Below are positions 1-64,000 of a stretch of DNA of 64,000 bases, one piece after another. The notes under the pieces were generated by a model. That model had not been told where the DNA came from. It ran no database searches and was given only the letters and a program-made list of their open reading frames with translations. Source of the stretch: Bryobacteraceae bacterium (lineage in GTDB: Bacteria > Acidobacteriota > Terriglobia > Bryobacterales > Bryobacteraceae). The translations under genes were made by a program, and so were the position numbers. Each line of letters opens with the position of its first letter. Position 1 is the stretch's first letter. The DNA lies in assembly GCA_026002855.1 (NCBI GenBank), contig BPGD01000001.1, positions 4,038,001 to 4,102,000 of the forward strand, read 5' to 3'.

Positions 1-1
1 G

Positions 2-1309
<1,308 letters not shown>

Positions 1310-1561
1310 GCCGGCCTCCGGCGGCACGGAAGCCCCTTTCTTTCTGTCGGGCTCGCGGGGCTGCCCCGGCCCGTTGCGAGCGGCAATCGGGGGTGCGATG
1401 GCCGGAGCTACACAGCGGCGTGGCTGCGGGCATGGCGGCCGGCAGCGGCGGCAGGTCCCGTCGGGCGCCTTCTGCGTGGAGACCGGTTCGGGGATCCTCG
1501 CGCTTCGCGGCAAGAGCTGGATTCAGGCCTGCGGAGGATGCGGCGGGGAAAGTTCGATGGC

Positions 1562-1639
1562 TGGTCGGGCCGCCGGGATTTGAACCCGGGACCTCTTGCA
1601 CCCCAAGCAAGCGCGCTAGCCAGGCTGCGCCACGGCCCG
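1562..1639 (-). tRNA. tRNA-Pro (anticodon GGG), CCA encoded
   Basis: On the minus strand the sequence folds into a full cloverleaf. The acceptor stem is CGGGCCG/CGGCCCG, the D stem GCGC/GCGC, the anticodon stem CTTGC/GCAAG around loop TTGGGGT (anticodon GGG, G37), and the T stem CCGGG/CCCGG around TTCAAAT. Discriminator A and a genomically encoded CCA follow. The total is 78 nt including CCA. It reads codons CCC and CCU. The flanks (about 250 bp on the left and 230 bp on the right) show no convincing gene. Confidence 0.95.
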
Positions 1640-1871
1640 ATCCTGCGACGAAAGGAGGCGCATCACTGCGCCTTCCACAGTGTATCATTCCGGCCCGCGC
1701 GCGGGCCAGCCGGTGGCCAGCTTCCGCGCGGGAATCGGACAGGCTTGCGGGCCTGCTTGCCGGGTCCGTTCACGGCGGCTCGCGGCCCCGAAGGCGGATG
1801 TTGGATGGCAGGCAGGCTCCCCTCGACAACAACCAAGCCCCGGCCGCCGGACTGCCGGCTCCCGGAGGCCA

Positions 1872-2546
1872 TTACTGAGCAAATACGTTGCAGGCTGCGA
1901 GCTCGCCCTGGTCATGGCCGCGCTGCATCCAGTCCAGCCGCTGTTCCAGGACGCCCTGGAGACGGGCATCGCCGCTCTGGGCCGCCCAGGAGCGCGCGGC
2001 CTGCTTCAGGGCGTCGAGCGGAGGCGCATCACCTTCATGGCGCCGGCGCCAGAGACCCACGAAGCAATCGGCCTGGATCTCCCGCTTGCCGAGCAGCTCC
2101 TGCTTCGAGGCCGGGGTCTTCTGAATCGCCTTCTCCACCCGCTCGTCGATGGTGAGCTCATGCTGCACGTGGCGGGCGAGCGCACGGGCCAGGCCGTAAG
2201 CGAGAGCGCCGCCACCCTGCTGGCGGGCCGTCTGGAGCCATCCCTCTTCAGCGGCCACGAGCCGTTCCTCGGGGCAGTAACTCACGCCGCCGGTCAGGCG
2301 GCCGCATTTTGTGTCTTTCTCGCGGGCGTAGACCGCGAACCTCGCCATGCGGTATTCGCCCGACCCTTCGGAGGTGAAGATCTGGTTCCAGGCGGCCTGC
2401 ATGCGGCGGAACAGAATTTCAGTTTCCTGTTTCGGCCCGGCTGTTGCCGGCCTGCCTTGCTTCGAACAGGCGGCGGCCGCGAGACATGCGAGCAGAGCGC
2501 CGGCAAGCGCGCCGAGGCGCAGGCGCAGAACGGGAAGATGGCTCAT
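1872..2546 (-). CDS. Putative lipoprotein related to neutral zinc metallopeptidases, zinc site lost
   Basis: The 224-residue protein begins with a hydrophobic signal segment and a lipoprotein-like Cys (ALLACLAAAACS), so it is probably exported and perhaps lipidated. The body follows the order of the YpfJ/neutral zinc metallopeptidase family: a Cys-containing segment with YCPEERLV, then the helix where the family has HEVGHHVQ, then EIQADCFVGLW, then a Cys near the end. In the zinc helix this protein reads ARALARHVQ: both zinc-binding His are Arg and the catalytic Glu is Ala. EIQADC, which holds the third ligand, is intact. I infer a non-proteolytic relative. The start was placed at 2546 because the signal peptide begins there; upstream in-frame Met codons lie in arginine-rich non-conserved sequence. 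Confidence 0.72.
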   Translation of the reverse strand: MSHLPVLRLRLGALAGALLACLAAAACSKQGRPATAGPKQETEILFRRMQAAWNQIFTSEGSGEYRMARFAVYAREKDTKCGRLTGGVSYCPEERLVAAEEGWLQTARQQGGGALAYGLARALARHVQHELTIDERVEKAIQKTPASKQELLGKREIQADCFVGLWRRRHEGDAPPLDALKQAARSWAAQSGDARLQGVLEQRLDWMQRGHDQGELAACNVFAQ

Positions 2547-2736
2547 GACTCCATTGTCGGCAAGCGGCCGCCCGCTTGCGGGGCGCGGGCGGCCGCGAAA
2601 AGCCCCACCGGAAAAGCGGGGGCCGAACGGCACCAGAAACCGGCTATTCTGTTTCAAACATTTCAGTGCTGTCCTGCCGGGTTGCTTCCGGGCCTGGCAT
2701 CTGATACGCGTCTCGTGTCGTCCAGAACCAGACGCC

Positions 2737-3985
2737 ATGCCGTTTTCCCTCAGCCGCCGAACGCTCCAGTCCGCCGCGCCGGCCCTGCCGCCCGCAGCGC
2801 GGCCAGGCCACGTCAATCTCCTGTACCTGCACTCGCACGACACCGGGCGGATGATCCAGCCCTACGGGCATGCCTCGCCGACGCCGAACCTGAAAAAATT
2901 CGCCACCGAGGCGGTGGCTTTCCGGCAGGCGTTCGATGCCGCGCCCACGTGTTCTCCGTCGCGCACCGCGCTGCTCACCGGGATGTACCCGCACTGTTGC
3001 GGCATGCTCGGGCTGGCCCACCGCGGGTTTTCGCTGAACGACCCTTCGCGGCACCTGGCGCATTATCTCCGCACCCAGGGCTATCTGACCGTGCTGGCGG
3101 GCATCCAGCACGAGACGCAGGCGGGCAAAGAGCGCGGGCTGGGCGATGAGCGGGAAGTGAGGACGGAATCGAGCCGCGGCCCGGCCATCGCGCGCGCGGC
3201 GGAGGATTTTCTGCTGTCGTGGCCGAAAGAGCCGTTTCTCTCCTGCGGATTTTTCGAAACGCACCGGGAATTTCCTGCGCCGGGTCCGCTGGACGACCCG
3301 CAGTGTCTCCTGCCTCCGCCCCCGTTGCCGGACACGCCGGAGACACGGCGCGACATGGCGGCCTTTCACGCCGCCGCGCGCGTGCTGGACGAATCGATGG
3401 GAACGGTGCTGGAAGCGCCGGCGCGGGCCGGGCGGCTTTTCGGGCGGCCGCGTCAGCGATGCGCTGGTCTCGCAGATGGACCTCTTCCCGACCTTATGTG
3501 ACGTGGGCGGCGTGGCCAAAGAGGAGTGGCTCCAGGGCCGCTCGATGATGTCGCTCGTGCGGGGCGAGAGCGCGGAGATCCGCGAGCGGCTGACGGGCGA
3601 GGTCACCTTCCACGCCGCTTACGAACCGCAGCGCACGGTGCGCTCAAAGCGCTGGGCCGATGTTCGGCGTTTCGGGACGAGGCGGACGCCGGTGCTGCCC
3701 AAATGCGACGACGGGCCGGGCAAGTCGCTGTGGCTGGACCACGGCCGGGAGTCTCACCGGCTGGAGGAAGAAGCGCTGTACGATCTGGCTTTCGACCCGC
3801 TCGAGTCGCACAATGTGCTCGCGCAGAATCCCGGCGTGGCAGCGCACTGGCGCGGCGTGCTCGAGCAGTGGATGAAGGAAACGGACGATCCGCCGCTCCG
3901 GGGCGACGTGCCGCCCCCGCCCGGAGTGCGCGTCGATGATGCCGACGGAATCAACCCGCGCGAAAAGCCGGTTCAGTACGACTGA
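2737..3985 (+). pseudogene. Sulfatase, broken by an internal deletion and frameshift
   Basis: The first part, 2737 to about 3420, encodes a sulfatase N-terminus. It has an early metal-site segment (LYLHSHDTGR), the formylglycine motif CSPSR followed by TALLTG, and reads on to DESMGTVLEA. The frame then runs out at 3501. From about 3425 a second frame gives GPGGFSGGRVSDALVSQ followed by DLFPTLCDVGG and a normal sulfatase C-terminus to 3985. In relatives these parts are joined by roughly 35-45 residues containing the second metal-binding motif (a DHG segment). That block is absent and the frame is shifted, so the product should be inactive. Either the gene is decayed or about 100 bases were lost in assembly. 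The last base abuts the stop of the convergent phytase gene. Confidence 0.85.
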
Positions 3986-5071
3986 TCAGCGCGCCCGAAG
4001 CACAGCGTCAATATCGGCCCAGCCGATCAGAAAGAAATTTTTCCCGGAGCTGTTCATCGCTGCCAACAGGCCTCGCGGGAAATCGGGCCCGAGCGGCCGC
4101 GAGACGGCGTCAATCCCATCGGTGGCATCGGCGCCTGCTTCGATGACCGCGGCCACCTCGGAGTGGTCATTTGGATCAGAAGCCGATCCCTCCCGCCGGT
4201 AAAGCAGGTAGCGGCTGTTGCCCCGCACCTGATCCGTGGAGATCAGGAAGCCTCGCCCTGTCCCGGTGGCGTAGACGGCGAGTCCTTCCCGATTGCCCTG
4301 ATATCCCGCTCGCCCGAACAGTGCCAGCTCCTTTCCCGCCAGGGGATGTGCAGGGTCGGCGTGGTACTTGCGAATTCCGGCGTCCTCATCGGCGTAGTAG
4401 ACGTACCCGAGCTCGTCGTCTACGGCTATCGCCTCGATTTCGCCGGAGCCCGAAAATGCGCCGAACTCACGCACCATGCGGCCGCGAACCCTGCCCGTGC
4501 CGTCGTCCTCGAGCAGATATTGCTCAAGGTAGCCATCCACCGGACCTTCCTTGGGGGAGACGATGGCGAAGATGGCGCCGTCGCGGGGGCGCCGGTAAAG
4601 CCCGATGCCCATGGGTTCGCGGCCTCGTCCCTGCCTGGTCTCGAACACCGGAATGCCCCCGCCTGAGGAAACATCTTCCAGCCTCCCCGTCTTCTGGTCG
4701 ATCCGGAACACGCGAAGCCGCCTCTGATAGCGCTCGGTGACCACGGCAATGTCCGTGCGCCTCCCGGCCAGAAGAAGGCCGTATTCGACGTCCACGTTAT
4801 TGGGGCGGTCGAGCGGCTGAATGCGCTGGCGGAGACGGCCATCCAGGCCAAAGACGACCAGTGCGCCGCGCGGAGCGGCGGCCTTGTTGGTTCCGATCAC
4901 AAGGCTGCGGACGGGATCCTGCGGGTGAACCCAGATGGCCGGATCGTCCGCATCGTCGCCGGCTGGCTCGGTCATGACCCTCGGCTTCACGCTTGCGGCT
5001 GGCGGCAGAGGAATAACTCCCGAGAGAGCAGCCGCAAAGAAGATGACCGAGATACGTTTTTTCTGAAACAT
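3986..5071 (-). CDS. phy: Beta-propeller phytase (3-phytase)
   Basis: The 361-residue protein has a signal peptide (about residues 1-27) and a six-bladed beta-propeller phytase domain. Such enzymes are calcium dependent and release phosphate from phytate outside the cytoplasm. Visible marks are the opening DDPAIWVHP strand, PNNVDVEYGLLL, a Glu-rich segment GSGEIEAIAVDDELGYVYYADED, and EGLAVYATG. Length is typical. A TonB-dependent receptor lies upstream on the same strand, 83 bp away, and may be transcribed ahead of it. The phytase stop directly touches the stop of the broken sulfatase on the other strand, with no room for a terminator between them. Confidence 0.9.
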   Translation of the reverse strand: MFQKKRISVIFFAAALSGVIPLPPAASVKPRVMTEPAGDDADDPAIWVHPQDPVRSLVIGTNKAAAPRGALVVFGLDGRLRQRIQPLDRPNNVDVEYGLLLAGRRTDIAVVTERYQRRLRVFRIDQKTGRLEDVSSGGGIPVFETRQGRGREPMGIGLYRRPRDGAIFAIVSPKEGPVDGYLEQYLLEDDGTGRVRGRMVREFGAFSGSGEIEAIAVDDELGYVYYADEDAGIRKYHADPAHPLAGKELALFGRAGYQGNREGLAVYATGTGRGFLISTDQVRGNSRYLLYRREGSASDPNDHSEVAAVIEAGADATDGIDAVSRPLGPDFPRGLLAAMNSSGKNFFLIGWADIDAVLRAR

Positions 5072-5102
5072 TTCGCTTCCATTTTGACGCCTCCCGGGAC
5101 CG

Positions 5103-5133
5103 GCCCGCCCGGCCCGTCAGGGGCCGGGCGGGC
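5103..5133 (-). terminator. Strong hairpin after the TonB-dependent receptor, no T-tract
   Basis: A perfect 13-bp inverted repeat (GCCCGCCCGGCCC, loop of 5, then its complement) lies between the receptor gene and the phytase gene. Read on the minus strand it follows the receptor stop by about 20 nt. It lacks a run of T, so it may pause polymerase or protect the upstream mRNA from decay and need not be a full terminator. Confidence 0.45.
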
Positions 5134-5154
5134 GCGGGGCAGGCTGCCGCAGGG

Positions 5155-8115
5155 CTAGAAGTTCAGTCGCAGCATGAACTGGAGCATCCGGCTGGTGCCA
5201 AAGCCGGTGGCCCCGTCGTTGGCCGTGGAGCGGATCTGGCCGAAGTCAGAGCGGGACCAGTTGTTGACGGGTGTTCCAAACTGCGACCGGTTGAACAGGT
5301 TGAATGCTTCGGCTCGGAAGTCGAGCGAGAATGCTTCGCCCAGGCGTGTCTTCTTGTTCAGGGCCACGTCGGCCTGCCAGAGGCCAGGCGCGCGCAGGAT
5401 GTTGCGCGGCGCGTTGCCCCAGGTTCCCCGGGCCGGGGCTGCGAAGGCGGCGCGGTTCACCCAGAGGCCGGGCGTCCGGACGTCCGGGTAAAGCGGAGCG
5501 CCGGTGAGGTTGGGCCGCTGGTTGCGCGCGTTGCCGTCGGGCACTTCGGCGGTGGCGCGGTCCAGCACCGGGCTGAAAGGCCGCCCGGTCCGGGCCGTGA
5601 AAACACCCGAGAGATCCCAGCCTTCCAGCAGGCGTCCGGCGAAGCCGCTCTTCGGCCCGAAGGCGCGCCCAGGACCGAAAGGAAGCTCGTAGACCGAGTT
5701 GATGGTGGCGGTGTGGCGGATGTCAAAGTCCGACACGGCCCGTTCGCAGCGGCGGCAGGAGGCGATCATGATCTCGGCGCCATCGCCGGAGCCGGCGTTG
5801 TCATCGATGGCTTTCGAGTACATGTACTGGAGCTGGAAGAGCCAGCCGCGGGTGAAGTTCCGCTGGAGCGAGTTCTGCCATCCGTGGAATGTGTTGTTGC
5901 CATAGTTGTTCTTGCGGTCGACGTCCGCGAAGGCCGGCAGCGGCCGCACGTTCGTTCCCGGAATCAGCAGATTGACGCGGTCACGGCCGAACAGCTTCGA
6001 GCCGCGATTGCCGACGTAGGCGGTCTGGAACACGAACGATGCGGGCAGTTCGCGCTGGATGGACAAGCTCCACTGCTGGGAGTAGAAATCACGCCGGTCG
6101 CGTTGCAGGGCGCGGGGCTGGGATCCGCTGGAGCGGGCCTCAGCGATAAACGGAGTAATGGGATAGGCGAGGCCGGGCCGCTGCGCGGCGGTCAGCTGGA
6201 GCCGTTCCGGTTCGCTGTCGACGGCAGCGGTGACGTCGTCCTGCTGGCCGGGACCGTAGTAGATGCCGTAGCCGCCGCGCAATACGGTCTTCTCCGTCAG
6301 GCCCCAGGCGAAGCCAAAGCGCGGCGCGAGGTTGTTGCGGTCAGGGAAATACCAGGGCGAGCCCTGCGGGCACCAGCCGGCGCAGCGGATCTCGTCAAAG
6401 ACGCGTCCGCGCCCGTTGACCTCGGTCATCACCGTGTAATACTCATAGCGCGCGCCGAGGGTGAGAGTCAGGTTGCGCAACGCCTTCCATTCGTCCTGGA
6501 AGTAGCCCTGCCAGAGCGTCCGGCGTCCGCCGAACATCGGCAGGACGCCGGCCACCTGGAAGCGGTCCACGCGGTTATTGATGAAGGCATCCATGTTGGC
6601 GTAGCGGACGGAGATTGACCCGGCGTCCCCGGCGTTGAGCTGGATGCGCCGGGCCTCGCCACCAAATTTGAGCGTATGGCGCCCGAGCTGCCAGCTCACG
6701 TTGTCGGCAAAGGTCCAGGAGTTGGGCTTCTCGTAGATGGCCGTGGAAGCCTGCGTTGTCGTGAGCCCCGGGACAGTGAAGGCCTCCGGAAGCACGCCCA
6801 CCTGCGGCCGCGTAAGGGCGCTGCGATTGAAGCCGAACTTGAAGTCGTTCACGACGCGCGGGCTCAGCACGGCCTGCCACTGGGCTGTGGCGTTGGTGGG
6901 CCGGACGTAGCTCTGCCGATATTCCAGCAGTCCGGAACGGCGGTCGTTGAAGGTGCCATCGGTCGTATTGAAGCGGAAGAACAGCAGATGGTTGGAGTTC
7001 AGCCGGTGGTCGATGCGGGCCGTGCCGGCGTTTTCCTCCCAACGGTTGCGAAAGACTCCCGTAAAGCGGTCAACCAGCGGGTCGGATGTGGGCGTCTGGC
7101 CCACCGGATACGAGTTGACTACGCTGGCCAGAGCCGGCGAGGTGGAGGCCACCCGCTGCCGCAGCAGGGCGCTGGGAACGAGCCCGTTGACAGCCGCCTG
7201 GCCCAGCCGCTGCTGAAGCCCTTCGTAATTGACAAAGAAGAATGTGCGGTCGCGCCGGATGGGACCGCCCAGATTACCGCCGAACTGGTTCAGCCGGAAA
7301 TCAGGATTGTCGCTGGGATCGAATGGGCGGCGCGCGTCGAAACGGTCATTGCGGACAAACCAGAACAGGCCGCCGTGGAAATCGTTCGTACCCGAGCGGG
7401 AGACAAGGTTGATCTGGGCGCCGGCGCTGGTGCCGGTCTCGGCCGTGTAGCTCGACGAGTTCACCTTGAACTCCGAGATGGAATCGAGCGAAATCACCAG
7501 CCGCAAACCCCCTTCCTGCCTTGGATCCTTGATGCCGGTGGCGTCGACGCCGTCGAACGTCCAATAATTTTCATCGCGATACCGGCCGAAGAAGCGGATC
7601 GAGTTCTGTGTGCCGTCACCAGTGTTGACCGCGCCGGGAGCGAGCGCCATCAGGAAGCTCCAGTTGCGGCCGTTGATGGGAATTTCGCGAACCTGTCTCT
7701 GGCCGATCACCGAGCCGATGTCGGCGGTAGCCTGTTCGAGCGGGGTAGCCTCGGCCTGGATTTCCACGGCCGTAGCCAGCGTGCCCACCTGAAGGCGGAA
7801 GTCGAGCGTGCGCTGCTGGCCGACCCCCAGAACCACGCCGGTCGCCGTCGCCGGCGTGAAGCCATCTTTGGTGACCGTCACCTCATACGTGCCGGTCGGC
7901 ACCGCAGAGAAAACATAATAGCCCTCATTTGTCGTCTCGGTCTGCCGGGCGAGACCTGTCGCGGGGTTGACGATCTGGACCTTTGCCCCGGGGACGGAGG
8001 CGCCACTCTCGTCGAAAACCTGGCCGCTCAGGCGGCTGCGGTCAACCTGCCCGCAGAGGGGAACCACAACCAGCAGAGCGGCCAGGAATCCTGTACACAG
8101 ATGCTTTTCGGCCAT
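5155..8115 (-). CDS. TonB-dependent receptor with carboxypeptidase-regulatory-like N-terminus (Oar-like)
   Basis: The 986-residue outer-membrane receptor starts with a signal peptide ending near PLCGQ. Next comes a carboxypeptidase-regulatory-like beta-sandwich (about 25-115: SGQVFDESGASVPGAKVQI, ending in GTYEVTVTKDGF). The plug (IPINGRNWSFLMALAPG) and a 22-strand barrel that ends in Phe (LRLNF) follow. Such proteins import large substrates with TonB-ExbB-ExbD energy; the substrate cannot be read here. The start at 8115 was chosen because the signal peptide begins there, and an upstream extension would be non-conserved Arg-rich sequence. It is read toward the phytase gene, and a possible promoter lies just upstream at 8141-8169. 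Confidence 0.9.
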   Translation of the reverse strand: MAEKHLCTGFLAALLVVVPLCGQVDRSRLSGQVFDESGASVPGAKVQIVNPATGLARQTETTNEGYYVFSAVPTGTYEVTVTKDGFTPATATGVVLGVGQQRTLDFRLQVGTLATAVEIQAEATPLEQATADIGSVIGQRQVREIPINGRNWSFLMALAPGAVNTGDGTQNSIRFFGRYRDENYWTFDGVDATGIKDPRQEGGLRLVISLDSISEFKVNSSSYTAETGTSAGAQINLVSRSGTNDFHGGLFWFVRNDRFDARRPFDPSDNPDFRLNQFGGNLGGPIRRDRTFFFVNYEGLQQRLGQAAVNGLVPSALLRQRVASTSPALASVVNSYPVGQTPTSDPLVDRFTGVFRNRWEENAGTARIDHRLNSNHLLFFRFNTTDGTFNDRRSGLLEYRQSYVRPTNATAQWQAVLSPRVVNDFKFGFNRSALTRPQVGVLPEAFTVPGLTTTQASTAIYEKPNSWTFADNVSWQLGRHTLKFGGEARRIQLNAGDAGSISVRYANMDAFINNRVDRFQVAGVLPMFGGRRTLWQGYFQDEWKALRNLTLTLGARYEYYTVMTEVNGRGRVFDEIRCAGWCPQGSPWYFPDRNNLAPRFGFAWGLTEKTVLRGGYGIYYGPGQQDDVTAAVDSEPERLQLTAAQRPGLAYPITPFIAEARSSGSQPRALQRDRRDFYSQQWSLSIQRELPASFVFQTAYVGNRGSKLFGRDRVNLLIPGTNVRPLPAFADVDRKNNYGNNTFHGWQNSLQRNFTRGWLFQLQYMYSKAIDDNAGSGDGAEIMIASCRRCERAVSDFDIRHTATINSVYELPFGPGRAFGPKSGFAGRLLEGWDLSGVFTARTGRPFSPVLDRATAEVPDGNARNQRPNLTGAPLYPDVRTPGLWVNRAAFAAPARGTWGNAPRNILRAPGLWQADVALNKKTRLGEAFSLDFRAEAFNLFNRSQFGTPVNNWSRSDFGQIRSTANDGATGFGTSRMLQFMLRLNF

Positions 8116-8140
8116 ACAGTACGGAGAATCCCACGGCAGA

Positions 8141-8169
8141 GTTACAACGGTATGACATACAAGTTGCAA
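8141..8169 (-). promoter_or_regulatory. Possible promoter of the TonB receptor with a palindrome in the spacer
   Basis: Read on the minus strand there is a -35-like TTGCAA (8164-8169), a 17-bp spacer and a -10-like TGTAAC (8141-8146). This would give a transcript start about 20 nt before the receptor ATG. Inside the spacer is a perfect 5-1-5 palindrome (GTATGACATAC, 8150-8160), a likely place for a repressor. The evidence is pattern only. Confidence 0.35.
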
Positions 8170-8278
8170 AAGTGTAAGACCACCCATCCGGCGGTGCGTG
8201 CTCCGCCATCGCCCGACCGGTCTGAATTTGCGCCGCCGGGGCGCGCTTTGGTAGCTTGCAAAGGGAAACCCATTTGCA

Positions 8279-9523
8279 ATGCTAGAGGATACGAACCGCA
8301 GGAGAATTGTGCGCACGCGCCGGGTGGACGAAATCGGCACGTTTGATGAGCTGCTGCGCCACTGTCTGCCCGCCTTTGGCGGGGCGTATCTGCGGCGGAT
8401 TTATACAATCCTGGACACGGCCATCGGCATGGGCTGCCCGCTGACGGTCTCGGTGGCGGGCCCGGTGACGGTGAGCGGGCAACACCAGGCGTGGCTGATA
8501 CCGCTAATCGAAACAGGATGGATTGCTTACGTTTCGACCACCGACGCCGTCTGCTACCACGACGGCCACCGGGCGCTGCCGGGCCGCGGCGACTGCGTTT
8601 TCGAGGTTCCCATTTTCGGCGATGACGGCGCACTGCGCGAGCAGCGCATCATCCGCGTTGCCGACATGGCCTTTGAGGACGACGTCCTCAACGACCAGGA
8701 CCGCTTGCTCTCCGCCCTGCTCCAGCGGCCCGAGTTTCAGAAGAAAATGTCCGGCACCGAGTTCCGCTACAAGCTGGGGCTCTGGTACGGGGCGATGGAA
8801 AAAGCCAGCGGCGTGGCGCCGGGGCTGCTGTCCACCTGCGCCCGCATGGCCGTGCCCGTCTTCGTCGGCGCGCCCGGCGATGGCAGCGTGTTTCTGAATT
8901 CGCTCAAGCTGTGGGCGATGCGCGAGACGGGCCTGATCGAACGCCATGAGCTTGATCTCGACATCCACCTGGAAGTCTTTGAAAGCTGCGCGTTTCACTA
9001 CTGGGGCCTGTTTGAATCCGAGGCGCGGGCGATGGGCACCATCATTCTGGGCGGCGGCGTGCCCAAGAATTTCAACCTTCAGCCGGAGCCGGCCCTGAGC
9101 CAGTTGCTGGGACTGCCCGACATCCGTGGCTATCTGTTCGACGTGCAGATCGTCAGCTCGCCGGTCACCGACGGGTCGCTGTCGTCCTGCTTCCCGGCCG
9201 AGGCGGTGACCTGGGGCAAGGTGGACAAGGACCACTATCAGCAGACAACCGAGTCGATGCAATGCGACTACTCGATTGTCCTGCCACTGCTCGTAAAGGC
9301 GCTGCTCGAAAACCGGGCGCGCTACGAACGATTGGCCGCAGAGATGGGCGAAGAGGCGCTGTTTGAAAAAGAACCCAAGGCCCGCGGTTATCTGCGCCCG
9401 CGCGCGGGCTACCGCCTGTACGACCGGCGCGCGGAGCTGGTGGAGAAGCTGAAACAGGCGGTGCGCGAACAGCGCGACTGGCTGCTCGACAGCATCCGCT
9501 TCCCGTTGCCGCCGGCCCCCTGA
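8279..9523 (+). CDS. Deoxyhypusine-synthase-family enzyme (probable polyamine aminobutyl/amidine transferase)
   Basis: The 414-residue protein has the Rossmann-like deoxyhypusine synthase fold. In order it shows VSVAGPVTVSGQH, a nucleotide-binding GGGVPKNFNLQ segment, VSSPVTDGSLSSC and PAEAVTWGKV. The WGK lysine corresponds to the catalytic lysine that forms the enzyme-substrate imine in the eukaryotic enzyme. Bacteria have no eIF5A, so the protein substrate of the eukaryotic enzyme is absent. Bacterial members are thought to use the same NAD-dependent chemistry on small amines to make homospermidine-like or guanidino polyamines. Which one is not readable here. It is divergent from the receptor gene, and the next gene starts 86 bp downstream. 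Confidence 0.85.
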   Translation: MLEDTNRRRIVRTRRVDEIGTFDELLRHCLPAFGGAYLRRIYTILDTAIGMGCPLTVSVAGPVTVSGQHQAWLIPLIETGWIAYVSTTDAVCYHDGHRALPGRGDCVFEVPIFGDDGALREQRIIRVADMAFEDDVLNDQDRLLSALLQRPEFQKKMSGTEFRYKLGLWYGAMEKASGVAPGLLSTCARMAVPVFVGAPGDGSVFLNSLKLWAMRETGLIERHELDLDIHLEVFESCAFHYWGLFESEARAMGTIILGGGVPKNFNLQPEPALSQLLGLPDIRGYLFDVQIVSSPVTDGSLSSCFPAEAVTWGKVDKDHYQQTTESMQCDYSIVLPLLVKALLENRARYERLAAEMGEEALFEKEPKARGYLRPRAGYRLYDRRAELVEKLKQAVREQRDWLLDSIRFPLPPAP

Positions 9524-9609
9524 AAGGAGATTGCAGCTCATTGCATTGGGGCGCCCGGGGCGGCGATGATGGTTGCAGATCCCGGCCCGTCCGGGCCGAA
9601 CCACCCGGA

Positions 9610-11343
9610 ATGAAGCGCTCCGCCGCAGCCTGGGCCGTGCTGGTTGTGACGGCGGCAGCCCTCTGCCTCGCCGTCGCATCCTCGGCGCGCGAGCCCGTGG
9701 CGCGGGCCCCGCAGCGGCCCGTCTATCGCGACATCGCCGCAACTTGGCCGTTCCGTTACGTGTCCAATAACAGCCTGCACGGGCGGAAGTGGTTTCCGCA
9801 GCCGATGTGCGGCGGCATCGCGGTCTTCGATTATGACAACGACGGCCGGCTCGACATCTTTTTCACTAACGGCGCCCGCTTCCCCGAGCGCCGGCGGACG
9901 GATCCTTCCTACTTCAACCTCCTGCTGCGGCAGAAGCCCGATGGCACGTTCGAGGACATGACGGAGCGCGCCGGGCTGCAAGGGAAGGATCTCGACTTCA
10001 ACTTCGGCGTGGCTGCCGGCGACTACGACAACGACGGCTGGACGGACCTGTTCATCGCCACTGCCGGCCGCAATGTCCTGTACCGCAACATGCGCAATGG
10101 GACGTTCCGCGACGTGACTGCCGGTTCAGGCCTTGGAAAAAAGCCGCCCAATCTCCTCAGCGTCGTGGCCGCCTGGTTCGACTATGACCGCGACGGCTGG
10201 CTGGATCTGTTCGTTTCCAACTACACCTACTGGTCGCCCGAAACAGACCACCGCTGCGCGATGAGCGACATGGATCTCTACTGCGACCCGCGCCGCTACC
10301 CCAGCGTCCCGCACCAGCTTTTCCGCAACCTGGGCAACGGCACATTTGCTGACGTCACGGAAAAAGTGCGCCTCAATGAGGCCCCTGGCAAGGGAATGGG
10401 GGTTTCCATCGCTGATTTCAACGACGACGGATGGCTGGACATTTTCGTCGCCAATGACACGGATCCCAATTTTCTTTTCCTCAACCGCCAGGGGAAATTC
10501 TTCGAAGAAACCGGTCTCCAGCTGGGCGTGGCCTATAACGAGAACGCGCAGGCCGGCTCGTCGATGGGATGCGACGCGAAGGACTATGACAACGACGGCC
10601 GAACCGATATCTTCTACAACAACCTGCGTTCGCAGATCTGGGGCCTGCTGCGCAACACCGGCGGAGCGTTCGAGCTGGTCTCGACGCCGACCCGCATCAC
10701 CTACCTGAGCCGGCCCTATTCGGGCTGGAGCAACGGTTTCATCGACTATAACAACGACGGATGGAAAGACATTTACTCCTCCAATGGAGACGTCGATGAA
10801 TTCAACGAGCTTTCCCCGCAGAATGACACGATGTTTGAGAACGTGGAGGGAAAGCATTTCATCGACGTCTCGGCAGAACTGGGGCCGGATTTCATGCAGA
10901 GAGGATTCCAGCGCGGCTCGGCCTTCGCCGACCTGAACAACGACGGCTGGATGGACATCGTCGTCACGTCGCTGAACCGCCGGCCGCGGATCCTGCTCAA
11001 CAGCGGCCTGCCCGGCGCGCACTGGCTGCTTGTGGAACTCAACGGACGCCGCAGTCCCCGCGACGCCATCGGAGCCAAGCTCAAGCTGACGACGGTCTCC
11101 GGACGGACCCTCTACAACCACGTCTCGGTGAGCGTCGGGTTCATGGGGTCCAGCGACCGCCGCGTCCACTTTGGCCTCGGCCCGGAGACACGCATCCGCT
11201 CGCTGGACATCACCTGGCCCAGCGGCGTCCGGCAGACGCTCGAGAACATCGCCGCCGACCAGATCCTCCAGGTGACCGAACCGGCAGCCCGGCCCGCCGC
11301 CTCAAAGACGGCTGCGGCAAAAGCGGCACCCGCCCGGCGCTGA
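9610..11343 (+). CDS. ASPIC/UnbV FG-GAP repeat protein (CRTAC1-like), exported
   Basis: The 577-residue protein starts with a signal peptide (MKRSAAAWAVLVV to about residue 26). About seven FG-GAP/VCBS-type calcium-loop repeats follow (FDYDNDGRLDIFF, GDYDNDGWTDLF, FDYDRDGWLDLF, ADFNDDGWLDIF, KDYDNDGRTDIF, IDYNNDGWKDIY, ADLNNDGWMDIV), which should form a beta-propeller. A C-terminal ASPIC/UnbV domain (VHFGLGPETRIRSLDITWPSG) ends the fold, followed by an Ala/Lys/Arg-rich tail. Such proteins are abundant in Acidobacteria and are presumed surface or periplasmic binding proteins; the ligand is unknown. The start was placed at the signal peptide. A TTG 23 codons upstream, preceded by AAGGAG at 9524, is an alternative but would precede a poor leader. 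Confidence 0.88.
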   Translation: MKRSAAAWAVLVVTAAALCLAVASSAREPVARAPQRPVYRDIAATWPFRYVSNNSLHGRKWFPQPMCGGIAVFDYDNDGRLDIFFTNGARFPERRRTDPSYFNLLLRQKPDGTFEDMTERAGLQGKDLDFNFGVAAGDYDNDGWTDLFIATAGRNVLYRNMRNGTFRDVTAGSGLGKKPPNLLSVVAAWFDYDRDGWLDLFVSNYTYWSPETDHRCAMSDMDLYCDPRRYPSVPHQLFRNLGNGTFADVTEKVRLNEAPGKGMGVSIADFNDDGWLDIFVANDTDPNFLFLNRQGKFFEETGLQLGVAYNENAQAGSSMGCDAKDYDNDGRTDIFYNNLRSQIWGLLRNTGGAFELVSTPTRITYLSRPYSGWSNGFIDYNNDGWKDIYSSNGDVDEFNELSPQNDTMFENVEGKHFIDVSAELGPDFMQRGFQRGSAFADLNNDGWMDIVVTSLNRRPRILLNSGLPGAHWLLVELNGRRSPRDAIGAKLKLTTVSGRTLYNHVSVSVGFMGSSDRRVHFGLGPETRIRSLDITWPSGVRQTLENIAADQILQVTEPAARPAASKTAAAKAAPARR

Positions 11344-11380
11344 AAGGCCGTTTTCGACGCGCGGCTCAAGACTGGCCGCC

Positions 11381-13726
11381 CTATCTGAGGTCCGGCTGGG
11401 ACACTTTCCGCAGGTTCTGCTCGAAGAGTTTCAGAATACGGCGGTATTCATCGGTCCAGCTCGAAGCGTTCAAGAAGGCGTGGTCTTCCACCGGATAGAT
11501 GGCTACTTCCCAGTTCGTCTTGCCCAGCTCGATCAGCTTCTGTGCCAGCCGCACCGTGTCCTGGAAATGGACATTGGAATCGGCCATGCCGTGACCGATG
11601 AGCAGCGCGCCCTGGAGGCCGGCGGCGTGATAGATGGGCGAACTGCGGCGGTAAGCTTCGGGGTCGTCCTGCGGGAGATTGAGGATGGCGCCGGTGTATG
11701 GATGGTTGTAGTGAGCCCAGTCAGTGACGGGCCGAAGCGCGGCGCCGGCGGCGAAGACGCCGGGCTGGGTGAACATCGCCATCAGCGTGATGAATCCCCC
11801 GTAGCTGCCGCCGTAGATGCCGATGCGTGCGGGATCGGCGCCCTGCTCGTTCGCCAGCCATCGCGCGGCGTCGACCTGGTCGTCGAGGTCCTTGCCTCCC
11901 ATGTGCCGGTAGACGGCGACGCGCCAGTTGCGGCCGTGGCCGGCCGAGCCGCGGTAGTCGAGATCCAGCACGATGTAGCCGCGCTCCATGAGAAGATGGT
12001 GGAACATCGTCTCGCGCGCGTAGCTTGACCAGCCGCGGTGGACATTCTGCAAATAGCCGGCGCCGTGGACGAAAATCACCGCCGGCCCGCCCTTTTTCCA
12101 GTTTTTGGGCCTGTAAATATGGGCGGGAATTCGCGCTCCGTCGCGCGCGGGAATTTCGATGATTGGCGTGTCCAGCCACGGATATTTCGTGAATTCATCC
12201 ACCGGAGACACGGTCACGCGGCGCATTTCCGCCTGCGGCTTCGCGTCCATCAGATACAGCTCCGGCGGCTGGTTCCTGCGGCTGTGGATGACGGCGATGC
12301 GCGCGCCATCAGGCGACATTTCACCGGAATAAAAGCCGGGCGCGGCGGTGAGCCGGGTGCGCGGGCCGCCCGAGGCGGGCATCAGGTAGAGATGCTGCTC
12401 ATAGGGGCTTTCCTCGCTCGAAACCAGAAGGAACCGCTGTCTGTCCGGAGTAAGCTCCGCGCGCTTGACCTCCCAGCCGCCGGAAGTGAGCGCGCGCAGT
12501 TCGCCCGTCTCCCAGTTGGCCGCGTAAAGGTGAGCCCAGCCTTCTTTTTCGGCCTGAAACCACACTTCCCTTCCCCCGGGCAGCCAGCCGAGGGCCTGCG
12601 CGCCGGGCCCGTCCACCCAGGCGTCGTCGTGGAGCAGGAATAGCGGGCGGAGCTTCGCTTCCGCCGGATCCACGGCGAACACCCAGCGGTCCTTGAAGTC
12701 CGCGGCGCGGCCCAGCATGGCAAGCCGCGTGCCGTCATCGCTCCACTGCGGGTTGGCGAGCGTGACCGGGCGTTCCACCTCCTTGCCTTCGCGATTCGTC
12801 TTGATGCCCGGATCGAGCCAGCGGACCTCGCCGTCGCGGGTCCGGATCACCGCGACGCGCTGCCGCGGCTGGAGGTCGCCCACCTTGGTGCGCGTGGGCT
12901 GTGTGTCGGTGTATGCCGTCTCGGTCACATACAGCGGCATGAGCGCGGTCCTGGCCTCCTGCGGGCGTTCGGTGAGGAAGGCGAGGACATACGTTTCGTC
13001 GGGCGAAAGGATCAGATCCGTCACCGTCTGCCGCTGGGACAGCCGCAGGGGCTTGCGCGGATTTTCTTTCCGGCGCTTTTCCTCGCGCTCTTCGCGCTGT
13101 TTCGCGCGTTTTTCCACCGCCTCCAGCAGCGCGCGTTCTTCCTTTTTGAGGTACTCCTGGCTGGCCGTGCCTTTGCGCTGTTCGTCCGGGTCGGGCTGTC
13201 CGGGCGGGAGGATGTTGGTGAGCTGTTCGATCTCGCCGGTCTCGAGGGCAAGCGCAAACAGGTTGCTGCCCCGGACGAACGTCACGCGCTTGCCGTTGCG
13301 CGTGATGCGGGGCGAAGACTCGGCCTCGGTGGTGCGTGTCAGCCGTCGGGCGCGGTCGGTCGAATAATCGTAAAGCCAGATGTCGCCCTCGCGCGCGTAA
13401 ACGCCGAAACGGTCGTCGGCAGAGCGCGAAGCGCGCGCGGGCGGCGCTTCCGTGGCTTCTTCGTCGCTGAGGCGGCGCAGACCGGAGCCGTCCCGGTTCA
13501 CCACCCAGGTGGAATATTCCTTCTCCGGCGGCTCGGAGGCCTGCTTCCACTCGAAGTAGACGCGGCGGCCGTCGCCGCTCCAGCGGACCGCGCGGGGCTC
13601 GTAGCCGTAGAGCGCCGGCCCCTGCATGATCCATTCGACAGTGAGCGTCCTGGGCGGCGCCGGCTGTGCGGGCGCAGGCGGCGCGCACACGAGCCCAGCC
13701 ATCCAGATGCAGAGCAGATGTCTCAT
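11381..13726 (-). CDS. S9-family serine peptidase (prolyl oligopeptidase/acylaminoacyl-peptidase type), exported
   Basis: The 781-residue enzyme has a signal peptide (about residues 1-20), an N-terminal beta-propeller with TolB-like strands (WSGDGRRVYF, SPDETYVLAF, WSDDGTRLAM) and a C-terminal alpha/beta-hydrolase domain. The catalytic Ser lies in GIYGGSYGGFITL, the Asp in GHGMADSNVHF and the His in PVEDHAF. Such enzymes cleave short peptides or acylated N-termini in the periplasm. A highly charged Lys/Glu/Arg segment (about residues 180-225) interrupts the propeller and is probably a loop or coiled coil. It converges with the ASPIC/UnbV gene, 37 bp away, and diverges from the GNAT gene. Confidence 0.9.
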   Translation of the reverse strand: MRHLLCIWMAGLVCAPPAPAQPAPPRTLTVEWIMQGPALYGYEPRAVRWSGDGRRVYFEWKQASEPPEKEYSTWVVNRDGSGLRRLSDEEATEAPPARASRSADDRFGVYAREGDIWLYDYSTDRARRLTRTTEAESSPRITRNGKRVTFVRGSNLFALALETGEIEQLTNILPPGQPDPDEQRKGTASQEYLKKEERALLEAVEKRAKQREEREEKRRKENPRKPLRLSQRQTVTDLILSPDETYVLAFLTERPQEARTALMPLYVTETAYTDTQPTRTKVGDLQPRQRVAVIRTRDGEVRWLDPGIKTNREGKEVERPVTLANPQWSDDGTRLAMLGRAADFKDRWVFAVDPAEAKLRPLFLLHDDAWVDGPGAQALGWLPGGREVWFQAEKEGWAHLYAANWETGELRALTSGGWEVKRAELTPDRQRFLLVSSEESPYEQHLYLMPASGGPRTRLTAAPGFYSGEMSPDGARIAVIHSRRNQPPELYLMDAKPQAEMRRVTVSPVDEFTKYPWLDTPIIEIPARDGARIPAHIYRPKNWKKGGPAVIFVHGAGYLQNVHRGWSSYARETMFHHLLMERGYIVLDLDYRGSAGHGRNWRVAVYRHMGGKDLDDQVDAARWLANEQGADPARIGIYGGSYGGFITLMAMFTQPGVFAAGAALRPVTDWAHYNHPYTGAILNLPQDDPEAYRRSSPIYHAAGLQGALLIGHGMADSNVHFQDTVRLAQKLIELGKTNWEVAIYPVEDHAFLNASSWTDEYRRILKLFEQNLRKVSQPDLR

Positions 13727-13791
13727 AGGGCTGAAAAACGGATTCTCTCATACCGCCGCAGAGCTCATGTGCGGCCCCCGCGCGGCGTACA

Positions 13792-14628
13792 ATGGCGCTC
13801 ATGCCGAATGGTACAGACGCGCCCTTTGCGGATCTTGAGCTTGCGCAGCGGCTGGAGCGGGCCGAAGCGCTCAGTTCCGCGCGGTTCGTCGACTCCCGCC
13901 GACGGACGGCGCCCGGCGGCGGCGCGGAATGGCTGGAAACCGGCGGCACGGTAGCGCTCTACGACGGCGCCGGCTCTCCGGTGACGCAGACGTTCTGCCT
14001 GGGGCTGTTCGAACCAGCGACACCCGGCCTGCTGGACAGGCTGGAGGATTTCTTCTTCCAGCGTGGCGCGCCGACGCAGCATGAGGTGAGTCCGCTGGCA
14101 GGCGCCGCGTGTTTCGGGCTTCTCCAGGAGCGCGGTTACCGGCTGGTGGAACTGACAAGCGTGATGTACCGCGCTCTCGACGGAGAACTGGAGGCGCCGG
14201 AGAACGTGCGCGTCACGATCGTTCGGGAGGAGGAGGCTGACCTGTGGGCCCGCGTGGCCGCAGATGGCTGGAAGGACACCGCGCCCGAGTACTACGACTG
14301 GATCCTCGAGATCGGCCAGGTCTCGGCCCGCAAGGCAGACTCGCCCTGCTTCCTGGCATGGCTCGATGACCGGCCGGTGGCCTCGGCGGGACTGTCACTA
14401 GTTGCCCCGGTGGCGCACCTGGCGGGAGCGTCGACCGTTCCGGAAGCACGGCAGAAGGGCGCGCAGCGGGCGCTCCTGGCGGCCCGTCTGCGGCATGCCC
14501 GCGATCACGGCTGCACGGTGGCCATGATGGGCGCGGCACCGGGCAGCGCTTCGCAACGCAACGGGGAACGGCACGGCTTCCGCATCGCCTACACGCGGCT
14601 CAAGTGGCGGCGGGATGCGGCGCAATGA
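13792..14628 (+). CDS. GNAT-family N-acetyltransferase
   Basis: The 278-residue protein looks like a double GNAT. The first half (about 40-125) is an incomplete GNAT-like region. The second half (about 135-270) carries VASAGLSLVAPVAHLAGASTV and ARQKGAQRALLAARLRHARDHG, which is the acetyl-CoA pyrophosphate-binding loop and helix in slightly degenerate form (QKGAQ where the family has QxxGxG/A). Substrate unknown. An ATG three codons in (13801) is an equally good start. It ends 7 bp before the stop of the convergent oxidoreductase gene. Confidence 0.78.
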   Translation: MALMPNGTDAPFADLELAQRLERAEALSSARFVDSRRRTAPGGGAEWLETGGTVALYDGAGSPVTQTFCLGLFEPATPGLLDRLEDFFFQRGAPTQHEVSPLAGAACFGLLQERGYRLVELTSVMYRALDGELEAPENVRVTIVREEEADLWARVAADGWKDTAPEYYDWILEIGQVSARKADSPCFLAWLDDRPVASAGLSLVAPVAHLAGASTVPEARQKGAQRALLAARLRHARDHGCTVAMMGAAPGSASQRNGERHGFRIAYTRLKWRRDAAQ

Positions 14629-14635
14629 CCGCTGT

Positions 14636-15925
14636 TCAGCCCAGCTTCCACGGGGCGCGGTATTCGCGCCGCAGCAGCGCGCTGGCGCCCGGGTTGCCGG
14701 TCACCTGCCCCGTGTCGGCGTCCCATTCGACGCGGGTCTTCGAGCGCAGCGCGATGTTGCCAAGCATCGCCACGGCAGAGACGTGGAAGCCGATATCGAG
14801 ATTTTCCACCGGCTGCCGGCGGGATCGGACGCAATCGAGAAAATTGCGCGCATGCGCAATGCGCGCATTGTCGCCGGCGGGCGCACGGCGGCGCATCTCG
14901 ACCACCTTTTCGCGCTTCTTCGGTTCGGCGACGACTTCCCAGCCGTTGTTGTCGACGATCAGCGTGGCTTCGGTTCCAGTGAAGACGACGGCGTGCTCGC
15001 GGCGGTCGGGGCCGAGGCCGCATTGCACGGAATGCTCCCAGATCAGCGTGTAGGAGGGGAAATCGTAGACGGCGATCTGCGTGTCCGGCGTTTCGGTGTT
15101 GTCCTGGAGGACGTACTTGCCGCCGCTGGACACCACGCTCTTCGGCCACTCCGATCCCATGGCCCAGAGCGCAATGTTGATGAGGTGCACGCCCCAGTCC
15201 GTCATCAGCCCGCCGGCGTAGTCCCAGAACCAGCGGAAGTTGAAGTGGAAACGGTTGCGGTTGAAGGGCCGCCCGGGCGCGGGGCCGAGCCACATGTCAT
15301 AGTCCACGCCGGGCGGGACGGGTTCATCGGGCGGGTTGCCGCAGTCGGTCACCCAGTCGAGATAGGCGAAGCAGCGCACCTGGCGGATTTTCCCGATCTT
15401 GCCCGAGCGGACCATCTCCACCGCTTCGGCCCAGTGCGCGCCGCTGCGCCACTGCGTGCCCATCTGCGCCACGCGGCTGTAGCGGCGGGCCGAATCGCGC
15501 ATTACCTGCGCTTCCCACACGGTGGTGGCCAGTGGCTTTTCGACGTAGACGTCCTTGCCCGCCTGAAACGCCATCACGGTCGGCAGCGCGTGCCAGTGGT
15601 CGGGGGTACAGACGAGAACGACGTCAATGTCCTTGCGGTCGAGGACGCGCCGGAAATCCTTCACCGCTTCGGGGCGGTCGCGGTTGAGTTCTTCCAGACG
15701 CCGGAGAGTCTTTGCGATCATCGCGTCGTCCACGTCGCAGATGGCGGCGATCTCGCACTCGCGATGGGCGAGGAACGCGTTCGAATCGGCCACGCTGATG
15801 CCGCCACAGCCGATCAGGCCAATGCGGACACGGTCCGACGGGGGTGCCGGCTGCGCGCCGGCAGCGTACGCGGCCGAGGCGAGACTGGTCATCCAGGCGC
15901 GGCGGGTCCAGGCCTTCGATGTCAT
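14636..15925 (-). CDS. Gfo/Idh/MocA-family oxidoreductase with Tat-like leader
   Basis: The 429-residue protein begins with a twin-arginine-like leader (SKAWTRRAWMTSLASAAYA), suggesting export in folded form. The Rossmann domain follows (VRIGLIGCGGISVADSNAF), then DVVLVCTPDHWHALPTVMAF and the typical EKP lysine (YVEKPLATTVWEAQ). The C-terminal beta-sheet domain contains GGLMTDWGVHLINIALWAMG. Family members are NAD(P)-dependent sugar or cyclitol dehydrogenases. The substrate is not evident. The start at 15925 has a good GGAGG 7-8 nt upstream. It lies 63 bp after the histidine kinase gene on the same strand. Confidence 0.87.
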   Translation of the reverse strand: MTSKAWTRRAWMTSLASAAYAAGAQPAPPSDRVRIGLIGCGGISVADSNAFLAHRECEIAAICDVDDAMIAKTLRRLEELNRDRPEAVKDFRRVLDRKDIDVVLVCTPDHWHALPTVMAFQAGKDVYVEKPLATTVWEAQVMRDSARRYSRVAQMGTQWRSGAHWAEAVEMVRSGKIGKIRQVRCFAYLDWVTDCGNPPDEPVPPGVDYDMWLGPAPGRPFNRNRFHFNFRWFWDYAGGLMTDWGVHLINIALWAMGSEWPKSVVSSGGKYVLQDNTETPDTQIAVYDFPSYTLIWEHSVQCGLGPDRREHAVVFTGTEATLIVDNNGWEVVAEPKKREKVVEMRRRAPAGDNARIAHARNFLDCVRSRRQPVENLDIGFHVSAVAMLGNIALRSKTRVEWDADTGQVTGNPGASALLRREYRAPWKLG

Positions 15926-15988
15926 GAGCGGACCTCCGGGAGAAATCCTCACAGGAGCATACATCCTGGAGAGGGCGAAAAGAAGAGC

Positions 15989-17932
15989 TCAGTGCGCCGT
16001 CTCGTGGGGACGTGCCGGCTGCTGACCGACGAGGCGGCGGAGGTCTTCGAGGTGGAAAGGCTTGGCCAGGCAGGCGTCCATGCCGGCGTCGAGGCAACGC
16101 TGCACGTCTTCGGCAAGCGTATGCGCGGTGAGCCCAACCACGCGGCAGCGGCACCGCCCGGCGCGCGCCTCCTGCTGCCGGAGGCGGCGCGTGGCTTCCA
16201 GCCCGTCCATCTTCGGCATCTGCACATCCATGAGGATCAGGTCCCACTGCGCCCGGAAAGCCTCCGCGACGGCCTGTTCGCCATCGCCGACCGAGCGGAC
16301 CTCATGGCCCAGGCGCTCCAGCATTCGTTCCACCGCCCGGCGATTCACGGCGTTGTCTTCGGCAAGCAGGATTCGCAGGCGAGCGTGGTTGGAAGCGGCA
16401 GGCTCGGACGCGACATCAGCCGGCAGGGGCTGCGGAGCGGGCGGCAGCGGCAGCGTGAAGAAGAACCTCGACCCCTGGCCGGGCGCGCTCTCCAGCTCCA
16501 GCGCTCCGCCCATGCGCCGCACCAGGTCTTCGCTGATAGCCAGGCCAATTCCGGCGCCGCCGTAGCGGCGCGTGATCGAGTTGTCCGCCTGGGTGAAGGC
16601 GCGGAAGATTTCGCGATGCTTGTCGCGTGGGATGCCGATGCCCGTGTCGGAAACTTCGAAGCGGACCCTGGAGCCTTTCAGGGCGCGGATCTCCAGCTTC
16701 ACGTGCCCTGACGGAGTGAATTTGACGGCGTTGTTCAGCAGGTTGAGCAGCACCTGGCGGAGGCGCTGGCCGTCGCCCACCACCAGCGGGGGAAGCGCCG
16801 GATCGATTTCCACGTCCAGCCGCAGCCCCTTGCGCTCGGCCTCGACGGCGACCAGCGGCAGACACTCATCGACAAGCGCCTGGAGGTCGAATGGCTGCCG
16901 CACGATCTCAATGCAGTTCTTCTCGATGCGGGACAGATCGAGCACGTCATTGACCAGCGCCAGAAGGTGGCCAGCGGAGCTGCGGATCGTTTCCAGATAA
17001 GAACGCTGTTCCGGGTCGAGCTGCGTGTCCAGCGCGAGTTCGGTCATCCCCAGGATGCCATTCAGCGGCGTGCGGATCTCGTGGCTCATGTTGGCGAGGA
17101 AGCGCGACTTGGCCTCTTCAGACTGTCTGGCCTCCACCATCAGCCGCCGGATCTCCGCCGTCTGGCGCCGCACGGCACGGCGCAGGAGAAAGACCCACAG
17201 GGCGCCCAGAGCCGCTGCGAGCAGGGCGATGGCCGCCGCCGTCCGGATCCAGCGAAGGTTGACCGGCTCGGGCGGCGCCAGCAGGACGACATCGCCCGAG
17301 GAACGGAGCCGGAGCTGGAATTTATTCGTCTCTTCCGGAATCAGGATTCCCGTCACCTCGACCTGCGCGCCGACCGGCGCCAGCGCAAGAAGCGCTGAGG
17401 GCGCATCGGCGCTGCGGCGGATGTAGACGCGCAGCGCCGGACTCTTCGGGCCCAGCCAGAGCACGTCCCGTGTCTCGCCAATGGAAAGCTGAACCACCTG
17501 GCCCTGGACCTTGACAAGGCTGCCGGCCGCCTGACCTTCGAGAGCGCCGGCGAGAGAAAGCGGAAGCGGGGGCGGCGGCTTTGCCGTCCCAAGCACGCCC
17601 ACCCGCGCCTGCTGAAGCATGGGTTCGATCTCGCCGTCCAGGCCGAGCTGGCCACAGGCCCGAACCCGGGCGCCGCGAAGCAGGCGCAGGTCCGCGCCGC
17701 CCTGCACCATGATGCCCGCCGTGGCGTCCTGCACGTAAAAATCGCCGGGGCCCGACCGGAGCAGCCCGGTCTCCATCGTGACCACGCCCTCCACGCAGAA
17801 CGGTTCGTGGCTGCCCCGCGCGGCCTGCCTGCGAGCGTCGGCGATGGGCCTGGCCGGAGCCGGCTGGCCTTGCTCGTTCTCGACGGCAGGCAAGGCGGCC
17901 AGAATGGCCAGGATCACGTGGGGCAAGACCAT
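15989..17932 (-). CDS. Hybrid sensor histidine kinase with OB-fold-like periplasmic domain
   Basis: The 647-residue protein has a signal or anchor at the N-terminus, a periplasmic region (about 40-220) made of two similar beta-rich segments ([17 protein letters not shown] and [17 protein letters not shown]) that look OB-fold-like, and one transmembrane helix (about 230-251). A HisKA domain follows with phospho-acceptor His284 ([10 protein letters not shown]). The HATPase has N, G1 and G2 boxes ([28 protein letters not shown]). The C-terminal receiver has [11 protein letters not shown] and a Lys in AKPF. No HPt or DNA-binding output is attached and no response regulator is adjacent, so its downstream partner must lie elsewhere. 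Confidence 0.92.
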
Positions 17933-18001
17933 GGTTCAGGTTCTCTATCGGCCGACGGGTGCCGTCGTTTTAGTCCCTGGCGGCGTCATGCTTGGGAGCC
18001 A

Positions 18002-18325
18002 TCAGGCGGCGGGCTCGCTTCCGGCGGTGTCAGGGGCCGCGGCGATCCGGCCGCCCGGCCTGAGCACGCGCAGCATCGCGGGCGTCGGCGCATCCGGAGA
18101 TTCATCCAGAATGAGGTCGAACCAGGCGTCGACCCACGGGATGTCGGCGCGGTCGCCCTCGACGAACATCACGTGGTCGAGGTCGGCGCACTCCCTGCGT
18201 GCGGCAGCGATTTCGTCCCGGTTGCCGAGGCCGACCAGCGCGCCTTCGGCAACGCGCAACGCAAGCGCGCGCAGGTCCCGCATCTGGCGCAGCGAGGTGA
18301 GCAGCACCCGGTCGGCGGGCCCCAT
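18002..18325 (-). CDS. Short methyltransferase-like protein, SAM motif degenerate
   Basis: The 107-residue product resembles a shortened class I methyltransferase core. EGALVGLGNRDEIAAARREC stands where motif I and the following acidic loop would be, then FDLILDESPD and AMLRVLRPGGRIA, which match the late motifs. The Asp/Glu-x-Gly-x-Gly of motif I is not intact, so catalysis is doubtful. The start at 18325 fits the family-like beginning (MGPADRVLL). An ATG at 18379 would add 18 residues but would run through the marR palindromes. The gene is divergent from marR and may share its control region. Confidence 0.55.
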   Translation of the reverse strand: MGPADRVLLTSLRQMRDLRALALRVAEGALVGLGNRDEIAAARRECADLDHVMFVEGDRADIPWVDAWFDLILDESPDAPTPAMLRVLRPGGRIAAAPDTAGSEPAA

Positions 18326-18353
18326 ACTGGCGAATCTATCATGCGCTACCCCC

Positions 18354-18397
18354 TTGACGCGGGCGCGCAATAATGACATTATTTAGGAGTCCTAAAT
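18354..18397 (+). promoter_or_regulatory. marR promoter with two adjoining perfect palindromes (probable operators)
   Basis: TTGACG (18354-18359), a 17-bp spacer and CATTAT (18377-18382) make a plausible promoter. Palindrome 1, AATAATGACATTATT (18369-18383, 7-1-7), covers the -10. Palindrome 2, ATTTAGGAGTCCTAAAT (18381-18397, 8-1-8), overlaps the AGGAG ribosome-binding site and ends at the base before the ATG. The TTAG...CTAA arms resemble operators of the MarR/SlyA family, so autorepression is likely. If CATTAT is the true -10, transcription would begin inside the Shine-Dalgarno sequence, giving a nearly leaderless mRNA. Confidence 0.65.
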
Positions 18398-19084
18398 ATG
18401 CCGCGGGAAGAGCCTGTTTCCATCCGGATCGCAGCGGGCCTGGCGCGCCTGTCGCTGGTGCTGCGCCACCACGGCTGGCAGGCGGCCGGGCGGCAGTCGC
18501 TGACGCCGACGCAGGCGCAGATTCTGGCCCTTCTGGCCGCGCATTCGCCGGCGGGGCTGCGCCTGGGCGACATCGCCGCCCGGCTGGCCGTGACCGCCCC
18601 CACGGCCAGCGACGCAGCCGCGGCGCTGGAGGCCAAGGGGCTGGTGCGGAAGTCCCGGGACCGGAGCGATGCGCGCGCGGTCCGGTTCCGCCTGACGGCG
18701 AGAGGGAGGCGGGCGGCGGAGGCGGCGCAGCAATGGCCGGACTACCTGCTGGCGGCCGTGGACGAACTGCCCGCTCCGATGCAGGAGCATCTGCTGGCTG
18801 CGCTCATGGCGATGATCCGCTCGCTCCAACAGCAGGGGCGCATCCCGGTTGCCCGCATGTGCACCAACTGCCGTTACTTTGAACCCGACCGCTTTCCCGG
18901 CGCCGGGGAGCCTCACTTCTGCCATTTCGTCGGCGCGCCGTTCGGCGTGCGCAGTTTCCGCATGGATTGTCCGGATTTTGTGCCTGCCGCGGAGGAAATC
19001 CAGCAGGCCAACCAGCGCGTCCTCATCGATCCCAATCCGGTGAAAGGAGACCAACATGACACAACCCGCGATTCCAGGCTATGA
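18398..19084 (+). CDS. MarR-family regulator with C-terminal Cys4 domain
   Basis: Residues 1-145 form a winged-helix MarR domain (LRLGDIAARLAVTAPTASDAA recognition region, then the wing RKSRDRSDARAVRFRLT). Residues 150-195 add a cysteine module, C155-T-N-C158-R-Y-F-E-P ... C175 ... D-C191-P-D-F, that could hold zinc or an iron-sulfur cluster and act as the sensor. The protein overlaps the following protoglobin gene by 29 bp in another frame, so the two are almost certainly one operon. Because the partner binds diatomic gases, I infer control by NO, O2 or redox state. Two palindromes in the promoter suggest self-regulation. Confidence 0.85.
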   Translation: MPREEPVSIRIAAGLARLSLVLRHHGWQAAGRQSLTPTQAQILALLAAHSPAGLRLGDIAARLAVTAPTASDAAAALEAKGLVRKSRDRSDARAVRFRLTARGRRAAEAAQQWPDYLLAAVDELPAPMQEHLLAALMAMIRSLQQQGRIPVARMCTNCRYFEPDRFPGAGEPHFCHFVGAPFGVRSFRMDCPDFVPAAEEIQQANQRVLIDPNPVKGDQHDTTRDSRL

Positions 19085-19649
19085 CTACGGTTCGGCGGCG
19101 CTGGCGCGCTCGCCAGTGAGTGTGGAGGATCTGGAGCTGCTCAGGAAAACCGTTCTGTTTACGGCCGAGGACGAGGCGGCGCTGCGGAAGTCGAAGGAGA
19201 TTCTCGAGCCGCAGGTGGAGCAGATCCTCGACGTCTGGTACGGATTCGTCGGCTCGAACCCGCACCTGGTGGCCGCCTTCTGCGACCCGGCCACGGGCCA
19301 GCCGGACACGCACTATCTGGAGGCCGTGCGCCGGCGCTTCGGCCAGTGGATCCTTGATACGGCCAGCGCCCGCTACGATCAGGCCTGGCTCGATTACCAG
19401 CACGAGATCGGCCTGCGGCATCACCGCACGAAGAAAAACCGCACCGACGGCGCGCTCGGATCAGCCCATGTGCCCTTCCGTTACCTGGTGGCGCTGCTGT
19501 ATCCGGTGACGGCGACGCTGCGGCCGTTTCTTGAAAAGGGCGGCACCGCACCGCAGGAGGTCGAGAAGATGCATCAGGCGTGGATCAAGAGCGTGCTGAT
19601 GCAGGTGATCCTCTGGTCCTGGCCGTATGTAAAGGACGGCGACTTCTGA
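19056..19649 (+). CDS. Protoglobin-domain protein
   Basis: The 197-residue single-domain protein matches the protoglobin family: SVEDLELLRKTVLFTAEDE, VLDVWYGFVGSNPHLV-type helix B-C region, RRFGQWILDT, then LDYQHEIGLRHHRTKKNRTDG (110-130), which holds the probable heme-ligating His, and FRYLVALLYPVTATLRPFL. No output domain is attached, so it is a stand-alone heme protein that binds O2, CO or NO and is not a globin-coupled sensor. It starts inside the end of marR, with GAAAGGAG 8-9 nt before its ATG. The C-terminus (KSVLMQVILWSWPYV) is typical and complete. Confidence 0.88.
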   Translation: MTQPAIPGYDYGSAALARSPVSVEDLELLRKTVLFTAEDEAALRKSKEILEPQVEQILDVWYGFVGSNPHLVAAFCDPATGQPDTHYLEAVRRRFGQWILDTASARYDQAWLDYQHEIGLRHHRTKKNRTDGALGSAHVPFRYLVALLYPVTATLRPFLEKGGTAPQEVEKMHQAWIKSVLMQVILWSWPYVKDGDF

Positions 19650-19856
19650 CGTCCGCCGGGCGCCGCTGCCGGGCGCAACTCCCGGCTCAGCGCCTGCCCT
19701 GCCCGGGCGGCGCCCGCGCCGCCTGTCCCAAAGGCCAATCGGAGCCATAGGCGCACGGGTCTGGATCCCGGGGCCTCGACCATTCATCCTGTAAGAAGCA
19801 GGGCGTCACCGGCTCTTGCGGAGGGAAAACGATTTTCGTTCAATAATGGTTATCGG

Positions 19857-20306
19857 ATGCGATCTCATCTCGGGCTGAGAATGGAGGAGTTCCGCCAGCG
19901 CTGCCGCGAGGCCGGTCTGGCGCTCACCCATCAGCGCGAGGCGATTTACCGGGCCGTGCTGGAATCCGAAGACCACCCTTCGCCGGAAGCCATCTATGCG
20001 AAGGTGAGGAAACGGATCCCGGCGATTTCGCTGGCAACGGTATACAAGAACATCCGCACGTTTCTCGAGGCGGGGCTGTTGCGGGAGGTCACACTCCACC
20101 ACGGCACGCTCCGTCTGGAACCGGACGAGGCCGAACACCACCATCTGGTGTGCGTTCGCTGCAAGGCGATCCTCGACCTCGAAGCGGAGGCGGTTACGCC
20201 CGTGCGTCTGCGGCGCAGTCCGCCGGCGGGCTACCGGATTCTGCGCTGCCACGTGGAATTCCAGGGGCTTTGCCCGGCCTGCGCGGCGAAAACAGCCAGG
20301 AATTGA
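19857..20306 (+). CDS. perR: Fur-family regulator, PerR type
   Basis: The 149-residue protein (or 141 if it starts at the ATG at 19881, where relatives begin MEEFRQRC) has the Fur winged helix (ALTHQREAIYRAVL, ISLATVYKNIRTFLEAGLL). It is followed by the metal-binding dimerisation domain with EHHHLVCVRCK and GLCPACA, the two CxxC zinc pairs. Next to ahpC and ahpD this is most likely a peroxide-sensing PerR-type repressor. An inverted repeat AACGA-TTT-TCGTT (19828-19840) lies just upstream and could be an operator, but it does not match the known PerR box closely. The 207-bp gap on the left has no gene. Confidence 0.85.
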   Translation: MRSHLGLRMEEFRQRCREAGLALTHQREAIYRAVLESEDHPSPEAIYAKVRKRIPAISLATVYKNIRTFLEAGLLREVTLHHGTLRLEPDEAEHHHLVCVRCKAILDLEAEAVTPVRLRRSPPAGYRILRCHVEFQGLCPACAAKTARN

Positions 20307-20341
20307 TCCTGTAATTACCAAGAAAAGGAGTTCGAAAACAC

Positions 20342-20878
20342 ATGCTCGGAGTTGGACAGAAATTCCCCGATTTCAACCTGAAAGCGACGGTCGACACGGA
20401 CCTGAAGAAGGCCTTCACCGATGTTTCCCTTGACACCTACAAGGGCAAGTGGAAGGTGATTTTCTTCTGGCCGAAGGATTTCACCTTCGTCTGCCCGACC
20501 GAGATCGTCGGTTTCGCGAAGCTCCACAAGGACTTCACGGACCGGGATGCGGTTGTTCTCGGTTGCAGCACCGACAGCGAGTTCGTCCACCTCGCCTGGC
20601 GGCAGCATCACCCGGACCTGAAGGACCTGCCCTTCCCGATGCTGGCCGACATCAAGCGCGAGCTGACGGCGGCCCTTGGCATCCTGGATCCGGTGGCGGG
20701 CGTTGCCCAGCGCGCCACCTACATCGTGGACCCGGACAACATCATCCGCTTCGTCATGGTGACGGACCTGAATGTCGGCCGCAACGTGAACGAGGTGCTG
20801 CGCGTGCTCGACGCCCTTCAGACCGACGAACTCTGCCCCTGCAACTGGCAGAAGGGCCAGGAAACGATCCACATCTGA
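20342..20878 (+). CDS. ahpC: Alkyl hydroperoxide reductase C (typical 2-Cys peroxiredoxin)
   Basis: This 178-residue cytoplasmic peroxiredoxin reduces H2O2 and organic hydroperoxides. The peroxidatic Cys lies in FWPKDFTFVCPTEIV (about residue 52). The resolving Cys is in DELCPCNW near the C-terminus, where an extra Cys makes a CxC. AAGGAG lies 11 nt before the ATG, and the gene begins 35 bp after perR. With no ahpF nearby, its reductant is probably AhpD encoded next. The length and the C-terminal sequence (QKGQETIHI) fit the AhpC group that pairs with AhpD. Confidence 0.94.
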   Translation: MLGVGQKFPDFNLKATVDTDLKKAFTDVSLDTYKGKWKVIFFWPKDFTFVCPTEIVGFAKLHKDFTDRDAVVLGCSTDSEFVHLAWRQHHPDLKDLPFPMLADIKRELTAALGILDPVAGVAQRATYIVDPDNIIRFVMVTDLNVGRNVNEVLRVLDALQTDELCPCNWQKGQETIHI

Positions 20879-20894
20879 CACAGACCCTACGTCT

Positions 20895-20929
20895 GCGGCG
20901 GAACGTCCCGGCAGGGGAGGTTCCGCCGC
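20895..20929 (+). terminator. Hairpin between ahpC and ahpD
   Basis: A perfect 10-bp stem (GCGGCGGAAC, loop of 15, GTTCCGCCGC) sits 17 nt after the ahpC stop. A short T run follows only 13 nt later (GCTTTTTCC, 20941-20949). The hairpin may limit read-through into ahpD or stabilise ahpC mRNA, giving more AhpC than AhpD. Confidence 0.5.
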
Positions 20930-20962
20930 CCTGCCCCAAAGCTTTTTCCCGGAGACATGGAG

Positions 20963-21487
20963 ATGACGCTTGCCGAAATTGCCGAGTCCCTGCCTGCCTA
21001 TGCGCGGGACCTGAAACTGAACCTTCAGAACGTTCTCGCCCAGCAGGAGTTGACCGAACAGCAGACCTGGACGGTGGCCGTGGCCTGCGCGCTGGCCTGC
21101 CGCAACGAAACGCTGAGCCGGGCGGTACTGGCCGAAGCGGCGGCGAAGCTTGCGCCGCAGCAGCTCGACTCGGCCAGGGCGGCCTTCGCCATCATGGAGA
21201 TGAACAACATCTATTACCGCTTCCGGCACATGCTGGACCGGGACGAGTATGCCAACATCCCGGCACGGCTGCGCATGCAGGCGATCCGCATGCACGGAGG
21301 CGATCCGGTGGATTTTGAGCTGGCCTGTCTGGCCGCCTCGTCAATCAACGGCTGCGAGGCCTGCATCCGCTCGCATGAGGCCACGGTGCGGGAGAAAGGC
21401 GTCACGCCGGAGGCCGTGGTTGCGGCGGTGCGCATCGCGGCCACGCTGCACGCCGTCGCCGCCGTTCTGGAAGCCCCGTCCAACTGA
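20963..21487 (+). CDS. ahpD: Alkyl hydroperoxidase D (carboxymuconolactone-decarboxylase fold)
   Basis: The 174-residue all-helical protein carries the AhpD catalytic motif, NGCEACIRSHE (CxxC with a downstream His). AhpD proteins use this dithiol to reduce AhpC via lipoylated partner enzymes. The N-terminal half has the family pattern SLPAYARDLKLNLQNVL. The start at 20963 was preferred over 20957 because GGAG lies 8 nt upstream of it and relatives begin MTLxEI. It converges with the ABC ATPase gene. A GC-rich inverted repeat lies in the 41-bp gap but has no T-tract. Confidence 0.93.
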   Translation: MTLAEIAESLPAYARDLKLNLQNVLAQQELTEQQTWTVAVACALACRNETLSRAVLAEAAAKLAPQQLDSARAAFAIMEMNNIYYRFRHMLDRDEYANIPARLRMQAIRMHGGDPVDFELACLAASSINGCEACIRSHEATVREKGVTPEAVVAAVRIAATLHAVAAVLEAPSN

Positions 21488-21528
21488 CGCCTGCCTCCAG
21501 CCGGCCGCGCGGCGCCGCTCGGCCGGCC

Positions 21529-22206
21529 TCAGCCCTCCCGGACCACGCGGCCGTCGCGCATGTGGAGAATGCGGTCGGCGTAAGCGGCGGCCTCGGGGTT
21601 GTGGGTGATCATCAGGATGGTCTGTCCGAAGCGGTGATTGAGATCACGCAGCAGGCTCAGCACGGCCTCGCTGTTGGCAGTATCGAGGTTGCCCGTGGGT
21701 TCGTCGGCGAGAAGGATGGCAGGGCGGTTGACGAGCGCGCGCGCAATGGCCACGCGCTGCTGCTCGCCGCCTGAAAGCGCCCGCGGCTTGTGGTGGAGGC
21801 GGTGCTCGATGCCCAACAGGCGGATGATTTCCAGAAAATCCTGTTCCAGCGGCCCCTTTCTGCCTCCAAAATAGCGGGCGATTTCGATGTTTCCGAGCGC
21901 CGTCAGCGTCGGCAACAGGTTGTAGCGCTGGAAAACAAAGCCGACTTTTTTTCGCCGCAGCCGCGTGCGTTCGGTGTCGCTCATCTGCGAAAGATCCTGC
22001 CCGTCGACGATCACCTGGCCGGAGGTGATCGAGGTGAGACCGCCGATCACATGGAACAGGGTCGATTTTCCGGATCCCGAGGGGCCGACGATGCTGACGA
22101 ATTCGCCGCGGGGCACCTCCATCGAGACGCCGCGGAGGGCGTGCACGTCGACTTCGCCCACGTGGTAGATCTTGCGGAGGTCGCGAACGATGATGATCGG
22201 TTCCAC
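21529..22206 (-). CDS. ABC transporter ATP-binding protein, MacB/LolD type
   Basis: The 225-residue ATPase has Walker [10 protein letters not shown], signature [13 protein letters not shown], Walker [13 protein letters not shown] and the switch His (MITHNPEAA). The sequence is typical of the subfamily that powers MacB-, LolCDE- or FtsX-like mechanotransmission permeases. It starts with GTG 14 bp after the permease stop and forms one operon with it. Cargo unknown. Confidence 0.92.
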
Positions 22207-22220
22207 TCGTTGCCGTCCTG

Positions 22221-23321
22221 CTATTCGTAGGAAAGAGCTTCAATGGCGTCCTGCCGCGCGGCGCGCAGTCCCGGGTAGAGCGCGCCCAGCAGGCTGGCCG
22301 CCAGGCTCACGGCGAGCGTGATGGGCCACCAGTCCGGCACGATCTGGCTTTGCAGGTTGGCCCGCACCTGCGTGTTGATGAGCCAGTGTGCGCCGAACGA
22401 AAGCAGAATGCCCGCGATCCAGCCGGCCACGGCGAGCATCACCGTCTCCCGGACGAGGATGTTGACGATATCCAGCGGCGAGGCGCCGAGCGCCTTGAGA
22501 ATGCCGATTTCGCGCGTCCGCTCGAGCACGGTGGTGTACATGGTGAGGCCCACCACCAGGAAGCCGATGATCAGCGACAGCCCGATGATGACGTAGATGA
22601 ACGCCCTGAGCCCGGGCACGTTGTTCATCGTGAACAGGCTGAGGAACTCCTCGATGGAGTAAATCATGTAGCCGGCCAGTTCCGGCTGCTTTTTCAGGTA
22701 CTGGACGACTTCCTGCGTCCGCGCCGGATCGTCCAGCTTCAGAAAAAGCTGGCTGAGCTTGCCTTCGCTGCCGGTGAGCTGCTGGAGACGGTGGAGACGG
22801 GCGAACAGGCGTGCGAGCTTGCCCGGTTCCACCACGCCGCAGACGCGCCATTTGTGGTTGAGCAGCGTGATCGTGTCGCCCGCCCGGATCCTGTTCTGCG
22901 CGGCGTAGTACTGATCGACGATGACGTCGTCGTCGCCCTGAAAAGGCCCGCCCTCGAGGAAGCGGAACGGCCCGCTCATGGCGACAAACTCGTCATAGTC
23001 GATGCCGTTGATGGTGCTGACGCCGCCGATGGGCTGGACGACGGTGCCGGTGGCGATGCGGACGTGAGGCACCTGGCGGAAATAGCGCAGCACGCTCTCC
23101 GGCATGCTGGCCCCGCTCAGGGAAATGACACTCGAGCCGGGCGGTTTGATCCAGATGTCGGCGCCGACGCCGCGGGCGCGGTTGCGGGAATCTTCCAGCA
23201 TTCCGCGGCTCAGGCCGGCCACGGCGAGAATCATGGTGACCTGAAAGCCGATGGAGAGGGCGCTCAGCGCGGTGCGGAGCTTGCGGTGCCTGAGATTTTC
23301 GAGGACGAGTCGGTTGATCAA
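22221..23321 (-). CDS. ABC transporter permease, MacB/FtsX type
   Basis: The 366-residue membrane protein has the MacB-like layout. One N-terminal helix ([22 protein letters not shown]) is followed by a large periplasmic domain (about 45-240) and three C-terminal helices ([53 protein letters not shown]). The FtsX domain ends at [23 protein letters not shown] is the start, placed where relatives begin ([10 protein letters not shown]), with GGAGGG about 11 nt upstream. Together with the ATPase it makes a homodimeric exporter or lipoprotein-handling complex. No membrane-fusion protein gene is next to it. Confidence 0.9.
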
Positions 23322-23393
23322 CGCTTCGAGGGCCCTCCGGCCAGAACCACCATTCTACCCGTTGCGCCGCGTGCGACGCCCGCAAACCGCCAA

Positions 23394-24398
23394 TTACAGC
23401 CACAGGCTGCGGCGGCGGCCTCGCAGCAGGTAAATGAACACCGGCCCGCCGACCAGCGCGGTGACCACGCTCACGGGAAGCTCGACGCTCAGCAGGGACC
23501 GCGCCACCGTGTCACAGACGGCTAGAAAAGCGCCGCCCAGGAGGAAGGACGCCGGCATCAGCACCCGATGGTCGCTGCCAATGCGCAGCCGCAGGGCGTG
23601 CGGCACCACGAGTCCCACGAAGCCAATGGGGCCGGTGACAGCGGTGACGGCGGCCGCCAGAATGCTGCCGGCCAGATAACCGCCGAGCAGCAGCCGCTGG
23701 GGCGAGGCGCCGCGGGCTGCCGCCCAGTCTTCGCCCACGGCCATCAGGTTCCAGTGCCGGGCCCAGGCGCAGGCGGCCGCAGACACGGGCAGGACGATCA
23801 GCGCGAGCCCGGCCAGCGTCCCGGCAGGCACAGGATCGATGTTTCCCATCAGCCAGTGGACGATGGCGAAGCTCTGTCCGACGGTGGCGAGGTTGTGCAG
23901 CAGCATGATGAGCGAGGAAGCGATGCTGTTGACGGCAACGCCGGCCAGCAGCAGCGTGAAACTGGACACGCGGCGCCCTTCGACGGCCACGCCCACCACA
24001 AGCGCCAGCACCGCCACGGCTCCCAGTGCCGCGCCGATCCAGAGGGCGGGCAGGCCGGCAGCGGCGTGGAGCCCGAGCACGATGACCGCCACGGCACCGA
24101 GGCTGGCGCCGCTGGACACGCCGAGCGTGAAGGGCGAGGCCAGGGGATCGCGCAGCAGCGCCTGGAACAGCACGCCGGCCAACGCAAGGGCCCCGCCGCT
24201 GAGCATCGCCAGCAGGGTCCGCGGCCAGCGCACGCCGAAAAACATCTGCGCGTCGGGGAATTCGCCGCGCCAGGCCCTGAAGAAATCAATGCGCACGGGG
24301 CCGATCAGCGGCGTCAGCAGCATCACCGCGGCAGCAGCCGCTGACGCGGCCAGCAGGATCCGTGCGGCCCGGGCGGGCGTGAGCGGTTCAATCCCCAT
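23394..24398 (-). CDS. btuC: FecCD-family ABC permease, cobalamin type (BtuC-like)
   Basis: The 334-residue protein has about ten transmembrane helices and the family motifs VRWPRTLLAMLSGGALALAG, FTLGVSSGASLGA and GPIGFVGLVVPHALR (the coupling helix region). It is the last gene of the B12 operon, overlapping the ATPase gene by 11 bp. Homologous permeases carry ferric siderophores, heme or cobalamin. Linkage to CobD and a CobQ-like protein argues for corrinoid uptake. Confidence 0.85.
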   Translation of the reverse strand: MGIEPLTPARAARILLAASAAAAAVMLLTPLIGPVRIDFFRAWRGEFPDAQMFFGVRWPRTLLAMLSGGALALAGVLFQALLRDPLASPFTLGVSSGASLGAVAVIVLGLHAAAGLPALWIGAALGAVAVLALVVGVAVEGRRVSSFTLLLAGVAVNSIASSLIMLLHNLATVGQSFAIVHWLMGNIDPVPAGTLAGLALIVLPVSAAACAWARHWNLMAVGEDWAAARGASPQRLLLGGYLAGSILAAAVTAVTGPIGFVGLVVPHALRLRIGSDHRVLMPASFLLGGAFLAVCDTVARSLLSVELPVSVVTALVGGPVFIYLLRGRRRSLWL

Positions 24399-25158
24399 AG
24401 GCGATCCACGCTCCGCCGCTGCTGCGCTTCAGCCACTCCGCCCGGACGCCGAACACCTCCTGGATCTTCTCGGCCGACAGCGCCACGTGCGGGGCGGCGT
24501 CGGCGGCCACGCGGCCGGCGCGCAGGGCGATGACGCGGTCCGAATAGGCGGCGGCGAGATTGACGTCGTGGGTCACGGCCAGCACCAGCAGGCCCGAGCG
24601 GGCCAGATCGCGCAGCAGCGCGTAGATCATCAACTGGTGATGCAGGTCGAGAAACGCGGCCGGCTCATCCAGCAGCAGCGCCTGCGGCCTCTGCGCCAGC
24701 GCCGCGGCCAGCATCACGCGCTGCCGCTCGCCGCCGCTCAGGGAGCGGAAATCGCGCCCGGCGAGCATCACCGTGTCGGTGGCCTGCATCGCCTCGCGCA
24801 CGGCCTGCCAGTCTTCGCCGGTCTCGAAGAATCCGCCGGCGTAGGGGGTGCGGCCCATCAGCACCACCTGCTCCGCGGTGAACGGGAAGTCGAAGCGGAG
24901 CGTCTGCGGCACGAAGGCGACGCGGCGGGCGAAGTCGCGGCGCCGCCAGTCCAGCACAGGCCGGCCGTCGAGCAGGCAACGGCCGTCGAAGCCCCGCCGC
25001 AGGCCCGCCATGATCGTCAGCAAGGTGGACTTGCCCGCGCCGTTCGGCCCGATCAGCGTGACCAGCTCGGGCCGGGAGAATTCAAGTGTCACGCGCTCGA
25101 GCACGGCCACGCCGTCGTAGCGCATGCCGACCTGCTCCAGCCGGTACCGGACGCTCAT
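24388..25158 (-). CDS. btuD: ABC ATPase of the corrinoid uptake system (BtuD-like)
   Basis: The 256-residue ATPase has Walker A GPNGAGKST, signature LSGGERQRVMLAAALAQ, Walker B ALLLDEPAAFLD and switch His VTHDVNLAA, all as in FepC/BtuD. The ATG overlaps the stop of the binding-protein gene (ATGA), and the gene's end overlaps the start of the permease gene by 11 bp, so translation is likely coupled. The C-terminal extension after ALRAGRVAADAAP is typical of this family. Confidence 0.87.
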   Translation of the reverse strand: MSVRYRLEQVGMRYDGVAVLERVTLEFSRPELVTLIGPNGAGKSTLLTIMAGLRRGFDGRCLLDGRPVLDWRRRDFARRVAFVPQTLRFDFPFTAEQVVLMGRTPYAGGFFETGEDWQAVREAMQATDTVMLAGRDFRSLSGGERQRVMLAAALAQRPQALLLDEPAAFLDLHHQLMIYALLRDLARSGLLVLAVTHDVNLAAAYSDRVIALRAGRVAADAAPHVALSAEKIQEVFGVRAEWLKRSSGGAWIAYGD

Positions 25159-26006
25159 TGGACCCGCACCCCGTGAATCAGCTCCAGCATCCGCCGCGCT
25201 GCCTCGCCCACGCGCGGCCCGGGCCGGATCAGCACTTCCGAATCCACCTGCCGTACCGCCCCCTGCCGGACCGCGCGCAGCACCGGGTACGCCGACCAGA
25301 GACCAAGGAACTCGCGTCCGCTTTCCATCGGCCTGCCCTCGCGATGAGCGAAGTCACCCATGTCGAGGATCACATCCGGATCCGCGGCGAGGATCTGCTC
25401 CACCGACACCCGAGGATAAGGCATGGGCGAGGATGCCAGCACGTTCTGGCCGCCGGCCAGGCGGATCAGCTCGTCGAGGAAGTTGCCGCCGCCTACGCCG
25501 ACCATGCCTTGCAGTGTGCCGGGCGAGCGGCCGATCAGAAACAGAACCTTCTTCCGCGACAGGCCGGCCGCGCGGCGGCGCACAAGGTCCAGTTCGGCCT
25601 CGACACGCCCGGCCACGACACGCGCCTGCGCCTCGGCGCCGGCGATACGGCCAATTTCGCGGATCGAGGCAATGATTTCGGCCAGGGTTTCCTGCGGAAT
25701 TTCCACCGCGCGCAGACCGAGGCGCTGGAGCTTTTCGGCCAGTTGCACGGGATTGCGGACCACGAGCACGAGGTCGGGCTTCAGGGCGAGGATCCGCTCG
25801 AAGTTGGGCTCGGTGAACGTGCCGATTTTCGGCCTGGCCGCCGCCTCCGGCGGATACCGGCAGAATTCGGTGACGCCCACGACGCGGTCGCCGAGTCCGA
25901 GGGCAAAGAGGGTCTCAGTGAGTGAAGGAGCGGTCGAGACGATTCGGGCCGGCGGCGCGGCCAGGGCCGCAAAGGCAAGCAGCAGGGCCAGAGTCAGTGT
26001 GCGCAA
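25155..26006 (-). CDS. btuF: Periplasmic corrinoid-binding protein (BtuF-like)
   Basis: The 283-residue protein has a signal peptide (RTLTLALLLAFAALAAPPA) and a class III solute-binding fold. RIVSTAPSLTETLFALGLGDRVVGVTEFCRYP starts the first lobe, KPDLVLVVRNP follows and VDSEVLIRPGPRVGEAARRM ends the second. The start is TTG, 13 bp inside the end of cobD. B12 specificity is inferred from the operon, because the fold also serves siderophores. Confidence 0.85.
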   Translation of the reverse strand: MRTLTLALLLAFAALAAPPARIVSTAPSLTETLFALGLGDRVVGVTEFCRYPPEAAARPKIGTFTEPNFERILALKPDLVLVVRNPVQLAEKLQRLGLRAVEIPQETLAEIIASIREIGRIAGAEAQARVVAGRVEAELDLVRRRAAGLSRKKVLFLIGRSPGTLQGMVGVGGGNFLDELIRLAGGQNVLASSPMPYPRVSVEQILAADPDVILDMGDFAHREGRPMESGREFLGLWSAYPVLRAVRQGAVRQVDSEVLIRPGPRVGEAARRMLELIHGVRVQ

Positions 26007-27013
26007 AACAGCTCCCGCCCCGCTTCGACAAAACGCTCGTTTTCGGCGCGCGTCCGAACGGCGAAGCGCACTGCCTCGCCATCAACGCCGGGCAGCCGGG
26101 AGCAGTTCCGCAGCAGGATCTTGCGTTCCAGGAACCATTCGCAGACCTCGGCCGCGGGCCGGTCCGTGTAGGCCAGCAGGTAGTTGGCCTCGCCGGGCAG
26201 GACGCGGAGCCCCTCCCAGCCGGCCAGCGTCTCCAGCAGCCAGTTCCGCTCTGTCTCCACCACCTCGCGGGTGCGCCGGGCGTGTTCGGTGTCGCGGACG
26301 GCCGCCAGCGCGGCCGCCTGCGCCAGCGTGCCCACCTGCCACGGTGGACGCTTCCGGTGCAGCCGGCGCATCCATTCCCGCGAGCCGACCAGCGCGCCGA
26401 CGCGCAGGCCAGGCAGGGCGTAGAACTTGGAGAGCGAACGGAGCACGAGCAGGTTCGGATGATCCAGCGTCCACCGCACGGCGGGCTCGAGCCGGGTAAA
26501 TTCGATGAAGCTTTCGTCGATCAGCACCGGCCCTTCGCGGCTGGCTATGGCGCGCTTGACGAGCTCCGGCGGCAGTGCGAGCCCAGTCGGATTGCCGGGC
26601 TGGCTCAGCACCAGCAGGCCGCGCTGGGGCCATTTCTCCGGCTCGTCGGCGCGGACGCGCAGGGCGTGGGGAAAGGCTCGGTAGAACTCCGGCCAGACAG
26701 GCACGGCCAGCGTCGCCGGACCGTTCCACCCAACCCGGGCCAGGAAGTGAACCAGCTCGGTGGCGCCGCCACCAATGAGGATCTGGTCCGGACCAACGCC
26801 CCAGACTTCGGCCAGAGCGTCTTCCAGCTCGCCCAGGAACTGATCCGGATACAGCGCGATACGGTCGAGCGCCTGTTCGATGGCCGACCGGACCGCGGGC
26901 GAAGGCCCCAGCGGGTTGATGCTGGCGCTCAGGTCAAGAATCTCACGCCAATCCCAGCCGCGCTCGCGGGCGACGGCCAGAACATTCCCACCGTGTGTGA
27001 CGATCAATGTCAT
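25994..27013 (-). CDS. cobD: L-threonine-O-3-phosphate decarboxylase (CobD)
   Basis: The 339-residue PLP enzyme of aminotransferase fold makes aminopropanol phosphate, the linker of the cobalamin lower-ligand loop. Visible marks are THGGNVLAVARERG and LDLSASINPLGPSP at the start, QPGNPTGL, LIDESFIEF, and the PLP lysine in LRSLSKFYALPGLRVG. The start was placed at the ATG at 27013, where the conserved sequence begins. GGAGG abuts this ATG, so the in-frame TTG two codons later (27007), with ideal spacing, could be the true start. It overlaps btuF by 13 bp. Confidence 0.9.
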   Translation of the reverse strand: MTLIVTHGGNVLAVARERGWDWREILDLSASINPLGPSPAVRSAIEQALDRIALYPDQFLGELEDALAEVWGVGPDQILIGGGATELVHFLARVGWNGPATLAVPVWPEFYRAFPHALRVRADEPEKWPQRGLLVLSQPGNPTGLALPPELVKRAIASREGPVLIDESFIEFTRLEPAVRWTLDHPNLLVLRSLSKFYALPGLRVGALVGSREWMRRLHRKRPPWQVGTLAQAAALAAVRDTEHARRTREVVETERNWLLETLAGWEGLRVLPGEANYLLAYTDRPAAEVCEWFLERKILLRNCSRLPGVDGEAVRFAVRTRAENERFVEAGRELFCAH

Positions 27014-27170
27014 CCTCCCCGCGGCGGCACTTGCGCCCGGCCAGGGGCGCCGCCCTGCCGCAGCGGCACCTGCCACCCCCGCCATCGCCGGCGCCGCGTC
27101 CTCGCGGCCCCGGCCCCGTCCTGTTTTTCAATCTACTACGCCGAACCCATCGGCGGCCGCCGGCCCGTCA

Positions 27171-28040
27171 TCATCGCCCCTGCCCCACGACTGCTTCCAC
27201 CCAGGCAGAGATCCACTCCGCCAGCCGGTCATAGGCCTCATCGGGCGGCATGGGCGGAGCGAGCCGTCTGCCAATGAGCAGGGAAAGGCGGCGGTAGTCG
27301 GTGAGATCCTCGCGCTCGATGCGGCGCGCCCCCGGCACATCCCACTCGCAACTGACCACCATCGCGCCCCCGGCCGCCTGCTCTTCGAGCCACGGCTGGA
27401 GCCCCGTTTCGGCCAGCCAGCCCGCATCATGCACGGGGTTGGTGGTGGCGGGCGCGACCAGGAAATCAAACTGTCCGATGCCCGCCGCCGTCAGCCATTC
27501 GGCGCCACGCATCAGCCGGAGATCGGCAAACTCGGCCAGATGCGGCAGGCTGATCACGCCCATGCGCGGCGCGTTGCCTGCATCCCAATCCGGCAGGCCG
27601 TTCATTTCCGGCCAGGGCTCGGGCGTCAGGATCTCAAGCCACGGGATGTCGCGCCCGTTCACGCGCACCGAGGAAGGGCCGCGTTCCACTTCCACGAGGG
27701 GCAGGCCGCACTGCCGGGCCTCTTCGAGGCCGGCTTCGACAATGACAACATCGCCGCGGGCGCCGAGTTCCTCCAGCCGCTCCCAGCCGCTTTCAAACAG
27801 GGGATCCGCCTCCAGCCGGCAGGCCTCTGCCAGCAATGCGGTCGGCCGCCAAAGCTGGATTCCGCCGGGACATAAGACGCGCAGCCCGGAACGGGTGGCC
27901 AGCTGAAGCGGCACGGGCTGGAATCCCTCGTTCAGAAACCACCGGGCCAAGGCGCAGGCCACCTGCGTCTTGCCGGCACCGGGCCGTCCGCTCGCCACAA
28001 CCAGCGCGCGCGGAGGAAACGGGAGTTGGGGTTCAGACAT
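27171..28040 (-). CDS. Shortened CobQ/CobB-like amidotransferase homologue
   Basis: The 289-residue protein has a P-loop (ASGRPGAGKTQVACAL, about 16-31), DVVIVEAGLEE, a segment SLPHLAEFADLRLM (164-177) matching the CobQ linker, and APATTNPVHDAGWLAETGL (196-214), which lines up with the start of the CobQ glutamine-amidotransferase domain. Cys231 (VVSCEWDVPG) stands where the nucleophile would be, but the following GGYQ is gone. The protein stops before the His-containing end of that domain. Typical CobQ is about 480-500 residues. Glutaminase activity is doubtful, and it may use ammonia, act as a salvage helper or be decaying. It is the first gene of the B12 operon, 157 bp before cobD. Confidence 0.7.
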   Translation of the reverse strand: MSEPQLPFPPRALVVASGRPGAGKTQVACALARWFLNEGFQPVPLQLATRSGLRVLCPGGIQLWRPTALLAEACRLEADPLFESGWERLEELGARGDVVIVEAGLEEARQCGLPLVEVERGPSSVRVNGRDIPWLEILTPEPWPEMNGLPDWDAGNAPRMGVISLPHLAEFADLRLMRGAEWLTAAGIGQFDFLVAPATTNPVHDAGWLAETGLQPWLEEQAAGGAMVVSCEWDVPGARRIEREDLTDYRRLSLLIGRRLAPPMPPDEAYDRLAEWISAWVEAVVGQGR

Positions 28041-28089
28041 GAAAGGTAGCGTTCCGCCCGAAGACGCAGGCGGCTTCTTCCAGCATAGG

Positions 28090-28114
28090 GCCCCGCGAGG
28101 CGTCCTTGCGGGGC
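28090..28114 (-). terminator. Possible Rrf2 terminator hairpin without T-tract
   Basis: A GCCCCGC/GCGGGGC 7-bp stem with an 11-nt loop lies about 30 nt after the Rrf2 stop on the minus strand, in the 103-bp gap before the CobQ-like gene. No T run follows. No adenosylcobalamin riboswitch was recognised in this gap or before cobD. Confidence 0.3.
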
Positions 28115-28143
28115 GGGCTCCGGGGCGGCGCCGTGCCGCCGCT

Positions 28144-28644
28144 TCAACCGGCCTTCAGTTGCGAGACCGCATTGGCAGCCTCGGCGCCTGCCTCCGCCAC
28201 CAGTTGCTGGAGGAAGCCTTTCATCTCCTGCTCGCTGCGCAACAGGTCGCGCAGCGTCGTCTTCTTGAGGATCGCGTCGAGATTCCGCTGTACCGCCGCC
28301 CACAGGATCTTCAGCGAGCAGTCGTCAGCGTGCGTGCAGGAGCGCTCCAGCCCGGCATGGCGGTCGCAGAAGTGCGCGTTGAAGAAGCTTCCGCCGAGCA
28401 GTCCCAACACTTCCGCGATGGTGATCTGGTTGGCGGGCCGGGCCAGAGTGTAGCCGCCGGCCTGGCCGCGGACGCTCTGAACCAGTCCTCCGAGCCGCAG
28501 GATCCGCATCAGCTTGGCCACATTGGGCACTGAAAGACCCTCGGCGCGGCTGATTTCGGGGATGCTGTGGCTCCGTTCCTCCCCATGGCGCGCCATATAG
28601 AGAAGGCAGCGCAAACCGTACTCTTCCTGGGCGCTGAGCTTCAT
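28144..28644 (-). CDS. Rrf2-family iron-sulfur regulator
   Basis: The 166-residue protein has the Rrf2 winged helix (LSAQEEYGLRCLLYMARHG, SIPEISRAEGLSVPNVAKLMRILRLGGLV, then RGQAGGYTLARP). Three cysteines with spacing C-x9-C-x5-C (HFCDRHAGLERSCTHADDC) could ligate an Fe-S cluster. IscR uses C-x5-C-x5-C and NsrR a different spacing again, so the ligand and role (Fe-S homeostasis, NO or redox) are not settled. The start at 28644 is where relatives begin (MKLSAQEEYG). It precedes the B12 operon on the same strand. Confidence 0.87.
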   Translation of the reverse strand: MKLSAQEEYGLRCLLYMARHGEERSHSIPEISRAEGLSVPNVAKLMRILRLGGLVQSVRGQAGGYTLARPANQITIAEVLGLLGGSFFNAHFCDRHAGLERSCTHADDCSLKILWAAVQRNLDAILKKTTLRDLLRSEQEMKGFLQQLVAEAGAEAANAVSQLKAG

Positions 28645-28889
28645 GCTTTCATTGTACGTCAAGATGGGATAAATCGAGACAAAAAGATTCGAATGGCAGG
28701 AAATCGGTCCAGCCTCCTCCGGCGGCGCGCCGGTGGATGTGCCTTCGGTCGGCCTGTTCGCATCCAGGAAGGAAGGGAGCGCTGAACAGGGAGAGCCCCC
28801 ATGATCCTGCGGGATCCGGGCAGGGATGAGGATCGCCGCGGCTGCGGGCCGCGCCGGGCCCGCCCGTATCGCGGCCCGGAAGGGCGTGA

Positions 28890-28918
28890 TTGGCGAGCGG
28901 GCGGCGCACCTTTGCTAA
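28890..28918 (+). promoter_or_regulatory. Possible promoter of the glucan phosphorylase gene
   Basis: TTGGCG (28890-28895), a 17-bp spacer and TGCTAA (28913-28918) lie 24 nt before the ATG. The match is moderate. The 297-bp divergent gap (28645-28941) shows no gene and no other clear signal. Confidence 0.35.
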
Positions 28919-28941
28919 CGTAGAGAGAGATTTGTTGACCC

Positions 28942-31494
28942 ATGGCCTTCCAAATACGACCGGTTAAGGAATTTCTGGTCAGTCCGGCGCTTCCGCCGGA
29001 GCTGTCGAGGCTCGGCGAGCTTGCCTACAACTTTTTGTGGAGCTGGCGTCAGCCGATCCGCACGGTCTTCAGCCGCCTCGATCCGGCGATGTGGAAAGAG
29101 TGCCGGCGCAACCCGGTGCTGATGCTGGGCCGCGTTTCGCAGGAGACGCTGCAAAAGGCGGCCGCCGACCCGCGCTACGTGGCGCTGTATGAAACCGCCT
29201 GCCGCGATTTCGACGAGTATATGGCGCAGCAGCCGCCGCCGGACGGCATCCGCGTGGCCTATTTTTCGATGGAGTACGGGCTGCTGGAGTCCGTTTCCAT
29301 CTATTCGGGCGGCCTGGGCATTCTTTCGGGCGACTATCTGAAGGCGGCCAGCGACGCCAACTTCGGCCTGGTGGGCGTGGGGCTGCTGTACCAGAAGGGC
29401 TATCTTGAGCAGCACCTGAACCCGGACGGCTGGCAGGTGGAGAAGTATCCGATCAACGACTTTTTCACCTGGCCGGTACAGCCCGCCCAGGACGCCAATG
29501 GCAACGAGATCGTGATCGAGCTGAGGCTGCCGCGGGGCAAGTGTTTTGTCAAGGTCTGGAAGATGCAGGTGGGGCGCGTCCCGCTGCTGCTGCTGGACAC
29601 GAACATCCCGGCAAACACGATCGACGAATACCGCGACATCACCGACCAGCTCTACGGCGGCGACGCGGTGACGCGCATCCAGCAGGAGTTCGTGCTTGGC
29701 GTGGGCGGGCTGCGGGCGCTCAAGGCGCTTGGCATGGAGCCGACGGTCTATCACATGAACGAAGGCCACTCCGCCTTCCTGGCCCTGGAGCGCATCCGCG
29801 TGCTGATGCAGGAGCAGGGACTGAGCTGGGAAGAAGCGCTTGAAGCGGCCCGCTGCAACAACTGCTTTACCACGCACACGCCCGTGCCGGCCGGCATCGA
29901 CATGTTCGACCCCGGGCTGATCTACGAATATTTCCACGCCTACTGCGAGCGCAACAGCGTCCCGTTCGAACGCTTTCTCGCGCTGGGCCAGGGCGGCACC
30001 GAGGAGCAGGGCGACCGCTTCTCGATGGCGGTGCTCGCCCTGAAAACGTCCGCCTACCGCAACGCCGTCAGCCGCCTGCATTCGGAGGTGAGCCGGAACA
30101 TGTTCTGGCGCCTGTGGCCGGATTTTCCGGTCCACGAGGTGCCGATCCTGCCGATCACCAACGGCGTCCATCTGCCCACGTGGCTGCATCCCGACCTGGC
30201 GGGGCTGTACGACCAGTATCTGGCCCCCGGATGGCGCGAGCAGTACCAGGATCCCGCCATCTGGGCGCAGGTGGCCGATATTCCGGACGAAGAGCTTTGG
30301 GAGATCCGCCGCCGCCGCAAGCGCCGCCTTATCGCCTTCATCCGCGAACGGCTGTTGCAACGCGCGCAGGAGCGCCACGCCTCCAGCACGGAGCTCCGGA
30401 GGCTGTCGGAGATCTTTGACCCGGAGGTCTTCACCATCGGCTTCGCTCGCCGCTTCGCCACCTACAAACGCGCAACGCTGTTTTTCCGCGACATCGCGCG
30501 GGTGAAGAAGATCCTGACCAACCCGCAGATGCCGGTGCAGATCGTGATCGCCGGCAAGGCGCACCCGAAGGACACGCCGGGCAAGACGCTGATCCGCGAA
30601 ATCATCCAGATTGCGCGCGACCCCGATCTGGCGCGCCACATCGTCTTCATCGAAGACTACGACATCGAAGTGGGCCGCGAACTGGTGCAGGGCGTCGACC
30701 TCTGGCTCAACACGCCGCGCCGCGGCGAAGAGGCCTGCGGCACCAGCGGCATGAAGGCCGCGATGAACGGCACGCTGAACCTGTCGATCCTCGACGGCTG
30801 GTTTGACGAGGCCTACGAGATCAGCGGCGGCTGGGCGATCGGCGACCGCGATCCCTATACGCCGGACGTCGACGACGTGCATGCGTCGTCGATTTATTCG
30901 CTGCTTGAGAACGAAATCCTGCCGATGTACTACCGCAACCGGGAGGAAGGCGTTCCGCTGGCATGGATGAAGCGCGTCAAGACGTCGATCATGAATCTGA
31001 GCCCGCAGTTCAATTGCCAGCGCATGATCCGCGATTACATCGAGCGGATGTACGAGCCGGCGCATCTGGCCGGTCTGCGGGCTTGCGAAGATGGCTGCCG
31101 GTGGGCGCGCGAGAAAGCGCAATGGAACCGCAGGGTCGAGCAGGCCTGGCCGCAGGTGAGCATTGAAGACGTTTCGGGCGCCGTGGGCCGCTCGATTGTG
31201 ACCGGTTCGCCCATCGAGCTCCGCGCCCTGGTCTTTCTGAACGGCCTGGGCCCGGCCGACGTTCGCGTCGAAGCGGTGGTCGGCCGCGTCAATCCCGATG
31301 GCGAGCTCTATGACACGACGGTGCTGAGCCTGCCTTTCCTGAAAGAACAGGATGGCAGGTTTTTGTTTGGACGCGACTTTGTGCCGCACCAGACGGGGCG
31401 CATCGGCTACACGCTCCGCGTCAGCCCGAACCGCAGCGAGGACCCGGTGACGCGCCCCTGCCTGCTGCCGGTGAAGTGGACGGCGAGGAATTAG
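28942..31494 (+). CDS. glgP: Alpha-glucan phosphorylase (GlgP, DUF3417-containing type)
   Basis: The 850-residue cytoplasmic enzyme releases glucose-1-phosphate from glycogen or maltodextrin. The N-terminal DUF3417 domain (about 15-110: LSRLGELAYNFLWSWRQPIRTVFSRL) is followed by the GT35-type phosphorylase domain: YFSMEYGLLESVSIYSGGLGILSGDYLKAASD, HMNEGHSAFLALERI, TTHTPVPAGID and FTIGFARRFATYKRA. The PLP-binding lysine lies in EEACGTSGMKAAMNG. The length fits the short bacterial/archaeal group of this family. No other glycogen genes are adjacent. Confidence 0.93.
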   Translation: MAFQIRPVKEFLVSPALPPELSRLGELAYNFLWSWRQPIRTVFSRLDPAMWKECRRNPVLMLGRVSQETLQKAAADPRYVALYETACRDFDEYMAQQPPPDGIRVAYFSMEYGLLESVSIYSGGLGILSGDYLKAASDANFGLVGVGLLYQKGYLEQHLNPDGWQVEKYPINDFFTWPVQPAQDANGNEIVIELRLPRGKCFVKVWKMQVGRVPLLLLDTNIPANTIDEYRDITDQLYGGDAVTRIQQEFVLGVGGLRALKALGMEPTVYHMNEGHSAFLALERIRVLMQEQGLSWEEALEAARCNNCFTTHTPVPAGIDMFDPGLIYEYFHAYCERNSVPFERFLALGQGGTEEQGDRFSMAVLALKTSAYRNAVSRLHSEVSRNMFWRLWPDFPVHEVPILPITNGVHLPTWLHPDLAGLYDQYLAPGWREQYQDPAIWAQVADIPDEELWEIRRRRKRRLIAFIRERLLQRAQERHASSTELRRLSEIFDPEVFTIGFARRFATYKRATLFFRDIARVKKILTNPQMPVQIVIAGKAHPKDTPGKTLIREIIQIARDPDLARHIVFIEDYDIEVGRELVQGVDLWLNTPRRGEEACGTSGMKAAMNGTLNLSILDGWFDEAYEISGGWAIGDRDPYTPDVDDVHASSIYSLLENEILPMYYRNREEGVPLAWMKRVKTSIMNLSPQFNCQRMIRDYIERMYEPAHLAGLRACEDGCRWAREKAQWNRRVEQAWPQVSIEDVSGAVGRSIVTGSPIELRALVFLNGLGPADVRVEAVVGRVNPDGELYDTTVLSLPFLKEQDGRFLFGRDFVPHQTGRIGYTLRVSPNRSEDPVTRPCLLPVKWTARN

Positions 31495-31739
31495 CAGGAA
31501 AGGGCTGGATTCCGGCCCGGAAGCGTGATATGTATGAGGAGTGCCGGGCGCTATGCCGGCGCCGGTTCCGGACGGGACGGCGGGCGGCGGGGACGGCACA
31601 AAGGCTGGTGCGCAGATCCCTCCCAGACGGCTGACCTCCGGGCGGCGGCCCGCCCCGGGAGCCGGATCCCGACGACCTGCCCGTAGAAGCGATCCGCACT
31701 GATCCTGACAAACAACGATCACAAGGAGTCCATCCCCAC

Positions 31740-32225
31740 ATGGAAGGCGACCGCAAATACAGACAGCGGGGATACATGGATTATGAGACGCCCGCCGGCG
31801 GAGAGCGCGAAAGCGAACGGCCGAAGCCGCGAGGGCCGCGCCCGCCCATCGACGTCACCGGCCCGCGGCTGCCGCGCATGGTGGAGGCGGTGACGGCGGC
31901 CCGCTGCTACAACTGCTCGACGCCGTTCCCGCCCGACATGGACTTTTCGGGCAACTGCCCGAAGTGCGGCGCCGAGCTGCACTGCTGCAAGCAGTGCGCC
32001 TTTTTCGAGCCCTCCACGCGCTTCCAGTGCACCAAGCCGATTCCGGCGCGCATTCCTTACAAGGACCGCGCCAATGACTGCCAGTTCTTCCGGCCGCGCG
32101 TGACGGTGGCGCGCGACAGCGCCCCGCCGGCCTCGGTGGTGCGGATGAGTGACCGGCCCGACGTGGCCGCACCGAAAAGCGCCGCCGACGCGCGGCTCGC
32201 CTTCGACCGCCTGTTCAAGAAGTAG
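31740..32225 (+). CDS. Cys-rich zinc-ribbon protein of unknown function
   Basis: The 161-residue soluble protein has a disordered charged N-terminus (1-50), then a zinc ribbon (C56-x2-C59 ... C73-x2-C76) and a second Cys module (C83-x2-C86-A-F-F-E-P ... C97 ... D-C114-Q-F-F). The C-terminus is low in structure and ends FDRLFKK. AAGGAG lies 7-8 nt before the ATG. It is followed after 14 bp by the alcohol dehydrogenase gene and probably co-transcribed. Nothing indicates DNA binding or enzymatic activity. The second module is the same type as at the end of the MarR protein at 18398-19084. Confidence 0.75.
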   Translation: MEGDRKYRQRGYMDYETPAGGERESERPKPRGPRPPIDVTGPRLPRMVEAVTAARCYNCSTPFPPDMDFSGNCPKCGAELHCCKQCAFFEPSTRFQCTKPIPARIPYKDRANDCQFFRPRVTVARDSAPPASVVRMSDRPDVAAPKSAADARLAFDRLFKK

Positions 32226-32239
32226 CCGCCGCGAGCGCC

Positions 32240-33271
32240 ATGGCCATCGCGCTGCTTACCAGCATCCGCAGGTTCGAGCTGCGGCCTTACGAGCCCGAAC
32301 CGCCGGGCCCGGGCGAAGTGCAGGTGCGCGTGGCCGCCGTCGGCGTCTGCGGCAGCGACCTGCACAATTTCGCCGAAGGCAGCGTCGGGGGAATGCCCTG
32401 CATCTATCCGATGGTGCTGGGCCACGAGCCCACTGGCGTGGTCAGCGCCGTGGGCCCGGGCGTCACCCAATGGGCGCCGGGCGACCGGGTGGCGCTGGAG
32501 GCGCCGCTGTACTGCTATCACTGCGAGTACTGCCTGAGCGGCCGGCACAACCTGTGTCACCACGTCCGCTTCCTGTCGAATCCTGGCGAGCCGGGCTTCT
32601 TCCGCGATCATGTGAACCTGCCTGCGGTGAATCTGCTGCCGCTGCCAAAGAATCTGGGCCTGGCCGAGGGCACGCTGTTCGAACCCATCGGGATCGCGCT
32701 GCATTCGTTCCGTTTCGGGCAGCCGAAGCTCGGCGAGACGGCAGCGGTCATCGGCGCGGGCCCTATCGGGCTGACGACGATTGCGTGTCTGAAACTGGCC
32801 GGCGTGACGCGCATCTGGACGGTGGAGCCGGTGGCCCACCGGCGCGAGATGGCGCAACGGTGCGGCGCCGACGCCGTGATCGACCCGGCCCAGGCGGATC
32901 CGGTGAAGGAAGTGCTGCGCGACACCGGCGGGCGGGGCGTCGACATGGTGTTCGACTGCGCCGGCCGGGGCGACACCCACAACCAGGCCATCCACATGGG
33001 CGCTCCGGCGGCGCGCATCGTCATCACCGCCCTGCCCAGCGAGGAGCGGCTCCCGGTGGACTTCTTCACGCTGCGGCGCAAGGAGCAGTGGTTTTTCCCG
33101 GTGCGGCGCTCGAATCACCGCAGCGAGCTCGCGCTGAAGCTGCTGGCCGCGCACACCGCGCTGTTCGCGCACATGGTGACGCACCGCTGGCCGCTCGAGC
33201 GCGTGCAGCAGGCGTTTGAAACCCTGGAAGCTTACGCGGACGGCGTGGGCAAAATCGTTCTGCTGCCCTGA
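32240..33271 (+). CDS. Zinc-dependent medium-chain alcohol/polyol dehydrogenase
   Basis: The 343-residue enzyme oxidises an alcohol or polyol with NAD(P). It has the catalytic-zinc Cys (GVCGSDLHNF), GHEPTGVV with its His-Glu pair, the structural-zinc lobe with four Cys (CYHCEYCLSGRHNLC), and a Rossmann nucleotide loop (VIGAGPIGLTT). FEPIGIALHSF supplies a further conserved Glu and His. Sequence type is sorbitol/threonine-dehydrogenase-like, and the substrate is unknown. It follows the zinc-ribbon gene closely and ends 7 bp before the convergent GGT stop. Confidence 0.9.
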   Translation: MAIALLTSIRRFELRPYEPEPPGPGEVQVRVAAVGVCGSDLHNFAEGSVGGMPCIYPMVLGHEPTGVVSAVGPGVTQWAPGDRVALEAPLYCYHCEYCLSGRHNLCHHVRFLSNPGEPGFFRDHVNLPAVNLLPLPKNLGLAEGTLFEPIGIALHSFRFGQPKLGETAAVIGAGPIGLTTIACLKLAGVTRIWTVEPVAHRREMAQRCGADAVIDPAQADPVKEVLRDTGGRGVDMVFDCAGRGDTHNQAIHMGAPAARIVITALPSEERLPVDFFTLRRKEQWFFPVRRSNHRSELALKLLAAHTALFAHMVTHRWPLERVQQAFETLEAYADGVGKIVLLP

Positions 33272-33277
33272 TTCATG

Positions 33278-34921
33278 TCATCGCAGCGCGGGCGCCGCAT
33301 GGCCGTCGCCGCGCGGATCGGCGGCGGCGAATTTCACGCCGGAATTCCTGTCGATGCCCGCCACCGCCCCGCGGCCCATGTTCATCGAATAATCGAGCCG
33401 CATTTCCACCTGGTGGCCCATGGCGCGCAGCATCTCCACGGCCGCGCCGGGGACGCGCGCCTCAAGCTGCACGTCGCAGCCCTGCGGGCCCGCCTTGGTG
33501 AAGCGGGGCGCTTCGAGCGCGGCCTGCGGGTTCATGCCATAGTCGGCAAGATTCGACACAAACTGCGCGTGCGCCAGCGGCTGGTTGGCTCCGCCCATGA
33601 TGCCGAAGGCCATCGCCACGCCGTCCGTTTCCAGAAATCCGGGAATAATCGTGTGAAAACTTCTTTTTCGCGGCTGTAATTCGTTCGGATGTCCGGGTGT
33701 CAGAACGAAATCACTGCCGCGGTTTTGCAGCAGAAATCCGGTTCCTTCGGGCGAAATTCCGCTGCCCCAGGCGGCGCGGATGCTCTGGATCCAGCTCACG
33801 ATGTTGCCCGCGTCGTCGGCCGCGGCCAGGTAGGTGGTGTCGGAGGCGCGCGGCCGGCCCGGCTGCGCGTCGCAGCGGGCGCGCTTCCAGTCGATCAGCG
33901 TGGCGCGCCGCTTCGCATAGTCCTTCTCGAGCAGGCCCTGAAGCGGGACGCGCGCCTGCCGCGGGTCCGCGTTGTAGGCCATCAGGTCGGCGTAGGCAAG
34001 TTTCATCGACTCGATCTTCCAGTGCAGCGCTTCCGCCGAAAACGGCCCCGAGGCCGGCGCCGGAAACTGCTCCATGATGTTGAGCATCAGCAGCACGGCC
34101 AGGCCCTGCCCGTTGGGCGGCAGCTCGTGCACGCGCCAGCCACGGTAGGTGGTCGAGATGGGTTGCACCCATTCGGGTTCGTATTCGGCGAGGTCTTCCG
34201 CCACCATGCGGCCTCCGTACTTCCGGCTGGCCGCGAGGATCGCCTCAGCCACCGGCCCGCGATAGAAGGCGTCGCGGCCGCCCGCGGCGATCTGCCGGAG
34301 AGTTCGCGCGAGCGCCGGGTTGCGGAACACCTGGCCCGCCCGAGGCGGCGGCAGGAACACGCGTGCCGCTTCCTCTGATTCGCCCGCCCGCGGCGAGTCC
34401 CAAAGCGAGGCGATGACTTCATGAACGGGGTGGCCGTCCTCGGCCAGCCGGATCGCATCCTCAAACAGCTCTCTCCAGGCGAGCCTGCCGAAGCGGCGGT
34501 GCGCCTCCTGCCAGCCGGCCACCGCCCCAGGCACCGTCACGGAATGGATCCCCGAAGCGGGCATCGTCTGATGGCCCTGCTCGCGCAGCCATTGCGCCGA
34601 GAGCCCGCGCGGGGCCCAGCCGGAGGCGTTGAGCCCTTCGAGCTTCCCGCTTCGCCCGTCGCGGTGGATGAGGAACAGATCGCCGCCAGGGCCGCACATC
34701 ATCGGCTCCACCACGCTCAGCACCGCGTTGGCGGCGATGGCGGCATCGACGGCCGAGCCGCCTTTTTCGAGAATCCGCACGCCAGCCTGCGTGGCCAGCG
34801 CGTGGCTGGTGGCCACCACACCGTGCCGGCTGTAAACAATCGAACGCGACTGGTTCCGGTCCTGGCCGGGCGCGAGCGACGCGGCAAACATGAGCAGTGC
34901 AATCCACCTCACGCGCTCCAT
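33278..34921 (-). CDS. ggt: Gamma-glutamyltransferase (Ntn-hydrolase), exported
   Basis: The 547-residue precursor has a signal peptide (about residues 1-19) and the GGT fold: VVATSHALATQAGVRILEKGGSAVDAAIAANAVLSVVEPMMCGPGGD, then the cleavage and nucleophile site SDTTYLAAADDAGN. The first Thr of TTY should become the catalytic N-terminus of the small subunit. PHPRNELQ-like and GIMGGANQPLAHAQF elements follow. It acts in the periplasm on glutathione or gamma-glutamyl peptides. The start at 34921 is set by the signal peptide. It diverges from the radical SAM gene, 93 bp away. Confidence 0.9.
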   Translation of the reverse strand: MERVRWIALLMFAASLAPGQDRNQSRSIVYSRHGVVATSHALATQAGVRILEKGGSAVDAAIAANAVLSVVEPMMCGPGGDLFLIHRDGRSGKLEGLNASGWAPRGLSAQWLREQGHQTMPASGIHSVTVPGAVAGWQEAHRRFGRLAWRELFEDAIRLAEDGHPVHEVIASLWDSPRAGESEEAARVFLPPPRAGQVFRNPALARTLRQIAAGGRDAFYRGPVAEAILAASRKYGGRMVAEDLAEYEPEWVQPISTTYRGWRVHELPPNGQGLAVLLMLNIMEQFPAPASGPFSAEALHWKIESMKLAYADLMAYNADPRQARVPLQGLLEKDYAKRRATLIDWKRARCDAQPGRPRASDTTYLAAADDAGNIVSWIQSIRAAWGSGISPEGTGFLLQNRGSDFVLTPGHPNELQPRKRSFHTIIPGFLETDGVAMAFGIMGGANQPLAHAQFVSNLADYGMNPQAALEAPRFTKAGPQGCDVQLEARVPGAAVEMLRAMGHQVEMRLDYSMNMGRGAVAGIDRNSGVKFAAADPRGDGHAAPALR

Positions 34922-35014
34922 TGGATCACGTTTTGCCTGCCGGCGGCAGCCAGCGGGGCGGGCGAAACCATGCAGCGCGGCGCGGTAGGCTGGAATCAGA
35001 ACCTCTGGAGGGCG

Positions 35015-36103
35015 ATGTTCTCTACTGTTTTTGAAGCCTGCTGGCGGCGCGTGTGCGAACGGCCGGAGCTGCCGCTGAGCAACCCCGAATTCGGCTCGGG
35101 CGGCGCGCTGGACGCGGAGCTGCTCGCCCGGGCGCGGCTGCGCAAGGCGGAGATGTTTGGCGGAGCGGTCTTTCCGGTGTCGCCGCTGTATGTCACCTCG
35201 ATCTGCAAGGAGCGTTGCACGTATTGTAACTACCGTGCCGGCTCCAGGGACCCGGATCTGAAGCGCGTCCGTCTGTCGGACGCCGAGCTCGAACGCGAGG
35301 TGCGTTTCCTCGTCGAAGAGCGCGGGCTGCGGGCGGTGGAACTCGTCTATGCGTCCGACCCGCTCGTCACGGTCGATGACATCTGCCGGCACGTGGAGCT
35401 CACCGCGCGCGTGATGGCCCGCGCCGGCCACGTGAATGTGGGGCTGAGCGCGGAGCCGGTCTCGGCGCAGGACTACCGCCGTCTGCGGGATGCCGGACTC
35501 ACCTTCAGCGTCGTCTGGATGGAGACCTACGACCCTGTCCGCTACCGCGAGCTGCACCCCGGGCGTCAGACCAAGGCAGATTTTTACTGGCGGCTGGAAT
35601 CTTACGAGCGGATGATCGAAGCGGGCCTCGAGGGCATCGGCTACGGGGTGCTGAGCGGCCTGGCCGACTGGCGGCGGGACTGGTCGATGCTTGCCGTGCA
35701 TCAGCGCTGGCTACGGCGGACGTACGGCCGCGGGCCGAACATCCTCGGCATTCCACGGCTCCGCCCGGCCCCGGGAGCGACGTATCAGGAACGGGAGCAT
35801 CTGCCGTCGGATGCGGCCTTTCGCTCCCTGGTCGCCTGGCACAATTCGCTGTTTCCCGACGTTCTGCCGTTCGTGTCGACGCGGGAAGACTTTGAGACCT
35901 GCCTTCAGTTGGCCGCCGGCGGAGGGTGCCTGTTCACGTTCAACTGCTCCACCGTGCCTGGCGGCTACACGTTGCCAAACCGTGGCGCGCAGTTCGTTAC
36001 GGGCAACTACGATGCGCCGGTCTTTGCTCCGCGGCTGCGGGCGGCAGGGCTTGCGCCGGAGTGGGCGTGGCGGCCGTCAACCTGCTATACTGTGGGTGTT
36101 TGA
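35015..36103 (+). CDS. ThiH-like radical SAM enzyme
   Basis: The 362-residue enzyme has the radical SAM CxxxCxxC motif (SICKERCTYCNYR, about residue 68). LVYASDPLVTVDDI, NVGLSAEPVSAQDYRRLRDAGL and GPNILGIPRLRPAPGATYQ are typical of the ThiH/HydG/BATS group. ThiH splits tyrosine to dehydroglycine for thiazole synthesis; HydG is a hydrogenase maturase. No thi or hyd genes are next to it, so its role is open. GGAGG lies 5 nt before the ATG. Length is close to that of ThiH. Confidence 0.83.
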   Translation: MFSTVFEACWRRVCERPELPLSNPEFGSGGALDAELLARARLRKAEMFGGAVFPVSPLYVTSICKERCTYCNYRAGSRDPDLKRVRLSDAELEREVRFLVEERGLRAVELVYASDPLVTVDDICRHVELTARVMARAGHVNVGLSAEPVSAQDYRRLRDAGLTFSVVWMETYDPVRYRELHPGRQTKADFYWRLESYERMIEAGLEGIGYGVLSGLADWRRDWSMLAVHQRWLRRTYGRGPNILGIPRLRPAPGATYQEREHLPSDAAFRSLVAWHNSLFPDVLPFVSTREDFETCLQLAAGGGCLFTFNCSTVPGGYTLPNRGAQFVTGNYDAPVFAPRLRAAGLAPEWAWRPSTCYTVGV

Positions 36104-36130
36104 CTGCGCCCGCCGCAAGGCGTGGTGTGT

Positions 36131-36160
36131 TTGACACTCCGCGCCGGCGATCCGTAGAAT
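36131..36160 (+). promoter_or_regulatory. Promoter of the rplM-rpsI ribosomal operon
   Basis: A consensus -35 TTGACA (36131-36136), an 18-bp spacer and TAGAAT (36155-36160) lie 38 bp before the rplM ATG. Transcription should begin near 36167. It is one of the two best housekeeping promoter matches seen in the window. Confidence 0.75.
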
Positions 36161-36198
36161 AAAGTGTTTGTACCTCGCTGAACGGAGATCGTTTGTCC

Positions 36199-36633
36199 AT
36201 GAAGACTGAATTTCCGTCCAAGAGCGAAATCCAGCGCTCCTGGTTCGTCATCGACGCCAGCGGCATCGCTCTGGGACGGGTCGCCACCCAGGCCGCAAGG
36301 ATCCTGATGGGCAAGCACAAGCCCATCTACACGCCGTTTCTGGATTGCGGCGATCACGTCATCGTTGTCAACGCCGAAAAAGCGGTTCTCACCGGGAAAA
36401 AGGAAGAGCAGAAAATTTACCGCCGCCACTCGGGATATCCGGGCGGGCTGAAGGAGATTTCCGCCGGCGACCTGCGCCAGAAGCGCCCGGTGCGGCTGGT
36501 GGAAGAGGCCATCCGGGGGATGCTGCCGAAGACGAAGCTCGGCAAGCAGATGTACCGCAAGCTGAAGGTGTATGCGGGCGACCGTCACCCGCACGCGGCC
36601 CAGAAGCCCCAGGCGATGGCCGTGGCCCGCTGA
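36199..36633 (+). CDS. rplM: 50S ribosomal protein L13
   Basis: The 144-residue protein has [32 protein letters not shown] and the conserved ending [26 protein letters not shown]13 is an early assembly protein of the large subunit. A TTG two codons upstream (36193) is a possible alternative start. ACGGAG stands before it. It leads the translation operon and is followed by rpsI after 19 bp, the usual pairing. Confidence 0.97.
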
Positions 36634-36652
36634 TGGAGTGAGACATTAGCCT

Positions 36653-37045
36653 ATGGCACTGCTGCAATATCTCGGTACCGGGCGGCGCAAGCGCGCCGTG
36701 GCCCGCGTATTTCTCCGCCCCGGCACGGGGAAATTCACGGTAAATGGCCGGCCGGCGGACGAATATTTCACGACCTTTACGAGCCGGACCGTCATCCGCC
36801 AGCCGCTGCTGGCGACGGAAACGGCCGACAAATTCGACGTGCTGGTCACCTGCCGCGGCGGGGGCATCGCCGGCCAGGCCGACGCGGTCCGGCTGGGCAT
36901 CGCCCGCGCCCTGTGCGAATTCAACTCGGAATTGCGCGCGAAGCTGAAGCAGGAAGGCTACCTCACGCGCGACCCGCGCGAGCACGAGCGCAAGAAGTAC
37001 GGCCAGCGCGGCGCCCGCCGCCGGTTCCAGTTCTCGAAGCGCTAA
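36653..37045 (+). CDS. rpsI: 30S ribosomal protein S9
   Basis: The 130-residue protein starts [20 protein letters not shown] and contains the typical [19 protein letters not shown]. Its Arg/Lys-rich tail ([17 protein letters not shown]) reaches the P-site tRNA. The gene is directly downstream of rplM. A perfect hairpin begins 4 nt after its stop. Confidence 0.97.
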
Positions 37046-37049
37046 ATGC

Positions 37050-37074
37050 TCCGGCGCGGCTCGGCCGCGCCGGA
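37050..37074 (+). terminator. Perfect hairpin right after rpsI
   Basis: The 11-bp stem TCCGGCGCGGC / GCCGCGCCGGA with a 3-nt loop starts 4 nt after the rpsI stop. No T run follows directly. It may be an mRNA-stabilising 3' end or partial terminator separating the L13-S9 unit from the S2 unit. Confidence 0.5.
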
Positions 37075-37161
37075 TGCGCTGGTTTTGGGCGCGCTCTCCG
37101 TCCTGCGGCAAATTTCGCTTTGGGCGCCGCAGGCTCCGGCGGGCGAGCCCTGGGTCAACCC

Positions 37162-37183
37162 GCCGGCACAGGCCGGCATTTTT
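37162..37183 (+). terminator. Terminator-like hairpin with T5 just before the rpsB ribosome-binding site
   Basis: GCCGGC-ACAG-GCCGGC (37162-37177) is followed by ATTTTT (to 37183), then the rpsB Shine-Dalgarno at 37192. The stem is short but all G-C with a tetraloop. It could be a leaky terminator or attenuator, or a target for S2 autoregulation of rpsB. Confidence 0.45.
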
Positions 37184-37202
37184 CGCGAAACAAGGAGCTG
37201 CC

Positions 37203-38108
37203 TTGCCATCCATTTCGATGAAAGAATTGCTCGAAGCGGGCGTTCACTTCGGGCACCAGACCAAGCGCTGGAATCCGAAGATGAAAGAGTATATCTTCGG
37301 CGAACGCAACGGGATCTACATCATTGATCTCCAGAAGACGCTCAAGCTCTTCAAGGACGCCATGCGGTTCGTGGCCGAGCAGGCGGCCATGGGCAAAACC
37401 CTGCTGTTTGTCGGGACGAAGCGGCAGGCACAGGAGGCCGTCCAGGAAGAGGCCACCCGCTGCGGCATGTTCTATGTGAACCACCGCTGGCTGGGCGGCC
37501 TGCTGACGAATTTCGCCACCGTCAAACAGTCGATCAAGCGCCTGAAGGAAATGGAGGCGATGATCGAGGAGGGCGCCGGCGAGCGCAGGACGAAAAAGGA
37601 AATCATCCGGCTCGAGCGCGAGCGGAAGAAATTGCAGGCCAACCTCGCCGGTATCCGCGAGATGGAGCAGTTGCCGGACATCCTGTTTGTGATCGACTCC
37701 AACAAGGAGGAGATCGCCGTTCGCGAGGCGCGCCGGCTCGGCATCCCGGTGGTCGCCATCGTCGACACCAACTGCGATCCGGAAATGGTCGACTATCCGA
37801 TCCCCGGCAACGATGACGCGCTCCGCGCCATCCGGCTGTTCTGCTCCAAGATCGCCGACGCCGTCATCGAGGGCCGTTCGCTGGCCTCCGAGCAGGAATT
37901 TGCCACCGTGGACGTCAAGGAGATCGTCCCCGACGACGGCGCGGTGGAAGACATGTCGCAGTATGCGCAGTATGTCGACCCGCGCCTGCACGAGGAAGTG
38001 CTCACCGAGGGCATCGCCGATCTCGACCTGCCGAGCGTCTCCGTGCCCAAGCACAAGGGCGGCACGCTGGACGAGCCGGCTCCGGAAGCCGAAACGCCCG
38101 CCAACTGA
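37203..38108 (+). CDS. rpsB: 30S ribosomal protein S2
   Basis: The 301-residue protein has [53 protein letters not shown] and [28 protein letters not shown] at 37203 is the likely start: AAGGAG (37192-37197) lies 5 nt before it, whereas the ATG at 37218 is 20 nt away, and relatives begin with a short M-x3-S-M-[KR] leader as this one does. A 60-residue acidic C-terminal extension goes beyond E. coli S2. Confidence 0.95.
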
Positions 38109-38159
38109 GGCGCCGGCGCGGCTTCCCATGCGATTTTCCGTCACCCGGAGAGGATTTTT

Positions 38160-39065
38160 ATGGCAGAAATCAGCGCTCAGCTTGTGAAACAGCTTCGAGA
38201 TCTCACCGGCGCCGGCATGATGGAGTGCAAGAAAGCGCTCGTCGAGGCCGATGGCGACTTCAACGAAGCGCAGGTGATCCTGCGCAAACGCGGCCTGGCC
38301 ACCGCGGCCAAGAAGGCCTCGCGTTCGGCCCGCGAAGGCATCATCGGCTTTCATCTTTCGCCAGCGGCCGACCTGGCCGTGCTCGTCGAGGTCAACTGCG
38401 AGACGGACTTTGTCGCCAAGACCGACGACTTCCAGAAGCTCGTCGAGGAGATCAAGCAGATTGTCCTCGAAAAGCGCCCCGCTACGGTGGCGGAGCTGAA
38501 AAAGCTGCCCTCGAAGTCCGACCCCTCGCTCACGGTGGAAGGGCTGCTCACCTCGCTGATCGCCAGAATCGGCGAGAACATGGGCGTCCCGCGCTTCTGC
38601 ATTGTCGAAGCCAAAGGCGTACTCGGCGGCTACGTGCATCCCGGCGCGAAGATCGTTTCGGTGGTGGACGTCACCTTTACCAAACCGGAGACGAAGGCGA
38701 ACCCGGCCTTCGCCGAGCTGGTCAATGATTTGGCCATGCAGGTGGCCGCCGCCGCGCCCCAGTTCCTCAGCCGCAACGACGTCAGCGCTGAGGCGCTGGC
38801 GAAAGAGAAAGAGATCCAGCGGGCCCGCGCCCTGGCCGAGGGCAAGCCCGAAAAGATCGTCGACAAGGTCGTCGAGGGACGCCTCGGCAAGTTTTATTCC
38901 GAGGTCTGTCTGCTGGACCAGCCTTTCATCAAGGACGACGCGCTCTCCATCAGCCAGTTGCTGGCCAACAAGAGCCGGGAGCTCGGCGACCAGATCGGCA
39001 TCGCCTCCTTCGTCCGGTATAAAGTAGGCGAGACGGCATCGGCCGAAGAAGCTCCGGCCGAATAG
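38160..39065 (+). CDS. tsf: Elongation factor Ts
   Basis: The 301-residue guanine-exchange factor for EF-Tu starts with the UBA-like region and TDVxxF-type contact zone (LVKQLRDLTGAGMMECKKAL, VNCETDFVAKTDDFQKLVEEI). A dimerisation core and VGRFYSEVCLLDQPFI-like ending (LGKFYSEVCLLDQPFIKD) follow. GGAGAGG lies 7-9 nt before the ATG. It follows rpsB by 51 bp, the near-universal rpsB-tsf order. Confidence 0.97.
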   Translation: MAEISAQLVKQLRDLTGAGMMECKKALVEADGDFNEAQVILRKRGLATAAKKASRSAREGIIGFHLSPAADLAVLVEVNCETDFVAKTDDFQKLVEEIKQIVLEKRPATVAELKKLPSKSDPSLTVEGLLTSLIARIGENMGVPRFCIVEAKGVLGGYVHPGAKIVSVVDVTFTKPETKANPAFAELVNDLAMQVAAAAPQFLSRNDVSAEALAKEKEIQRARALAEGKPEKIVDKVVEGRLGKFYSEVCLLDQPFIKDDALSISQLLANKSRELGDQIGIASFVRYKVGETASAEEAPAE

Positions 39066-40408
<1,343 letters not shown>

Positions 40409-40428
40409 CTCCGTTGTCCGTTGCTTGC

Positions 40429-40464
40429 GAAGGACGCCCCGCGAGGGCGTCCTTCGTCTTTTTT
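40429..40464 (+). terminator. Intrinsic terminator of the translation operon
   Basis: An 11-bp perfect stem GAAGGACGCCC / GGGCGTCCTTC with a 5-nt loop is followed by GTCTTTTTT. It begins 20 nt after the frr stop and ends on the last base of the convergent deacylase gene. This is the clearest intrinsic terminator in the window. Confidence 0.92.
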
Positions 40465-42044
40465 CAGCGCCTGCCGGCCGGGCCGCGCAGTGCGTGGCCG
40501 CCGCGGCTCCCGGTCATCTTCCCTTCCCTGAGCGTCTCCACGCCATTGACCCACACGGCGACGACACCTTCGGCGTACTGGTGGGGCTCGGCGAAGGTGG
40601 CGCGGTCGGCGATTCGTTCCGGGTCGAACAGCACGAGGTCCGCCCGCATGCCCGGGCGAATGAGACCGCGATCCCACAGGCCCAGGCGCTGCGCCGGCAG
40701 CCCGGTCATTTTCCAGACGGCCTCCTCCAGCGGCATCAGCTTCCGTTGCCGCACGTAACGGCCCAGCACCCGCGCGAACGTGCCGTAATTGCGCGGATGC
40801 GGCGCACCTTCGCCCGGCGCCACAACGCCGCCATCGGAGGCAATCATCGTCCAGCGATAGGCGAGAATCCGCTCCACGTCGTCTTCGCTGATGGCGTGGT
40901 AGATGGCCGAACAGCCGCCCCGGCGCTGGAGCTCAATGGCAATGTCAGCAGCCGCTTCGGCAGTGGGAGCGAGTCCCCGCGCCCGCGCCAGGTCGGCCAG
41001 CGATTTACCCGCCAGCGACGGGTCGAACCGGCAGGACGCCAGCACCACGTTGGCCGGGTCGCCGCCGCCCCGGTCTTCCAGGATGCGGCGCACGATCTCC
41101 GCCCGGATGCGGGCCCGCGTCTCCGGCGCCGACAGCCGCTCGGCCAGCGCCTGCGCGCCGCCTGAAAGCGCCCACTGCGGAAACAGCGCTCCCGTGCCGG
41201 TGGAGGAGGCCGTGTAAGGATAGGCGTCCAGCGTCACATCCACGCCGCGGGCGCGCGCTTCACTGATCAGGCGAAGCGTCTCCGCGCTGCGTCCCCAGTT
41301 GGCCTTGCCGATGATCTTGTGGTGCGTCACCTGCGTGGGCAGACCGCCCTCTTCGCCGATGCGGATTGTTTCGGCCACGCTGGCCACGACGCCTGCGGTC
41401 TCGTCCCGCATGTGCGAGATGTGCATGCCGCCCAGCGAGGCGGCCACGCGCGCCAGCTCGATCACTTCCTCCGTCGTCGCATAGTTGCCGGGCACGTAAA
41501 AGAGGCCCGTGGAGAGTCCGAAGGCGCCATCCCGCATCGCCTGCTCAAGCAGCGCCTTCATCCGGTCCAGCTCTTCGATGGTGGGCGCGCGCATTTCCGT
41601 CTTCATGACGCGCGTGCGGATCGTGCCGTGGCCGGCGAAGAAGCCGATATTGACGGCCGGCCGCAGCCGGTCCATCTCCTCGAGCACGTCGCGCAGCGGC
41701 AGCGGCGAGCTGCCGTCCTGGCCTTCCATCACCGTGGTGACGCCCTGGCGAATGAGGTTTTCCGCGTCCGGGTGCTGGCGCAGGCCCGCCAGCGCGTGAC
41801 TGTGGGCGTCAATAAAGCCCGGCGCCAGCACGAGGCCGCGGGCATCGATCACCGTCCGGGCCTCGGCATGGTCCAGCGGCCCAATGGCGGCGATGCTGCC
41901 ACCGCGCACGGCCACACTCGAACGGAACCATCCGGCGCCCGTGCCGTCGATGACGCGGGCGTTGCGGATGAGCACGTCATACGGCTGTGCCGCAAGCGGC
42001 AGCACGAACGCCGCCAGGCAGAACATCCAGCGCATGCTGCGCAT
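40464..42044 (-). CDS. N-acyl-D-amino-acid deacylase-family amidohydrolase, exported
   Basis: The 526-residue protein has a signal peptide (RWMFCLAAFVLPLAAQ), then an amidohydrolase/urease-type TIM barrel: LIRNARVIDGTG, APGFIDAHSHA (metal ligands HxH), GVTTVMEGQDGSS, GMHISHMRDE, TQVTHHKIIG and MIASDGGVV. The family removes acyl groups from D-amino acids or N-terminal D-residues. Where many members have a metal-bridging Cys (GNCG), this one has EGQDG, as in a known sub-branch. ATG at 42044 or 42035 may be the start. It is divergent from the second receptor, 54 bp away. Confidence 0.87.
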   Translation of the reverse strand: MRSMRWMFCLAAFVLPLAAQPYDVLIRNARVIDGTGAGWFRSSVAVRGGSIAAIGPLDHAEARTVIDARGLVLAPGFIDAHSHALAGLRQHPDAENLIRQGVTTVMEGQDGSSPLPLRDVLEEMDRLRPAVNIGFFAGHGTIRTRVMKTEMRAPTIEELDRMKALLEQAMRDGAFGLSTGLFYVPGNYATTEEVIELARVAASLGGMHISHMRDETAGVVASVAETIRIGEEGGLPTQVTHHKIIGKANWGRSAETLRLISEARARGVDVTLDAYPYTASSTGTGALFPQWALSGGAQALAERLSAPETRARIRAEIVRRILEDRGGGDPANVVLASCRFDPSLAGKSLADLARARGLAPTAEAAADIAIELQRRGGCSAIYHAISEDDVERILAYRWTMIASDGGVVAPGEGAPHPRNYGTFARVLGRYVRQRKLMPLEEAVWKMTGLPAQRLGLWDRGLIRPGMRADLVLFDPERIADRATFAEPHQYAEGVVAVWVNGVETLREGKMTGSRGGHALRGPAGRR

Positions 42045-42098
42045 TGTAGCGCGCCCGCTCAACGGTGCAGCGCAGGCCGGTATAGGAAAATGAGAGTC

Positions 42099-45000
42099 AT
42101 GAGCCGGATTCCTGCTTTGGTCCTGCCATGCAAATTCCGTCGGCCGGCCGGCGCCGTGGGCCGGCGGAAACAGAACGGAGGCAAGACGTTTCAAACGTTT
42201 CTCTCCTTTGCTGGCTTTGCGCTGCTGTTCCTTGCAGGCGCGCCGCCGCTGCCGGCCCAGTCGCCTCTGGGCAGCGTCACCGGGCTGGCGCTCGATCCGA
42301 GCGGCGCCCCGGTGCCCGAAGCGCGCATCACTTTGGAAAACGTGGCAACGGGAGTCCGGCAGGAGACGCGCACGAACGCAGCCGGTCTGTATGCTTTTCC
42401 GAACCTCACGCCCGGCGCCTACAGGTTGACTGCGGAAGCGCAGGGCTTCCGCCGCTTCGAAGCCGGCGGGCTGGAAGTGGCCGCCTACCGGACCCTGCGG
42501 CAGGACGTCCCATTTGAGCTGGCCACGGCCACGACCGAAGTGACCGTCAGCGAAGCGGCCTCGCCGGTCGTTCAGAGTGAAACGCCCAGCGTCGGCGTGC
42601 GGCTTTCTTCGAGGATGGTGCTCGAACTGCCCACGAATCTGCGCAGCGTCTACAACAACGCGGGCGACTCCGGGCTGATCGCCAACCTGATGCCGCTCAC
42701 CGTGCCGGGCGTCGTCCAGATGGGCAACGGCGCCTATTGGATGAGTCCGGGGGCGGGCCCGAACGGGCTCCGGCTGAAGGTGGACGGCATCGACACGACC
42801 TTCGGCAACTTCGGCAGTCCGGATCCGGTGTCGCAGCCTTCGATGGAATCCGTGGAGGAATTCACCGCAAGTATCGCCGGAAACCGGGCTGAATTCAGCG
42901 GGCTGGGCACGGTGACCACAGTGACAAAAACAGGCACGAACGAACTGCACGGCTCCGTCTTCTGGTACGCCCGCAACGCCGCGCTCGACGCACGCAACCC
43001 GTTCCTGCCCCAGCGGGGCTTCCAGAACATCCACAACTATGGGGCCACTGCCGCCGGTCCGCTGCGCCGGGACCGCACCTTTTTCACCGTCACTGCCGAT
43101 CTGATCGACGGCGTGCGCGGCTACACCTTCACATCCAACGTGCCCACGCTGGCCATGCGCCGGGGCGAGTTCTCCGCACCCGTGCGGGATCCGCTCGCTG
43201 GGAACGCTCCTTTCCCGGACAACCGGATTCCCCAGCCGCGCATCGCGCCGGAGGCGGCCCGTGCGCAGGACCTGCTGTACCCGCTGCCCAACTTCGGCCC
43301 TGAGACGCTCACCGCGGGCAACTACCGCGCCGCCTTCAATGGCAGCGAATGGCACCGTCTGCTGGAAGGGCGTATCGATCATCACTTTTCTTCCGCCCAG
43401 TCGGGCTTTCTCCGGTATCAGTACAAGCACGACGACTACGACATTCCGGGCGCGCGCGGACAGCTTCCGCCGGTGACCGAGGGCACTTCCAACAACGTGC
43501 GTCGCATGAACATGGCCGTGCTCGGCCACGCCTGGACGCTCGGCCCGACGATGTTCAATGAGTTCCGCGCGGGGCTCGTGCACCTGGATTCGTCCTCCAG
43601 CGCTGACGTCAAGGGGCAGGATTTGCTCGACCGGATCGGCATCCGCGGCCTGCCGCCTCGGCCCGGCGCGCCGGGCGTGCCCCGGTTCGCGGTAGCGGGC
43701 CTGAGCACGTTCACCCAGAGCCTGCTGAATCCGGTCATCGACGGTCATCTCCAGCTGTCGGACAACCTGACGCGCGTGGCCGGGCGCCATACGCTGAAGG
43801 CGGGAGTCGAATACATCCGCTGGTTCGTCAACCGGCATGTGACTTCCAATCCGGCGCTGTTTGGCGACTTCAGTTTCACGAACCGCTTCAGCGGGCAGCC
43901 CTATGGGGATTTTCTGCTCGGGCTGCCGACGACCGTGGGCCGCATCGACCCCTGGGCGGCGCAGTATTTCCGCTGGAATGACGTCTCTTTTTTCGTTCAG
44001 GACGACTGGAAAATCACGCCCGGTTTCAGCCTGAATTACGGCCTCCGGTACGAATTCAATGGGCCGCCATATGCCCGCGACGACAACTTCTACAATTTCA
44101 ACCGCGCCAACGGCGCGGTGACGCTGGCTTCGGCGGCGGCCCGCCGCCTGGTGAGCCCCTTTTACCCCGCCTCCCTGCCGGTCGAGACGGCCCAGGACGC
44201 GGGACTCGGCCGCACGCTCCGGCGCGCCGACCGCAACAACTGGGCTCCGCGCCTCGGCTTCTCCTGGCGGCTCGACGGAGCGGGCCGTACCGTCGTGCGC
44301 GGCGGCGCGGGCGTCTATTACGGCCACTTCAGCGTGGCGGCGCTTTCCAACCAGGTGGCCGGCCCTTTCGCCGTTTCCACCACCGCCAATAATGCCATCA
44401 CCGGCGGCCAGCCCCTGTTCACGCTGGCCAATCCGTTTGCCCTGCCGGGCTCGACGGGCACGCTGAACGTGAACGGGCTCGACCCGAACCTGCGCAACAT
44501 GGAGTCCTTCCAGTACACGCTCACCGTGGAACGCGAACTCAGCCGCAACCTTGGCGTGCGGGTCAGTTATATCGGAACCAGAGGAACGCAGTTGCCCTAC
44601 CTGCGCAACATCAATCAGCCGCTGCCGTCCACGCAGCCTTTTGCCCAGGCGCGCCGCCCATATCCCGTCTATAACAACGTGATTTTCGCCGAAAATGGCG
44701 CCAACAACAGCTACCAGGGATTGCAGGCGGGCGTGCTGAAACGCTATTCGCGCGGCCTCCAGTTCCAGTCCGCATGGATCTGGGCAAAGCAGTTGAGCGA
44801 GGTGGACGACACCAACAATGCCGAACTGAACACGCAGATCGAAAACGCCTATGACCGCCGCCGCGACCGCGCCAACGTCTATTCCGTGCCCCGCCACCAG
44901 TGGATGAACCAGGCTCTTTGGGACGTCCCCTTCGGCCGCGGCCCGCTGTTCGGAGGCTGGCAACTGAGCTTTCTGCTGAACCTCAGCACCGGCCATTGGC

Positions 45001-45410
45001 TGAACCCGGTGTTTACCGGAAGCGACCCCTCCAACACGAACACCTTCGGCGGCCGGCCGGACGTCGTTGCGCCGCTCGCATACCCGAAGACTCTGGCCGC
45101 CTGGTTCGATCGCACTGCCTTTGCGCCGCCGCCGGCCAACGCCGGCCGCTTCGGCAACGCGGGACGCAATGTCGTCGAAGGCCCAGGCTATGTCGTCTTC
45201 AACGCAGGCGCGCTGAAGCGCTTCGCGCTGCCTCGCGAATCACAGCTCGAGCTCGGCGCCTCGTTTTCGAACGTCTTGAACCACTTCAACTACGGCCAAC
45301 CGAACATGACCGTGAACGTGTCGGCCGGCGGGACCATCACCAGCACGCACATCTTCCTGCCGGCAGGCACGCCGCGGCAGGGGATGCTGACCCTGCGCTG
45401 GAAATTCTGA
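42099..45410 (+). CDS. TonB-dependent receptor with carboxypeptidase-regulatory-like N-terminus
   Basis: The 1103-residue protein has a long signal peptide (hydrophobic core FLSFAGFALLFLAGAPPLPAQ) preceded by a basic N-region, then a beta-sandwich (VTGLALDPSGAPVPEARITLE to TPGAYRLTAEAQGF), a plug (TNLRSVYNNAGDSG) and a barrel ending MLTLRWKF. It is outer-membrane and TonB driven; the substrate is unknown. Divergence from a D-amino-acid deacylase hints at peptidoglycan or D-peptide fragments. AGGA at 42084 fits the ATG at 42099; the in-frame ATG at 42090 is too close to it. Confidence 0.9.
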   Translation: MSRIPALVLPCKFRRPAGAVGRRKQNGGKTFQTFLSFAGFALLFLAGAPPLPAQSPLGSVTGLALDPSGAPVPEARITLENVATGVRQETRTNAAGLYAFPNLTPGAYRLTAEAQGFRRFEAGGLEVAAYRTLRQDVPFELATATTEVTVSEAASPVVQSETPSVGVRLSSRMVLELPTNLRSVYNNAGDSGLIANLMPLTVPGVVQMGNGAYWMSPGAGPNGLRLKVDGIDTTFGNFGSPDPVSQPSMESVEEFTASIAGNRAEFSGLGTVTTVTKTGTNELHGSVFWYARNAALDARNPFLPQRGFQNIHNYGATAAGPLRRDRTFFTVTADLIDGVRGYTFTSNVPTLAMRRGEFSAPVRDPLAGNAPFPDNRIPQPRIAPEAARAQDLLYPLPNFGPETLTAGNYRAAFNGSEWHRLLEGRIDHHFSSAQSGFLRYQYKHDDYDIPGARGQLPPVTEGTSNNVRRMNMAVLGHAWTLGPTMFNEFRAGLVHLDSSSSADVKGQDLLDRIGIRGLPPRPGAPGVPRFAVAGLSTFTQSLLNPVIDGHLQLSDNLTRVAGRHTLKAGVEYIRWFVNRHVTSNPALFGDFSFTNRFSGQPYGDFLLGLPTTVGRIDPWAAQYFRWNDVSFFVQDDWKITPGFSLNYGLRYEFNGPPYARDDNFYNFNRANGAVTLASAAARRLVSPFYPASLPVETAQDAGLGRTLRRADRNNWAPRLGFSWRLDGAGRTVVRGGAGVYYGHFSVAALSNQVAGPFAVSTTANNAITGGQPLFTLANPFALPGSTGTLNVNGLDPNLRNMESFQYTLTVERELSRNLGVRVSYIGTRGTQLPYLRNINQPLPSTQPFAQARRPYPVYNNVIFAENGANNSYQGLQAGVLKRYSRGLQFQSAWIWAKQLSEVDDTNNAELNTQIENAYDRRRDRANVYSVPRHQWMNQALWDVPFGRGPLFGGWQLSFLLNLSTGHWLNPVFTGSDPSNTNTFGGRPDVVAPLAYPKTLAAWFDRTAFAPPPANAGRFGNAGRNVVEGPGYVVFNAGALKRFALPRESQLELGASFSNVLNHFNYGQPNMTVNVSAGGTITSTHIFLPAGTPRQGMLTLRWKF

Positions 45411-45545
45411 TCCCGGCCGCAGCGGGCCGCTGCTGCTGAAAGTTCCTCGCGGCGCTGACGCCGCGGAGGCAACGTCCAGGGCGGCGCCTGCTCCGCCGAT
45501 TCCCCGCGGGCACAGGGCGCCTGGAGCCCTGCTACAGTGGGAGAA

Positions 45546-47069
45546 ATGGCTGGGTTTGACATGCTGGCGGATCCGCTCCGGTTCCAGGCGCGCGTTCCCC
45601 CCTGCGTCATGGTCATCTTCGGGGCCAACGGGGATCTCGCCCGGCGCAAGCTCCTGCCCGCGCTCTACCGCCTGGCCTGCGAGCGGCGCCTGCCGCCCGC
45701 CTTTGCCGTGCTGGGCAACTCGCGCACGCAGATGAGCGACGATTCGTTCCGGGAAAAGATGCGCGAAGCCGTCCGGGAACACCTCGACAATGGCCCGTTG
45801 GATGACACCCTTTGGGACGCCTTCGCCCGCAAAATTTTCTATGCGCCGGGAGACCTGAACGATGCGGAAATGTACGCCGTTCTCGGCCGCCGTCTGAGAG
45901 AAATTGACCGGGCGCAACAGACCGGAGATAACGTCCTTTTCTACCTCTCCACGCATCCGGGCCTGTACGGTACGGTCGTGGAGCGGCTTGCAGCCGCCGG
46001 CCTGAACAGGGGCAGCGGCTGGCGGCGGGTGGTGATCGAGAAACCCTTCGGGCGCAATCTGGAGAGCGCCCGGGAGCTCGACCGGCGGATTCACGCGGTA
46101 TTCCCGGAAAATGAGGTTTACCGCATTGATCACTATCTGGGAAAAGAGACCGTTCAAAACCTGCTGGCTTTCCGCTTTGGAAATGGGATTTTCGAACCGC
46201 TCTGGAACCGCCGCTACGTCAGCCAGGTGCAGATTACGGCCGCCGAGTCCATCGGCGTGGAGGGCCGGGGCGCTTTCTATCAGGAAACCGGCGCGCTGCG
46301 TGACATGATCCAGAGCCACCTGCTCCAGGTGATGGCCACGGTGGCCATGGAGCCCCCGCCCGTCTTCGAGCCAGATGCGGTGCGCGATGAACGGGCCAAA
46401 CTGTTGCGCTCGGTTCGCATCATGACCCTCGAAGAGGCCGCGGGGAACGCCGTGGCCGGACAATACGGCCCGGCGCGGGTGGGCGGCGTCGAAATGCCCG
46501 GATTCCGGCAGGAGGCGGGCGTCGATCCGGATTCGCAGACAGACACCTACGCGGCGCTCACCCTGTACGTGGACAACTGGCGCTGGGCGGGCGTCCCGTT
46601 CTACATCCGCACGGGCAAGCGGCTGCCGAAACGCGTCACCGATATCGCGATCTTTTTCCATGCGCCGCCGCTGGCCCTGTTCTCCGGCGGCCGTGGCGAA
46701 GGCGCCGCGCCGAATCTGCTTGTCGTCCGCATCCAGCCCGACGAGGGCATCTCGCTGCGGTTTCTTTCCAAACAGCCGGGCCGTGGCATGCATCTGCGGC
46801 CCGTTTCGATGGACTTCCACTACGGCGCCAGTTTTGGCAACCGGGCACCCACCGCTTACGAAACTCTCCTGGTGGACGCCCTGTGCGGGGATGCGACGCT
46901 TTACACGCGGCAGGACATGGTGGAAGCCAGCTGGCGGATCGTGCAACCCGTGCTCGACGCCTGGTCGCAGCGCCGGTTCGACTTTCCGAATTACGAAGCC
47001 GGCACCTGGGGGCCCAAGGAAGCCGACGCGATGCTTGCGCGAAATGGCCACGCGTGGAGGACGCCCTGA
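45546..47069 (+). CDS. zwf: Glucose-6-phosphate 1-dehydrogenase
   Basis: The 507-residue enzyme makes 6-phosphogluconolactone and NAD(P)H. It has the nucleotide loop FGANGDLARRKLLPALY, the substrate/active site RIDHYLGKETVQNLLAFRFGN and EKPFGRNLESA. The ATG at 45546 is chosen; in-frame GTG 45537 and ATG 45561 are alternatives. The stop shares one base with the opcA start, so it is translationally coupled with the next two genes. Confidence 0.95.
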   Translation: MAGFDMLADPLRFQARVPPCVMVIFGANGDLARRKLLPALYRLACERRLPPAFAVLGNSRTQMSDDSFREKMREAVREHLDNGPLDDTLWDAFARKIFYAPGDLNDAEMYAVLGRRLREIDRAQQTGDNVLFYLSTHPGLYGTVVERLAAAGLNRGSGWRRVVIEKPFGRNLESARELDRRIHAVFPENEVYRIDHYLGKETVQNLLAFRFGNGIFEPLWNRRYVSQVQITAAESIGVEGRGAFYQETGALRDMIQSHLLQVMATVAMEPPPVFEPDAVRDERAKLLRSVRIMTLEEAAGNAVAGQYGPARVGGVEMPGFRQEAGVDPDSQTDTYAALTLYVDNWRWAGVPFYIRTGKRLPKRVTDIAIFFHAPPLALFSGGRGEGAAPNLLVVRIQPDEGISLRFLSKQPGRGMHLRPVSMDFHYGASFGNRAPTAYETLLVDALCGDATLYTRQDMVEASWRIVQPVLDAWSQRRFDFPNYEAGTWGPKEADAMLARNGHAWRTP

Positions 47070-48058
47070 TGCCGGCCGTGCAGGCGGAGACGATTCTGCG
47101 GGAAATGGCGGCCCAGTGGGCCGCGGTGGCCGCGGCCGGCGCTCCCGAGGGCACGGACGCCTCCGGCGTCGTGCGGGCGTGTTCCATGACGCTGATCGTT
47201 GCGGCAGAACACGAAGCGGACGCGGCCCGCGCCAGCGAGACCGTCGCGGCGCTCATGCAGGCACATCCCAGCCGCGCCATCGTGCTGAAGCCCGCGCCGC
47301 CGCAAGCCGCTCTGGATGCGCAGGTCATCCTCCAGTGCTGGATGGCGGCCGGCGCGCGGCGGCAGATCTGCTGCGAGCGGATTGAGATCACGGTTCCGGA
47401 AGCAAGACAGGACGAGGTGCTGCGCGTGATTGCCGGCCTGCTCGCGCCGGATCTGCCGGCGGTCCTGTGGTGCCGCGGCGCCATCTGGACGCGCCAACAG
47501 CCTTTCGCGCGCCTGCGCGAATTGCTTGACCAAATAGTTGTTGACTCGTCGTGTATCGAGGACCCGGGCGAAGCGCTGCGGGCGCTTGCCGCGCTGCGGC
47601 AGGGCAGAACGCGCGTGTCGGACCTCGCCTGGACGAGGCTCACCCCGTGGCGCGAAACCATCGCCAACACCGTTGCCGCCAGCGGCCTCGACGATCCGGA
47701 CGCAGTGCAGCAGGTGGAAGTCCGGCACGCCGGAGCGCGCCCTTCGACCGCCGCCCTCTATCTGGCCGCATGGCTGTTGCGCACGTTTCGCAAGGCGGCG
47801 CCTGTTTTCCGAAGCGTGCCGGGCGAGGGGCAGGTGGTGGGGGTGGCAATTCAGACGGACCGCATCCGTCTTGAACTCGAACGGCTGGCCGGCGAAACCG
47901 TGCGCGCGTCGGGGTGCGCGGGCGTGCAGGCGCTGCATTTGCCCCACGCCAACGAAGAGCGGTCCATGAGCGAGGAGCTCGCCATCGCGGGCCCTGACAG
48001 GTTTTTTGAAGAGACGCTGGCTGTTGCCGCAGGGCTGGCGGCAATTTGGCAGGCATGA
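47069..48058 (+). CDS. opcA: OpcA-like glucose-6-phosphate dehydrogenase assembly protein
   Basis: The 329-residue protein matches OpcA: SMTLIVAAEHEADAARASETVAALMQAHPSRAIVL, then DLPAVLWCRGA, VVDSSCIEDPGEALRALAAL, LAWTRLTPWRETIAN and LYLAAWLL. In cyanobacteria OpcA binds G6PDH and raises its activity. Its place directly between zwf and pgl supports the same role here. TGATG joins it to zwf and ATGA to pgl. Confidence 0.9.
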   Translation: MPAVQAETILREMAAQWAAVAAAGAPEGTDASGVVRACSMTLIVAAEHEADAARASETVAALMQAHPSRAIVLKPAPPQAALDAQVILQCWMAAGARRQICCERIEITVPEARQDEVLRVIAGLLAPDLPAVLWCRGAIWTRQQPFARLRELLDQIVVDSSCIEDPGEALRALAALRQGRTRVSDLAWTRLTPWRETIANTVAASGLDDPDAVQQVEVRHAGARPSTAALYLAAWLLRTFRKAAPVFRSVPGEGQVVGVAIQTDRIRLELERLAGETVRASGCAGVQALHLPHANEERSMSEELAIAGPDRFFEETLAVAAGLAAIWQA

Positions 48059-48780
48059 GCGTGCATCGCAAGATCTGCCCGGATCCCGTCGCCGCGGCCC
48101 GCGCCTGCGCACAGGAGATCCTCGCCCTGCTGGACGCCGCGCTCGACCAGCAGAACACGGCCACGCTGGCCATTTCCGGCGGCCGCAGCCCGGCGCCGAT
48201 GTTCGAAGAACTCGCCCGCCAGCGCTTCGACTGGGACCGAGTACATCTGTTCTGGGTGGACGAGCGCGCCGTGCCGCCCGCTGATCCGCAAAGTAATTAC
48301 CGGCTGGCCCACGAGCTGCTCCTCGCGCCCGCGCAGGTTCCGCCCCAGAACGTGCACCGGGTGGAGGCCGAGCTTCCGCCCGGCGAGGCCGCACGGCGAT
48401 ACGAAGCAGAAATCCGCAGCTTCTTTCGCCTCGCGCCGGGGTCTCTTCCCCAATTCGACGTGATTCACCGCGGACTGGGAGCGGATGCGCACACCGCGAG
48501 TCTGTTCCCCGGCGAACCGCTCATCGATGACCGGGAGGGCATCGCCGCGGCCGTCTGGGTGGAGAAGCTCTTCGCGTGGCGCATCACGCTGCTGCCCGGC
48601 GTGCTGCTGAATGCCCGCCATACGGTGGTGCTGGCGACGGGCGCGGACAAGGCCGTAGCGCTCCGCAACGTCTTTCTCGCGCCCTATGAGCCGAAACAAT
48701 TTCCCGGACAATTGGGTTTGCGCGAAGGCATTGCCATGAAGTGGTTTGTCGACCAGGCCGCCGCGCGCTGGCTGGAGTGA
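48055..48780 (+). CDS. pgl: 6-phosphogluconolactonase
   Basis: The 241-residue DevB-type enzyme hydrolyses 6-phosphogluconolactone. Motifs are LAISGGRSPAPMFEELA, VHLFWVDERAVPPADPQSNYRLAHELLL and DVIHRGLGADAHTASLFPG. In the last, the usual GMGxDGHTAS has Ala for the second Gly. ATG at 48055 overlaps the opcA stop by 4 bp. No 6-phosphogluconate dehydrogenase or dehydratase is adjacent, so the later steps are encoded elsewhere. Confidence 0.93.
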   Translation: MSVHRKICPDPVAAARACAQEILALLDAALDQQNTATLAISGGRSPAPMFEELARQRFDWDRVHLFWVDERAVPPADPQSNYRLAHELLLAPAQVPPQNVHRVEAELPPGEAARRYEAEIRSFFRLAPGSLPQFDVIHRGLGADAHTASLFPGEPLIDDREGIAAAVWVEKLFAWRITLLPGVLLNARHTVVLATGADKAVALRNVFLAPYEPKQFPGQLGLREGIAMKWFVDQAAARWLE

Positions 48781-48890
48781 ATCGGCAGTGCCCTCGCACG
48801 GCGCGCCGCGGGAGGCGTGCGGGCCGCCCGTCTGCATCACCGCGTCCGGGGCCAGTGGCGATATCATGACTCAGAAAGCCGGAGACAACC

Positions 48891-50075
48891 ATGCCAGCCA
48901 CACGCCGTGTGTTTCTGATGACGACCGCCGCCGGCGCGCTTGCGCAGCCGGGTGCTAATGACCGAATCCGTCTCGGCCTCATCGGCTGCGGAGGCCGCGG
49001 GCGCGACCTTTTGAAGATGGTCGCCTCTTCGGGTGAAAACGCCGCCATCACCGCCGTCTGTGACGTCTGGCGCGTGAATCGAGAGGCCGTGGCGGCGGAA
49101 GTCCAGAAGACCTTCGGCCCGCCGCCCTTCCAGACAACGCGGTATCAGGAGATCCTTGCCCGCCGCGACATCGACGCGGTTCTCATCGCCACGCCTGATT
49201 TCACGCATCCGAAAATCCTCGCCGACGCTGTCGAGGCCGGCAAGGACGCTTATGTAGAAAAGCCCTTCGCGACCACCTTCGAGGAAGCGCGCATGGCTTA
49301 CGACGCCGTCAAGCGCACTGGCCGCGTCGTGCAGGTGGGCACGCAGCGGCGCAGCGAAGCGAAGTTCATCGCCGCGGCCGCAGCCATCCAGAAGGGCGTC
49401 ATCGGCAAGGTGACGCGCGTCTCGATGGAATACCACTTCTACGAGCCCCGCTGGCGACGCGATTATCACATGGTGAAGGCCGAAGACGTCGACTGGGAGG
49501 CGTTCCGCTTCGGCGGCCGCATCCAGGGCGGCTTCGACCCGCGCAAACTCCGCGAGTGGCAGCTCTTCCGGGACACCACCAATGGCATCCCTGGCCTGTG
49601 GATGACGCACCTGATCGACCTGGCCGCGTGGTACCTGAACGATCCCTACCCCAAGGGAGCCATGGCCATGGGCGGCGTCTACCTCTGGAAGGACGGGCGC
49701 CAGACGAGCGATGTCTTCCAGGCGATGCTCGAATACACCGACTGCCTGGTGACGTTCGCCATGAGCCTCACCAACTCCGCCGGCGGCCGCAATCTCTGGT
49801 TTGGGACCCGGGGCGTGCTCGATGCCGAGGCCAATCGCGTCAGCGGCGATGGCAGCAACGATCCGGACCGGATTCTCCAGCCCTACACGCTGCCGCTGCC
49901 GCCGGACGTCGAATCCCACATGGCGAATTTCCTCCGCTGCGTGCGGACGCGCGCGACGCCGCGCGCCAGCGTCGAGGCCGGTTACGCGCATGCCGTCGCC
50001 ACCTGCATGGCCGCCGTGTCGCTCCAGACCGGACGCCGCATCGGCTATGACCCGGTGAAGCGGGAACTCGTATGA
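48891..50075 (+). CDS. Gfo/Idh/MocA-family oxidoreductase with Tat signal
   Basis: The 394-residue protein has a short Tat-type leader (PATRRVFLMTTAAGALAQ), Rossmann motif IRLGLIGCGGRGRDLL, DAVLIATPDFTHPKILADAVEAGKDAYVEKPFATT (EKP lysine) and a C-terminal sheet with GLWMTHLIDLAAWYL. It probably oxidises a sugar or glycoside in the periplasm. GGAGA lies 5-6 nt before the ATG. It overlaps the enolase-superfamily gene by 4 bp. Relatives in Acidobacteria and Planctomycetes are numerous, and few have known substrates. Confidence 0.9.
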   Translation: MPATRRVFLMTTAAGALAQPGANDRIRLGLIGCGGRGRDLLKMVASSGENAAITAVCDVWRVNREAVAAEVQKTFGPPPFQTTRYQEILARRDIDAVLIATPDFTHPKILADAVEAGKDAYVEKPFATTFEEARMAYDAVKRTGRVVQVGTQRRSEAKFIAAAAAIQKGVIGKVTRVSMEYHFYEPRWRRDYHMVKAEDVDWEAFRFGGRIQGGFDPRKLREWQLFRDTTNGIPGLWMTHLIDLAAWYLNDPYPKGAMAMGGVYLWKDGRQTSDVFQAMLEYTDCLVTFAMSLTNSAGGRNLWFGTRGVLDAEANRVSGDGSNDPDRILQPYTLPLPPDVESHMANFLRCVRTRATPRASVEAGYAHAVATCMAAVSLQTGRRIGYDPVKRELV

Positions 50076-51229
50076 CGCGGCGGGAATTTGTCGGGGCCTC
50101 CTCGCTCATGCTGCTCCGGGACGCTCCACCCATCCGCACCGTGGAAGCGCTGCCGGTGCGCTATCCGGTCACCGGCCATTTCCGCTTCTTCACGAAGCCG
50201 GAGCGGCCGGCGGTGTTCGTCAAGGTCACCTGCGAAGACGGCACGGCGGGCTGGGGCCAGAGCGTGCCCATCCCCACCTGGAGCTACGAAACACTCGAAT
50301 CCGTCACAGGCACGATCCGGCTGTATCTGGCGCCGGTGCTCGTCGGCATGAATCCAACCGATATCGCCGAGGCGCACCGCCGGATGAACCGCGCCATCGC
50401 CCCGTCGTTCTCCACCGGCATGCCCATCGCGAAGTCCGGCATCGACATGGCGCTGCACGATCTCGCCGCCAAGCTCGCCGGGAAGAACGTGGCCGCGCTC
50501 TGGAACCGCCGGCCCGCCGACAAAATCACCCTGAGCTGGACCGTGAACGCGCGGACGCTGGATGAGGCCGACGAGCTCCTGGAAGCGGGGCGAAAACAGG
50601 GCTACCGCCACTTCAACATCAAGGTGGCGCCGGACCCGAAGTTCGATGTCGAGCTCGCCCGCCGCGTGCGGAAATTTGCGCCGGATGGTTTTCTCTGGGC
50701 CGACGCCAACGGTGGCTATGATCTGGAAACAGCTCTGGCTGTGCTGCCGAAGCTGCGCGACGCCGGCGTCGACGTGATGGAACAACCGGTGCCGCCCAAC
50801 CGGCTGAGCTGGCTGCGCGAGCTCAGGAAGCAGGGCGCGTTGCCGCTGCTGCTGGACGAAGGCGTCGTCAACGTGGTCGACCTGGAGGAGTTCCACCGGC
50901 TTGGGCTGATGGACGGCGTGGCCATGAAGCCGGCGCGCACGGCCGGCCTCTGGGACGCCCGCCGGCAGGTCGAATATCTCGAAAAGCACGGCCTGATGTT
51001 TCTCGGCAGCGGGCTCACCGACCCGGATGTTTCGCTGGCCGCTTCGCTCGTGCTCTACGGGGCGTATGGGCTGAAGCGTCCGGCGGCGCTCAACGGGTTG
51101 CAGTTTCTCGCCGGGTCCTGGCTGAAGCGGCCCTTCCGGCTGGAAGACGGGGCGCTGCGCGTGCCGCAGGGCGCCGGGCTCGGCGTGGAGGTCGACGAGG
51201 AGAGGTTGCGCCGTGATTCGCAGGGCTAG
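50072..51229 (+). CDS. Enolase-superfamily (mandelate racemase/muconate lactonizing) enzyme with Tat-like leader
   Basis: The 385-residue protein begins MTRREFVGASSL, a minimal Tat-like leader. An enolase-superfamily capping domain and barrel follow. The metal ligands lie in WADANGGY, EQPV and LDEG. One base Lys is in FNIKV (the first Lys of the usual KxK is Asn) and another in AMKPARTAGL, the pattern of muconate-lactonizing-like members. Substrate unknown; an acid sugar is likely. It overlaps its neighbours by 4 bp (upstream) and 17 bp (downstream). Confidence 0.85.
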   Translation: MTRREFVGASSLMLLRDAPPIRTVEALPVRYPVTGHFRFFTKPERPAVFVKVTCEDGTAGWGQSVPIPTWSYETLESVTGTIRLYLAPVLVGMNPTDIAEAHRRMNRAIAPSFSTGMPIAKSGIDMALHDLAAKLAGKNVAALWNRRPADKITLSWTVNARTLDEADELLEAGRKQGYRHFNIKVAPDPKFDVELARRVRKFAPDGFLWADANGGYDLETALAVLPKLRDAGVDVMEQPVPPNRLSWLRELRKQGALPLLLDEGVVNVVDLEEFHRLGLMDGVAMKPARTAGLWDARRQVEYLEKHGLMFLGSGLTDPDVSLAASLVLYGAYGLKRPAALNGLQFLAGSWLKRPFRLEDGALRVPQGAGLGVEVDEERLRRDSQG

Positions 51230-52100
51230 AACAGGATGGCTCGTTTTTGTTCTGGCGGCGGCAACGCCCGCTACCGCGCAACTCCGGCTGCAATGGCGGG
51301 AGACGGCCGGGCAGCGCGTTGAAGTGCTCGAGGACGGGCGGCCGGCGCTTGTCTACAACTATGGCCCGCAATTGCCGCCGGGCGTCCCCGAAGACCGCCG
51401 CCGCTGCTGTTACGTCTTTCCGCTCTATACGCCCGGCGGCATCTCCATGCTCGATGATTTCCCCAGGGACCACTACCATCACCATGGGCTGTTCTGGGCC
51501 TGGCCGGTCGTGGAGGCCGGCGGCCGGCGCTACGACCTCTGGATGTATCGCGGCATCGCGCACCAGTTCGAGCGCTGGATCCGGCGCGAGCCGCGCGAGG
51601 GCCGCCTCTGGCTGGTGGCGGAAAACGGCTGGTACGCCGGCGGCGAGCGGCTGGTGCGCGAAGTGGTGGAGATCCTCGTTCACCCCTCGCAGGGCGCGGC
51701 GCGGCGCGTGGATTTCACGCTGGTATGGGAGGCGTTGAAGGAGCCGGTCATGCTGCGCGGGTCGCAGGAGGAAGGCAAGAGCTACGGCGGCTTCAGCGCG
51801 CGCTTCGCCCCGCGCGAGGACACACGGATCCGCTCAAGCGAGGGCGTGGTGGAAAAAGACGAAGACCTCGTGCGCCATCGCTGGGCCGAGCTCGAGGCTT
51901 CTTACGGGGGCCGGCGCGCGGTGCTGCGCATTACGCCGGACCCGTCCAACCCGGGCGCGCCCCATCAATGGTGCCTGCGCCACTACGGCTTTGTCGGCGC
52001 TTCGTTTCCCGGAAAGACGCCGGACTCGAACGGCTTCACGCTGGCGCCGGGACGCCCCCTGCGGCTGCGATTCACGGTGGAAGCCTCCGACGTGCGCTGA
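51213..52100 (+). CDS. DUF6807 (PmoA-like) exported protein
   Basis: The 295-residue protein has a Sec signal peptide (TGWLVFVLAAATPATAQ) and a beta-rich domain with DHYHHHGLFWAW (a His cluster that may bind metal), SYGGFSARFAPR and DPSNPGAPHQWCLRHYGFVGASFPG. This is the DUF6807 family, often annotated PmoA, with no proven activity. The start is GTG at 51213, supported by GGAGAGG and by the signal peptide. It ends an overlapping three-gene unit with a dehydrogenase and an enolase-superfamily enzyme, which suggests sugar processing outside the cytoplasm. Confidence 0.82.
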   Translation: MIRRARTGWLVFVLAAATPATAQLRLQWRETAGQRVEVLEDGRPALVYNYGPQLPPGVPEDRRRCCYVFPLYTPGGISMLDDFPRDHYHHHGLFWAWPVVEAGGRRYDLWMYRGIAHQFERWIRREPREGRLWLVAENGWYAGGERLVREVVEILVHPSQGAARRVDFTLVWEALKEPVMLRGSQEEGKSYGGFSARFAPREDTRIRSSEGVVEKDEDLVRHRWAELEASYGGRRAVLRITPDPSNPGAPHQWCLRHYGFVGASFPGKTPDSNGFTLAPGRPLRLRFTVEASDVR

Positions 52101-52211
52101 GCCGGGCGCGCCCGCCGGCGGCGTCGCCAGACGAAACGCGCCTCCTCAGGCGGGCGTCTTGTCGGTACAGAGCCAGCCAAAACAGAACATCTAATTTTTT
52201 GTTGCGGACGC

Positions 52212-53300
52212 ATGAGAATCCATATGACGACAATTCGCGCCCTTCCTGTCTTGACCGTCCTTCTCACCGCCGCCCGCGCCGACGTCGTGCTGCTCTCCAA
52301 CGGCGACCGTCTCAGCGGAGAGATCGTTTCCGCCGACGCCAAGACTGTGATCCTCCGCACGTCCTACGCGGGCGAAGTGAAGATCAGCCGCGGCTCCGTC
52401 GCCGATATCCGCGCGGAAAATCCACTCTATGTCACGCTGGCCGAAGGCGCGGTCATCGTGGCGCGGGTCGAGACCGCAGGTGGCGCCGTGCGGCTGGTGC
52501 AGCCGGACGGCCTGCTCAAGTCGGTGGCGCCGGCCGAGATCACCGCCATGCGCAATGAGGCGGCACAGCGCGCCTGGGAACGGGAAGAAGAGCGATGGAA
52601 GCATCCGAGGCTGACGGATTTCTGGCGCGGGTCCGTCGCCTTTTCCATCGCCAATACCGCGGGCAACGCGCGCACCACCACGTTGAGCACCGCCGCCAGC
52701 GCCGTGCGGGAAGCCGGGAGGAATGTTCTCGCTTTGAATTTTTCGCAGATTTACGCCACGCAGAGCACGACCGAGCCGTTTGGCGCCACGGCCAACCGAA
52801 TCAGCGGCTCGCTGCGGGTCGACCGCCGCGCGAACGGGCGGCTGTTCCTCTATGGCATCAATGCCTACGACTATGACCGCTTTCTCTCGCTCGACCTGCG
52901 CAGCGTGGTCGGCGGCGGACTTGGATACAAGCCGTGGCTGAGCCGGCGCGGATCGCTGGAACTCAGCGGCGGCGGCAACTGGAACCGGGAGAAGTTCAGC
53001 CGCGAGGAGGGGCCGCTGGTGCGGAACTCGGGCGAAGCAGCCGCCGGACAGGAGCTGAACATCCAGCTTCTGCGGCGTTTCCGGCTCAACGAGCGCCTGG
53101 GGTTCTTCCCGAACCTCACGAGCCGCGGCGCCTACCGCATCAGCCTGGACGCCACCGCCGCGGTGCCGGTGATGCAGTGGCTCGAATGGACCGTCGGCGT
53201 CAACGACCGCTACCTGTCGAATCCACTGCCGGGCAAAAAGAAGAACGACATCGCCGTGACCATGGGCGTGCGGTTCAGCTTTGACCAGACGCGGCGCTGA
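52212..53300 (+). CDS. DUF481 outer-membrane beta-barrel protein
   Basis: The 362-residue protein has a signal peptide (RALPVLTVLLTAARA), an N-terminal SH3-like strand pair (NGDRLSGEIVSADAKTVILRT), a short charged helix (about 115-130: AAQRAWEREEERWK) and a C-terminal DUF481 barrel (FWRGSVAFSIANTAGNARTTTLS through VTMGVRFSF). It is predicted in the outer membrane as in E. coli YdiY. Function unknown. ATG 52224 is an alternative start. Confidence 0.82.
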   Translation: MRIHMTTIRALPVLTVLLTAARADVVLLSNGDRLSGEIVSADAKTVILRTSYAGEVKISRGSVADIRAENPLYVTLAEGAVIVARVETAGGAVRLVQPDGLLKSVAPAEITAMRNEAAQRAWEREEERWKHPRLTDFWRGSVAFSIANTAGNARTTTLSTAASAVREAGRNVLALNFSQIYATQSTTEPFGATANRISGSLRVDRRANGRLFLYGINAYDYDRFLSLDLRSVVGGGLGYKPWLSRRGSLELSGGGNWNREKFSREEGPLVRNSGEAAAGQELNIQLLRRFRLNERLGFFPNLTSRGAYRISLDATAAVPVMQWLEWTVGVNDRYLSNPLPGKKKNDIAVTMGVRFSFDQTRR

Positions 53301-53319
53301 GCCGGTCGGGCCAGCGCCG

Positions 53320-54744
53320 TCAGTGTCCCTTCAGCGACGGCGCCGCCGTCAGCGATTCCGCCCGGCTGAGCCGCGGCCACCGGAAGCCGTACCAGGCCAC
53401 AAACAGGAAGCAGAACATCGGCACGATGAACCCGCGCGACATGTTCGTCTCGTCCGCCACGTATCCCATCAGCTTCGGCAGCAGCGCGCCGCCCATGATC
53501 GCCATGACGATGAACGAAGACGCCTTCTTCGCCCGCGCGCCCAGCCCGTGAATGCCCAGCGCGAAGATCGTCGGAAACATGATCGACATGAAGAAATAGC
53601 TGACAAACACGCACGCCACCGAGAACCAGCCGAGCTTCAGAAACACAAGGAACGTGGCCAGCACGTTCATCGCGCCATAGATGCCCAACACGCGGTGCGC
53701 GGCAGAGCGCCGGAGAATGGCCGCGCCCGAAAACCGTCCCGCGAGGAAAAACAGGAACGCGACGCTGGCAAGGTTCGACGCGCCCTTCTCGGTCAGCCGG
53801 CAGAACGCGCCGCCTTCCACGGGCGTCAGCCAGCCGCGCAGCCACTCGCGGAGGATGCCGGCCCGCGCGGCCAGGCTCTCCAGGGCCGGATACCAGGCGG
53901 CGGGCATGTTCGGAGGCTCCTCCACCATGTAGTTGATGAAGAAGCTGAAGATGCCCGCCTGCGCGGCAACGTAGAGAAATTGCGCAAGCACTGCGAGCGT
54001 GAAATGCGGATGCGTCCAGATGGAGCGGGACACGCCCGGCGTGCCGTTGTCCATGTGGTACTCGTCCGCCGTCGGAATTTCCGGCATCCTGACGAGATAA
54101 AAAATGAACGCCAGCACCAGCACGCCGATGGCGCTGGCCACATACGGAATGTAGAGCGTCTCACTGCCGGTGCTTCGACCCGCGGCGTCCTTCGAGTAAA
54201 AATAAACGCTGCCCACCATCGGACCGAAGATCCAGCCGAAACCGTTCATCGACTGCGCCAGGTTGATCCTGGTCGCGGCAAACTTCCGGTGCCCGAGGAC
54301 TGTCGTATAGGGATTCGCCACCGTTTCCAGGAAGGTCAGCCCGCCGGCGATCGTGCACACGCCAATGAGAAACGCGACGAACGCCGCGTTCGGCCCTACC
54401 TTTCCCGCCTTGGCCATGAAGTGGACTTCCGTCGCCGGCAGGAACCAGAACCCGCCGATGGCCACCAGCAGCAGGCCGGTGAGAATTCCCGCCTTGTAAC
54501 CGCGCTTCGACGCGACGACGCCCGCCGGCAGGGCCATGAGAAAGTAGCCGAGGTAATGAGCAAACTGGACCCACGCCGACTGCGCCTTGGTCAGGCCGAG
54601 TTCGTCCTGGAAATGCTTGTCCATCACGTCGATCATCCCGTTGAGGAAACCCCACAACAGGAACAGCGAGCTGACAAGCGCGAATACGAAGGCCACGTTG
54701 CGGCCGTCTTCGGTGACAAAGAGGCGTTCACGCGTCTGGTTCAT
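53320..54744 (-). CDS. FucP-type sugar:proton symporter (MFS)
   Basis: The 474-residue inner-membrane protein has about 12 transmembrane helices. It matches the fucose/glucose/galactose permease family: SLFLLWGFLNGMIDVMDKHFQDELGLTKAQSAWVQFAHYLGYFLMALPAG, LFLETVANPY-like TFLETVANPYTTVLG, and SFFFMSIMFPTIFALGIHGLG. The start at 54744 has AGGGGA upstream. It may feed the exported sugar enzymes encoded at 48.9-52.1 kb, but it is convergent with that group and the sugar is not known. Confidence 0.88.
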   Translation of the reverse strand: MNQTRERLFVTEDGRNVAFVFALVSSLFLLWGFLNGMIDVMDKHFQDELGLTKAQSAWVQFAHYLGYFLMALPAGVVASKRGYKAGILTGLLLVAIGGFWFLPATEVHFMAKAGKVGPNAAFVAFLIGVCTIAGGLTFLETVANPYTTVLGHRKFAATRINLAQSMNGFGWIFGPMVGSVYFYSKDAAGRSTGSETLYIPYVASAIGVLVLAFIFYLVRMPEIPTADEYHMDNGTPGVSRSIWTHPHFTLAVLAQFLYVAAQAGIFSFFINYMVEEPPNMPAAWYPALESLAARAGILREWLRGWLTPVEGGAFCRLTEKGASNLASVAFLFFLAGRFSGAAILRRSAAHRVLGIYGAMNVLATFLVFLKLGWFSVACVFVSYFFMSIMFPTIFALGIHGLGARAKKASSFIVMAIMGGALLPKLMGYVADETNMSRGFIVPMFCFLFVAWYGFRWPRLSRAESLTAAPSLKGH

Positions 54745-54862
54745 CGGCGATTTCCCCTGCATCCGGCGGCGGAGCGCAACCTCTGCCGTGGCCCGGAATG
54801 AAACCATTCAGACTATCAGGATCGGGCGCGCCTCGGGTATGATCGAGCTCACGGACGCTCTC

Positions 54863-57289
54863 ATGAGAACCGTCCTCGCACTGCTCCTCCTCGCAGTGTC
54901 CGCGCCGGCGCAGCCGGCCGGCCGCATCACGATCGATTATCCGCTGGAGGGCTCCGTCTTCCCGCCGGACTTCGCGCCGCCGACGTTCCTGTTCCGCGAC
55001 AGCGCGCCCTCCAACACGGCATGGCGCGTGATCGTGGAGTTTGGCGACGGCGGCCCGCCGGTCCGGCTCGATGCGCAGGTCCGGTGGCTGGAGCCGGGGG
55101 AGATCGACTACCGCGCCGTCGCCGACACGAACGAAATCCCCAGGGTCCCCGCGGACAGGGCGAACACCCGCACCTGGCGGCCGGACCGCCCGCTCTGGGA
55201 GGAAATCAAGCGGCGCACGATCGAACGGCCAACCAGAATCCTCCTGGAAGGCTATAGTCCGCTCGAGCCGGACAGAACGGTCTCGACCGGCAGCGTAACG
55301 CTCCGCACCTCGAAAGACCCGGTCGGGGCGCCCATCTTCTTCCGCGACGTGCCGCTGATGCCGGCCCAGCTCGAACGCGGCGTCATCAAGCCGCTGCCGC
55401 CCTCGGCCATTCCCCTGGTCGCCTGGCGGCTTCGTTACGTCCACGAGGATTCCAGCCGCCTCCTCATCGACAACCTGCCCGTCTGCATGAACTGCCACTC
55501 GTTCTCCCGCGACGGAAAGACGCTGGGCCTTGACGTGGATGGCCCGCAGAACGACAAGGGCCTGTACGCGCTCGTGCCCATCCGCAGGGAGACGGTGATC
55601 CACAACCGCGATGTCATCGCCTGGAGCAATTTCCGCGGAAAGCTTGGCGGCAGAATCCGCGTCGGTTTCATGTCGCAGGTTTCACCCGACGGCCAGACCG
55701 TCATCACGATGGTCAATGGTTCCGACTTTCAGCCAGAACAGCCGAAGAAACACGCCGGAATTACTCCCGAGCTGCCACCCGATGTGCAGGGGAATTTCTA
55801 CGTCGCGAATTTCAGGGATTACCGGTTTCTTCAGGTCTTTTACCCGACCCGCGGGATTCTTGCCTGGTACGACCGGCAGAGCCGGCAGCTTAGGCCCCTG
55901 CCCGGCGCTGACGACCCGAACTACGTTCACACGAACGCCACCTGGAGCCCGGACGGAAAGTGGATTGTCTTCGCTCGCGCCCGGGCGCGTGATGCCTACC
56001 CGCCCGGCGCGCCGCCCGCCGAACGCGCCAATGATCCCAACGAGACCCGGATCCGCTACGACCTTTACCGGATCCCTTTCAATAATGGTCGGGGCGGCAC
56101 GCCGGAACCCATCCGGGGCGCCTCCGGCAATGGCATGAGCAATTCCTTCCCCAAGGTGTCGCCGGACGGCAGATGGATCGTGTACGTCCAGGCGCGCAAC
56201 GGGCTGCTCATGCGCCCGGACAGCCGGCTTTACATCGTTCCTTTCGAGGGCGGCACGCCGCGGCGCATGGACTGCAACACGCCGCTGATGAACTCCTGGC
56301 ACAGCTTCTCGCCCAACGGACGCTGGCTCGTCTTTTCCTCCAAGAGCCGGTCGCCTTACACGCGGATGTTTCTGACGCATATCGACGAAAATGGCAACGA
56401 CACGCCGCCGATTCTCATCGAAAACGCTACCGCCGCAAACCGCGCCGTCAACATCCCTGAATTCGTCAACGTCGGCGTCGATGAGTGGTTGAAAATCGAC
56501 GCGCCGGCCACGGAGTTTTACCGGATTTCTGACCGCGCGCTCGCCTTCTACCGCCAGGGGCGCTTCGAGGACTCGATTGTGGAATGGAAGCGGGCGCTGG
56601 AGCTCGACCCCAACGACGCCGCCGCCATCAGCAACCTGGGCGCGGCTCTCGACGGAGCGGGGCGGCCCGAGGAGGCGGCCCGCCAGTTCGCGCGCGCACT
56701 GGAAATCGACCCGGACAACGTCCGCGCGCACACCAATATCGGAATCGCCCTGGCCAGGTCGAAAAGATACGAAGAAGCGGCCCGCCACTTCGAACGGGCG
56801 CTGGAACTCCGGCCGGGAGACGCCCAGGCCCGCAGCGCTTACGGAGGCATGCTGGTGGAAACCGGCAACACCGAAAAGGCGCTGGTTCACCTCCACGTCG
56901 CCCTCGAGCTGACGCCGGAAAGCCCGGACGCGCTCAACAACTATGCCGGCGCGCTGGCCCGCGCGGGCCGTTACCGGGAATCGCTGCCCTTTTTCCGCAA
57001 GGCGCTCGAAATCGAACCAAACTCCGCCGTTCTTCATTTCAATTACGGCCGCGCCCTCGCCGCGGATGGGGACCTGAAAAGTGGCCTCGCGCACGTCGAA
57101 AAAGCGGTTGAACTGGGCGGCGACGAACCGCTGATCTTCGGACGGCTGGCCGAACTGTACGAATCCGCGGGCCGCGCCGCCGACGCCCTGGCCGCCGCCC
57201 GGCGGGCGCTCGCCGCCGCGCGCCGGCACCCCGAACCCGGCGCCTCGGCCCGCATTGAGGCGCTGGTCCAGAGACTGGAGCGCCGGTAA
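54863..57289 (+). CDS. Exported PD40/TolB-type propeller protein with CXXCH motif and TPR tail
   Basis: The 808-residue protein has a signal peptide (RTVLALLLLAVSAPAQ) and a beta-sandwich region (20-160), then PVCMNCHSFSRDGKTLG with a c-type heme motif CMNCH (208-212). A WD40-like/PD40 beta-propeller follows (VSPDGQTVITM, WSPDGKWIVFA, VSPDGRWIVYV, FSPNGRWLVFS; about 215-550) and then about seven tetratricopeptide repeats (about 552-790: LGAALDGAGRPEEAARQFARALEIDPDN). It acts outside the cytoplasm, probably as a redox or binding scaffold. ATG at 54839 is an alternative that would precede the signal peptide. It is divergent from the sugar permease. Confidence 0.82.
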   Translation: MRTVLALLLLAVSAPAQPAGRITIDYPLEGSVFPPDFAPPTFLFRDSAPSNTAWRVIVEFGDGGPPVRLDAQVRWLEPGEIDYRAVADTNEIPRVPADRANTRTWRPDRPLWEEIKRRTIERPTRILLEGYSPLEPDRTVSTGSVTLRTSKDPVGAPIFFRDVPLMPAQLERGVIKPLPPSAIPLVAWRLRYVHEDSSRLLIDNLPVCMNCHSFSRDGKTLGLDVDGPQNDKGLYALVPIRRETVIHNRDVIAWSNFRGKLGGRIRVGFMSQVSPDGQTVITMVNGSDFQPEQPKKHAGITPELPPDVQGNFYVANFRDYRFLQVFYPTRGILAWYDRQSRQLRPLPGADDPNYVHTNATWSPDGKWIVFARARARDAYPPGAPPAERANDPNETRIRYDLYRIPFNNGRGGTPEPIRGASGNGMSNSFPKVSPDGRWIVYVQARNGLLMRPDSRLYIVPFEGGTPRRMDCNTPLMNSWHSFSPNGRWLVFSSKSRSPYTRMFLTHIDENGNDTPPILIENATAANRAVNIPEFVNVGVDEWLKIDAPATEFYRISDRALAFYRQGRFEDSIVEWKRALELDPNDAAAISNLGAALDGAGRPEEAARQFARALEIDPDNVRAHTNIGIALARSKRYEEAARHFERALELRPGDAQARSAYGGMLVETGNTEKALVHLHVALELTPESPDALNNYAGALARAGRYRESLPFFRKALEIEPNSAVLHFNYGRALAADGDLKSGLAHVEKAVELGGDEPLIFGRLAELYESAGRAADALAAARRALAAARRHPEPGASARIEALVQRLERR

Positions 57290-57300
57290 CCGCCCGGGCC

Positions 57301-59178
57301 TCAGCGCTGCGGCGCGGGCCGCGGCAGAGGCTTTTCTTCGTCAAAAAGCCGCTCGTAATCCTCCCAGTATTTCGCCATGATCTCCACGCGGCGCCGCAAC
57401 TGTCGGGCCAGATCCGGCCCGAGGACGCGGATGTTTTCTTCCTCTTTCGTCTTTGCCAGATCCAGCAGCGCGTCGCGCGACGCTTCAAGCATCTCCGCCA
57501 GCACAATGCTGTTGTCCATCTCCCGCCGCGCAATCTCCTTGATCTGCCGCCACTCGGGAATGTCCGTCAGGTGCTCCTGAAACTCGATGGGCCGCCGGAG
57601 CCGCCCGCCCTTCATGAAGTCGAGCAGATACTGATATTCGAGTCCGTCGCGGCAGTTGTCGATGAGGATGTCAAAGACGCGCAGGCGCCGGTCCAGAAGC
57701 TCAAGCTCGGCGCGGCGCGGCGGCGGGGCGGAAGGAGCCATCGACGAAATCAGCCGCCGCGCCTGGGCGATGTCGGCCTTCATCCTTACAAGCAGCTGCC
57801 CGCTCACCGCCGCTCCGCCCAGGCCCTGGTACTGGCGCGTTCCCTGGATGTCCCCCAGATCCATCGCCCGATCCTCGCCGCGCGCCTGGAATTGGAATTT
57901 CCGGTAATATTCCCGTTCTTCCGGCAATAATTCTTCTGGAAACGGAACGAAAGGCCGGGTGATCCATCGCTGGTGCACGCCGCCAATATAGAAGAGCGTG
58001 CCGCCGAAATTCAGAATATCGACGTCCCTTCCGGCGCGGTGAATGGCCGCCCAGGCGCTCACCAGCCGTCCGGCGTCCGCCTCGCCCACACGCGAAGCGG
58101 CGATGGCCCGAAGAAGCTGCAATCGCGACACCTCGTCCGAGGTCGGCGATTTCCAGAAATTGTCGTAGATGTCGAAATAAAGATCAGTGTTGTACCGGTC
58201 GCCAATCAGATAAAACAGCCGCGGCGCGCCGGACTGCGCCGCCTGTTCCAGCTCCTCCACATAACGCACCGGCAACGGAATGCCCAGGGCCGGGTAAAAC
58301 GGATAGAAGTAGTCCAGCAGGAAGCCGACGACGGCCTTGTAGCGGGTCGCCTTCGGCCCCTCGAGATTGGCCACCGCCATGCCCGGCTCCAGCCGCGTGG
58401 CCACCAGCTCCGGCGTGGCCTCGCGCACCCATTCGGCGTCGATTTCCAGCGGCCCCGTGCGGGCTTCCTGGGCGCCCTGCCGAAACGCCCCGAAGAAGTC
58501 CCGATAACGTTCATACATGCGCCGGTCGCGCGTCAGCGCGCTGCCGTTCGGGCCCTGATAAAGCCCCGGGCTCCAGCTCATGCCTGAGCCCGAATCGTTC
58601 GTGTGCAGGGAGACGACCTCCACCTCCGGACACACCGTGCAGAACTTCCGCATCGACTCGCGGTACAGCGCCAGCACCTCCGGGTGATCGATGTTCGGCG
58701 CGAAGCGGGGAACGCGCGAACGGAGCGGATGATCGACCTGCGGCCCGCGCCACAGCGGGTGGTCGCGATAGACGGCCTCGGGCAGGATCTGCGGCTCGAA
58801 GGTCGTGTAGGCCGCCTTCAGCCCGAGCCGGCGCAGCACCTCGCAGCGTTCTTTCAGGATTCCCAGCACGCGGGCCGCATAATCCTGCGGCAGATACGGC
58901 CGCAGCGCATCGGGCGTCGCCACCTTGAAAATCCCGAGGTTGGACATCGCCCACGCCGGATAGGGGTCGCCCGGCGTGTCGAGCATCCACAGCGCCCAGG
59001 GCAGGTCCTCGGCGGTAATGACGATGTGCGTGGCGCCGGACTGTTTCGCGCGCCGGGCGAAGGCTTCAAAGCTCTGGATCGAGTCCGAGTATCGGCCAAA
59101 AATCACCGTGCGGAATGGCGGCGCCGCCGCGGCCGCTGTCGCACTCCACAAAGCCAGAATCAGGGCGGCGGAACGCAT
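57301..59178 (-). CDS. Exported protein of unknown function, possibly TIM-barrel hydrolase-like
   Basis: The 625-residue protein has a signal peptide (RSAALILALWSATAAAA). The first 350 residues alternate helices and strands in a barrel-like way (TVIFGRYSDSIQSFEAFARRAKQSGATHIVITAEDL, then VEVVSLHTNDSGSGMSWSPGLY), reminiscent of glycoside-hydrolase barrels. The rest is mostly helical with long charged helices near the end. No family could be named with confidence. It converges with the PD40-TPR gene and lies 111 bp after the Janus-like gene on the same strand direction as the heme operon, but is read independently. Confidence 0.7.
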   Translation of the reverse strand: MRSAALILALWSATAAAAAPPFRTVIFGRYSDSIQSFEAFARRAKQSGATHIVITAEDLPWALWMLDTPGDPYPAWAMSNLGIFKVATPDALRPYLPQDYAARVLGILKERCEVLRRLGLKAAYTTFEPQILPEAVYRDHPLWRGPQVDHPLRSRVPRFAPNIDHPEVLALYRESMRKFCTVCPEVEVVSLHTNDSGSGMSWSPGLYQGPNGSALTRDRRMYERYRDFFGAFRQGAQEARTGPLEIDAEWVREATPELVATRLEPGMAVANLEGPKATRYKAVVGFLLDYFYPFYPALGIPLPVRYVEELEQAAQSGAPRLFYLIGDRYNTDLYFDIYDNFWKSPTSDEVSRLQLLRAIAASRVGEADAGRLVSAWAAIHRAGRDVDILNFGGTLFYIGGVHQRWITRPFVPFPEELLPEEREYYRKFQFQARGEDRAMDLGDIQGTRQYQGLGGAAVSGQLLVRMKADIAQARRLISSMAPSAPPPRRAELELLDRRLRVFDILIDNCRDGLEYQYLLDFMKGGRLRRPIEFQEHLTDIPEWRQIKEIARREMDNSIVLAEMLEASRDALLDLAKTKEEENIRVLGPDLARQLRRRVEIMAKYWEDYERLFDEEKPLPRPAPQR

Positions 59179-59289
59179 GGCCAGGCAGTGTCCTCCTCAG
59201 AAGCGGAATTGCCCCGCGCCGGGAGCAGGGCGTGTTCCTGAGACTATCGCAGAAAGGGGGCTTCGCCGCAAGCAGCCGCGGATGCGCGC

Positions 59290-59628
59290 TCAGTCCGCCT
59301 CGGTCACCGTGTAGCCGCCGAGCGCCGCCTCCAGCACCCGCACCGTCCATTGGCGGTCCGGCTCAGGGCCAAACTGCCCGCTGGATCCCCACAGCTCGGC
59401 GCGCCGGGCATCGGGATCGAGCCGGCAGTAGCCGCCCCCGAGCACGCGCAACCCGTAGCGGGCGCCAATTTGGGCATGCATTGACGCAGAAGGATCGAAG
59501 GCAACGGCCCGTTGCCCCCCGTCGAGGGTCTCGCCCACAACATACTTGCCCTGCATCGGCCCGTCCAGCCCGGGCAGGAGGCACCGGACAGTGGCGCCGT
59601 CCAGCTCAATCCGCGTTTCTCGGTTCAT
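59290..59628 (-). CDS. Small protein resembling 14-kDa phosphohistidine phosphatase/Janus
   Basis: The 112-residue protein matches the PHPT1/Janus pattern in its second half. His51 (SMHAQIG) aligns with the catalytic His of human PHPT1 (HADIYD). It is followed by LGGGYCRLDPDARRAELWG (family: LGGGRISH...VYG) and SSGQFGPEPDR (family: YSMAYGPAQH). Length is close to the family's 110-125. Phosphohistidine phosphatase activity is inference only. Its start overlaps the end of hemCD by 23 bp, so it belongs to the heme operon, perhaps as a regulator or an unrecognised helper. Confidence 0.62.
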   Translation of the reverse strand: MNRETRIELDGATVRCLLPGLDGPMQGKYVVGETLDGGQRAVAFDPSASMHAQIGARYGLRVLGGGYCRLDPDARRAELWGSSGQFGPEPDRQWTVRVLEAALGGYTVTEAD

Positions 59629-61255
59629 GCCCGCGCACCCAGGCCGTGATCGCCTCCACCAGCCCGTCGACGGTGAAGCGCGCCGCCTCGACCGTCACTG
59701 CAAGTCCCGCCGCGCGCGCCGTCGCCGTCGTCACCGGCCCGATGGAAGCCAGCCGCACGCCCGCAAGAAGATCCCGCGGAACGACGGCCAGCAGATGGCG
59801 CACGGTGGAGGAGCTCGTCAGCGTCACCCATTGCGGCCGGACCAGCGAAAACAATTCCTGCGCTTTCTGTTCCAGCCCTTCGGGCACGACCGTCCGGTAG
59901 ACACGCAGCACGTCCACCTGCGCCCCCAGCCGGCGCAGCTCCTCCGGGATCACGTCGCGCGCTTCAGCGGCGCGCGGCAGCAGCACGCGGCGGCCCGCCA
60001 GCCCGTGCGGCCGCAACGCCGCCACCACGCTTTCGGCGACATACTCCTCCGGCACGACGTCCGGCTCCAGCCCGCGCGCCCGCAGCGCTTCTGCCGTCGC
60101 CGGCCCGATGGCGCACAGCCGCGGGCCGCGCGCCGGCGGCATGCGTCCGAAGAAAAATTCCACGCCGTTGGCCGAGGTGAATATCGCCCAGTCATAGGCG
60201 GCCCAGTCGGGCGGCGCAAAGTCGAGCGGCTCAAACGCAATCACCGGCATCTCGACGACTTCCGCCCCGAGTGCGCGCAGCTGCCGCGAAAGCGCGCCCG
60301 CCTGCCGCGCCGCGCGCGTCACCACCACCGTCTGCCCGGCCAGCGGCAGCGCTTGGGGATTCACGGCGGCGATCACGCGCCGCGCCCCGGCCTCCAGCAG
60401 TTCGAGCGCCGCCTCGTGGCCCAGCTCCTCCGGCGCCGCGGCATCGCCCTCCCGCGCCACGCGGAACACTTCGCCCGTGTCCGGATCCACCACCACCGCC
60501 TGCAACCGCAACCGCCCGTCCACAAGCTCGGCGTAAGCGCCCAGCGGCACCTGGCAGCCGCCCCCAAGCGCGGCCAAAAGCGCACGCTCGGCCTCCACCG
60601 CGCAGCGCGCCGCCGGGTCGTCGAGCCGCGCGCAAATGCGAAACGCCGGATCCGGCTCGGCCCGCGTCTCCACCGCCAGCGCACCCTGCCCCACCGCCGG
60701 ACACATCACCTCCGGCGTCAGCCGCTCGGCAATGCGCGATTCCCAGCCCAGCCGCGCGAGGCCCGCTGAGGCCAGCAGGATCGCATCGTAGCGGCCCTCG
60801 TCGAGTTTCCGCAGCCGCGTATCCAGATTGCCGCGGATGTCCTCGATCACCAGGTCCGGCCGGAGGCGCCGCAGTTGGGCCGCGCGCCGCAGGCTTGACG
60901 TGCCGACGCGCGCCCCCGCCGCCAGCTCTTCCAGCCGGCGTCCCACCACCGCGTCCAGCGGCGACTCGCGCTCCGGCACCGCCGCCAGCGCCAGCCCCGG
61001 CGGCAGCTCCACCGGAAGGTCTTTCAGCGAGTGCACCGCCAGGTCGATGCGCCCGTCGAGCAGCGCCTCCTCGATTTCTTTCGTGAACAGCCCCTTGGAA
61101 CCAACGCGCGCCAGCGGCACATCGGTGATGCGGTCGCCGGTCGTACGGATGATCTCGATTTCGGTCTCGACGCCGAGCGCGGCCAGCCGCGCCCCCACGC
61201 GCCGCGCCTGCCACAACGCAAGCTGGGATCCGCGGCTGCCAATGCGCAGTTTCAT
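59606..61255 (-). CDS. hemC/hemD: Fused hydroxymethylbilane synthase-uroporphyrinogen-III synthase (HemC-HemD)
   Basis: The 549-residue protein joins two heme enzymes. Residues 1-300 are HemC: RIGSRGSQLALWQARRV, AVHSLKDLPVELPPGLALAAVPER, GTSSLRRAAQL and the dipyrromethane-binding Cys234 in LGGGCQVPLGAYAEL. Residues 305-540 are HemD: QTVVVTRAARQAGALSRQLRALGAEVVEMPVIAF, FTSANGVEFFF, LPRAAEARDVIPEEL and VTLTSSSTVRHLL. Fusion may channel the unstable hydroxymethylbilane. The start overlaps the hemA stop (ATGA), and the end overlaps the Janus-like gene. Confidence 0.94.
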   Translation of the reverse strand: MKLRIGSRGSQLALWQARRVGARLAALGVETEIEIIRTTGDRITDVPLARVGSKGLFTKEIEEALLDGRIDLAVHSLKDLPVELPPGLALAAVPERESPLDAVVGRRLEELAAGARVGTSSLRRAAQLRRLRPDLVIEDIRGNLDTRLRKLDEGRYDAILLASAGLARLGWESRIAERLTPEVMCPAVGQGALAVETRAEPDPAFRICARLDDPAARCAVEAERALLAALGGGCQVPLGAYAELVDGRLRLQAVVVDPDTGEVFRVAREGDAAAPEELGHEAALELLEAGARRVIAAVNPQALPLAGQTVVVTRAARQAGALSRQLRALGAEVVEMPVIAFEPLDFAPPDWAAYDWAIFTSANGVEFFFGRMPPARGPRLCAIGPATAEALRARGLEPDVVPEEYVAESVVAALRPHGLAGRRVLLPRAAEARDVIPEELRRLGAQVDVLRVYRTVVPEGLEQKAQELFSLVRPQWVTLTSSSTVRHLLAVVPRDLLAGVRLASIGPVTTATARAAGLAVTVEAARFTVDGLVEAITAWVRGHEPRNAD

Positions 61256-62526
61256 TCGCCCTCCAGCCGGAACATGCGCCGGATGACGCCGAGAATGCGG
61301 TCGCCTTCGGGCGAGCTGGCCGCACGGCGGATTTCGACGATGGGCCCGTGGGCCAGCTTGTTCACGAGCGAGCGCGCGAATGCCTCCAGTTGCGCCGCCC
61401 GCGCCGGATCCTCGCCGCCCAGCTTCGTGCGCCAGCGCTCCAGCTCTTCGCGCGCGATCTCCTCCAGCCGCTGTTGCAGCCCGACAATCACCGGCGCCAC
61501 TTCGCGCGTGCGGAAGCGCTCCAGCAGCCGTCGCAGCTCTTCTTCGATGATCTGTTCGGCCTCTTCCGCCTCGCGCTGGCGGGCCCGTCGGTTGGCCTCC
61601 ACCTCGCGGCCCAGATCGTCGATGTCGTACAGGTAGGCGCTTTCCAGCTCGTCCACCGCGGGATCGATGTTGCGCGGCACGGCGATGTCGATCAGCAGCA
61701 CCGGACGGTTCTGCCGGCGGCGCAGTACGGCCTTCATGTCGTCTTTCGTGATCAGGTAGCCGGTGGCGCCGGAGCTGGCCAGCACGATGTCCATCTCGTG
61801 CAGCCGCGCGCGGAATTCGCCGTATTCGAGCACCTCGCCGCCCACCGCCGCGGCCATCTGTTCGGCGCGGGCCCGCGTGCGGTTGGTGACGAAGATCCGT
61901 CCGCAGCCGGCCCGGTGCAGGTGGCGCGCGGCGAGCTCGGCCATCTTGCCGGCGCCCACCAGCAGCGCGTGCTTGGTGCGCAGCTCGCCGAAAATCTGCC
62001 GTGCCAGGTCGATGGCGGCGTAGGAGACGCTCACCGCGCTGCGGCCGATGGCCGTTTCACTGCGCACCCGCTTGGCCACGGCGAAGGCGCGCGAAAGGAT
62101 CGATTCCAGCGCCGCCTGCGCCGCGCCGCACTGCCGCGCCGCCGCATGCGCCTCCTTGAGCTGCCCGAGAATCTGCGGCTCGCCAAGCACCATCGAATCC
62201 AGGCTCGAGGCCACCCGAAACAGGTGCCGCAGCGCCTGCTCGCCCGTGTACACGTAGAAATGCGGCCGGAGCAGGGCCGCATCCAGTCCGCGCAGGCCCG
62301 CCAGCGTTTCGATGATCGGGTCGGCGGCCAGCGCCGCGCCGTCGGGCCCGTGCGCCAGCACTTCCACGCGGTTGCACGTCGACAGCAGCATCACTTCATC
62401 CACGCCCGGGCACGCCCGCAGCCGTTCAAGCGCCGCCGGCAGCTCCGCGGCAGCCACGGCCAGCCGCTCGCGCACCTCGACGGGCGCCGTCTTGTGGTTC
62501 AGTCCGGTCAGCAGCAGGTTGGGCAT
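61252..62526 (-). CDS. hemA: Glutamyl-tRNA reductase
   Basis: The 424-residue enzyme reduces Glu-tRNA to glutamate-1-semialdehyde, the first step of C5 heme synthesis. Marks are GLNHKTAPVEVRERLA, the active-site Cys in LLSTCNRVEVLA, GEPQILGQLKEA, LLVGAGKMAELAARHL (NADPH site) and a C-terminal dimerisation helix. Start at 62526, where conservation begins. It is 13 bp after the hemX-like gene and overlaps hemCD by 4 bp. Confidence 0.95.
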   Translation of the reverse strand: MPNLLLTGLNHKTAPVEVRERLAVAAAELPAALERLRACPGVDEVMLLSTCNRVEVLAHGPDGAALAADPIIETLAGLRGLDAALLRPHFYVYTGEQALRHLFRVASSLDSMVLGEPQILGQLKEAHAAARQCGAAQAALESILSRAFAVAKRVRSETAIGRSAVSVSYAAIDLARQIFGELRTKHALLVGAGKMAELAARHLHRAGCGRIFVTNRTRARAEQMAAAVGGEVLEYGEFRARLHEMDIVLASSGATGYLITKDDMKAVLRRRQNRPVLLIDIAVPRNIDPAVDELESAYLYDIDDLGREVEANRRARQREAEEAEQIIEEELRRLLERFRTREVAPVIVGLQQRLEEIAREELERWRTKLGGEDPARAAQLEAFARSLVNKLAHGPIVEIRRAASSPEGDRILGVIRRMFRLEGE

Positions 62527-62539
62527 CGGCTTGCCAGTG

Positions 62540-63376
62540 TCAACGCTCCAGCAGCGGCCGCAGTCCGACATGCGCCGCCCAGCTCGCCGCGGCAAAGGCG
62601 AGCACGGCCAGCGACAGCATCGCCGCCCGCCGACCGCGCCAGCCCGCCCAGCTGCGCAGAACGACCATCAGCAGATAGAAGAACCACGTCACCAGCGAGA
62701 TCAGAATGGCAGGCTTGGCGATCCAGCGGGAGCCATACTCCATGGACGCCCACACCGAGGCCACGGCCACGGCCAGCGTCAGCGCCACGAAGCCCGAGTT
62801 CATCGCGCGCGTGATCAGGTGATCGAGCGTTTCCAGCGGCGGCAACTTCTCCGGCGCGAGCCGCCCCAGCCACCCCGCCGCCGCATGCCGCCGCTTCAGC
62901 CGCCGTTCCTGCAACAGGTAGAACGCGGCGCCGGTGGCCGACACAAGCAGTCCGCTGATGCCAACCAGCACCAGCAGGATATGCACTGCCAGCAGCGCGC
63001 CCCGCAGGTTCTGCTGCTCCCAGGCCGAGGTCGGCGCCCCGGCCGCTCCAATCCAGGCCAGCACCGTCACCAGCGGGAAAAAGAAAATGCAAAGCCCGTC
63101 GAAACGGTACCGCCAGTCGATGAAGAGGTAGACCAGCGCCAGGATCAGCGCACACAGCGAAGCCGTCTCAAAGAAGTTGTTGGCAGCAAGCTGGCCCACC
63201 GCGGCGCTGCGCTCGGCAATGGCGACGAAATGCAGCACGGCGGCCGTCTGGAAGGCGGGCCGGGCGGGCGCGAACTCCCGCCGGGTCCTCCGCAGCAGCA
63301 TCAGCACCGGGTGGAAAAACGCGAGCGTGTACAGCAGGGCGGAGGCGCGCAGCCAGACAAGGCTCAGATCCGTCAT
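62540..63376 (-). CDS. CcsA/HemX-like membrane protein (cytochrome c assembly family)
   Basis: The 278-residue protein has about eight transmembrane helices and the CcsA/HemX layout: HFVAIAERSAAVGQLAANNFFETASLCALILALVYLF, then LAVHILLVLVGISGLLVSATGAAFYLLQERRLKRR and a final cluster of helices with conserved His. The tryptophan-rich WWD signature of heme-handling CcsA is not obvious, so HemX is the closer match. In Bacillus, HemX lowers HemA levels. The gene order hemX-hemA-hemC supports this role. Confidence 0.85.
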   Translation of the reverse strand: MTDLSLVWLRASALLYTLAFFHPVLMLLRRTRREFAPARPAFQTAAVLHFVAIAERSAAVGQLAANNFFETASLCALILALVYLFIDWRYRFDGLCIFFFPLVTVLAWIGAAGAPTSAWEQQNLRGALLAVHILLVLVGISGLLVSATGAAFYLLQERRLKRRHAAAGWLGRLAPEKLPPLETLDHLITRAMNSGFVALTLAVAVASVWASMEYGSRWIAKPAILISLVTWFFYLLMVVLRSWAGWRGRRAAMLSLAVLAFAAASWAAHVGLRPLLER

Positions 63377-63479
63377 GGGCAGGTCAGCACTGGCCGCCGG
63401 CAATGGCCGGCACGCTTTGAGTATAGCGTCCCGGCCGTGCGCGCTTTCCGGCCGTGCCGGCGGTGGCAAGATGACATTC

Positions 63480-64000
63480 ATGACCCTGAATCTCCAAGGC
63501 AGGACAGCACTGGTCACCGGCGGCTCGCGCGGCATCGGCCGCGCCATTGTCGAGCGGCTTCTCGAAGCCGGCGCCAACGTCGCCTTCTGCGGGCGCGATC
63601 CGGACCGCCTCCAGGAGACGCTCAGTGAACTGCGGCGGCAATTTCCACAAGAAACTCTAAAAATCCGGGCCCGCGCCGCCGATGTTCGGAGTGAGGCTTC
63701 CGTTCGGGAGTTGTTCGAATGGATGGACCTCGAAATGGGAGGGCCGGACATCCTGGTGAACAACGCCGGGGTTGGCGTGTTCAAGGATGTGGCCGCGCTC
63801 GGTCCCGAGGAATGGAGTGATGTCATCGAGACGAACCTGGGAGGCGTGTACCGCTGCTCGCACCACGCCATTCGGCGAATGCGCGTGCGCGGTGGGGGAT
63901 GGATCATCAACATCGGCTCCCTGGCCGGGCGCAACGCCTTTGCGGGCGGAGCGGCCTACAACGCCTCCAAGTTCGGCCTCGTCGGCATGAGCGAAGCGAT
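63480..64000 (+). CDS. Short-chain dehydrogenase/reductase (3' end outside window)
   Basis: 173 codons are visible and the frame is open to the right edge. They show the SDR cofactor loop TGGSRGIGRA, ADVRS (Asp of the adenine pocket), LVNNAGVGVF and the Ser-Tyr-Lys catalytic set (IGSLAGRNA, YNASK). It resembles 3-oxoacyl-ACP reductase-type SDRs, and the substrate is unknown. ATG 63471 is an alternative start three codons upstream. It diverges from the hemX-like gene, 103 bp away. Confidence 0.93.
   Translation, partial: MTLNLQGRTALVTGGSRGIGRAIVERLLEAGANVAFCGRDPDRLQETLSELRRQFPQETLKIRARAADVRSEASVRELFEWMDLEMGGPDILVNNAGVGVFKDVAALGPEEWSDVIETNLGGVYRCSHHAIRRMRVRGGGWIINIGSLAGRNAFAGGAAYNASKFGLVGMSEA

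Follow-up and report, generated by a model that had tools for sequence, protein, structure and literature searches.

What controls a stand-alone protoglobin gene, and in response to which signal, is a question raised by two overlapping genes in a 64,000-nucleotide stretch of the genome of a Bryobacteraceae bacterium (hereafter, the window). The first gene (18398-19084, + strand) encodes a MarR-family regulator of 228 amino acids with a C-terminal module of four cysteines (Cys4), and the second (19056-19649, + strand) a single-domain protoglobin of 197 amino acids. An initial annotation had described a 29-bp overlap between them, and the open reading frames, coordinates and strands bear this out, the shared segment being 19056-19084. 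As read from the sequence, each gene is preceded by an AGGAG ribosome-binding site, that of the regulator (18385-18389, + strand) lying within the predicted operator described below and that of the protoglobin (19045-19049, + strand) within the MarR frame.

The regulator matches the Pfam families MarR_2 (E 7.9e-13, 48.8 bits against a cut-off of 27) and MarR (45 bits, cut-off 24.6), and its relatives align across most of its length. The globin matches PF11563 over residues 24-195 of 197 (E 4.2e-33, 115 bits, cut-off 25), and its top match among PDB sequences is the protoglobin of Methanosarcina acetivorans (E 4.4e-78), homologous over residues 4-197, with the W, Y, F and H residues kept in the window globin. 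Across 20 aligned protoglobins, W61 and F95 are conserved in every sequence, H122 in 19 (with one gap) and Y62 in 17; we take these four to be the haem-pocket residues of the window globin, with H122 presumably the proximal haem ligand. The cut-off passed, the lack of any extra domain and the alignment of H122 with the conserved histidine identify a single-domain protoglobin. A globin-coupled sensor was considered and ruled out, as the protein holds one Pfam domain only and no signalling domain. A search of 17500-22000 against Rfam at the gathering threshold gave no match.

Both genes lie downstream of one predicted promoter and operator, in support of the earlier suggestion that they are expressed together. 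The promoter search returned a sigma-70-type site, TTGACG-17-CATTAT with TG before the -10 box (18354-18382, + strand), which is the only promoter-like match on either strand between 18250 and 21600 (mean of 0.2 in shuffled sequences); no second such site for the protoglobin gene was found in that interval. The predicted operator TATTTAGGA-G-TCCTAAATA (18380-18398, no strand assigned) is a perfect 19-bp palindrome with 9-bp arms that covers the -10 box, the ribosome-binding site and the first base of the MarR ATG. On the basis of its position and its conservation, autorepression is the natural reading of the window regulator, which probably controls the protoglobin gene as well. It is quite improbable that the protein is instead an O2 or redox sensor that activates the globin gene for O2 storage or sensing: protoglobin is described as binding O2, but an operator set on the -10 box and the start codon occupies a repressor's position, and the window globin carries no signalling domain.

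In the 4.44-Mb genome that contains the window, the predicted operator is the sole place within two mismatches of the 15-mer TTTAGGANTCCTAAA, against 10 for the reversed control, and no second copy was found between 10001 and 30000 of the window with one mismatch allowed. With no further site at the former tolerance, a large regulon was rejected, and the MarR-protoglobin operon may be this genome's sole strong target. The other side of the operator adjoins the start codon of a short methyltransferase-like frame (18002-18379, - strand; Pfam match below cut-off), which, because of this position, could be divergently controlled.

The pairing of regulator and protoglobin is not due to chance. A close protoglobin (E to 1e-20) is present in 14 of 396 genomes of the same phylum, and a search with a profile of the Cys4 module finds the module in 28, a lower bound because one genome (G188) carries the module yet escaped the search. 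Five genomes hold both, where about one would be expected by chance, and in four of these the two genes lie within about 1.3 kb of each other, three times adjacent on the same strand and once divergent: they overlap in G000, the regulator stands immediately 5' of the globin on the same strand in G315 and G326, and the pair is divergent in G204, with a CN-hydrolase gene in between on the regulator's strand. In G082 they are found on two short contigs. The co-occurrence, which the initial annotation had proposed to count across genomes, is repeated on plasmids, seven records of which carry a protoglobin, two of them with a Cys4-MarR gene nearby. On the Agarilytica plasmid regulator and globin are divergent and 111 bp apart, and on the Hymenobacter plasmid the order is catalase, hyp238, HTHP, protoglobin, DUF2024, one further gene and the regulator, with hmpA and an Rrf2 gene upstream of the catalase. 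A pairing of HTHP with protoglobin was not found in the literature searched, and a tree built from 20 protoglobins spoke neither for nor against a single clade of regulator-linked globins. That MarR and protoglobin are accidental neighbours is hardly credible. Such a view could draw on the 43 of 49 Cys4-MarR loci without a protoglobin and on the nine of 14 same-phylum genomes in which a close protoglobin occurs with no detected Cys4 module, but it is already disfavoured by the linkage counts, by the recurrence on plasmids of two named phyla and by an operator at the protoglobin start in G204.

A different type of regulator accompanies some other protoglobins. On the Halalkalicoccus and Natrinema plasmids and in G086, G267 and G333 (L073, L075, L091, L092, L146), an HxlR-type gene stands divergent from a protoglobin that has no Cys4-MarR gene. 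The cysteine of a GCKW motif is kept in the four sequences read of these five, Pfam HxlR matches both of those scanned, and the Halalkalicoccus protein matches the model of the redox factor RrpB weakly (37.9 bits, cut-off 175). Like the Cys4-MarR proteins, these are small winged-helix regulators with cysteine, encoded beside a protoglobin gene; unlike them, they are about 105-137 residues long and have no C-terminal module.

The four-cysteine module is a genuine conserved feature of the MarR protein, as the initial annotation had supposed. In the window regulator it comprises Cys155, Cys158, Cys175 and Cys191 (18860-18970, + strand), spaced C-x2-C-x16-C-x15-C and aligned in 25 members of the family. 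The pattern C-x2-C-x10..17-C-x15-C is intact in all 52 regulators examined, of which 25 come from an alignment picked for the module and 27 from outside it, the latter including the regulators of 10 plasmid loci (L065, L157-L165) found without the module profile. Weaker MarR relatives are often without it (5/23 matches). No Pfam or NCBIfam match reaches the Cys155-191 stretch; the module alone matches no Pfam family, its profile gave single weak matches for five families, and the best PDB match of the profile is ribosomal protein L32 (E 0.025), followed mostly by ferritin. Four cysteines conserved at fixed distances are more suggestive of a metal or Fe-S centre than of one peroxidatic thiol. 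In OhrR and MgrA, which share the MarR winged helix with the window regulator, an oxidant causes release from DNA. MgrA is described as a MarR-type oxidative-stress sensor (PMC9268430). The 40 matched PDB sequences, OhrR included, align only to residue 146 of the query and thus stop short of the Cys4 tail. A two-row alignment (P0001, L004) gave a poor AlphaFold model (pLDDT 59.9), on which no claim is built.

Relatives of the regulator are widespread. Among 72,556 plasmid records, tblastn with the whole protein matched 37, the match spanning 80% or more of the query in 34; these first-branch records include Nostoc, Sinorhizobium, Ensifer, Paraburkholderia, Deinococcus, Hymenobacter and Spirosoma. 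A second branch came to light next to the protoglobin gene of Agarilytica and has matches in 202 plasmid records, including Phaeobacter, Enterobacter, Thermus, Azospirillum and one Pseudomonas aeruginosa; because the query holds a MarR domain, ordinary MarR proteins may account for some of them. A contig scan gave two loci, one in a Planctomycetota MAG with the Cys4 module (L004) and one without it (L005). No relative of the regulator was found in the viral contigs scanned, nor, by a pattern scan, of the protoglobin. We found no description of the Cys4-MarR family or its operator in the literature searched, which left most subscription journals outside, and no match there for PA0941/PA0940.

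A predicted operator core, TAGGANTCCTA, newly recognised here, is common to loci of the regulator family. Although it was first read off some of the same loci later counted, it occurs exactly 25 times, at 22 of 43 type-1 loci (415,892 bases, with L065, L165, L188 and L189 among the 43), and 23 of these cores lie at most 150 bp from where a regulator or partner frame begins. In 29 controls with permuted half-sites the mean was 0.21 hits (largest 2), none near frame starts. With one mismatch there are 40 hits at 33 loci, 35 of them near starts, against control means of 7.9 hits (largest 22) overall and 0.4 (largest 2) near starts. When all 1024 five-base half-sites are compared, TAGGA matches the most loci (19/39, a set without L065), the next best matching nine. 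The second branch has its own core, TATCGANTCGATA, with four exact hits at three of nine loci, all near frame starts and none in 179 controls; one mismatch raises this to seven hits at six loci, again all near starts (control mean 0.13, largest 2).

In G204 a type-1 site separates the start of the protoglobin gene from the divergent CN-hydrolase-regulator pair; the Agarilytica plasmid has two weaker copies, with two mismatches each, between regulator and globin; and the Hymenobacter plasmid has a two-mismatch palindrome just 5' of the gene run that holds the globin and another elsewhere in the locus. A one-mismatch variant about 390 bp before the unlinked globin of G082 is suggestive only. Genome-wide, 12 of 55 genomes have exact TTAGGANTCCTAA, at 13 places in all; it is present in 11 of 26 genomes with a type-1 regulator versus one of 29 without, and 10 of the 13 places are at the regulator locus; the total is not above that of the reversed control (15 places in the 55 genomes), and only the location is special. 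Overlap with a promoter recurs as well: at 34 operator sites, one of which (L188) was placed one base off, the best overlapping -35/-10 pair scores a mean of 8.5 out of 12, versus 5.8 in shuffles. It beats at least 95% of shuffles at 16 of the 34 sites and not at the other 18, and at three of the 16 TTGACA and TATAAT are perfect.

Even with one mismatch allowed, no core is found at 10 of the 43 type-1 loci, and variant palindromes occur in some of them. Palindromes of the forms TTAGCNNNGCTAA and TTCGGANTCCGAA were seen near regulator or P460 starts at some loci (L079, L150, L151, L153, L154, L080), which suggests that the operator drifts along with the regulator. An exact operator away from the regulator was noted at L167:1501 (G154:C27:26583), about 90 bp before a small helix-hairpin-helix gene that looks ComEA-like by eye, a possible extra target at that locus.

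The initial annotation had extended the unit to the genes that follow it, perR-ahpC-ahpD. Their downstream position is as described (19857-21487, same strand), and Pfam FUR, AhpC-TSA and CMD are over cut-off in the block; the NCBIfam models for PerR, AhpC and full-length AhpD are below their cut-offs, that for the AhpD core domain above. Membership of the unit did not hold up: a 207-bp gap follows the protoglobin gene, and the PerR, AhpC and AhpD of the window are unmatched in the stretches taken from either side of the MarR and protoglobin genes of G204, G315, G326, Hymenobacter and Agarilytica. A conserved unit or shared operator control that includes these genes was rejected, there being no operator copy at the block. 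It is accordingly very improbable that the two genes form one segment of an extended perR-ahpC-ahpD oxidative-stress block, even though these are the next genes on the same strand.

The signal was approached through the genes that accompany the regulator elsewhere. Partners were counted over 49 loci (39 type-1, Thermus and nine second-branch, with L065 left out), which include 26 of the 28 module-bearing genomes; the plasmid neighbourhoods read comprise 15 of the 37 first-branch and six of the 202 second-branch records, plus two reached via globin or hyp238. Hmp hits (a Nostoc globin at 52 bits and another at 26 bits) and one HHE438 hit (26 bits) were excluded. Because the partner queries came from the loci themselves, the counts express recurrence and are not an independent test. 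The most frequent partner is hyp238 (15 loci), followed by thioredoxin (9, with glutaredoxin-like proteins at 2 more), a peroxiredoxin-like redoxin (9), MOSC (7), cytochrome P460 (7), protoglobin (6), DUF2024 (6), GATase (3), AhpD-like (3), DUF438-hemerythrin (2 strong), YgbA (2), Fer4 (2) and thiol peroxidase, NnrS and CN-hydrolase (1 each); five loci have none of the listed families.

Several partners point to nitrogen oxides. Eleven P460 genes occur in 10 of the 28 module-bearing genomes, seven of them within about 0.8 kb of the regulator, and a further link is found on Thermus pTT27, where an operator with one mismatch precedes the P460 gene. YgbA has seven matches in the 28 genomes, six over cut-off and two beside the regulator; the four strongest (G302, G326, G356, G363) are away from it, with no operator in the 2 kb around each. 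The gene ygbA is under NsrR control, and the Pfam label of YgbA_NO is 'Nitrous oxide-stimulated promoter'. In ammonia oxidisers, cytochrome P460 detoxifies hydroxylamine to N2O, according to an excerpted source (PMC9478400), and NsrR represses the hemerythrin-like ric/ytfE genes, as another gives it (PMC9268430).

The proposal that the regulator may read NO through its cysteines is backed in part by P460, YgbA, hemerythrin, the Hmp-Rrf2 genes of Hymenobacter and NnrS near one locus; the thioredoxin and peroxiredoxin partners fit a thiol or peroxide signal. Protoglobin accompanies the regulator at a minority of loci (6/49), and the commoner thioredoxin/glutaredoxin (11), peroxiredoxin-like (9) and hyp238 (15) partners would fit thiol or peroxide stress equally. 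A zinc or disulfide thiol switch, in which peroxide, hypochlorite or disulfide stress frees the repressor and the protoglobin acts as a haem peroxidase or redox protein, is a less likely reading, and the strongest of the alternatives. It would account for the thioredoxin, glutaredoxin, thiol peroxidase, redoxin and AhpD-like neighbours, several with an operator at their start, and would agree with the cysteine kept in all four HxlR-type proteins read beside other protoglobins, one of them weakly RrpB-like. No role in thiol stress is obvious, however, for P460, YgbA, hemerythrin, NnrS or the nearby Hmp-Rrf2 genes, and at several loci a partner of this kind is the only one among those listed.

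On balance we favour, with moderate confidence, an autorepressed two-gene stress operon that responds to NO, a reading which builds on the gene order, the overlap of the frames, the operator on the promoter, its conservation, the four cysteines and the linkage. A Cys4-MarR dimer, its four C-terminal cysteines holding a metal or Fe-S centre, would bind TATTTAGGAGTCCTAAATA and, lying over the -10 box and the start codon, would block its own promoter. On attack of the centre by nitric oxide, or by a related reactive species of nitrogen or oxygen, the repressor would let go, and the protoglobin, made from the overlapping gene, would scavenge or convert the reactive species. We infer repression, the presence of a metal or Fe-S centre, the role of NO as principal inducer and detoxification by the globin, and our confidence in the statement as a whole is held down by the thioredoxin and peroxiredoxin partners, given which the signal may instead be a thiol or peroxide one. 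The M. acetivorans protoglobin binds NO, and its excerpted description has it reducing nitrite and isomerising peroxynitrite (PMC4020757). In the window genome PF00042 globins and NnrS gave no match, and the protoglobin could therefore be a main NO sink there; P460 and YgbA are likewise unmatched in this genome.

The closest precedent for an NO-responsive repressor of this kind is ArnR of Corynebacterium, a winged-helix protein with a C-terminal, cysteine-ligated [4Fe-4S] cluster that, in the excerpted account, represses the globin gene hmp and loses DNA binding in the presence of NO (PMC12343034). By that description, ArnR differs in having three conserved cysteines (179, 193 and 223), compared with 155, 158, 175 and 191 in the window regulator, and its homologues are almost confined to Actinobacteria (PMC12343034). 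NsrR, an NO-responsive repressor whose principal target is given as hmp in the same text (PMC12343034), has the Rrf2 fold, whereas no Rrf2 domain is present among the 21 Pfam families listed for the window regulator at E up to 1. For the M. acetivorans protoglobin, two abstracts on it name no regulator.

More tentatively, and with rather less confidence than in the operon itself, we propose that the Cys4-MarR proteins constitute an undescribed, widespread family of sensors of NO or reactive nitrogen, with an Fe-S or metal centre of their own, separate from NsrR, NorR, FNR and ArnR, acting through operators TTAGGANTCCTAA or GTATCGANTCGATAC according to branch, and that they would be the first known regulator of protoglobin and cytochrome P460. 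The biological role of the M. acetivorans protoglobin was called still unknown in 2013 (PMC3680402, as excerpted); a conserved regulator, an operator and a list of partners make the role of protoglobin directly testable, by asking which chemical frees the repressor. Because Cys4-MarR genes neighbour those for P460, YgbA, hemerythrin and thiol-redox proteins across several phyla, the results of a single biochemical study would point to inducers of many stress operons that have yet to be characterised, those with hyp238 included.

The hyp238 product is a predicted exported protein of about 240 residues, found at 15 of the 49 Cys4-MarR loci (L060, L062-L064, L066, L068, L069, L078, L089, L095, L148, L149, L157, L164 and L166) and also at L065:4663-5379, with an operator copy at its start in several. 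No family match was obtained in Pfam (five sequences scanned), NCBIfam (two, with one chance-level hit) or PHROG (one). In the second branch, a Pseudomonas aeruginosa plasmid (L159:2527-4034) and an Enterobacter locus (L160) have the Cys4-MarR gene divergent from genes for a thioredoxin or glutaredoxin, DUF2024 and a Rho-binding antiterminator, with a GTATCGA-type operator between the two sides. Elsewhere in the window, a frame at 56-1309 (+ strand) resembles by eye a sigma-54 activator with an N-terminal cysteine-rich stretch, and is perhaps another metal or redox sensor.
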